In this document: positions 1 to 32,979 of the stretch, piece after piece
Numbering within the stretch: position 1 is the stretch's first letter
How the letters are laid out: the number at the start of each line of letters is the position of its first letter
Assembly: GCA_001509095.1 (NCBI GenBank)
Contig: LGGV01000014.1
Span: forward strand, 1 to 32,979
Direction of reading: 5' to 3'
Source of the DNA: Synergistales bacterium 58_81
GTDB taxonomy: Bacteria > Synergistota > Synergistia > Synergistales > Thermovirgaceae
DNA length: 32,979 nucleotides
The notes under the pieces: model-generated
What the model was told of the DNA's origin: nothing
Databases searched by the model: none
The model's input: only the letters and a program-made list of their open reading frames with translations
Made by a program: the position numbers and the translations under genes

Positions 1-860
1 GATCCCTCCAGGGACCTGGCAATTGAACAGTTCCTGTGACCGGAGAACCTCTCCAGCACTTCCTCCCACCGGGGAAGAGGATCCAGCACCTCGTCAGCGG
101 CCATCCTGTTCCATATCCAGCGGTATGCCTCTGCCGACCTGGCCAACCCACGGGGTTCGAAGAGGACGACGCTGGCGGCCTGAGGCAGCATTTCGTCAAA
201 TCTTTTTACGATACCCCCCGCCAGCGAAAGAACCCGTGTGGGTCCGACGGGAGACCTGCTTCTCTGGCTTTCAGGGTCGAAGAGGTGGATGCTCTCGATG
301 TGGTCGTCGAAGAATTCTATCCTGAGAGGTGAACGATAGGAAGGGTCAAAGATGTCGACGATGCTCCCCCTGCTTACGAACTGACCCTCCTGCCAGACAA
401 GGTCAGACCTCCTGTAACCTGAACGGTCGGCCCATTCAAGGAACCTGTCCCTTTCGAGGGGAAGGCCTGCCCGAATATCTATCCCCGCCGAAGGAAGGGC
501 AAGAGGGGTCATTACCGCAGGAGGTGTCGCAACGATACAGCCTGCAGCAGATCTCCACTTCTCGGCGGAGCTGCCTCTTTCGATCCTGGTAGCCTCGTTC
601 GATATATGTTCCTGGGTCAGGGGGATCTCGGAAAGAACGTGGAGTTGCCTCTCCGGAAAGAGGACCTTCCAGTCCGAGACGAACTCGGACAGTCTCTGCT
701 GGTCAGGGACTACGGCAAGATGGGGACCCTGAACGTCCCTGAGGGCCCAACACCACGAGGATGTCCCCGCGGGCAGGTGGACCGTGGCTGAGGTCCGCTG
801 TTGCAGTATCTCTCCTATTGTTCCTGTCTTTATAGGCTGTTCATCTTCCGCAGCGATCAT
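1..860 (-). CDS. mfd: Transcription-repair coupling factor Mfd, N-terminal part (runs off the left edge)
   Basis: Reading the complement from the ATG at 860 gives an open frame of about 286 codons that continues off the window. The segment holding GYRRSDLVWQEGQF and SIVDIFDPSYRSPLRIEFF is typical of the UvrB-like N-terminal module of Mfd, which binds UvrA. The complete protein is an ATP-driven translocase that removes stalled RNA polymerase and recruits nucleotide excision repair; its RNA-polymerase-binding and helicase domains lie outside the window. The start is well fixed: the pth stop codon is in the same frame 12 bases upstream, and 860 is the first ATG after it. Position after pth matches the Bacillus pth-mfd order. 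The identification rests on motifs and context. Confidence 0.93.
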   Translation of the reverse strand, partial: MIAAEDEQPIKTGTIGEILQQRTSATVHLPAGTSSWCWALRDVQGPHLAVVPDQQRLSEFVSDWKVLFPERQLHVLSEIPLTQEHISNEATRIERGSSAEKWRSAAGCIVATPPAVMTPLALPSAGIDIRAGLPLERDRFLEWADRSGYRRSDLVWQEGQFVSRGSIVDIFDPSYRSPLRIEFFDDHIESIHLFDPESQRSRSPVGPTRVLSLAGGIVKRFDEMLPQAASVVLFEPRGLARSAEAYRWIWNRMAADEVLDPLPRWEEVLERFSGHRNCSIARSLEG

Positions 861-872
861 GGCGAAAGACGG

Positions 873-1484
873 CTACCCCTTCTCTCCGTTCTCGTTGATC
901 GAAGTCCCGGAAATGTCCGAAGGTTGATTGGCCTCTCGCATTGCCTCGTCCAACCCGCTGGAGATCCATGTCAGCACCGCGCTGGCGGCCTTTTCGCAGA
1001 TAGCCGGGAGTTCGGTCAGTTCTTCCTGCGAAAAGGGATCCGTAACGAAATCCACCAGATCCCTTTGTAATCCGGGAGAACCTATCCCGATGCGCAGCCT
1101 CGGGAAGTCAAGGGACCCGAGATTTGCGATGACAGACACCATCCCTTTATGGCCGCCTGCGGACCCCTTGGCCCTGAGACGGATCCGTCCGAAGGGGAGG
1201 GCCACATCATCGTAGACAACAAGAAGATCTTCCAGTCCCAGTCCAAGAGACCGAAAGGCCTTCCTTACGGCGTTGCCGCTCAGGTTCATGTAGGTCATCG
1301 GCTTCATGAGAAGCACTTTCTCTCCGTCTACAAAGCGGGGGCCCCAGAGCTGTGAGTCCATCGACATGGAGTGCTTCCCGGCGCCGATCCGTTGGCGAAG
1401 GATGTCGATGACATGCCAACCGACGTTGTGCCTCGTCCAGGCATAACGCACCCCCGGGTTGCCCAGCCCCACGACAAGTTTCAA
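873..1484 (-). CDS. pth: Peptidyl-tRNA hydrolase
   Basis: A 203-residue cytosolic enzyme that releases tRNA from prematurely dropped peptidyl-tRNA. The family signature is complete: VGLGNPG at 5-11, TRHNVG at 17-22 with catalytic His19, YMNLSG at 65-70 with Asn67, YDD at 91-93 and GSAGGHKG at 107-114. Length is normal (about 190-205). The initiation codon is TTG (1484-1482), only 6 bases after the ctc stop. A strong GGAGGAGG ribosome site lies inside the last ctc codons, so the two genes are probably translationally coupled. It is the fourth gene of glmU-prs-ctc-pth-mfd. Confidence 0.97.
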   Translation of the reverse strand: MKLVVGLGNPGVRYAWTRHNVGWHVIDILRQRIGAGKHSMSMDSQLWGPRFVDGEKVLLMKPMTYMNLSGNAVRKAFRSLGLGLEDLLVVYDDVALPFGRIRLRAKGSAGGHKGMVSVIANLGSLDFPRLRIGIGSPGLQRDLVDFVTDPFSQEELTELPAICEKAASAVLTWISSGLDEAMREANQPSDISGTSINENGEKG

Positions 1485-1490
1485 TAAAGG

Positions 1491-2150
1491 CTAGACCTCC
1501 TCCTCCTTCGCCTTCCCCTTTGAGACTACCTCTACCTCGGCGGTCTCCTCCTCTTCCGTCCCCGCTTCGACCTCGGCCTCTACGCGGGCGTGGGCTATGG
1601 TCACGATCACTTCTTCAGGGGAAAGGGTGAGGACCGCGCTCTCCGGGAGTTTGACGTCGGCAATGTGCACTGCCCCATCGATGGGCAGTGCCGCTATGTC
1701 TACGACAATGGAGTCGGGTATCTCCCTGGGGAGAACCTCCATCTCCACTTCATGGATCAGCTGTTCGAAGACGCCTCCCTGCTTGATACCCGCGCACTTT
1801 TCCCTTCCGTGGATCTCAACGGGTACATTGACCGAAACCCTATGCCCCTTCTGGAGCTGAAGAAAATCCACGTGAAGGATGTCGCCTGTCAGAGGATCTC
1901 TCTGGAGGTCTCTCATAAGGCAGAGCTCCTTTCCCCCTCCGGGAGTCTCCACGTCCAGCCTGGCGGTCTCCCAGCGGCCTGAGTTGGCTATGGGAGCTAT
2001 TGTTTGGGTATCCACGTAGAAGGGCATCGATCCGGGGTATCCGGGCCCGTAGAGGACCCCGGGGATCTTGCCTTCGCCTCTGACCTTCTTGCAGTGCTGT
2101 TTCCCTGTTCCTTCTCTCTTTTCGATCCTGATCCTGTTGCCCTTGTCCAT
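1491..2150 (-). CDS. ctc: 50S ribosomal protein L25 / general stress protein Ctc (long form)
   Basis: A 219-residue protein of the long L25 (TL5/CTC) family, which binds 5S rRNA in the large subunit. The N-terminal L25 domain covers roughly residues 1-95, with GKIPGVLYGPGYPG near 27-40. The beta-rich TL5 C-terminal domain follows to about 185. The last 35 residues are an acidic tail rich in Glu and Val. The start is placed at the ATG at 2150, preceded by GGAGGG at a good distance; an upstream in-frame start would add 13 residues with no family counterpart. It lies between prs and pth, as in Bacillus. The family is clear; whether the gene is stress-induced as in Bacillus cannot be read from the sequence. 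Confidence 0.95.
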   Translation of the reverse strand: MDKGNRIRIEKREGTGKQHCKKVRGEGKIPGVLYGPGYPGSMPFYVDTQTIAPIANSGRWETARLDVETPGGGKELCLMRDLQRDPLTGDILHVDFLQLQKGHRVSVNVPVEIHGREKCAGIKQGGVFEQLIHEVEMEVLPREIPDSIVVDIAALPIDGAVHIADVKLPESAVLTLSPEEVIVTIAHARVEAEVEAGTEEEETAEVEVVSKGKAKEEEV

Positions 2151-2195
2151 AAAATTCCCTCCTCGTTGTGTATAAGAACCAGAGGTCACAGATGT

Positions 2196-3170
2196 CTACC
2201 GGAAGAGGATGCTCACTGAATGATCGGAGTGGATCCTGCTGATGGCCTCTGCAAAAAGCGGTGCTATTGAAAGAACGGTTATCTTGTCGATCTTCTTGTC
2301 CTCCGGCAACGGTATGGTATTTGTCAGTACCACCTGGTGAATGGGCGATCTGCTGATCCTGTCTATGGCGGGACCCGATAGAACACCATGCGTGGCACAG
2401 GCGTAGACCTTCTTCGCCCCCCTCGCCAGAAGGGCTTCAGCAGCCTGCGCCATCGTGCCGGCCGTATCAATGATATCGTCAACGAGCACTGCGGTCTTGC
2501 CGGAAACGTCACCGATTATCTCCATAACCTCGCTGAAGTTGGCCACCTCGTGGGAGCGGCGCTTGTCAACTATGGCCAGGTCGGCGTTCAGATGAACAGC
2601 GAATCGTCTGGCCCTGACCACACCTCCTATGTCGGGCGATATCACCACAAGCCTGTCTTGCTCCAGGTCCTTCTTCAGGGCATCCCTGAAATAGGCCGCC
2701 AGGAGCGGAATGCCTGTAAGATGGTCCACGGGTATGTCGAAAAACCCCTGGATCTGCCCGGCGTGCAGATCGGCGGCCAGGACACGGTCAGTACCGGCCT
2801 TCTCGATCAGGTTGGCAACCAGTTTCGCCGTGATCGGCTCCCGGGCCTTGGTCTTGCGGTCCTGCCTTGCGTATCCGAAATAGGGGGTGACTACGTTAAC
2901 CCTATAGGCGGAAGCCCTGCGCATGACGTCGATCATTATCAACAGTTCCATAAGGTTCTCGTTAACAGGTTCACAGGTGGGCTGGACAACGTAGACGTCA
3001 GCCCCCCTGACGCTCTCCTCCACGGAAACACCGATCTCGCCGTCAGAGAACCGGAAGAGGTTCGCTGTGGCTATCCCTACACCGAGGTTGTCGCAGATGG
3101 ACCTGGTGAACTCCGGGTGGGCGCTCCCCGAAAATATCTTGAGTTCCCTTAATTTTGAGGCCACCTTCAT
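2196..3170 (-). CDS. prs: Ribose-phosphate pyrophosphokinase (PRPP synthetase)
   Basis: A 324-residue cytosolic enzyme that makes PRPP from ribose-5-phosphate and ATP for nucleotide, His and Trp synthesis. Visible motifs are FGYARQDRK near 98-106 (ATP site), DLHAGQIQGFFD at 134-145 (divalent-cation and ribose-phosphate region), SPDIGG near 178 and the PRPP loop VDDIIDTAGTM at 230-240. The ATG at 3170 overlaps the glmU stop as ATGA and is preceded by GGGGAGGGG. An upstream in-frame start would add 13 residues lying inside the glmU end and is unlikely. The glmU-prs pairing is widespread and supports coupled expression. Confidence 0.97.
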   Translation of the reverse strand: MKVASKLRELKIFSGSAHPEFTRSICDNLGVGIATANLFRFSDGEIGVSVEESVRGADVYVVQPTCEPVNENLMELLIMIDVMRRASAYRVNVVTPYFGYARQDRKTKAREPITAKLVANLIEKAGTDRVLAADLHAGQIQGFFDIPVDHLTGIPLLAAYFRDALKKDLEQDRLVVISPDIGGVVRARRFAVHLNADLAIVDKRRSHEVANFSEVMEIIGDVSGKTAVLVDDIIDTAGTMAQAAEALLARGAKKVYACATHGVLSGPAIDRISRSPIHQVVLTNTIPLPEDKKIDKITVLSIAPLFAEAISRIHSDHSVSILFR

Positions 3171-4561
3171 TCCCCTCCCCCGTCGGGCTTCCTCTTCCTG
3201 CGAGCCCACCCTTCGATATTCTTCTGCTTTGCCCTTCCGATGGCCAGGGATTCGGCGGGGACATCCTTCGTGATGACCGAACCGGCCGCAGTGTAGGACC
3301 TGTCGCCCAGCGAGACGGGCGCCACGAACATAGTATCGCTACCAACGAAACAACCTTCCCCTATGCTGGTAGGGTTCTTCCTTTCGCCGTCATAGTTGCA
3401 GGTTATGGTGCCGGCTCCTATGTTGCTGCCCTTTCCCACCGTGGCATCCCCTATGTAGGAGAGGTGGGGCACCTTGGCCCCTTCCCCGATCCTGCTCTTC
3501 TTGATCTCGACGAACTTCCCCGCGAAGGCCCCTTCGCCCAGCTCCGATCCGTCCCTGACATAGGTGAACGGGCCAAGGACCGAATTGTCCCCCGCCCTGC
3601 TGTCACATATCACAACATGACCCGACAGATGGACATTCTCGCCTAAAATGCTGTTCCTGACAATAGAGTAACTTCCAAGCCTGGAACGGCTGCCGATATC
3701 CGATCTACCCCAAACCTGCACAAAGGGCTCTACCGTCACATCATCACCGATGGACACCCCCGGACCGATCCAGACCGTCTCTGAATCAACGCACTTGAGT
3801 CCGTTCTTCATATGATGGTCCAAAATACGTCTCCTCATGATCCTCGAGACCCTGTCAAGCTGAAGGGGGTCGTTAACGCCTTCCATCTCGTCGGGGTCGG
3901 GGCAGACCATAATTCCCACTCTCTTGCCCTCTTCACAGAGGTTATGGATGACATCTGTAAGATAGAACTCTCCCTGGGAGTTGTCCCTTCCGATGTTTTC
4001 AAGCTGCTCCAGAAGGGGCCCGGTGTTGAAGATGTAGATCCCGCTGTTCACCCTGCCGCACTTCTTTTCGTGCTCTCTTGCATCCTTCTCCTCCACTATC
4101 CGGAACCCCTTCTCGGTGTCGAGGACCCGTCCGTAACCAGTAGGGTCAGAAGGTTCGAAGACAAGGAAAGTGCAGTCCTCACAAGCTTCAAGGTGTCGTG
4201 AGTTCAGCCTGGTAAGAGTCTCCCCGGTGATCATGGGGACGTCTCCCGGGATTATCATCACCCGTTCGAAACGGGATACCCATTTTCGGGCAGTGAAGAC
4301 AGCATGGCCCGTCCCCAACTGCTCCTGCTGGACCACGACCTCGGTGCCTGGCCAGGCGTTCTGCAGATATTGGGAAACGGTCTTACTACCATGCCCCACC
4401 ACCACCGCCCTCCCTGAGAAGTCGGGGGCATCCGTCGCTCTCAGGGGGTAGTACAGGAGAGGTTCGTCCAGGAGTCTGAGAAGGACCTTGGGGGTTTCGC
4501 TTTTCATCCGCGTACCCTTGCCCGCAGCCAGTACCAGTACTCCTGTGCCTGGCATTGACAT
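3167..4561 (-). CDS. glmU: Bifunctional GlmU: glucosamine-1-P acetyltransferase / GlcNAc-1-P uridyltransferase
   Basis: A 464-residue cytosolic enzyme that carries out the last two steps to UDP-GlcNAc for peptidoglycan and lipopolysaccharide. The N-terminal pyrophosphorylase domain shows LAAGKGTRMKSETPKVLL at about 11-28, QLGTGHAVF near 82 and GDVPMI near 107. The C-terminal half is a left-handed beta-helix of hexapeptide repeats ending in GAGTITCNYDG and a second run of repeats. The ATG at 4561 follows GGAGGG with 7-base spacing; a second ATG at 4555 is less well placed. The stop overlaps the prs start by 4 bases. It heads the glmU-prs-ctc-pth-mfd operon. Confidence 0.97.
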   Translation of the reverse strand: MSMPGTGVLVLAAGKGTRMKSETPKVLLRLLDEPLLYYPLRATDAPDFSGRAVVVGHGSKTVSQYLQNAWPGTEVVVQQEQLGTGHAVFTARKWVSRFERVMIIPGDVPMITGETLTRLNSRHLEACEDCTFLVFEPSDPTGYGRVLDTEKGFRIVEEKDAREHEKKCGRVNSGIYIFNTGPLLEQLENIGRDNSQGEFYLTDVIHNLCEEGKRVGIMVCPDPDEMEGVNDPLQLDRVSRIMRRRILDHHMKNGLKCVDSETVWIGPGVSIGDDVTVEPFVQVWGRSDIGSRSRLGSYSIVRNSILGENVHLSGHVVICDSRAGDNSVLGPFTYVRDGSELGEGAFAGKFVEIKKSRIGEGAKVPHLSYIGDATVGKGSNIGAGTITCNYDGERKNPTSIGEGCFVGSDTMFVAPVSLGDRSYTAAGSVITKDVPAESLAIGRAKQKNIEGWARRKRKPDGGGE

Positions 4562-4593
4562 GGCGATCCCTCCCTGAAGTATTTTCACCCTAG

Positions 4594-4602
4594 ATTTTAA
4601 CA
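4594..4602 (-). promoter_or_regulatory. Candidate extended -10 promoter for glmU
   Basis: On the minus strand TGTTAAAAT (TG, one base, TAAAAT) lies 33 bases before the glmU ATG. It would give a leader of about 25 bases holding only the ribosome site. The -35 region is poor: CGGACA at 19-base spacing. It sits after the hairpin behind tRNA-Gln, where a separate promoter would be expected. Sequence match only. Confidence 0.42.
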
Positions 4603-4642
4603 CGCCCGGACCACCTTCTGTCCGGAGACGCACAACGATCAA

Positions 4643-4662
4643 GGGGAAGCCAAGGCTTCCCC
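4643..4662 (-). terminator. Hairpin after tRNA-Gln, probable terminator
   Basis: A perfect inverted repeat, GGGGAAGCC with GGCTTCCCC around AA, lies 13 bases beyond the tRNA 3' end. On the minus strand it is followed by TTGATCGTTG, which is only weakly T-rich. It may terminate the tRNA transcript or attenuate read-through into glmU. Confidence 0.45.
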
Positions 4663-4675
4663 TGGTCGGATCTGT

Positions 4676-4750
4676 TGGCTGGGGTGGCTGGATTCGAACC
4701 AGCGATCACGGATCCAAAGTCCGCCGCCTTGCCAGCTTGGCTACACCCCA
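4676..4750 (-). tRNA. tRNA-Gln (anticodon TTG)
   Basis: The complement folds as a 75-base tRNA with the CCA end encoded. The acceptor stem TGGGGTG pairs with CACCCCA and the discriminator base is G. The anticodon stem GCGGA/TCCGT carries the loop CTTTGGA, so the anticodon is TTG and reads CAA for glutamine. The T arm CTGGTTCGAATCCAG is perfect. It has its own consensus-like promoter immediately upstream. Confidence 0.96.
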
Positions 4751-4766
4751 ACAGTTAAGCCCCGCA

Positions 4767-4797
4767 ATTATAGCCTCACCAGGGGGAAAGATGTCAA
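4767..4797 (-). promoter_or_regulatory. Promoter of tRNA-Gln
   Basis: On the minus strand a consensus TTGACA (4797-4792) and a consensus TATAAT (4772-4767) are separated by 19 bases. The -10 lies 16 bases before the first tRNA base. Both hexamers are perfect; the spacer is 2 bases longer than optimal. Confidence 0.72.
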
Positions 4798-4831
4798 GGC
4801 AGGCGGGGTTTTACCGGTGCATTCCATGTTG

Positions 4832-4840
4832 TGATATAGT
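4832..4840 (+). promoter_or_regulatory. Candidate extended -10 promoter for the Fur-family operon
   Basis: TGATATAGT fits the extended -10 pattern (TG, one base, TATAGT) and lies about 60 bases before the Fur-family ATG. The best -35, TTTACC at 4811, is at 19-base spacing and is weak. It is divergent from the tRNA-Gln promoter. I saw no convincing Fur or PerR operator palindrome overlapping it. Confidence 0.45.
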
Positions 4841-4901
4841 AAACTTCGTGTAAGGACAGATCCACAAAAAAAATCAGCATGGGAACTGGAGGTCCTGGAG
4901 T

Positions 4902-5360
4902 ATGTGGACCATAGAGGACGGTATCGAGCGTATAAGAAGCCGGGGGCTGAAGATAACATCCCAGAGGATAGCGATCCTGAAGCTCCTGAAGGGGAGGAAG
5001 GACCATCCCTCGGCGGAGAAGATCTTCCGCGAGATGAAGAAGACCTACCCTACCATCTCTTTCGCCACCATCTACAGCACCGCCCAGATCCTCCAGGATG
5101 CAGGCCTTCTCCAGATACTCACCATAGACGAACACAGGGTGTTCTTCGACCCGAACCCCCACCCCCATGCCCACTTCCGCTGTGATAAGTGCGGAACCCT
5201 GGAGGATATTCCGCTGGATGAAGGTCTCCTCGACGGGATAAGGAGTTCCTCATCCCATGACATCGACACCGTCCAGGTCTACTGCTACGGCACATGCCGC
5301 AGCTGCGGGGAACAGGGCCCGACCACCACAAGACCAAGGAAGAACACCCGCGTCCACTGA
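4902..5360 (+). CDS. Fur/PerR-family metal-dependent transcriptional regulator
   Basis: A 152-residue DNA-binding regulator. An N-terminal winged helix (about 1-78) contains LKITSQRIAILKLL and ISFATIYSTAQILQDAGLL, the usual recognition-helix region. The dimerisation domain carries the structural zinc cysteines Cys94, Cys97, Cys132 and Cys135, plus an extra Cys128. The regulatory metal site looks PerR/Fur-like: His35 in KDHPSAE, and His89 and His91 in HPHAHF before the first CxxC. I cannot separate peroxide sensing (PerR) from iron (Fur) or zinc sensing by sequence alone. GGAGG precedes the ATG at 9 bases. It is the first gene of a three-gene plus-strand unit, so it may control the two unknown genes behind it. 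Confidence 0.9.
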   Translation: MWTIEDGIERIRSRGLKITSQRIAILKLLKGRKDHPSAEKIFREMKKTYPTISFATIYSTAQILQDAGLLQILTIDEHRVFFDPNPHPHAHFRCDKCGTLEDIPLDEGLLDGIRSSSSHDIDTVQVYCYGTCRSCGEQGPTTTRPRKNTRVH

Positions 5361-5363
5361 GTC

Positions 5364-5648
5364 ATGTTCCGGATCCCTCTGGCGCTGACGATCGTCTTCT
5401 TTGCCTTGTCCATGGTCCTTGGAGTCATGGTCTCCAGGGAGGAGAGCCGTCTGCCCCTTTCAGCCTTCTGGGTTTCCCTTCTGCTTTTCCTGCTCTTTTC
5501 ATCCCTTACCCTGTACTCTTATGCCCCACTCTGGATCGCTATCGCACCCCTGATACCCGCAGCCATGATCACCCTTCTGTTCAGTGTTTCCAGGAAGAAC
5601 GCAAGGAACAGATCTACGGAAGCGGAGGAGGACGATGAGAAAAGCTAG
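5364..5648 (+). CDS. Small membrane protein, unknown function
   Basis: A 94-residue protein starting 3 bases after the Fur-family stop, with no ribosome site of its own, so translation is probably coupled. Two clear hydrophobic segments are visible (about 4-23 and 32-51), and a third at about 53-75 is interrupted by only a few residues. The tail after residue 76 is charged, with basic residues then a Glu/Asp-rich end. This suggests two or three membrane spans with a cytoplasmic tail. I recognise no family. The downstream secreted-protein gene starts inside its last codons, which supports this being a real gene. Confidence 0.6.
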   Translation: MFRIPLALTIVFFALSMVLGVMVSREESRLPLSAFWVSLLLFLLFSSLTLYSYAPLWIAIAPLIPAAMITLLFSVSRKNARNRSTEAEEDDEKS

Positions 5649-6777
5649 TGTCACAGGATCGTTAACGATGACCATGGGAAGACCTCTCACCCTTCTGCTC
5701 TTCACAGGGGCGTTGCTTTTGGTGTTCCTGACCACTCTGTTTCCCGCCTGTGCAGGGGTACTTGATGAGAAATTCACCATTACCGTAGAACTCACACCCG
5801 GCGGGAAGATCTCCGTCAGCCGGGCTGACGGCCCTGATATCATCCTGGGCAGAGTGAAGGACCTTCCCGTCAACAGCAGGTGGCCTAGCTTCACCGCCTC
5901 TGCCTGGGGGCAGGACCAGACCGTCGTTGCCAGCGCAGTGAACGCCATCCACATCCTCCTCTCCGTCGAAAAGGGCAAGGGCAGGACCATAAGCCTCCTG
6001 CCCGGGGAGACCGTCGCCCCGGCAGCAGGCCCCGGGGCGGCGGTCGTGACCGATATCAAGGCGGGCCGGGCCATTTTCGGCGCCTGGTCCCCGCCGGTGG
6101 GCAGCAGGGTGATCTTCGAGGACAAGGACGGAGAACCCTACATGGCAGAAGGCCCCCCGCATCGTGGAGATGTTATGAAGATCCTTGCAGCACCCTCCCA
6201 ATGCCCCTTCTTCGTAGAGTTGGAGAATCGCCCGGGCGGGCGTGTAACCGCATGGTACGGCGGCGGACCGAAGGTCCTGGGCAGGGTGATCAGGCCCCTT
6301 GGAGGGACCGGGAGGTTCGACGGGACGATCTTCCAGGATACGGGCAGGATAAGGGCGAATCACCCCGGAGTTATTGATGTCTGCACCTCTCCGGAAGGTC
6401 TGGTGGGCGGTTTCCAGATCATTCCTATGGAACACGCCTTCTCCCGCGAGATGCTGGGAGCCTGGAAGATGACCCAGTGGATGATCGTAGGTCCTGCTGA
6501 AATGGGAGGGTCCGACCTTAAGGGGTCAGGTCCTCTCTTTTCCGGAGGCCTACTCCCCGGCCCGTCCAGGGACGAGACACTATGGGACCTATGGTCAACT
6601 TACGGCCGCAAACCGCTAGTCCTGGTCAGGCTTGATGGAGGTCCCTGGACCAAAATGCCTGCCTTGACAGGCAGGCAGGATCACGCTCTCGAGGGCGTCA
6701 CTCACATCAGGATCTACTTCCCCTTCACCGCGGAGCCGCAGGGGGCAGGTCCAGCCCGCTCCCCCGCGGCGAAATGA
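5635..6777 (+). CDS. Predicted secreted protein of unknown function
   Basis: A 380-residue protein. The start is the ATG at 5635, preceded by GGAGGAGG and overlapping the previous gene by 14 bases; a longer in-frame version would add 17 basic residues and lacks a ribosome site. A signal peptide is evident: a basic N terminus, a hydrophobic core at about 20-38 and a likely cleavage after FPACA near residue 41. A Cys is present there, but the lipobox is poor. The mature part is rich in Gly and Pro, looks beta-rich and shows no catalytic motif I recognise. It likely resides in the periplasm or cell envelope. It ends 7 bases before the convergent glmS stop. Confidence 0.62.
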   Translation: MRKASVTGSLTMTMGRPLTLLLFTGALLLVFLTTLFPACAGVLDEKFTITVELTPGGKISVSRADGPDIILGRVKDLPVNSRWPSFTASAWGQDQTVVASAVNAIHILLSVEKGKGRTISLLPGETVAPAAGPGAAVVTDIKAGRAIFGAWSPPVGSRVIFEDKDGEPYMAEGPPHRGDVMKILAAPSQCPFFVELENRPGGRVTAWYGGGPKVLGRVIRPLGGTGRFDGTIFQDTGRIRANHPGVIDVCTSPEGLVGGFQIIPMEHAFSREMLGAWKMTQWMIVGPAEMGGSDLKGSGPLFSGGLLPGPSRDETLWDLWSTYGRKPLVLVRLDGGPWTKMPALTGRQDHALEGVTHIRIYFPFTAEPQGAGPARSPAAK

Positions 6778-6784
6778 AACCCCT

Positions 6785-8617
<1,833 letters not shown>

Positions 8618-8659
8618 TTTTGTATGGGCACCGCCTTTCTGTTCTGGGAGAGAACGGAT

Positions 8660-8799
8660 GCCGTCCCTTTTGTCCCGGAGATCGCTCCCTGGTTTTGTGG
8701 GAACGGCTTCATGGCCTGACCGTTCAGGCCACCGGGGCATCCGCCGAATTTTCGATACTCCCCGGCCCTCGTCAACTGGCCCTGGCCAGTTCTGGCGCT
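8660..8799 (-). ncRNA. glmS self-cleaving ribozyme / riboswitch
   Basis: Read on the minus strand, the leader of glmS has the conserved glmS ribozyme core in the right order: AAGCGCC (cleavage expected between 8799 and 8798), a compact P1 hairpin AACTGGC/GCCAGTT, then GTTGACGAGG, TATCGA, TCGGCGGATGCC and the closing CCCCGG that pairs with CCGGGG (P2). A P3 hairpin with GGCC ends follows (GGCCTGAACGGTCAGGCC). Last comes an outer stem closed by GCCG/CGGC and TCCC/GGGA around an AAAACC-containing internal loop. I matched these blocks from memory of the Bacillus and Thermoanaerobacter ribozymes; no covariance search was run. The known function is ligand-assisted cleavage by glucosamine-6-phosphate, leading to decay of glmS mRNA. 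Confidence 0.94.
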
Positions 8800-8838
8800 T
8801 GGGCAGCCGCTAACCTCTTTCTTACTCCCCCGACGCTG

Positions 8839-9729
8839 TCACCTCCCCGTGACCCCGAGCCTTTCGAGCTCAGAGAGGACTATGCCCCGCAGGTCCTCTC
8901 GCTTCAGGGCCATGCCCAGAGTGGCCCTCAGCCAGCTCTCCATGGTTCCGCAATCAAACCTCTCACCTTTGTACATGACCCCCCAGACGGGTTCATCCTC
9001 CGCCAGGGACCTGATCGCGTCGGTGAGCTGGATCTCCCCTCCGGCACCAAAGCCTGAATTCCTGAGGTGACGGAATATACCCGGTGAGAGCACGTACCGG
9101 CCCATCACGGCGTGCCGGCTCGGCTCACTGCCTGGTTCGGGCTTCTCTACTAGGTCCTCTATCCTGAAAACGCCGTCCTCGACCTGTTTACCCCTAATTA
9201 TCCCATATCTGAAGGTTTCCTCCGGAGGGACCTCTTCCAGGGCCACAACCGATCCACCAAGCCTCTGGTGGACCTGGACAAGCTGCCCGAGCACCGGGGG
9301 CGTCCCGGGAGGAGTTACCATTACGTCGTCAGGGAGGATCACACCAAAATAGCAGCCCCTGCAGAAAGGCTCCCCGCACAGGACCGCGTGACCCAGCCCT
9401 AGTGGTTCCGGCTGTCTGACGTAGGCGAAATCTGCCATCTGGCTTATCTCTCTTACAAGCCGTGCAGAATCTGCCTTGCCCTTTTCGATGAGTATCTGCT
9501 CGAGCTCTATGGACCTGTCAAAGTAGTCCTCGATAGCCCTCTTGCCCCTGCCTGTGACGAAGACGATCTCACCGCACCCTGATCGGACGGCCTCCTCGAC
9601 CCCGTACTGGATAAGGGGCCTGTCGATAAGGGGCAGCATCTCCTTGGGGATCTCCTTTGTGGCAGGCAGGAACCTGGTGCCCATTCCTGCGACGGGGAAG
9701 AGGCATTTCCTGACATCACTCACCGTCAA
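8839..9729 (-). CDS. galU: UTP--glucose-1-phosphate uridylyltransferase
   Basis: A protein of about 296 residues that makes UDP-glucose for envelope polysaccharides. The nucleotidyltransferase signature is clear: FPVAGMGTRFLPATKEIPKE at about 11-30, PLGLGHAVLCG near 109, ILPDDVM near 131, VEKPEPG near 195 and GEIQLTDAI near 234. The start is uncertain between TTG at 9729, which overlaps the glmM stop as TTGA and has GGGGAGG 9 bases upstream, and GTG at 9723, which has GAGGGG 8 bases upstream. The difference is two residues. It lies between glmM and the glmS ribozyme, an insertion relative to the Bacillus cdaA-cdaR-glmM-glmS order. Confidence 0.95.
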   Translation of the reverse strand: MTVSDVRKCLFPVAGMGTRFLPATKEIPKEMLPLIDRPLIQYGVEEAVRSGCGEIVFVTGRGKRAIEDYFDRSIELEQILIEKGKADSARLVREISQMADFAYVRQPEPLGLGHAVLCGEPFCRGCYFGVILPDDVMVTPPGTPPVLGQLVQVHQRLGGSVVALEEVPPEETFRYGIIRGKQVEDGVFRIEDLVEKPEPGSEPSRHAVMGRYVLSPGIFRHLRNSGFGAGGEIQLTDAIRSLAEDEPVWGVMYKGERFDCGTMESWLRATLGMALKREDLRGIVLSELERLGVTGR

Positions 9730-11132
9730 CGCCCCTCGCCTCCCCTGATATCACGGACAAGGGCTTCTTCGCCGCTTCTCCTTATCTCTTCGAAGAGCGC
9801 CTCTGATACGGCCCTCAATAATTGATCTTCCCGGGCTTCAACGAGGACACGCACGAGAGGTTCCGTGCCAGAGGGTCTGACAAGGACCCTGCCCAGTTCA
9901 CCCAGCTCCTGGCAGGCTCTTTCTATCGCCCCCTGCACCCCCGGGAGACCGAGAAAGGATTCCTTGTCAGTGGCATGGAAATTCTTCAAAACCTGTGGGT
10001 ACCTCCCGAACCTGTCCACCAGGGTGTTGATATCCTCCCCCAGCATTGAACATGCTGAAAGGAACAGAAGACCGGAGCTGAGCCCGTCGCCGGTGGGGAA
10101 GAAATCGCTGGCGATAACATGCCCCGACTGCTCCCCCCCGAGAGAAGATCCCGAGGATCTCATGGCATCGAGAACATACCTGTCGCCCACGGGGCAGCGT
10201 GTCAGGGGTATCCCGTCCTGGGCGAGCTTCTCCTCCAGGGCCTTGTTGCTCATCACCGTCGCCACCACGCCGTTCCCCAGCCTGCCCTCGCCGTGAAGCC
10301 ACCTTCCAAGGACCCAGAGGATGATATCTCCGTCGATGATCCTGCCTTTGGGATCGACGAAGAGAACCCTGTCAGCATCTCCGTCAAGGGCCATCCCCAG
10401 GGAATGTCCCCCCGAAAGGACCGCAGACGCCACGTTCTCCATGTGGATGACCCCGCAGCCGTCGTTGATGTTATTCCTTTCGGGTCTGTCGGATATGATG
10501 ACAGCCCTGTGGAAGCAGCGCCGGAAGACCATGGCTGCGGCCTCCGAAGCCGCCCCGTGGGAACAGTCGACCACGATGGAGAGCTCCGGGTCCACCCCGA
10601 AGCAGCAGGTCCTGACCACGTGTTCCGTATACTCCGAAAGGATCTCGGGCCTGGAAGCGACCGATCCCACTGACGAACCTGTGGGTCTCCAATCGTCGAA
10701 GACCACGTCAGCCAGATACTCCTCGATCTCAGCCTCGTCGTCATCGCTCAGTTTGCAGCCGTCCATTCCGAGGAACTTGATACCGTTGTATTCGAAGGGG
10801 TTATGGGAGGCACTTACAACTGCACCGCCGTCGCAGGATAGCCTTCTGACGACAAAGCTTACACCTGGAGTGGGGATCACACCCAGGGAGACCACTTCCG
10901 CTCCGGCGGAGAGAAATCCCGAGACAAGGGCCATTTCGATCATGGGACCTGAACGCCTTGTGTCCCTCCCGACTGCTATGACCGGACGGGACACTCCTCT
11001 TTCGATAAGGAAGAGTGCATAGGACCTGCCCAGGCGAAGCGCCATTTCGGGGGTCATGAGCCCCCGGTTGGCCACATCCCTGACGCCGTCGGTCCCGAAG
11101 AGACACCTGCATTTCCTGGAAGTTTCCTGCAT
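9726..11132 (-). CDS. glmM: Phosphoglucosamine mutase
   Basis: A 468-residue alpha-D-phosphohexomutase that converts glucosamine-6-phosphate to glucosamine-1-phosphate. Domain 1 carries the phosphoserine loop VSASHNPFEYNGIKF with the active Ser at 109. The metal loop DGDADR lies at 250-255 in domain 2, the sugar-binding loop GGEQSGH near 334 in domain 3, and the phosphate-binding RPSGTEPLVR near 427 in domain 4. The ATG at 11132 has GAGGTG 6 bases upstream. It follows cdaR by 28 bases. In Bacillus and Listeria, GlmM binds CdaA and inhibits it, so this order suggests the same link here. Confidence 0.97.
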   Translation of the reverse strand: MQETSRKCRCLFGTDGVRDVANRGLMTPEMALRLGRSYALFLIERGVSRPVIAVGRDTRRSGPMIEMALVSGFLSAGAEVVSLGVIPTPGVSFVVRRLSCDGGAVVSASHNPFEYNGIKFLGMDGCKLSDDDEAEIEEYLADVVFDDWRPTGSSVGSVASRPEILSEYTEHVVRTCCFGVDPELSIVVDCSHGAASEAAAMVFRRCFHRAVIISDRPERNNINDGCGVIHMENVASAVLSGGHSLGMALDGDADRVLFVDPKGRIIDGDIILWVLGRWLHGEGRLGNGVVATVMSNKALEEKLAQDGIPLTRCPVGDRYVLDAMRSSGSSLGGEQSGHVIASDFFPTGDGLSSGLLFLSACSMLGEDINTLVDRFGRYPQVLKNFHATDKESFLGLPGVQGAIERACQELGELGRVLVRPSGTEPLVRVLVEAREDQLLRAVSEALFEEIRRSGEEALVRDIRGGEGR

Positions 11133-11160
11133 CGGAACACCTCTTTCCCAGCGCCCGGAC

Positions 11161-12372
11161 TTACTCCGTCAGCGCATAGACAGTTACATTGGGTGGATCT
11201 ATATCGGCCAGCGAGACCCCCTTGGCACGTAGGGTGGTCTTGACGGGTACGGTGATCTTCTGGGAGACCAGGTTCGTTACATCCACGTAGACATCGATCG
11301 GACTCCCCTTGGCCTCGGCTGCATCAAGGTCTGACGGTGATCCTTCAAGGATCACGCTGACCTCGGAAGGTTCGACCCTCCAGCCGGGGTATACGCTTCT
11401 TCCGGAAAGCCTGACGGGCACCTTCGTGAAAAGTCTCCTTTCGGTCCTTTCTGCAAGCAGGATCCTCACTCGTACCGATGGGTCTTCTACAACCTGAACA
11501 TCCTCGGCGAGATCTTCAACCATAACGACCCTGGTAACGTCCGCCGAAAGTCCCGTGATGTCAATGGGACCGAGAAAGATCTGGTCAATCCTTTCGATAG
11601 ACTCAAGAGGCCCCTGGATCGTCAGCTCCGGGGGGTCCACGACCACGGCTTCCACCTGGAAATCCTTCCCCGGATCGCCCTTCAGCTCTACCCTGACCGG
11701 AACAGCCCTCCTGGGGAAACCCCTTACCAGCCTGAAAGAGAGATCCGCCTCGGAAGGTTCTATCATAAAGGGAGTTCTCTGGTCTCTGTCGGCGGACGAC
11801 ACAACCGGCAGGGTTAGATCCTTCTCCTGGAGCAGCTGTTCCAGGGTTGGGGCCACCCATACATTCTCTAGGGAGGAGAGCAAATGTTCAGGCCCCTTGA
11901 CGGTGACCTCCACGGGATCGATCCTATGCTCTTCAAGCCGGTATCCGGGGGGGAGGCCATCGGGCACAAGCATCCTGACAGGCAGCACCCTGGAAGCCAG
12001 TCGGATGAGGTTAAGATCGACGAAGGGCGGAGATACCTCGACCAGCCTCAGTCCGGAGGGAAGTATCACCTGAACAGGCCTGCGATGGGATCCAGGCCCC
12101 AGTCCCTTGAGGTCTATCTGGGACGCGATGGTTCCCGTCAGAGAGAAGGCCGTCTCTCTGGTTCCCGATACCTGGATGTCCACTTCACGGACCCCGCTGG
12201 ATACGGACATGTCGACAGGAACGTTGAGGAACTCGAGAGGTACCGTAACGGTCCTAACGACCTCGGTGCCCCGGTCAGAGGCCAGGTAGAACCAGACCAG
12301 GACAGCCACCAGAACTGAAACCACCTTGAGGAAGAGCTTGGATGACAGGAGACGGTCAATCGATCTCATCAT
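11161..12372 (-). CDS. cdaR: CdaR-type regulator of diadenylate cyclase, YbbR repeats
   Basis: A 403-residue membrane-anchored extracytoplasmic protein. One transmembrane segment (about 13-31) follows a short basic N terminus. The rest is a series of YbbR-like beta-rich repeats, each with a PP..V.L..... or PSEVSV-type edge; I see about four, starting near residues 38, 125, 225 and 310. In Firmicutes this protein modulates CdaA, encoded just upstream. The start is the ATG at 12372, with GGAGGGG 8 bases upstream, overlapping the end of cdaA by 17 bases. An ATG follows directly at 12369 and is an equal alternative. Confidence 0.9.
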   Translation of the reverse strand: MMRSIDRLLSSKLFLKVVSVLVAVLVWFYLASDRGTEVVRTVTVPLEFLNVPVDMSVSSGVREVDIQVSGTRETAFSLTGTIASQIDLKGLGPGSHRRPVQVILPSGLRLVEVSPPFVDLNLIRLASRVLPVRMLVPDGLPPGYRLEEHRIDPVEVTVKGPEHLLSSLENVWVAPTLEQLLQEKDLTLPVVSSADRDQRTPFMIEPSEADLSFRLVRGFPRRAVPVRVELKGDPGKDFQVEAVVVDPPELTIQGPLESIERIDQIFLGPIDITGLSADVTRVVMVEDLAEDVQVVEDPSVRVRILLAERTERRLFTKVPVRLSGRSVYPGWRVEPSEVSVILEGSPSDLDAAEAKGSPIDVYVDVTNLVSQKITVPVKTTLRAKGVSLADIDPPNVTVYALTE

Positions 12373-13201
12373 TCTCGGTGCCCCTCCCTGAAAAGACTGA
12401 CCCCAGCCTCTCCCTGACGACCTCCATGGCCGATCCCGTACCTGTCGCCTGGGTGAAGTAGTGCATGAGGAGCCTTCTTATCTGCCCCTCCTTCAGCTCC
12501 CTTGAAAGATGGCCGTTGATCGCAAGGGCGATCTCTCCCCGCTCCTCGGAGACTACGAGCGCCATGGCATCGGAGACCTCCGTTACGCCAAGGGCGGCAC
12601 GGTGCCGGGTCCCTATCCACCTTGAAAGGTTGCTGTTCTCCGTCAGGGGCAGGTAACACGCGGCGGCGATAACTCTCTGCCTGTCAAGAATGGTCGCACC
12701 GTCGTGGAGGGGGTTCCCCGGCCAGAAGATGGAGACCAGAAGGTCCTGGGATATCTCCCCCCCTATCTGGACGGCGGACCTCCATATATCCTTCAGGCCG
12801 GTGTCCTTCTGGAAGACCAAGATGGCCCCTATCTTCCTGCTCTGAAGGAAGAGGAGGGCCCTGGTTATCTCGTCGGTCAGCTGGGCCGCCCTCTCCTCTG
12901 CCTGACGGCGCCTCCAGATGTTGCCCCGTCCGAGCTCCTCGAGCATCCTCCTTATCTCGGGCTGGAAGACTATGGGGATGGCTATGATGAAGACCCCCAG
13001 CATCCTTCCCAGTATCCATGAGAGCGCGGTGAGCTTCATCAGCCTTGCAGTTGCGAAGAGGAGGCCGATGACGAAAAGCCCCTTAACAAGCTGCATGGCA
13101 CGGGTGTCCACAAGCAGGAGGAGCAGCCTGTAGACAATAAATGCGATTATCGCTATATCAATGAAATCCAGCCAGCGTATGGACTCAAGGATCCCGGACA
13201 A
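12356..13201 (-). CDS. cdaA: Diadenylate cyclase CdaA
   Basis: A 281-residue membrane enzyme that makes c-di-AMP from two ATP. Three hydrophobic segments are visible (about 13-30, 39-56 and 61-79). The cytoplasmic DAC domain follows (about 95-245), with both signature motifs: LHDGAT (DGA at 167-169) and GTRHRAALG (RHR at 199-201). The start codon is TTG at 13201; it has AGGAG 7 bases upstream, and no ATG or GTG in frame fits as well. The N terminus matches the CdaA family, so the TTG start is favoured. It is followed by overlapping cdaR and by glmM, the classical c-di-AMP cluster. Confidence 0.95.
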   Translation of the reverse strand: MSGILESIRWLDFIDIAIIAFIVYRLLLLLVDTRAMQLVKGLFVIGLLFATARLMKLTALSWILGRMLGVFIIAIPIVFQPEIRRMLEELGRGNIWRRRQAEERAAQLTDEITRALLFLQSRKIGAILVFQKDTGLKDIWRSAVQIGGEISQDLLVSIFWPGNPLHDGATILDRQRVIAAACYLPLTENSNLSRWIGTRHRAALGVTEVSDAMALVVSEERGEIALAINGHLSRELKEGQIRRLLMHYFTQATGTGSAMEVVRERLGSVFSGRGTENDEID

Positions 13202-13219
13202 GCTATCACTCCTGACAGT

Positions 13220-14293
13220 TCAGCTGTTTATGATCCTTGTTCTGACATAGGGCGAAGTTGTGGCAGCCAGAACGGCACCGTAATCCGGAACGAAGGATAT
13301 AGTATCACCCGGTTCAAGGGAACCCCTGAGATCTTCTGCGTCGAGGGTCAGATGATCGCTGGAGGCCCCGATCACGGACAGCCCCTCATCGATAGGGGTA
13401 AGCCCCTCAGGTCTCACATCCTGACGTCCCATTGCGACAATGGCCCGTCTTCTCACTCCCCTGTCCTTGAAGATCTGGACGTTCCCGAAGGCATCGGTCC
13501 CGGTCTCTCCGATGGGCATGGTTGGTTTTCTCCTGACCTCTACCACCTCGGCCGTTATCCTTATGGCGTCATTTCGCAGGTATGGGATAACCCTGCTCCT
13601 GGTAATATCTGTCCCCAGAAGTATACCTTCACCCACTCTCAGCTGGTTGACCCCCTCGGGGACAATACCCTTCTCCACCAGCATCAGCGAGGACGTCGCG
13701 CCTCCTGATACAACTTCCAGCGGGCATTCCAGGAACGAGGAGAGCTCCTCCCCGGTCTTGACAAGGAGAGACAGGTTCGTCTCAGTAGGGAGTACCCCCG
13801 AAAGACATCCAAAGTTGCCCCCCACCCCCAGGCACCGTACCCTGTGGCAATGTCTTATCGCCTCTGCCATCTCTTCAACGCCGTCGGGCCAAACACCCTC
13901 GCGTAGATCGCCAAGGTCCACCATAACTATGATGCCTACCTCTGTCCCGGCTTCCCTGCAAGCCCTGTCAAGCATCAGAACCGAGCCCGGCATGGAGACC
14001 AGGCAACAATCGGCTGTCTCCGCCACTTCGTCCATCTCTCCAGGCATGGGGATCCGAAGAAGCATCATGGGGTTCCTGAACCCGAAAAGACGGAGTTTCC
14101 GGATATTGTCTACACGGCTGTCGGCCAGCCCTTGACAACCCCCTTCAAGCATCGCCGACGCCACTGCCGGATGGGCGCTGACGCCCTTGGTGACACCCCA
14201 GACGTGTATGCCCTTGTCTGCACAGAGTTTGACCACTGTTTCGGTGTTTTTAGATATAACTGCCGTATTGATGCAGATCTCCGGATACCTCAT
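13220..14293 (-). CDS. Ornithine/alanine racemase family PLP enzyme
   Basis: A 357-residue PLP fold-type III enzyme related to clostridial ornithine racemase (Orr) and alanine racemase. The N terminus MRYPEICINTAVISKN and the PLP loop WGVTKGVSAHP place the Schiff-base lysine at Lys36. LADSRVDNIRKLR, VDLGDLREGVWP, GGNFGC and LRVGEGILLG follow in family order. The substrate (ornithine, alanine or other) cannot be decided from sequence. The ATG at 14293 is preferred; an in-frame TTG at 14299 has a slightly better spaced GGGGCGG and would add two residues. It stands 18 bases before cdaA, in a cluster for wall precursors, so a role in D-amino-acid supply is plausible but inferred. Confidence 0.85.
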   Translation of the reverse strand: MRYPEICINTAVISKNTETVVKLCADKGIHVWGVTKGVSAHPAVASAMLEGGCQGLADSRVDNIRKLRLFGFRNPMMLLRIPMPGEMDEVAETADCCLVSMPGSVLMLDRACREAGTEVGIIVMVDLGDLREGVWPDGVEEMAEAIRHCHRVRCLGVGGNFGCLSGVLPTETNLSLLVKTGEELSSFLECPLEVVSGGATSSLMLVEKGIVPEGVNQLRVGEGILLGTDITRSRVIPYLRNDAIRITAEVVEVRRKPTMPIGETGTDAFGNVQIFKDRGVRRRAIVAMGRQDVRPEGLTPIDEGLSVIGASSDHLTLDAEDLRGSLEPGDTISFVPDYGAVLAATTSPYVRTRIINS

Positions 14294-14345
14294 GGCCAAC
14301 TGTACCGCCCCGCTTTCCTGACTTTCATTTCACTAACATTCTCAC

Positions 14346-15188
14346 TCAATGGCCCCTCATTTTTCTGAGAAGGGCGATATTCCCCTCGTCACCGGGCCCG
14401 CCCTTCGGGGTCTCGAGCAGGCACGGGGTGTCCTCCCACCTTGGATCGGAGACAATGCAGGAGAAGAGCTCTGCGCCGATGAATCCTTCCCCGATATGTT
14501 GGTGCCTGTCCCGCCGGCTTCCCATCTCCGTACGGGAGTCGTTGAGGTGCCAGCATCCGATCCTTTCCAGTCCAATATGCCTCTCCACGGACCTGACGAG
14601 CCGATCGTAGGACGAGCGGCCCCGCAGCTCGTGACCCCCGGCGAAGAGGTGGCACGTATCGAGGCACACCCCGATACGAGAGATATCGCCTACCCTGTCA
14701 AGTATCCATGCCAGGTCCTCTATTGTCGAGCCGATGGAGTGGCCCTGGCCCGACATGGTCTCCAGAAGAACCCTGGCTCTCGTTCCCGGTGTCCGCTCGA
14801 TGGCCCGCATCAACCCTTTGGCCACCATTTCTCTTCCGTTGTCCAGTCCATCCCCCAGGTGAGATCCCGGGTGCAGTACCAGGTCATCGATACCCAAAGT
14901 TTCACATCGGGCGATCTCTTCCACCAGGGCAACGATGCTTTTTTCCCTGGTTTCCCTAACCGACGCCAGGTTAAGAAGATAGGACCCATGGGCGACCACC
15001 TTCCTGATGCTGCTCTTCGCCCATGCAGCCATGAACCTCGTCGCCGCCGGCTCCGGTATGGGGGAGGCCCGCCACTGGAGCTGGTTCTTGGTGAAGATCT
15101 GAATGGCCTCGCAGCCCAGGGCTTCTCCTCTTTCGACGGCTTTCCACAGCCCGCCGGCAACAGAGACGTGGGTACCGATCAGGGACAT
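14346..15188 (-). CDS. nfo: Endonuclease IV (AP endonuclease)
   Basis: A 280-residue zinc-dependent DNA repair enzyme that cuts the backbone at abasic sites. The TIM-barrel signatures are present: IGTHVSVAGGLWKAV at the N terminus, QIFTKNQLQW, VAHGSYLLNLAS, LVLHPGSHLGDG, LLETMSGQG, IGVCLDTCHLFAGG and WHLNDSRTEMGSRRDRHQHI, which together supply the His, Glu and Asp ligands of three zinc ions. The ATG at 15188 overlaps the end of the NUDIX gene by 10 bases. A longer in-frame start lies inside that gene and would add 24 Gly- and Pro-rich residues of no family match. Co-transcription with the NUDIX gene is likely. Confidence 0.96.
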   Translation of the reverse strand: MSLIGTHVSVAGGLWKAVERGEALGCEAIQIFTKNQLQWRASPIPEPAATRFMAAWAKSSIRKVVAHGSYLLNLASVRETREKSIVALVEEIARCETLGIDDLVLHPGSHLGDGLDNGREMVAKGLMRAIERTPGTRARVLLETMSGQGHSIGSTIEDLAWILDRVGDISRIGVCLDTCHLFAGGHELRGRSSYDRLVRSVERHIGLERIGCWHLNDSRTEMGSRRDRHQHIGEGFIGAELFSCIVSDPRWEDTPCLLETPKGGPGDEGNIALLRKMRGH

Positions 15189-15808
15189 CGGGATCCCTTC
15201 ATCTCCCCGTCCTCCAGGGTCCGGATAAGGTTGAGGATTATCCAGGCCGTCGCCCCCCATATGTTCACTCCGTCGCCGATCCGGAAAACAGGGTAGCTCA
15301 GGACCTTCCCCCTCCTGATAAAGTTCTCCATGACGGGAGTCCGTTCCAATTCCTTCAGGGGAACTTCCAGAACGCTCTTCACTTCGTGACTGTCCGGCGA
15401 CAGGTCACCAGGAACCACGCCGGAGGGTATCAGTCCTACCACAGGGAATAGAGAAAAATCGCTCGAATAGGCCCTGACCTCTGGCAGTGTGCCGACTATC
15501 TCCACTCTCTCCCCGGGGATCCCCGTCTCCTCGGTGAATTCCCTGAGCGCGGTGTCCACTGGCCCCCTGTCCCCCTTCTCCATGGCACCCCCGGGAAAGG
15601 CTATCTGTCCCGGATGTCTTCTCAGAGAAGCTGACCGCTCCAGCAGAAGAAGGAATAGTTCACCATTCCTCGGGAAGACTGGAACAAGCACGGCGCTCTT
15701 TCTTCCAGGAGTACCTGAAAGGTCCTTCCAATCCCTGTCGATATCCGAGGAGGGTATTTTTGAAAGAACGTACCGGAGCCCTGCGGCCCCTTCCCGATCA
15801 TTTGCCAT
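15179..15808 (-). CDS. NUDIX hydrolase, CoA-pyrophosphatase-like (NudL type)
   Basis: A protein of about 209 residues. LLLERSASLRRHPGQIAFPG followed by ALREFTEETGI combines the CoA-type NUDIX motif with the NUDIX box, and VVGLIPSGV further on is also typical of the NudL group. Known members hydrolyse CoA or its derivatives to 3',5'-ADP and phosphopantetheine; substrate here is inferred. The ATG at 15808 overlaps the pyk stop by 11 bases. Its ribosome site is weak (GGGGGATGG about 15 bases upstream), so translation may depend on coupling. A longer in-frame version would add 17 residues. Confidence 0.9.
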   Translation of the reverse strand: MANDREGAAGLRYVLSKIPSSDIDRDWKDLSGTPGRKSAVLVPVFPRNGELFLLLLERSASLRRHPGQIAFPGGAMEKGDRGPVDTALREFTEETGIPGERVEIVGTLPEVRAYSSDFSLFPVVGLIPSGVVPGDLSPDSHEVKSVLEVPLKELERTPVMENFIRRGKVLSYPVFRIGDGVNIWGATAWIILNLIRTLEDGEMKGSRCP

Positions 15809-17396
15809 CGGAATGGAGCCTGACCATCCCCCGTAGCACGACCCCGCGCCTTCCGTCAACGGTCACGATCATGCCATCTTCCAGTACGGAGATCGCATCG
15901 GCGGCGGAAACAATGCAGGGGATCCGGAGTTCAAGGCATACAATCGCGGCATGACTCGTCAGGCCGCCCTCCTCGCATATGACGGCGGAGGCCTTCCTCA
16001 TGGCCGGTACGTAATCCTTGTCGGTCTGCCTCGTCACCAGGATGGCTCCGTCCTTCATCTTGCCATCGGCCTCAAGGGCCGAGAGGGCCTTCACGACTTC
16101 GCCCGAGGCATCTCTCTTGAGAAGGGAGAGCCCCTTCAGGAGTATCTTCGCCACTGTAAGGACCTGTATCGAGTTCGTGGTCCCGGGGCTGCCGATGGGA
16201 TACCCAGCCGTGGCAACCACCATGTCCCCCTCCCTGAGAAAGGTCCCCTTCCGGGCTATCTCGATGGCCGACGTAAGGGCTGTCTCCAGGTCCTTCTCCC
16301 TTGGGACGAGGAGGGGTTCCACACCCCAGACCAGGGTCAGGTACCTCAATGTCTCTTGGTGGGGTGTTGCCCCTATTATGGGGGCTCCTGGCCTGTATTT
16401 GCTGACCATCTGGGCCGTAACACCGCTCTGGGTCAGAGAGAGGACCGCCTGGGCCTTCATCTGGTCCGAGATCATTCCCGCGGCCTTGCTGACCGCGTCG
16501 GGTATCCCCGGAGCGCCGGTCTGGAGCGGGACAGCCCTTCTCCAGGGAGACTCCCCCTCCTCGGTTTTCCTGATGATCCTTGACATGGTCTCCACCGACA
16601 GCACAGGGTGAGCGCCGTTGGCTGTCTCTCCGGAGAGCATAAGGGCGTCGGCCCCGTCAAGAACGGCATTGGCAACATCACTTGCTTCGGCCCTGGTGGC
16701 CCTCACGTTCCTTATCATTGAATCCAGCATCTGGGTGGCGACAATGACGGGTTTCCCGTGGAGGCGGCACCTGTCGATGATCATCTTCTGCACCAGAGGG
16801 ACTTCCTCCAGGGGTATCTCCACCCCCAGGTCGCCTCTGGCCACCATCATGCCGTCCACTACCTCGATTATCTCCTCTATGTTATCCACTGCCTCGCGGG
16901 TCTCGATCTTTGCGATTATCCTCAGGGTGCCCCCTATCTCCTCCAGCACCCGGCGGACCTCCATGATGTCGGACCTGTTGCGGACAAAAGAGAGGGCTAT
17001 CAGGTCCATCTTCCTCTCCAGGGCCCAACGGACGTCATCGACATCGCGGGGAGTAAGGATGGGGAGCGAAGTCTTCGCTCCAGGTACGGAGACACCCTTC
17101 CTTTCGCCCAGCTCACCGCCGACGTTGACCCGACAGATGATATCCTTCCCTGCGACCTTTTCGACAGTGAGGTGAAGGGTACCGTCGTCTATGAAGAGCG
17201 CCTGCCCCGGGGCGACCTCACAGGACAGACCCGGGTGGCTTATCCAGACCCTGGATGCGTCCCCCTCCTCGACAGGTTCCCCGTGGCTAAAGTTCAGGCG
17301 GGCCACATCCATGCCCGCCTGAACCATCCTTTTCAGAACCTCGTATTCTTCGCAGGCTGGCCCAAGGGTACAGACGATCTTAGCTCGTTTCTTCAT
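15798..17396 (-). CDS. pyk: Pyruvate kinase with C-terminal PEP-utiliser-like domain, lacking part of its core
   Basis: A 532-residue protein of the pyruvate kinase family (PEP + ADP to pyruvate + ATP). Present are [17 protein letters not shown] (35-39), the AKIE substrate loop, [21 protein letters not shown] and a C-terminal phosphohistidine-type domain with GGLTSHAAI, as in the Geobacillus enzyme of about 587 residues. The length deficit is explained by one internal gap. FSHG is followed almost directly by B-domain sequence ([14 protein letters not shown]), so the helix-strand unit ending in the normally invariant DTKGPEIRTG is absent, including an Asp-Thr pair that binds potassium. The frame is intact. 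Activity is therefore doubtful. The start is ATG at 17396 or GTG at 17408; both overlap mtrB. Confidence 0.88.
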
Positions 17397-17640
17397 TCCT
17401 TTTCCCACTTTCGACAGCCCCGTGGGCTGTAAGAATTAGGGCCTTCCCCCTGATCTTCATGGCTGAGGTGAACTCAGTGAACTGGGCTATCCAGACCTCA
17501 CCGGCATCGAGCTTCTCCGAGTGGGCGAACTTCGTCTCCTGACCTCTCGTCATACCTATCACCGAGACCCCGTTCTCCAGAGCCTTAACGACAATGAAAT
17601 CAGAAAGGATCGAAGGCTTACCATTATTCTCCGCGCGCAT
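17380..17640 (-). CDS. mtrB: TRAP family tryptophan-activated RNA-binding attenuation protein
   Basis: An 86-residue protein closely resembling Bacillus MtrB along its full length: [20 protein letters not shown] and [20 protein letters not shown] are near-identical to the Bacillus protein. The tryptophan-pocket residues Thr31, Gly33 and Thr36 are in place. The RNA-binding Lys-Lys-Arg set is also present: Lys43 in SEKLD, and Lys62 and Arg64 in MKIRG. Known members form 11-mer rings that, with tryptophan bound, wrap RNA with repeated (G/U)AG triplets and control trp genes. The ATG has AGGAG 5 bases upstream. It lies 47 bases after dnaE and overlaps pyk; no trp gene is in the window, so its targets are unknown. 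Confidence 0.95.
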
Positions 17641-17687
17641 TTCCTCTCCTCCTCAGTGCCCTTGACAAAGGGGCTACCTACCCTATT

Positions 17688-20600
17688 TTATACCACCTCG
17701 ATACCTCCTCCGGAAATCTCCATTATCTTTGCAGAAAGATCTTCGGAGGGTTCAACATTAAGATCCCTTGCCCTCAGTATCGCCGTTTTCCCTCCAACAG
17801 CCACCTCCAGGAGCACGCTGGCATTCCCTGGGTGCCCCTTGAGCTCTCTATACACTTCTCTAAGCCTCCCGTTAAGGGTCGGACCGTCGGGAAGGATCCT
17901 TAGCCGGAGCCACCTTCTGGCGCCGCCCTTCAGCTCCTCGACGGTCATTATCTTTTCTGCGATCAGCGACAGTCCTTCCCTTGTCCTGGGCGCCCCTTTG
18001 ACAATGACAAGCTTTCCCTTCTCCGGGAGTGTTATGCCCGACCAGGTCCTCGGGAAGCAGACCACCTCTATCTTCCCTGAGGAGTCCTCGATCTCCAGTA
18101 TGCCCATGCGGTCACCCTTCCTGGTGAACTTCTCCTGGATCCCCACCAGTATCCCGGCCACAACGGCAGGACAGTTCTCAGCCTTCCAGCATGCCAGGTC
18201 CGGAATGGAACAGGTGGTGTATGGCTGAACTTCCTTCTCGTACTGATCGAAGGGGTGTCCAGAAATATAGAGACCGGTGGCCTCCTTCTCCATCTCCATC
18301 CTGGTATGGAGATCGAAGTCCTTCACCTCCAGCAGGACCGGGCCCTCCTCCTCGGCAAGGTCTTCCAGGCCCAACAACTGCTGGCTGCGGCAGTCCGATG
18401 CCCTTCTCTGGGCAAGTTCGAACATCCCCGGGAGGGACTCTATGAGCTGACGCCTGTTGGAGGTTATGGAATCGAAGGCACCTGCCCTTACAAGGTTCTC
18501 CATGACTGCTCTTCCTACGATCCTGGTGTCGACACGGTTTATGAAATCCCAGAGAGACAGGAAGGGCCCCTTCTCCCTTACCCCGATAATATGGACCACC
18601 GTCGGATCCCCCAGCTTCGAGACAGCGCTCAGACCGAATAGGATCACGTCGCCGTCGACGCTGAAGTTGGCCTCGGACCTGTTGACGTCGGGAGGCAGGA
18701 CCTTTATCCCGGAGTTCCTTACGGTCCTTATATGTCCTGCCAGGGTATCCAGTTTGGAGTGAATGTGGCTGGAGAGGAAGGCCGCGTAGAATTCACTGGG
18801 GTAATGGGCCTTCAGGTAGGCTGTCTGGTAGGTGATCATCGCATAGGCAGCGCTGTGTGATTTATTGAAACCGTAGCCGGCGAACTCCTGGACCAGGTCG
18901 AAGATATGCTCCGCGTCGCTATGACTGACACCGCTAACGACACACCCCTCCACGAACTGCTTCCTCTGGGTCTCCATGACATCGGCCTTCTTCTTGCCCA
19001 TGGCCCTGCGGAGGAGGTCGGCCTGACCAAGGGTGTATCCGGCAAGCCTCGCCGCGCACTCCATGACCTGCTCCTGGTAGAGGATCATGCCGTAGGTCTC
19101 CTTGAGGACATCCTTCAGCTTTTCGTGGAGCCAGGATATATCCCTTCTCCCATGCTTGCAGTCTATGTACTGCTCCACCATTCCGCTGCCCAGGGGACCG
19201 GGCCGATAGAGGGCAAGTACAGCTATAAGATCCTCGAAGCAGTCTGGGCGCAGCTGTCTCAGGAGCTGCCTCATGCCTGAGGATTCCAGCTGGAAGACCC
19301 CTAATGTATCTGCCCGGCAGAGCATGTCGAATGTGGGCTGGTCATCAAGGGGGATAGAGTAAACATCCGGGGCCTTCTTGTCGTTGCGGGTTATGTTCGA
19401 CAGGGTCTCCTCGATCATGGAAAGGGTCCTGAGACCCAGAAAGTCCATCTTCACAAGACCGAGCTTCTCCAGGGGCTCCATGGAGTACTGGGTCACTATC
19501 TGGGCCTCGCCTATCCTCCGGATAGGGACAACTTCAGTAAGGGGCTCCGGGGTGATAACTATTCCTGCTGCATGCTGTGAGCAGTGTCTCGCCAGACCCT
19601 CTATCCTTGATGCGTAATCGAGCAGTTTGCCCACGGAAGGATCTTCCTTTTTTGCCTGCTTAAGGTCGGGTGACTGCTCCAGGGCCTCCTCAATGGAGGT
19701 CGCTCCCGAGGGTACGAGCTTTGCGATCCTGTCCACATCGGGGTACTTCATGTCCAGGGCTCTTCCCACATCCCGGATGGCAGCCCGGCTCTTCATCCGG
19801 TCAAAGGTTATGATCTGCGCCACGTGAGATCGGCCGTACTTCTCGACGATGATCTCAAGGACGCGGTCCCGCCCCCTGTCCGAAATGTCCGTGTCAATAT
19901 CTGGCATGCTTATCCTCTCCGGATTGAGGAACCTTTCAAAGAGCAGGCCGTACCTTAAGGGGTCGATCTCGGTGATCCTTAGAGAGAACGCCACCAGGGA
20001 TCCCGCGGCAGAACCCCTTCCTGGGCCGACGGGGATCGACTCCTCTTTTGTTGTGTGAATTATGTCAGAGACAATCAGGAAGTAGCCGGCAAACCCCATC
20101 TGGTTGATCACGTTCAGTTCATAGTCGAGCCTCTCGATATACTCCCGGGGGACGGGCACTCCGCTGAACCGGGCCTGGAGCCCCTCGTGAGACCTTATTC
20201 GGAGCTCCTCCTCAAGGGTGGTCCCCTTGTGGACCTCTACCCGGGGCAGTCTGTAGGACCCGAAGGTGAACTCCACGTTGCACCGTTCAGCTATTGCCAC
20301 GGTATTCTCCAGTGCCTGTGGGACATCGTTGCCGAAGAGGGACCACATCTCCTCCGGAGAGCGCAGGTAGAAATCGTCGGCCCCGAAACGGTACCTGTTC
20401 GGGGTGTTCACGGTGGCGTTCGTCTGGACACAGAGCAGGACGTCGTGCCAGGAGGCATCCCCGGCCTCCAGATAGTGGGCGTCGTTGGTCGCTATAAGGG
20501 GGATGCCCGTCCGGGATGACATCTTTATCAGGGCCCTGTTAGCTGCCGCCTGTTCGGGAATACCGTTGTGCATTATCTCGAAGAAGAAGTTTCCCTCACC

Positions 20601-21095
20601 GAAGATGTCGCGGTACAGCATAGCCCTCTGAATAGCTTCCTCTTCCGACCCCTCAAGGATTAGGCTGGGTATCTCGCCGGCAAGACAGGCCGAACTCGCT
20701 ATGAGGCCGCGGGAATAACGGGAGAGAAGATCGTGATCGACCCGAGGGCGGTAGTAGAATCCGTCGGTGTTCGCCAGGGAGACGAGCTTGACCAGGTTCT
20801 GGTATCCTTCCTGGTTCTCTGCCAGGACCAGGAGATGGTAATTCCTTCCCATGCGGTCCTTGAGAGTGTGACCCCTGGGGTCCACGTAGAGTTCGCACCC
20901 AATGACGGGTTTGACCCCCTCCTCCAGACAGGCGGCATAGAACTCAATGGCACCATAAAGAGCTCCGTGGTCGGTTATTGAAACAGCTGGACAGCCCCAC
21001 TGTGCGGAGCGCCTTGCCAGGTCGCCGCACCGGATCGCTCCGTCCAGAAGACTGTATTCGCTATGAACGTGGAGATGGACAAAGGGTCTGTTCAC
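17688..21095 (-). CDS. dnaE: DNA polymerase III alpha subunit
   Basis: A 1135-residue replicative polymerase catalytic subunit. The N-terminal PHP domain begins FVHLHVHSEYSLLDGA and extends to about residue 270. The palm carries PDIDTD at 398-403, giving catalytic Asp401 and Asp403 at the same numbers as in E. coli, and the third carboxylate in KMDFLGLRTL. The fingers and tandem HhH regions follow. A C-terminal OB fold (GILVGIQEKFTRKGDRMGIL) is near 975-995. The start is GTG, whose G is the last base of the dnaX stop (TAGTG), so translation is probably coupled. Length is normal for DnaE1. dnaX-dnaE adjacency puts loader and polymerase in one unit. Confidence 0.97.
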   Translation of the reverse strand: MNRPFVHLHVHSEYSLLDGAIRCGDLARRSAQWGCPAVSITDHGALYGAIEFYAACLEEGVKPVIGCELYVDPRGHTLKDRMGRNYHLLVLAENQEGYQNLVKLVSLANTDGFYYRPRVDHDLLSRYSRGLIASSACLAGEIPSLILEGSEEEAIQRAMLYRDIFGEGNFFFEIMHNGIPEQAAANRALIKMSSRTGIPLIATNDAHYLEAGDASWHDVLLCVQTNATVNTPNRYRFGADDFYLRSPEEMWSLFGNDVPQALENTVAIAERCNVEFTFGSYRLPRVEVHKGTTLEEELRIRSHEGLQARFSGVPVPREYIERLDYELNVINQMGFAGYFLIVSDIIHTTKEESIPVGPGRGSAAGSLVAFSLRITEIDPLRYGLLFERFLNPERISMPDIDTDISDRGRDRVLEIIVEKYGRSHVAQIITFDRMKSRAAIRDVGRALDMKYPDVDRIAKLVPSGATSIEEALEQSPDLKQAKKEDPSVGKLLDYASRIEGLARHCSQHAAGIVITPEPLTEVVPIRRIGEAQIVTQYSMEPLEKLGLVKMDFLGLRTLSMIEETLSNITRNDKKAPDVYSIPLDDQPTFDMLCRADTLGVFQLESSGMRQLLRQLRPDCFEDLIAVLALYRPGPLGSGMVEQYIDCKHGRRDISWLHEKLKDVLKETYGMILYQEQVMECAARLAGYTLGQADLLRRAMGKKKADVMETQRKQFVEGCVVSGVSHSDAEHIFDLVQEFAGYGFNKSHSAAYAMITYQTAYLKAHYPSEFYAAFLSSHIHSKLDTLAGHIRTVRNSGIKVLPPDVNRSEANFSVDGDVILFGLSAVSKLGDPTVVHIIGVREKGPFLSLWDFINRVDTRIVGRAVMENLVRAGAFDSITSNRRQLIESLPGMFELAQRRASDCRSQQLLGLEDLAEEEGPVLLEVKDFDLHTRMEMEKEATGLYISGHPFDQYEKEVQPYTTCSIPDLACWKAENCPAVVAGILVGIQEKFTRKGDRMGILEIEDSSGKIEVVCFPRTWSGITLPEKGKLVIVKGAPRTREGLSLIAEKIMTVEELKGGARRWLRLRILPDGPTLNGRLREVYRELKGHPGNASVLLEVAVGGKTAILRARDLNVEPSEDLSAKIMEISGGGIEVV

Positions 21096-22747
21096 TATTC
21101 TGCTACTGCTCCTTCCAAGGTATCGGGTTCATCGGAGTTCTCTTCCTTCAGCACGAGTAGATCGGCGTTGAAGAACTTCTGGATCTCCAGGAAACACTCC
21201 TGGGGTTTTTCTCCATCCTCAGCCTCGATATGCTCCCCCCGCACCCTCTCCGGGGGGGCTGACTCTCCGGAAGGGACATCTCCGGAGGAATGAAGGGAGG
21301 TCGGGCTCCCATCCTGCTCTTCAGACTGGGGATCCTTCCCGGCGGAAAAGTTACCTGCCACCTGGACCGACCTATCCCCGCAGACCAGTTTCATCTGCAC
21401 ACCGTGGAAACAGTCGAACCTGATGGAGTCAAGGTAGGCAAGGCTTCTCGGGGAGGCCGCTATCTCGAAGGAGAACTGCCGGTCCTCGGGGAACAGGACG
21501 ACCAGCGAGTCCCCGTCCCTTTCTGCCCTGGTGGTGACACAGGCACAGTATAGAGGCAGGTTGTCAGATGCCATGGCATCGACACACTCCTCCCAATTAC
21601 CACCGGACGACACGGCAGCTGCCGGGGCAGATTCTTGCGAGACCTCTTTATTGCCGGGAGAAGGGACCTCATACTCTTCTTGTTCAGGTTTCCGTTCAGG
21701 TTTCCGTTCAGGTTTCCCGTAACGAGCCCTTGGAAGTGTGGCCGAACAGAAGTTGAGGACCTTCCAAAGTTCGGGCTCTCTCCAGTGCCTGGATTCTTCC
21801 CGGATAAATGCTCTCTCTTCTTCGCTCAGTGGGAGAGATCTGATCCCCTCCTCGCCCCAGAGAACTGCCACGAGGATGTCCCTGAAAAGAAGGAACAGCC
21901 CTTCAAGGAACCGTTCAGCCGTAAGACCCCTTTGAAGAAGCTCAGAAAACCCACTGAACACCTCGGCGCTTCCATTCCTCATGGCAGGAACCAGTCTCTC
22001 CAGGTCGCTCCTTCCTCCTCCGCCGAGAATGCCCCGGATATCCTTCAGGGAGACCGTCGGAAGACCTGACGTTACTGCCTGTTCCAGCAGGGAGAGTGCA
22101 TCTCTGAGTGATCCGTCCGACTCCCGGGCCATCTCCCAGAGGGCTTCCTGTTCGATCACAGCTCCTTCTAGGGCTGAGACCTTCCCCATGCACTCTACTA
22201 TGGCAGGCACCGGAATGCGATGGAAAGGGATGTGCTGGCACCTGGAGCGGATCGTCGCAGGAACCTTGTGCGGCTCTGTCGTCGCAAGGATGAAAACCAC
22301 CGTCCGGGGAGGCTCTTCAAGGGTCTTCAGAAGTGCGTTGAAGGCAGGGTCGGTTAGCATGTGCACCTCGTCGATAATATAGACCTTGTACATCCCCGAA
22401 AAAGGCGAGAGAGAGATATGTTCCTTAAGCTCCCTTATCTCGTCAATGCCCCTGTTGGATGCTCCGTCTATTTCGATAACGTCCAGGTTGTCCCCCGATG
22501 CAATGGAGATACATTGGGAGCATTTTGCGCATGGTTCCCCTTCCTCGCTCCGGTTGGGACAATTCAGGGCTTTGGCGACGATCCTGGCAAGGGTGGTCTT
22601 CCCGCACCCTCTTGGCCCGGAAAAGAGATAGGCGTGGCTGTTCTTCCCGCCGGCTATCTCCCTTCGCAGCAGGCTTACGGCCGCATCCTGGGCTACTACC
22701 TCAGAGAAAACCCCCGGCCTGTGCCGGCGGTAAAGAGAAAGGTGCAT
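21095..22747 (-). CDS. dnaX: DNA polymerase III subunit tau/gamma
   Basis: A 550-residue clamp-loader ATPase. SLYRRHRPGVFSEVVAQD starts the AAA+ module; Walker A is GPRGCGKTT near 44-52. Four zinc cysteines follow in LNCPNRSEEGEPCAKCSQC. Walker B IIDEVHML and sensor LATTEPHKVPATIRSRCQ are present. The domain III helices end near residue 330, then comes a charged linker with three KPE repeats, and a C-terminal region that may bind DnaE. The ATG at 22747 has GGAGG at 7 bases. I saw no A-rich slippery heptamer, so a shorter gamma form by frameshift is not indicated. Confidence 0.96.
   Translation of the reverse strand: MHLSLYRRHRPGVFSEVVAQDAAVSLLRREIAGGKNSHAYLFSGPRGCGKTTLARIVAKALNCPNRSEEGEPCAKCSQCISIASGDNLDVIEIDGASNRGIDEIRELKEHISLSPFSGMYKVYIIDEVHMLTDPAFNALLKTLEEPPRTVVFILATTEPHKVPATIRSRCQHIPFHRIPVPAIVECMGKVSALEGAVIEQEALWEMARESDGSLRDALSLLEQAVTSGLPTVSLKDIRGILGGGGRSDLERLVPAMRNGSAEVFSGFSELLQRGLTAERFLEGLFLLFRDILVAVLWGEEGIRSLPLSEEERAFIREESRHWREPELWKVLNFCSATLPRARYGKPERKPERKPEQEEYEVPSPGNKEVSQESAPAAAVSSGGNWEECVDAMASDNLPLYCACVTTRAERDGDSLVVLFPEDRQFSFEIAASPRSLAYLDSIRFDCFHGVQMKLVCGDRSVQVAGNFSAGKDPQSEEQDGSPTSLHSSGDVPSGESAPPERVRGEHIEAEDGEKPQECFLEIQKFFNADLLVLKEENSDEPDTLEGAVAE
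21683..21718 (-). repeat. Three tandem 12-base repeats inside dnaX
   Basis: The 12-base unit TTCAGGTTTCCG on the plus strand is present three times in tandem, the last copy with one mismatch. It encodes KPERKPERKPEQ-like residues in the flexible linker of the tau subunit. The repeat keeps the frame and probably arose by slippage. Confidence 0.9.
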
Positions 22748-22787
22748 ATCATCGCCTCCTGTGGGACAACACTCTCTATCCGGGTCC

Positions 22788-23879
22788 CTACCGGTGGTAA
22801 TCGGCTACAGGGTGGATCGACCTCGCCCGGTTGAGTGCGGCAAGAATATTCTCCCTGAACTCTTCCAGTGAAGGCATGCCGGGAATAAGGTCCTTTCCTG
22901 AAACTATCACACCGAGGCCAACCCTTAACACCTTAGCTCCCTGTACCTTATGGACGGCAACATCGTAGGGCGAAGTCTCCATCTGGAGGTGCCTGTCCAG
23001 CGACAGGGAGGCTTTCTCAAGCAGTTCGGCCGCACCTTCTACGGCCGGTGCCTGCCAGACTGTCTTCCCGTCGATGTTCAGGACGATGGTCCCGTTCCTT
23101 TCGTCCGTCCCGGTCCTGAGCAGCCGAAGGGCCCTCTTTCTCTCCAGGGGCCAGCCCTTCTCCCTGATAATGCCCACAAGGCTTTGGACCCTCTCACGGG
23201 TCTTGGGATGACCGGCGTATATCCCGGGGTCGACGTAAGGCCTCTTCAACTCCTCCTCCTGGAGCCTCTCCATGACGGTTACGGCCCCAGACGGTTCATA
23301 CCCCGACTGGAAGAGCATATCCAGGCCCCGGGTATCAGCCTCCCTTTCTAGGTCCTTGCTGTAGGAGTTCATAATGGCTACCTGCGCAAGGTTTGCAAGG
23401 ATCGGTGCGGCGCCGGCCCCTCCAGTGGCTATTGTCACTGCCAGGGCACCAAGGCTAAGGCGCTGGTTCCTTGACGACTGGATAAGCCCGTGTTTCCTGT
23501 CGGTATGGACCAGCTCATGGGCCAGGATCGAAGCGAGTTCATCGTCGCTTCGGCAGAAATCGAGCATCCCCGTAGTGAGGTAGATCCTCCCGCCGGGGAG
23601 CGCAAAGGCATTGGTCATCTCTTCCTCCACTATCCTGACCTCGAAGGGGAGGTCCCTCTCCGTGAATGGGGTGAGCCTTGAAAGGACCATGGAGACTCTT
23701 GCCACCCTGACCGGATCGGTCACAAGGTCCCAGTGCCTCTCAACCTGTTCGGAGACCTTCTCCCCCAGTTTTATCTCCCTCTCCAGCTCATCCGTATCCG
23801 CTTCGCAATGGAAAGGGAAAGCCATGATGAAAAGGGAGAGGACGAGAACGTGGGAAATGGCAGCGATCCTTCTTCGCAT
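22788..23879 (-). CDS. Secreted M48-family zinc metallopeptidase
   Basis: A 363-residue protein with an N-terminal signal peptide (basic MRRR, hydrophobic to about 21, likely cleavage after CEA near residue 27). The M48 domain has the zinc motif HELVH at 121-125 and the third ligand Glu180 in EREADTRGLDML. ALPGGRIYLTTGML at 93-106 is typical of the BepA/Oma1-like group, which works in the periplasm on envelope proteins. The last 110 residues, after the peptidase domain, are of no family I can name; they lack obvious TPR repeats. GGAAGG precedes the ATG. It lies 40 bases before dnaX in the same direction, with no evident functional link. Confidence 0.9.
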   Translation of the reverse strand: MRRRIAAISHVLVLSLFIMAFPFHCEADTDELEREIKLGEKVSEQVERHWDLVTDPVRVARVSMVLSRLTPFTERDLPFEVRIVEEEMTNAFALPGGRIYLTTGMLDFCRSDDELASILAHELVHTDRKHGLIQSSRNQRLSLGALAVTIATGGAGAAPILANLAQVAIMNSYSKDLEREADTRGLDMLFQSGYEPSGAVTVMERLQEEELKRPYVDPGIYAGHPKTRERVQSLVGIIREKGWPLERKRALRLLRTGTDERNGTIVLNIDGKTVWQAPAVEGAAELLEKASLSLDRHLQMETSPYDVAVHKVQGAKVLRVGLGVIVSGKDLIPGMPSLEEFRENILAALNRARSIHPVADYHR

Positions 23880-24004
23880 AAGCCTTCCTTCCGGGATCGA
23901 TGATGGGATCCTGTATCTGATATTCTATGGCAAAGATCCGTTCACGGGAATGGCTCCGTAGAAGTCGGGGTGAATGGCCGGTCGCCCGCCGGGGTTTGGG
24001 GATG

Positions 24005-24493
24005 TCAGTGATTTTTGAGGGAGTCCAGCAGCCCCATGGTCATCTCACGGATGACCCCGGCGACCTCCCGGTAACTGGCCAGGCTGCATCCGAAGGGATC
24101 GGGAACTTCGAGAATGTCTCCCTCATAGAACGGACGGGAGGCCTCGCCAAGCAGACGGACCGCCCCCCGTCGACGGGGGAACAGGTTCTTCAGACAGTTC
24201 ACATGCTCTCTCGTCATTCCCAGGAACAGGGAGCCTTCCGGGGGCTCCCATGAACCCGCAGGCTTCGAGCGATGCCGGGAGATGTCAATACCATGTTCGG
24301 ACATTACCCTTATGGCAAGTTCATTGGCAGGGAGACCATCTGTCGCCATGGTCCCCGACGATGAGGTAATCCACATACCGTCCAGGCCATGGATCTGGAG
24401 GAAATGGTTCATGAACCCCTCCGCCATTGGGCTCCTGCAGGTATTGCCCGAGCAGACGAACATCATCACCTTGAGGCGGTCCTTGTTAACCAT
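24005..24493 (-). CDS. Low-molecular-weight phosphatase, possibly protein-arginine phosphatase
   Basis: A 162-residue cytosolic phosphatase. The P-loop VCSGNTCRSPMAE contains nucleophile Cys14 and Arg20, and the general acid is Asp132 in VPDPFG. Residue Thr18 sits where YwlE of Bacillus has Thr11, a residue known to favour phospho-arginine over phospho-tyrosine; classical LMW tyrosine phosphatases have a larger residue there. So arginine phosphatase activity is plausible but inferred. The ATG at 24493 comes 3 bases after the pfkB-family stop and has no clear ribosome site; internal ATGs at 24466 and 24463, preceded by AAGG, are alternatives that would remove 9 or 10 residues. Confidence 0.9.
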   Translation of the reverse strand: MVNKDRLKVMMFVCSGNTCRSPMAEGFMNHFLQIHGLDGMWITSSSGTMATDGLPANELAIRVMSEHGIDISRHRSKPAGSWEPPEGSLFLGMTREHVNCLKNLFPRRRGAVRLLGEASRPFYEGDILEVPDPFGCSLASYREVAGVIREMTMGLLDSLKNH

Positions 24494-24496
24494 TGA

Positions 24497-25429
24497 TCAG
24501 TCAAGTTTTTCGATGTTCACCTGGGGAACAAGTCTGTCTATCTCAGACCTGTCCCGAAAACCCTTCTCCACATGGAGCGAGTCCTCCCAGGCGCAGGCCG
24601 TGGAGAATCGTATGGTCTCCTCGGTGTCCATCTTCTCCTCCCTGGCGATCATGAAACCGGCAACCAGGGCGTCGTCGGCGGCGAAGAGTGAGACCAGTCC
24701 CTTACGCTCGTACTCCGCCAGATAGATACCCTTTGGGGAGAAGAAAACCGCCCCGTAGGTCCTGTAGGAGACAACTGCCCACTCTACCCCGTAATCATGC
24801 ACCCTGGATACCACCTCGATGAGGTTGTCCAGGGACGTAAGGGACACACCTGCGACCCTGGCCATGAAACGGTGGTCTATCCTGGCAAAGGTGGGGCCTC
24901 CCTCAATGGCTGACATCAGTGGCGGCCCCGCCGCGTCCAGCAGGGTCGGGACCCCCTTGGTCTTCGCCCTGTCGACCAGGTCGCGGTAGATATCCTGGGG
25001 GACCCCCGGCGGCAGAGAGCCCCCGATCATGACGAACCTTGCCCTGCCTAGCATCCTTTCATAATTGGATAGGAACCTCCCCAGGGCATCCTCGGGTATG
25101 TAGGGTCCGCTTTCGGCTATGCCCGTCTCGAGGCGGCCGACCTCGTCCACGATGTACACATTGGAACGGGTCTCGCCGCGAACGTGGATGAAGTTGGTGG
25201 TTATGCGTAGCCTCCTCAGGGCGTCCCGGATGTACTCGCCGTTGAACCCCGCAAGGAAACCCATAGCCACAGAGGGATACCCCACCTGGGAGAGCATGTA
25301 TGAAACGTTGATGCCCTTCCCTCCCGGGGACCTGTCCACATGGCTCGCCCGGAACCACTTCCCCGGCCGGAACTCCGGGACAAGGAACTCCTCGTCCACG
25401 GCAGGATTAAGAGTTACCGTAACAATCAT
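24497..25429 (-). CDS. PfkB-family sugar kinase homologue with degenerate ATP signature
   Basis: A 310-residue member of the 1-phosphofructokinase/tagatose-6-phosphate kinase branch of the PfkB family. Conserved are TLNPAVDEEF at the N terminus, SPGGKGINVSYML near 37-49 and GGSLPPGVP near 135. The second PfkB signature, normally GAGDS, reads AADDA, keeping the catalytic-base Asp but losing the anion-hole glycines. The usual KPN segment is also replaced (ARIDHRFMARV). So phosphate transfer may be weak, altered or lost. The ATG at 25429 has GGGGAGGT about 7 bases upstream; an in-frame GTG at 25438 is less likely. It is followed by the phosphatase gene after 3 bases. Confidence 0.85.
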   Translation of the reverse strand: MIVTVTLNPAVDEEFLVPEFRPGKWFRASHVDRSPGGKGINVSYMLSQVGYPSVAMGFLAGFNGEYIRDALRRLRITTNFIHVRGETRSNVYIVDEVGRLETGIAESGPYIPEDALGRFLSNYERMLGRARFVMIGGSLPPGVPQDIYRDLVDRAKTKGVPTLLDAAGPPLMSAIEGGPTFARIDHRFMARVAGVSLTSLDNLIEVVSRVHDYGVEWAVVSYRTYGAVFFSPKGIYLAEYERKGLVSLFAADDALVAGFMIAREEKMDTEETIRFSTACAWEDSLHVEKGFRDRSEIDRLVPQVNIEKLD

Positions 25430-25473
25430 GGACCGCACCTCCCCTGAGGATCAGGCAAAAATGGACGACGCGC

Positions 25474-25490
25474 ATCGGGGCGGCCCCGAT
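25474..25490 (-). terminator. Hairpin overlapping the trxB stop, possible terminator
   Basis: ATCGGGG and CCCCGAT form a 7-base-pair stem around a 3-base loop, ending on the first base pair of the trxB stop codon. On the minus strand a run of five T follows only about 13 bases after the stem, so it is not a classical intrinsic terminator. It could instead slow read-through into the pfkB-family gene. Confidence 0.3.
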
Positions 25491-26677
25491 CACGACAGGA
25501 ATTTCACAGCCTCTTCCAGGGATCCTACCTGCTGCTTCCTTGCAATGCTCCCCTTCCTGAACTCCACCATGGAGGGAAGCTCTGTTATCCCGAGCTTCTC
25601 GACCATTCTCCGGTTCTTGTAGCCGTCAAGAAGGACCACATTTGATCGCTTGCCGGCAGCACTGTTCTCGATCTCCGACGCCAGCCTTGCCTGGGGTTCG
25701 TCGATGCTGGAAAAGATGAAGGCCGTGACCTGTTCGGGCTCCAGGAGAAGACCCTGGATATGTAGCTGCTCCGAAATATAAGCAGATGCGGCCATTGCGG
25801 CGGTCGCTCCGTCACCGGCAGCGGTTATTACCTGCCTCAGGTACTTGTCCCTGACGTCACCGGCTGCGAATATTCCCTCTATGCTGGTCTCCATCCTCTC
25901 GTTGGTCACGATCCATCCGCCTCCGACAGAATCAACGAGCCCCTGCATGAAGGAGACGTTGGGGTCCATGCCGGCGAAGACGAAAACACCCGAGACTGCA
26001 AGATCGGAGGTCTCCCCGGTCCTGACGTTCTTCAGAACCAGCTTCTCCACCATGTCCTCTCCGATGATCTCCTCGACGACGGTGTTCCATATGACCTCTA
26101 TCTTCGGGTTTGACATGGCCCTCTCGATGGCCAGCCTGTCGGCACGGAAGCTGTCCCTTCTGTGGATTATGGTCACCTTCGAGGCGAACTGGGTCAGGTA
26201 GACCGCCTCTTCGACGGCCGTATTGCCGCCGCCGATGACAGCGATCTCCTGGTCCTCGAAAAAGGCCCCGTCGCAGACAGCGCAGTAGCTGACTCCCCTG
26301 CCGGTGAGCTCCTTCTCTCCCGGAGCCCCAAGCTTCTTGAAGCTTGCTCCGGTGGCGATGATCACGGCTTCGGCCTCAATATCATCTCCATCGGTATGAA
26401 TGACCTTCCTTCCGCCGTCGACGGTAATACCCTTTACTTCGGTCTCACGGAATTCAGCCTTGAAGTGCTCAGCGTGCTTGCGGAAGGAATCTGCCAGCTC
26501 TGCTCCGCTGGCATGGATCACCCCGGTCCAGTTCTCTATCTCGTCGGTGACATTTATCTGCCCACCCGGGATCCCCTTTTCAAGAACAAGTACGTCAAGA
26601 CCCGATCTCTTCCCGTAGATGGCCGCAGTGAGCCCTGCCGGCCCTGCTCCGATAATTACGAGTTCCCTCTTTTCCAT
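25490..26677 (-). CDS. trxB: Thioredoxin reductase fused to a cysteine-less thioredoxin-like domain
   Basis: A 395-residue flavoprotein, about 85 longer than standard TrxB. The FAD site is VIIGAGPAGLTAAIYG at 7-22, the redox pair is YCAVC (Cys132, Cys135), the NADPH site is GGGNTAVEEA with the phosphate-binding HRRDSFRA at 172-179, and GIFAAGDVR near 268 closes the FAD domain. Residues 314-395 look like thioredoxin: TAFIFSSIDEP, then ITELPSMVEFRKGSIARKQQ with the cis-proline loop. The WCGPC site is replaced by a segment without cysteine, so this domain cannot do disulfide exchange. The ATG at 26677 has GGGAGGG at 8 bases; a longer in-frame start adds 15 residues. Confidence 0.94.
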   Translation of the reverse strand: MEKRELVIIGAGPAGLTAAIYGKRSGLDVLVLEKGIPGGQINVTDEIENWTGVIHASGAELADSFRKHAEHFKAEFRETEVKGITVDGGRKVIHTDGDDIEAEAVIIATGASFKKLGAPGEKELTGRGVSYCAVCDGAFFEDQEIAVIGGGNTAVEEAVYLTQFASKVTIIHRRDSFRADRLAIERAMSNPKIEVIWNTVVEEIIGEDMVEKLVLKNVRTGETSDLAVSGVFVFAGMDPNVSFMQGLVDSVGGGWIVTNERMETSIEGIFAAGDVRDKYLRQVITAAGDGATAAMAASAYISEQLHIQGLLLEPEQVTAFIFSSIDEPQARLASEIENSAAGKRSNVVLLDGYKNRRMVEKLGITELPSMVEFRKGSIARKQQVGSLEEAVKFLS

Positions 26678-26725
26678 CGATGGATCCCTCCCGGGATTAA
26701 TGTTTTCTTCGCATGAAAGCAAACA

Positions 26726-27490
26726 TCATTGTATCAGAACGGAGACCTCTTCAAAACAACTCCCCGCCTCGAGGATCAGTACACCTCCCGGGACAAGGGC
26801 CGACGGGGCCCATCCGACAATAGACCTGTAATGGTCAAAGCCGTCCTCTCCACCATCGAGGGCGGAGCGGGGCTCATAACGTTCCACTTCCGGCATCAGT
26901 TCGGGAATCTGGGCAGAGGGGATGTACGGGGGGTTGCTGACGATCATCTCGAACCCCGGGGACGGCACGGGGATCCTTTCAAGGGAGGAGCAGTGGCAGA
27001 GAAGACATCTTCCAAGAAGGTCCTTCTCTCTGAGGTTCCTCCAGGCCCAGGTCAGTGCGACGGGATTTTTGTCGACGGCAACGCATCTGCTTCCAGGGTT
27101 GTCCAGCAGTATCGATGTGGCAATGCACCCGGATCCGGTTCCCCAGTCCAGGAAGAGTCCCCCTTTGAAATACTTCCGGCTCTCGGCCACCAGAAGCTCG
27201 GTCTCGGGGCGGGGGACGAGGCACCCCGGTCCGACGCGAAAGGCTCTGCCCATGAATTCACATACGCCGGTTATGTACTGGAGCGGTTCCCTGGCGGCCC
27301 TTCTCTCTATTGCCGCCTTCAGTTCCGGGATGAGGTGTTCCGGGAAGGGTCTTTCCGGGTGGGCAAGGAGAAGGGTGCGTTCCATGCCGATAATGGAGCA
27401 GATCAGCAGGTCTGCCTCGAACCAGGGCCTGTCGATCCCGGCCTCACGAAGCCTGTCCGAGGCGAGTTTGCGGGCCTCCCGAAGGTACAA
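26726..27490 (-). CDS. prmC: Release factor glutamine methyltransferase
   Basis: A 254-residue SAM-dependent enzyme that methylates the Gln of the GGQ motif in release factors. An N-terminal helical domain is followed by the methyltransferase domain, with LDWGTGSGCIATS (SAM loop, about 114-126) and the catalytic NPPY at 186-189. The start codon is TTG at 27490, 3 bases after the prfA stop, with GGAAGG 7 bases upstream. The protein ends abruptly after VLILEAGSCFEEVSVLIQ. Usual PrmC has roughly 25-30 more residues with a final strand, so the C terminus seems truncated. Its substrate gene prfA is directly upstream. Confidence 0.94.
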   Translation of the reverse strand: MYLREARKLASDRLREAGIDRPWFEADLLICSIIGMERTLLLAHPERPFPEHLIPELKAAIERRAAREPLQYITGVCEFMGRAFRVGPGCLVPRPETELLVAESRKYFKGGLFLDWGTGSGCIATSILLDNPGSRCVAVDKNPVALTWAWRNLREKDLLGRCLLCHCSSLERIPVPSPGFEMIVSNPPYIPSAQIPELMPEVERYEPRSALDGGEDGFDHYRSIVGWAPSALVPGGVLILEAGSCFEEVSVLIQ

Positions 27491-27493
27491 GGC

Positions 27494-28567
27494 TCAGCCT
27501 TCCAGGGATCTCATCTTCTCCGACTGATCGGCCATGATCAGGGCTGAGATCATCTCCTGGAGATCCCCCTCGAGCATACTTTCCAACCTGTAGAGTGTCA
27601 GCCCTATACGGTGGTCGGTCACCCGGTTCTGGGGGTAGTTGTAGGTGCGTACCCTCTCCGACCGGTCTCCTGTCCCCACCTGTCCCTTTCGCTCCGCGGC
27701 CATCTTCGCCTGCTGCTCCCTTAGCTCCATGTCATACAGCTTGGCCTTCAGGAAGTTCATGGCCTTGATGCGGTTCTTGATCTGGGATCTCTCATCCTGG
27801 CAGGTCACGACAAGGCCTGTGGGGAGGTGAGTTATCCGGACGGCGGAATCGGTCATGTTGACATGTTGGCCGCCGGCCCCGCTGGCCCGGTAGGTATCTA
27901 TCTTGAGGTCCTCCTGCCTGATGTCGATATCCACGTCCTCGGCTTCGGGAAGCACCGCAACTGTTGCGGTGGAGGTATGGATCCTTCCGCTCGATTCGGT
28001 CACGGGGACCCTCTGGACCCTGTGGACGCCGCTCTCGAACTTGAGCTGGCTGTATGCACCCTGGCCGTCGACCTTGAATACCACCTCCTTGTACCCTCCT
28101 ATACCAGTCTCGCTGCTGTTCATGACCTCCACTCTCCAGCCGTTGTTCTCTGCAAAGAGTGAGTACATGCGGAAGAGGTCCCCCGCAAAGAGGGCCGCCT
28201 CGTCCCCTCCGGTCCCTGCCCTGATCTCGACGATAACGCTCTTTTCGTCGTTGGGATCCCTAGGCAGCAGGAGGACCCGCAGCCTGGACTCCAACTCCTC
28301 CAGCTGCTGCTCCAGTTCGTGCATCTCTTCCCTGGCCAGTTCCGAGAGCTCGGGATCACCGGAGTGGGTGAGCCCCCTTGCCTCTTCGAGCCTGGAGAGG
28401 GTCTTCCTGTAGTCCCTGTAGACCTCCACCACCCCTACGATCTCCGAGTGTTTTTTGCCCAGGCGGTGCAGCTCCGACGGGTTCGAAGCCACCGATGGCT
28501 CGGACATCATGCGTTCGATGTCTTCCAGAGACCTTTCAAGCTCCTCCAGTTTTCCCAATATCTCCAT
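27494..28567 (-). CDS. prfA: Peptide chain release factor 1
   Basis: A 357-residue class I release factor that ends translation at UAA and UAG. The codon-recognition tripeptide is PVT at 188-190, in [15 protein letters not shown], the RF1-type PxT motif. The catalytic GGQ is at 232-234 in SGAGGQHVN. The acidic [18 protein letters not shown] near 118-135 is typical. The ATG at 28567 comes 2 bases after the DUF1385 stop with only a weak ribosome site (GGTGAGA), so translation is probably coupled. It is followed by prmC, which modifies this protein. Confidence 0.98.
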
Positions 28568-28569
28568 TG

Positions 28570-29520
28570 TCAGTTCTCACCGCCGCATGAGGCACTCGTG
28601 GCCTCCTCTTCCTCCAGGGCAAGGTCAAGGGCCGATATGGCCACCTCGATCTGGTCCAGGTCGGGCTCCCTTGTGGTCAGGTACTGAAGCCAGAGGGCAG
28701 GGGCCATAAGCACCCTTCCGAGAGACCTGTTCCTGGAGCACCACCGGATTATCTCGTACGAGATACCTATGACCACGGGCAGGAGCACCAGCCTGGAAAC
28801 GACCCTCCAGGCTAGGGAGCCGTGCCCTGCAGCTGCAAATACGATCACGCTTACGGCGACCACAACGAGCAGGAAGGATGTACCGCACCTTGTGTGGATC
28901 CGGGAGAACCCGGACACGGACTCCCTGTCCAGCGGCGTATCGGACTCCCATGCGTTGATCGTTTTGTGCTCGGCACCGTGATAAGCAAAAACACGGGCTA
29001 TATCCTTCCAGAGGCCGATAACGGCGATATATGCAACGAAGACAGCGGCTCTGGCCAGGCCTTCCAGGATGTGCCCAAAAGACCTGCTCAGGCCCAGGTA
29101 GCGGACACCCAGGTCGGAGATCCAGACTGGAAGAAGGACAAAGAGCCCGACCACTCCCAGTATCGCTATGGCAAAGGTCACTGCCAGTTCAAGGGGTCCT
29201 ATCTTCTCTTCCTCGCCCAGTGCGACCTGGGCTGAAAGGGAGATGGCGCGGAAACCGGTGACGAGCATCTCCGCCATGGTCGCCAGGCCTCTAAATACGG
29301 GAAGGTTCCAGGGGAGGGAGGAGTTCCACGGCCGGACCGCCCACTTCTTGTGCCAGATACCCCCTTCGGGATCCCTGACTGCAAGAGCCCAGTTCCCGGG
29401 ACCTCTCATGAGGACGCCTTCTATGACGGCCTGTCCGCCTACAGGTACCTCCCTGGCCCGAAGAAGAGATGAGTGGATAAGAGAAGGTACCAGAGAAAGA
29501 AAGATGTTGGGTCTCAGCAT
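28570..29520 (-). CDS. DUF1385 family membrane protein
   Basis: A 316-residue protein of the DUF1385 family, function unknown. The N-terminal signature [15 protein letters not shown] lies at about 27-41. Hydrophobic segments at roughly 118-140, 160-180, 218-240 and 245-265 indicate a polytopic membrane protein. The conserved [13 protein letters not shown], near 190-202, and [11 protein letters not shown] follow between the spans. The ATG at 29520 overlaps the thyX stop by 7 bases and has GAGGT 9 bases upstream. A longer in-frame version would run back through thyX and is unlikely. rpmE, DUF1385, prfA and prmC often cluster in Firmicutes, so a link to translation has been suspected but is not shown here. 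Confidence 0.92.
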
Positions 29521-30209
29521 CCGGAAAGGACCTCTTCCATGTCGGAAAAGGGTTGGCCGCAGGGCCTGCTCTCGAAGCAGCGCCCCCTGGTGACGCAATC
29601 TGGCCCCGCTAGGGAGAAGAGCAGAGGCGACCTCTCTCTTGCAAAAATCAGCATCCTTCGGGCGAGATCCTGGATCTCCCACTGGGCTCTTCGGCAGAGG
29701 CGCATGGAGAAGAAGTGGTGAAGTTCACGGGCATTCATGGTCACCACTATCTTCGTGGACCATCCGTGGGGAAGGATATAGCGTGCGTCCTCCTTGGGAA
29801 CTCCGGCTTCTATCATCTTCCTGTAGGCACAATGCGCCTCTTCTGCGGTCCTGGAAAAAAGGTCAAGAACCTCCGGGTCGGAAGATACCGACGGAGGCAC
29901 GACCATCTCAGGTTCCTTCATGTCGACGTAACGCTGGCTCTGCTGAGAGTAACTGGCCATCCTGTGCCTGACCAGCTGATGTGAACATACCCTGCTGATC
30001 CCGTCTACGGCGAAGGTGAAAGAGGCGTGCTCGAAGGGGGAGAGATGCCCCGAGGTCCTCAGATGCCCTATGAAACGGGAGATATCCTCCCCCTTCATGC
30101 CCTCTGCGATATCCACTGCGGATACGTCACTGTAACAGAGCCTCGCTGCAGCGGCAACCGTCCGGTCGGGATCGGGAGTACTCGCTATCAGCAGAACACT
30201 TACCGACAT
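29514..30209 (-). CDS. thyX: Flavin-dependent thymidylate synthase
   Basis: A 231-residue FAD- and folate-dependent enzyme that makes dTMP from dUMP. The ThyX signature RHRxxS is present as RHRMASYSQQSQR at 81-93. SPFEHASFTF near 57-66 and the C-terminal ELHHFFSMRLCRRAQWEIQ complete the pattern. Length is typical. GAGGTG lies 6 bases before the ATG. It is inserted between rpmE and the DUF1385 gene, 26 bases after the rpmE stop. ThyX replaces ThyA in many anaerobes; ThyA is not in the window. Confidence 0.96.
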   Translation of the reverse strand: MSVSVLLIASTPDPDRTVAAAARLCYSDVSAVDIAEGMKGEDISRFIGHLRTSGHLSPFEHASFTFAVDGISRVCSHQLVRHRMASYSQQSQRYVDMKEPEMVVPPSVSSDPEVLDLFSRTAEEAHCAYRKMIEAGVPKEDARYILPHGWSTKIVVTMNARELHHFFSMRLCRRAQWEIQDLARRMLIFARERSPLLFSLAGPDCVTRGRCFESRPCGQPFSDMEEVLSGC

Positions 30210-30235
30210 AGGTTCACCTCTTGGGGACCTGGGGA

Positions 30236-30490
30236 TCAGTCCTTCTTCTCTTCCTGGGTTTCCTGGGGCTCCTCGGGTTTCCCAAAGCGGGTACCGGCGT
30301 ACTTCTTCTGGAACTTCTCGACCCGGCCAGCCTCAGATACCCTTGTTCCCCGCTTGCCGGTGTAGACGGGATGGCAGGCTGAACATACGGCGACCTTGAT
30401 CTCCTCGACGGTGGAACCGGTCTCGAAGGAGTTCCCGCAGGCACAGGAAACCTTGCATTTACGGTACTTGGGGTGGATATCCTTTTTCAT
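30236..30490 (-). CDS. rpmE: 50S ribosomal protein L31 (zinc-containing type)
   Basis: An 84-residue ribosomal protein. [20 protein letters not shown] begins it, with Cys16 and Cys18 and then Cys36 and Cys39 in [11 protein letters not shown] forming the zinc site of the C+ type of L31. The family is usually 66-75 residues; here a Glu- and Lys-rich tail of about 15 residues is added. The ATG at 30490 has a strong GGAGGTG 6 bases upstream. It heads the rpmE-thyX-DUF1385-prfA-prmC-trxB unit. I found no confident promoter in front of it. Confidence 0.97.
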
Positions 30491-30569
30491 CTGTTACACC
30501 TCCATGGAGACTCTTTCTTTTCATACCACAATGGAGAAATGTAACATACGGGCGCGGAAAAGACAAGAA

Positions 30570-30600
30570 GGCCCGCCGCTGCGTGTGGCCCGCCGCTGCG
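30570..30600. repeat. Two 14-base direct repeats between hutP and rpmE
   Basis: GGCCCGCCGCTGCG occurs at 30570-30583 and again at 30587-30600, a 17-base period separated by TGT. It lies directly after the hutP stop and 80 bases before the rpmE start. It does not make a clear terminator hairpin, since the copies are direct and not inverted. Function unknown. Confidence 0.85.
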
Positions 30601-30602
30601 CC

Positions 30603-31169
30603 TCAGATATGCATTACCCCAAGTCCGCATCTCTCGTGGTGGGCGACGGCATGATAGGCGGTATCACCTACTACCGCCACGGCGATCCAGTGCCTGTTCC
30701 TCACTATGCCTATCTTCACCCCTATGCTGGCCTCCAGCATTCCAACCGATATAAAACCGTTCATGGCCTCGAAGGCGGCATGCATAAGGGCGTGCATCTC
30801 ATTGGATTTTTTCCTTACGATCTCCCCGTTCAGTGCCGCACCTACTACCGCCCTGGTGATCTTCTGGGGCAGGTCGCCGGCAAGGCCCCCCACTTCTGTT
30901 GCCACGGCCTTCCAGCCGAAATCACATATCTGCTCCTTGAGGACCCTTTCCTCCTCGGATCCCGTCGTAGAAGCCAGGATAAGGGCGGATCTGCCTATCT
31001 GGCTGTCGTCGGATAGGGTAATTACCACCGAAAGTTCCATCACTTTCTGCCCGGAGGTCCTATCCGCCGCCGGGGTGTCTCCCGGAGCATCCGAAGAAAT
31101 ACTCTCCCTCTGGCCGGACAGTTCCGACCCGGAATTTTTCTCGATACCCAATAGCTCTCGCAATCTCAT
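30603..31169 (-). CDS. HutP-family RNA-binding antiterminator-like protein
   Basis: A 188-residue protein whose residues 45-188 resemble Bacillus HutP (about 150 residues). The HutP metal histidines are in place: His126 and His130 in MHALMHAAFEAMNG, and His187 in the C-terminal GLGVMHI. WIAVAVVGDTAYHAV matches the HutP WIAV strand. HutP binds L-histidine and Mg, then NAG-repeat RNA, and prevents termination in the hut operon. The first 45 residues are a Ser/Gly/Pro-rich extension absent from Bacillus HutP. No histidine-degradation gene is in the window, so ligand and target are unknown. GGGAGGA lies about 10 bases before the ATG. The gene looks monocistronic, divergent from the TAXI receptor gene. 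Confidence 0.88.
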   Translation of the reverse strand: MRLRELLGIEKNSGSELSGQRESISSDAPGDTPAADRTSGQKVMELSVVITLSDDSQIGRSALILASTTGSEEERVLKEQICDFGWKAVATEVGGLAGDLPQKITRAVVGAALNGEIVRKKSNEMHALMHAAFEAMNGFISVGMLEASIGVKIGIVRNRHWIAVAVVGDTAYHAVAHHERCGLGVMHI

Positions 31170-31469
31170 AGACTTTGTTCCTCCCGGATCACATTGATGA
31201 CCTTTTGAAAGGCCGGCGGATCCCTACTGGGACTATGTTCTAGAGTATATACTATTCAGGGCCCCCAGGGGGCAGGCTCTCTATCATGGGAACAGGTCGG
31301 TACAGGAACTTGAACCATTCGTGATTTATGTATAAAATTGAACCTGCATTGAGATTGCAGTTACAGGAAGTCCTCCAGGGAGGTGGTCTCAGGATCCGAC
31401 CTTGCAGGACGGGGTACTTTGTTCGAGCATCCAGATCTAATAGAAAACAGAAGAGGAGGCGGTAGTTCC
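31170..31469. other. Divergent intergenic region between the hutP-like and TAXI receptor genes
   Basis: This 300-base stretch has no supportable gene. It holds a palindromic AGTATATACT at 31244-31253 that supplies a TATACT -10 candidate in both directions, neither with a good -35. A GC-rich inverted repeat GCCCCC-A-GGGGGC lies at 31261-31273, too tight to be a terminator. A better TATAAA lies at 31331. The leader of the TAXI gene would then be about 130 bases long; I saw no known riboswitch in it. Confidence 0.5.
31310..31336 (+). promoter_or_regulatory. Candidate promoter of the TAXI receptor gene
   Basis: TTGAAC (31310-31315) and TATAAA (31331-31336) are separated by 15 bases, shorter than ideal. 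TG immediately precedes the -10. It would give a leader of roughly 125 bases. Hexamer match only. Confidence 0.4.
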
Positions 31470-32420
31470 ATGAAGAAGATTCTTGCACTGGCTCTGGTTA
31501 TGATTATGGCCCTGGCGGCGGGCGCCTCGGCCCAGACTTTCCTGTCCCTCGCGACAGGTGGCACAGGTGGCACTTACTACCCCATCGGCGGCGGTATAGC
31601 CGATGCGGTCAGCAAGGCCCTTCCCGATGTCCAGATGACCGCTGAGACGGGCAACGCATCCCAGGCCAACCTGAACCTGATCGGCACCCACCAGATCGAG
31701 ATGGCCCTTGTCCAGAACGACGTTGCGGCTTTTGCCTACGACGGCAAGTTCATGTTCCAGACACCCTACAAGAACGTCCGTGCCGTTGCATCCCTCTATC
31801 CCGAGACGGTCCAGGCCATTGCCATGAAGAAGTCCGGCGTCAACTCCATGCGCGACCTCCCCGGCAAGAGGGTCTCCGTGGGAGCTCCCGGCTCCGGTGT
31901 CCAGGTTGACGTCTCCCTCATATTCAGGACCCTTGGCTACAAGTACTCCGACGTCAACGCCGACTTCCTGGACTTCAACCTCACCACCGAGCGGATGAAG
32001 GACGGACAGCTCGATGTCGGTTTCGTCGTTGCCGGCTACCCAACGGCTTCGATCATGGACCTGGCAACCATGCATGACATCACCCTGATCGAGTTCGACG
32101 ATGCCCTGATCGAAGAACTCCATGCCCAGTATCCATTCTTCGTCAAGGACGTAATCCCTGCCGGCACCTACAGGGGGATCGACAAGGATATCCAGACCGT
32201 GGCCGTTCAGGCTATGTGGGTCTGCGACGGTGACCTTCCCGAAGAGCTCGTCTACAGGGTTACCAAGGCCTTCTGGGAAAACATAGCCGATGTCCAGAAA
32301 GTCCATGCCAAGGGCCAGCTGATCACTATCGAGACAGCCCTTAACGGCATCTCGGTGCCCCTCCACCCAGGCGCTGCCAGGTACTACACCGAGATAGGCC
32401 TGGAGGTCCCCAAGTTCTAG
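31470..32420 (+). CDS. TAXI-family TRAP transporter solute receptor
   Basis: A 316-residue periplasmic binding protein of the TAXI (TRAP-associated extracytoplasmic immunogenic) family, which feeds a DctQM-type membrane permease driven by an ion gradient. A signal peptide MKKILALALVMIMALAAGAS ends with cleavage at ASA near residue 21. The mature protein opens with LATGGTGGTYYPIGGGIADA, the family hallmark, and has GAPGSGVQVD near 142 and PAGTYRGIDKDIQTV near 230. The ligand is unknown; related proteins are often linked to glutamate or other acids. The ATG at 31470 has AGGAGG about 10 bases upstream. No permease gene follows: the gene ends at a strong terminator, so it is an orphan receptor here. 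Confidence 0.95.
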   Translation: MKKILALALVMIMALAAGASAQTFLSLATGGTGGTYYPIGGGIADAVSKALPDVQMTAETGNASQANLNLIGTHQIEMALVQNDVAAFAYDGKFMFQTPYKNVRAVASLYPETVQAIAMKKSGVNSMRDLPGKRVSVGAPGSGVQVDVSLIFRTLGYKYSDVNADFLDFNLTTERMKDGQLDVGFVVAGYPTASIMDLATMHDITLIEFDDALIEELHAQYPFFVKDVIPAGTYRGIDKDIQTVAVQAMWVCDGDLPEELVYRVTKAFWENIADVQKVHAKGQLITIETALNGISVPLHPGAARYYTEIGLEVPKF

Positions 32421-32476
32421 AGATCGTTTAACACAAAAGGGCAGTCCCTTAAAAGGATTGCTGAATGAAAAACACG

Positions 32477-32506
32477 AAGAGCGGCACCCTTTCGGGTGCC
32501 GCTCTT
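32477..32506. terminator. Bidirectional intrinsic terminator between the TAXI receptor and csp
   Basis: AAGAGCGGCACCC and GGGTGCCGCTCTT form a 13-base-pair stem with a TTTC loop. On the plus strand T-rich sequence (TTTTCTCTT) closes it; on the minus strand the complement of AAAAACAC upstream gives GTGTTTTT. It lies about 56 bases after the TAXI stop and 30 bases beyond the csp stop, so it can serve both convergent genes. Confidence 0.92.
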
Positions 32507-32536
32507 TTCTCTTCAACGATTGTCTTTCAGGTTAGG

Positions 32537-32740
32537 TTAGATCTTCTGGACGTTCGCGGCCTGGGGACCCTTGGTTCCTTCGGTGATCTCGAAGGATACC
32601 GCCTGGCCCTCGGCGAGGGACTTGAAGCCGTCGCCCTGGATCGCGCTGAAATGCACGAAAACATCCTTGCCGTCGTCGGTGGTGATGAATCCATACCCCT
32701 TAGCGTCGTTGAACCATTTTACTGTGCCCTGTGTTGTCAA
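32537..32740 (-). CDS. csp: Cold-shock protein (CspA family), TTG start
   Basis: A 67-residue single-stranded nucleic-acid-binding protein with one cold-shock domain. [15 protein letters not shown] holds RNP1, and DVFVHFSAI holds RNP2; both aromatic surfaces are intact. The start is taken as TTG at 32740, which has GGAGG 7 bases upstream and yields the family N terminus (M)TTQGTVKWF and the normal length. An in-frame ATG at 32755 would add 5 residues that include the ribosome site itself, and is unlikely. A consensus-like promoter lies about 70 bases upstream and a 5' hairpin in the leader. Such proteins act as RNA chaperones; cold induction is not shown by sequence. Confidence 0.94.
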
Positions 32741-32780
32741 AATCCTGCCTCCCATTTCTTCTGTTACCAGAAAGTGTTTT

Positions 32781-32800
32781 TCGGTGACAATCGTCACCGA
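32781..32800. promoter_or_regulatory. Perfect inverted repeat at the predicted csp transcription start
   Basis: TCGGTGAC and GTCACCGA are perfectly inverted around AATC. On the csp strand the repeat begins almost at the predicted first transcribed base. It may be a 5'-terminal mRNA hairpin or an operator overlapping the start site. Confidence 0.7.
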
Positions 32801-32806
32801 CAACGA

Positions 32807-32835
32807 ACAATAAGGTATCTGGGAGGATTTGTCAA
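32807..32835 (-). promoter_or_regulatory. Promoter of csp
   Basis: On the minus strand a consensus TTGACA (32835-32830) and TATTGT (32812-32807) are separated by 17 bases. This gives a transcript start near 32800 and a leader of about 60 bases before the TTG start. Confidence 0.72.
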
Positions 32836-32979
32836 GCTGATGGGGTGGAGGGAAGACCGTGAGGCGAGACGTGGAAAGGGCAGGGGTTCTCACCTTCCTG
32901 GTTTTAACGATTGAGAGTTTTCCTCTCTCTCGCTTCTCTGTGCCCTCCGTGGTGAGAAGGTTCCAGGGTCAGATCCTCA
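32836..32979. other. Right-edge stretch without a recognised gene
   Basis: The last 144 bases hold no open frame I can assign, and no RNA gene or terminator I recognise. It may be the upstream region of a gene beyond the window. Confidence 0.4.

Follow-up and report, generated by a model that had tools for sequence, protein, structure and literature searches.

We found that the minus strand of the window, the 32,979-nucleotide stretch of Synergistota DNA analysed here, carries at positions 8810-8651 what is very probably a genuine glmS ribozyme-riboswitch, lying in the 5′ leader of glmS within a probable operon and exerting feedback on amino-sugar synthesis, a reading to which we give a probability of about 95%. 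The glmS ribozyme is an RNA switch that cuts itself and thereby lowers the output of the enzyme opening amino-sugar synthesis, and it uses glucosamine-6-phosphate, the product of GlmS, as its self-cleavage cofactor.

The first-pass annotation had claimed a complete glmS ribozyme at 8660-8799, directly 5′ of glmS, and had proposed a covariance search with the Rfam model as a check. This search, run against all 4227 Rfam families, matched the segment to RF00234 (glmS ribozyme) from one end of the model to the other, at 89.3 bits for a gathering score of 37 bits (E-value 1.4e-19). The minimal ribozyme, G8798 to 8661 on the minus strand, agrees with the annotated span, and the glmS ATG follows at 8617, about 44 nt past the end of P4. 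The window's ribozyme belongs to a known family and is an ordinary representative of it, not an exotic one. Its features, together with those of the gene that it precedes, are as follows.

8651..8810, minus strand: glmS ribozyme, full Rfam span (RF00234, 89.3 bits, model 1-167)
8798..8799, minus strand: predicted self-cleavage site, A8799 (-1) / G8798 (+1), placed relative to the invariant AGCGCC
8774..8791, minus strand: P1 hairpin of 7 bp, 8791-8785 with 8780-8774, loop 8784-8781; 6/7 pairs covary
8767..8773, minus strand: GACGAGG core block, identical in 59/60 relatives
8732..8765, minus strand: P2 (8765-8760 with 8737-8732) around P2.1 (8755-8752 with 8747-8744); P2 covaries at 6/6 pairs
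8712..8731, minus strand: P3 stem-loop (8731-8727 with 8716-8712), from the helix test on the alignment
8661..8706, minus strand: P4 (8706-8700 with 8667-8661) and P4.1 (8692-8686 with 8681-8675), from the same test
8631..8637, minus strand: probable glmS ribosome-binding site AAGGCGG; AAAGGCGGTG recurs upstream of glmS in several relatives
6785..8617, minus strand: glmS, glutamine--fructose-6-phosphate transaminase (TIGR01135, 804 bits, cut-off 418)

The core blocks lie in the order in which they had been annotated, with AAGCGCC at 8800-8794, GTTGACGAGG at 8776-8767, TATCGA at 8757-8752 and TCGGCGGATGCC at 8747-8736, followed by P3 and P4/P4.1. All elements of the class core (the AGCGCC cleavage region, GACGAGG, AUCGA and UCGGCGGAU) are present in the window and near-invariant among 60 Synergistota ribozymes, with AGCGCC kept in 60/60, GACGAGG in 59/60 and UCGGCGG in 60/60. 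The active-site guanine of the class presumably sits within the GACGAGG block (8767..8773), and the cut predicted between A8799 and G8798 coincides with the site named by the first-pass annotation.

For the structure, helices P1, P2, P2.1, P3, P4 and P4.1 were placed on the window sequence and then tested on an alignment of 60 ribozymes, all from the window's phylum. We found compensatory, two-sided change in 29 of the 36 base pairs, and a covariation score of 0.503 compared with a mean of 0.181 for shuffled alignments and at most 0.17 for controls in which the structure was slid along the alignment. Paired cells amount to 90.4%, compared with 33-55% in the slid controls. The slid controls are biased in favour of the structure, which draws in part on the Rfam model and in part on the window's own sequence; the compensatory changes are independent of this derivation. 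Covariation supports P1, P2, P3, P4 and P4.1, with P3 the weakest (70-78% of cells paired), and P1, P2, P2.1, P4 and P4.1 were recovered independently by RNAalifold. The UCGGCGG strand is able to pair with the 5′ CGCC at 8797-8794 to form P2.2; the complementary letters of the P2.1/P2.2 double pseudoknot are thus present, and being invariant they make covariation speak neither for nor against it. The single-strand fold is only modestly better than shuffles (z = -1.8), as expected for a pseudoknotted RNA of GC-rich sequence.

The peripheral elements follow the class as well. P1 is indeed a 7-bp helix with a 4-base loop as first annotated, whereas its description as unusually short does not hold, since the hairpin measures 18 nt compared with a median of 19 (range 14-53) in the 60 relatives; a special short-P1 variant is thereby ruled out. 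Enlarged P1 hairpins of 33-53 nt, compared with the usual 18-19, were observed in the Synergistota ribozymes L017, L118, L134, L143 and L136-L140. P4.1 ends in the GNRA loop GCGA (8685-8682), kept as GNRA in 59/60 relatives, and the P4/P4.1 element also holds an adenine-rich internal loop. In P1, C8789-G8776 corresponds to the pair on which L4 docks, and it is C-G in 59/60 relatives; the contact between the GNRA loop and this C-G receptor in P1 is important in the B. subtilis glmS ribozyme (PMC11602151).

Could the element be a decayed relic that has lost cleavage? A single A-C mismatch in the window's P4.1 would fit such decay. Nevertheless, the window keeps every near-invariant core block and retains the docking elements, and compensatory change maintains the structure across the phylum, which together make a relic very improbable.

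Next we consider the genes on the same strand. These run cdaA-cdaR(ybbR)-glmM-galU-[ribozyme]-glmS, with glmU beyond glmS at 4642-3167, and those upstream of the ribozyme are:

8839..9729, minus strand: galU, UTP--glucose-1-phosphate uridylyltransferase, directly upstream of the ribozyme (TIGR01099, 329.1 bits, cut-off 326.8)
9726..11132, minus strand: glmM, phosphoglucosamine mutase (TIGR01455, 465.7 bits)
11161..12372, minus strand: ybbR/cdaR, CdaA-regulator-like protein (PF07949)
12356..13201, minus strand: cdaA, diadenylate cyclase (TIGR00159, 221 bits, cut-off 189; PF02457)

The Bacillus arrangement is cdaA-cdaR-glmM-ribozyme-glmS. The window therefore has the gene order of Bacillus and its relatives, with the ribozyme likewise between glmM and glmS, plus galU, and the first-pass view that the ribozyme stands outside a Firmicutes-type setting has to be abandoned. 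A search for a promoter immediately upstream of the ribozyme gave a lone consensus match, which falls inside the ribozyme and is at chance level.

The Synergistota host that had been suggested is borne out by the nearest named GlmS, which is 81% identical and comes from Synergistaceae UBA4088. The accompanying implication that glmS ribozymes are rare in this phylum fails: RF00234 was found in 63 of its 188 genomes, a lower bound given the strict search filters. Each of the ten families in the window's order has carriers, and in the window's own family 10/10 genomes carry it. One of the 63 carriers (G005) lies outside the order, on a short contig and with a GlmS that forms a long branch. The glmS start lies 17-45 nt after the end of the Rfam model in 62 of the 63 carriers, and the remaining one is a contig-end fragment; in G027 (L015:1-485) what comes after the ribozyme, at a contig end, is a piece that matches GlmS only from residue 249 on, an assembly error or a rearrangement. 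Directly upstream of the ribozyme we found galU in 47 carriers, a difference from the Bacillus operon, glmM in nine, something else in six and a contig end in one, and the order glmM-galU-ribozyme-glmS is common to most families of the window's order.

Among the non-carriers, a motif search of 58 glmS leaders, a few with little upstream sequence, did not detect the ribozyme core, and 40 of these leaders gave no glmS match when scanned with all Rfam models at E-values up to 10. The motif search is the less sensitive of the two, because it missed outgroup ribozymes in L034, L035 and L111 that Rfam found; neither search revealed a hidden diverged ribozyme in the leaders that it covered. Only one of the 58 (G002) has galU upstream of glmS. 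A glycine riboswitch (61.5 bits) was observed upstream of glmS in G036 (L145:917-1025), on the opposite strand of the locus.

GlmS trees with 147 and 52 rows, in which "Synergistales" is the label for the window's order, both gather the order's carriers into a single Synergistota clade (100% support) that is separate from the sampled Bacillota. Non-carriers are of three sorts: a clade that sits within this Synergistota GlmS clade, either among the carriers or next to them; a family f6 set (L185, L188-L202) whose GlmS is nested in Clostridia beside Lachnospiraceae; and G002, outside the window's order. The f6 set lacks both the ribozyme and the operon linkage, and its GlmS was apparently replaced by horizontal transfer. 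As the GlmS of the carriers groups with its own phylum, the ribozyme looks inherited and not recently acquired, and vertical inheritance within Synergistota is most likely. The simplest reading is that the ribozyme is ancestral in the order and was lost once with the operon linkage and once through the Clostridia-type GlmS replacement. The count of one loss, and no more, inside the Synergistota GlmS clade is only as firm as the tree, in which several forks are open.

These data also bear on whether a ribozyme-glmS cassette was recently transferred from Firmicutes, in which both the family and the operon order are best known. The separation of the carriers' GlmS from the sampled Bacillota disfavours such a transfer, as do the spread of carriers over all ten families and the gene order shared by most of them, and we regard it as having only a slim chance of being correct.

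The idea that no RNA element exists here and that GC-rich DNA, coding or intergenic, matched the model by chance can be dismissed in view of the E-value and the covariation across 60 relatives, even though the glmS frame formally reaches back into the ribozyme, as far as an ATG at 8740. The homology of GlmS begins at MCGIVGY (8617), as in relatives, and GlmS requires a cysteine adjacent to its initiator methionine; with the frame open over 8740-8618, automatic annotation may make glmS 41 codons too long.

We propose that the ribozyme, within the 5′ leader of glmS, is carried on a probable cdaA-cdaR-glmM-galU-glmS transcript. Plentiful glucosamine-6-phosphate would bind the pre-folded core as cofactor and the RNA would cut itself at A8799/G8798, separating the upstream genes from the glmS message, which, with a new 5′-OH end starting GCGCC, would be destroyed in the manner of RNase J1, the enzyme that degrades the 5′-OH glmS fragment in B. 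subtilis. The net effect would be feedback control of amino-sugar synthesis. Co-transcription, cleavage, the glucosamine-6-phosphate response and message decay are attributed to this host by analogy with the family. Within the host's family, RNase J scores above the cut-off in 9/10 genomes, being whole in nine relatives and a contig-edge fragment in the host, and RNase Y does so in 9/10 genomes, the host included.

It is conceivable, if somewhat doubtful, that the main value of the Synergistota ribozyme lies in cutting the operon into separately controlled parts, glmS being removed by an excess of glucosamine-6-phosphate while the cdaA-cdaR-glmM-galU message persists. If true, this would account for the absence of the ribozyme in both main lineages with glmS outside the operon, namely the clade within Synergistota and the lineage with the Clostridia-type replacement.

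Synergistota is a diderm, amino-acid-fermenting phylum. The window's ribozyme shares with the RF00234 class (B. subtilis, T. tengcongensis, B. anthracis) the full model match, the invariant core, the A/G cleavage site (predicted here), the P2/P2.1/P2.2 core (its double pseudoknot predicted from complementary letters), P3, P4/P4.1 with its GNRA loop, the P1 docking pair and the position in the glmS leader. It differs from the RF00234 examples in the compact P1 loop (4 nt) and the diderm, non-Firmicutes host, all within the known range of the class, and the case leaves the known mechanism of the glmS ribozyme unchanged. What it adds is a glmS ribozyme documented as probably ancestral to the window's order within Synergistota, and one phylum with and without the ribozyme that offers a natural comparison. 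A CodY regulon has been reported in Synergistetes (PMC9318921), which is likewise a Firmicutes-associated regulator in a Gram-negative phylum, although as a protein regulator its mechanism is unrelated to that of the ribozyme.

Our literature search, whose reach did not extend to the class surveys of McCown (2011, 2012), found no paper tying glmS ribozymes to Synergistetes or Synergistota; we claim no novelty of distribution, since Rfam finds Synergistota members easily and these surveys lie beyond the search. Outside the phylum, a Coriobacteriia (Actinomycetota) MAG has glmM and glmS with a high-scoring glmS ribozyme lying between them (L033:3742-3896, 99.6 bits), and its GlmS is the second-ranked match and the first outside Synergistota. 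Furthermore, a glmS leader from Chloroflexota (Anaerolineales; L111:3438-3745) gives a weak RF00234 match of 42.1 bits over 308 nt, a length that suggests a large insertion in that ribozyme.
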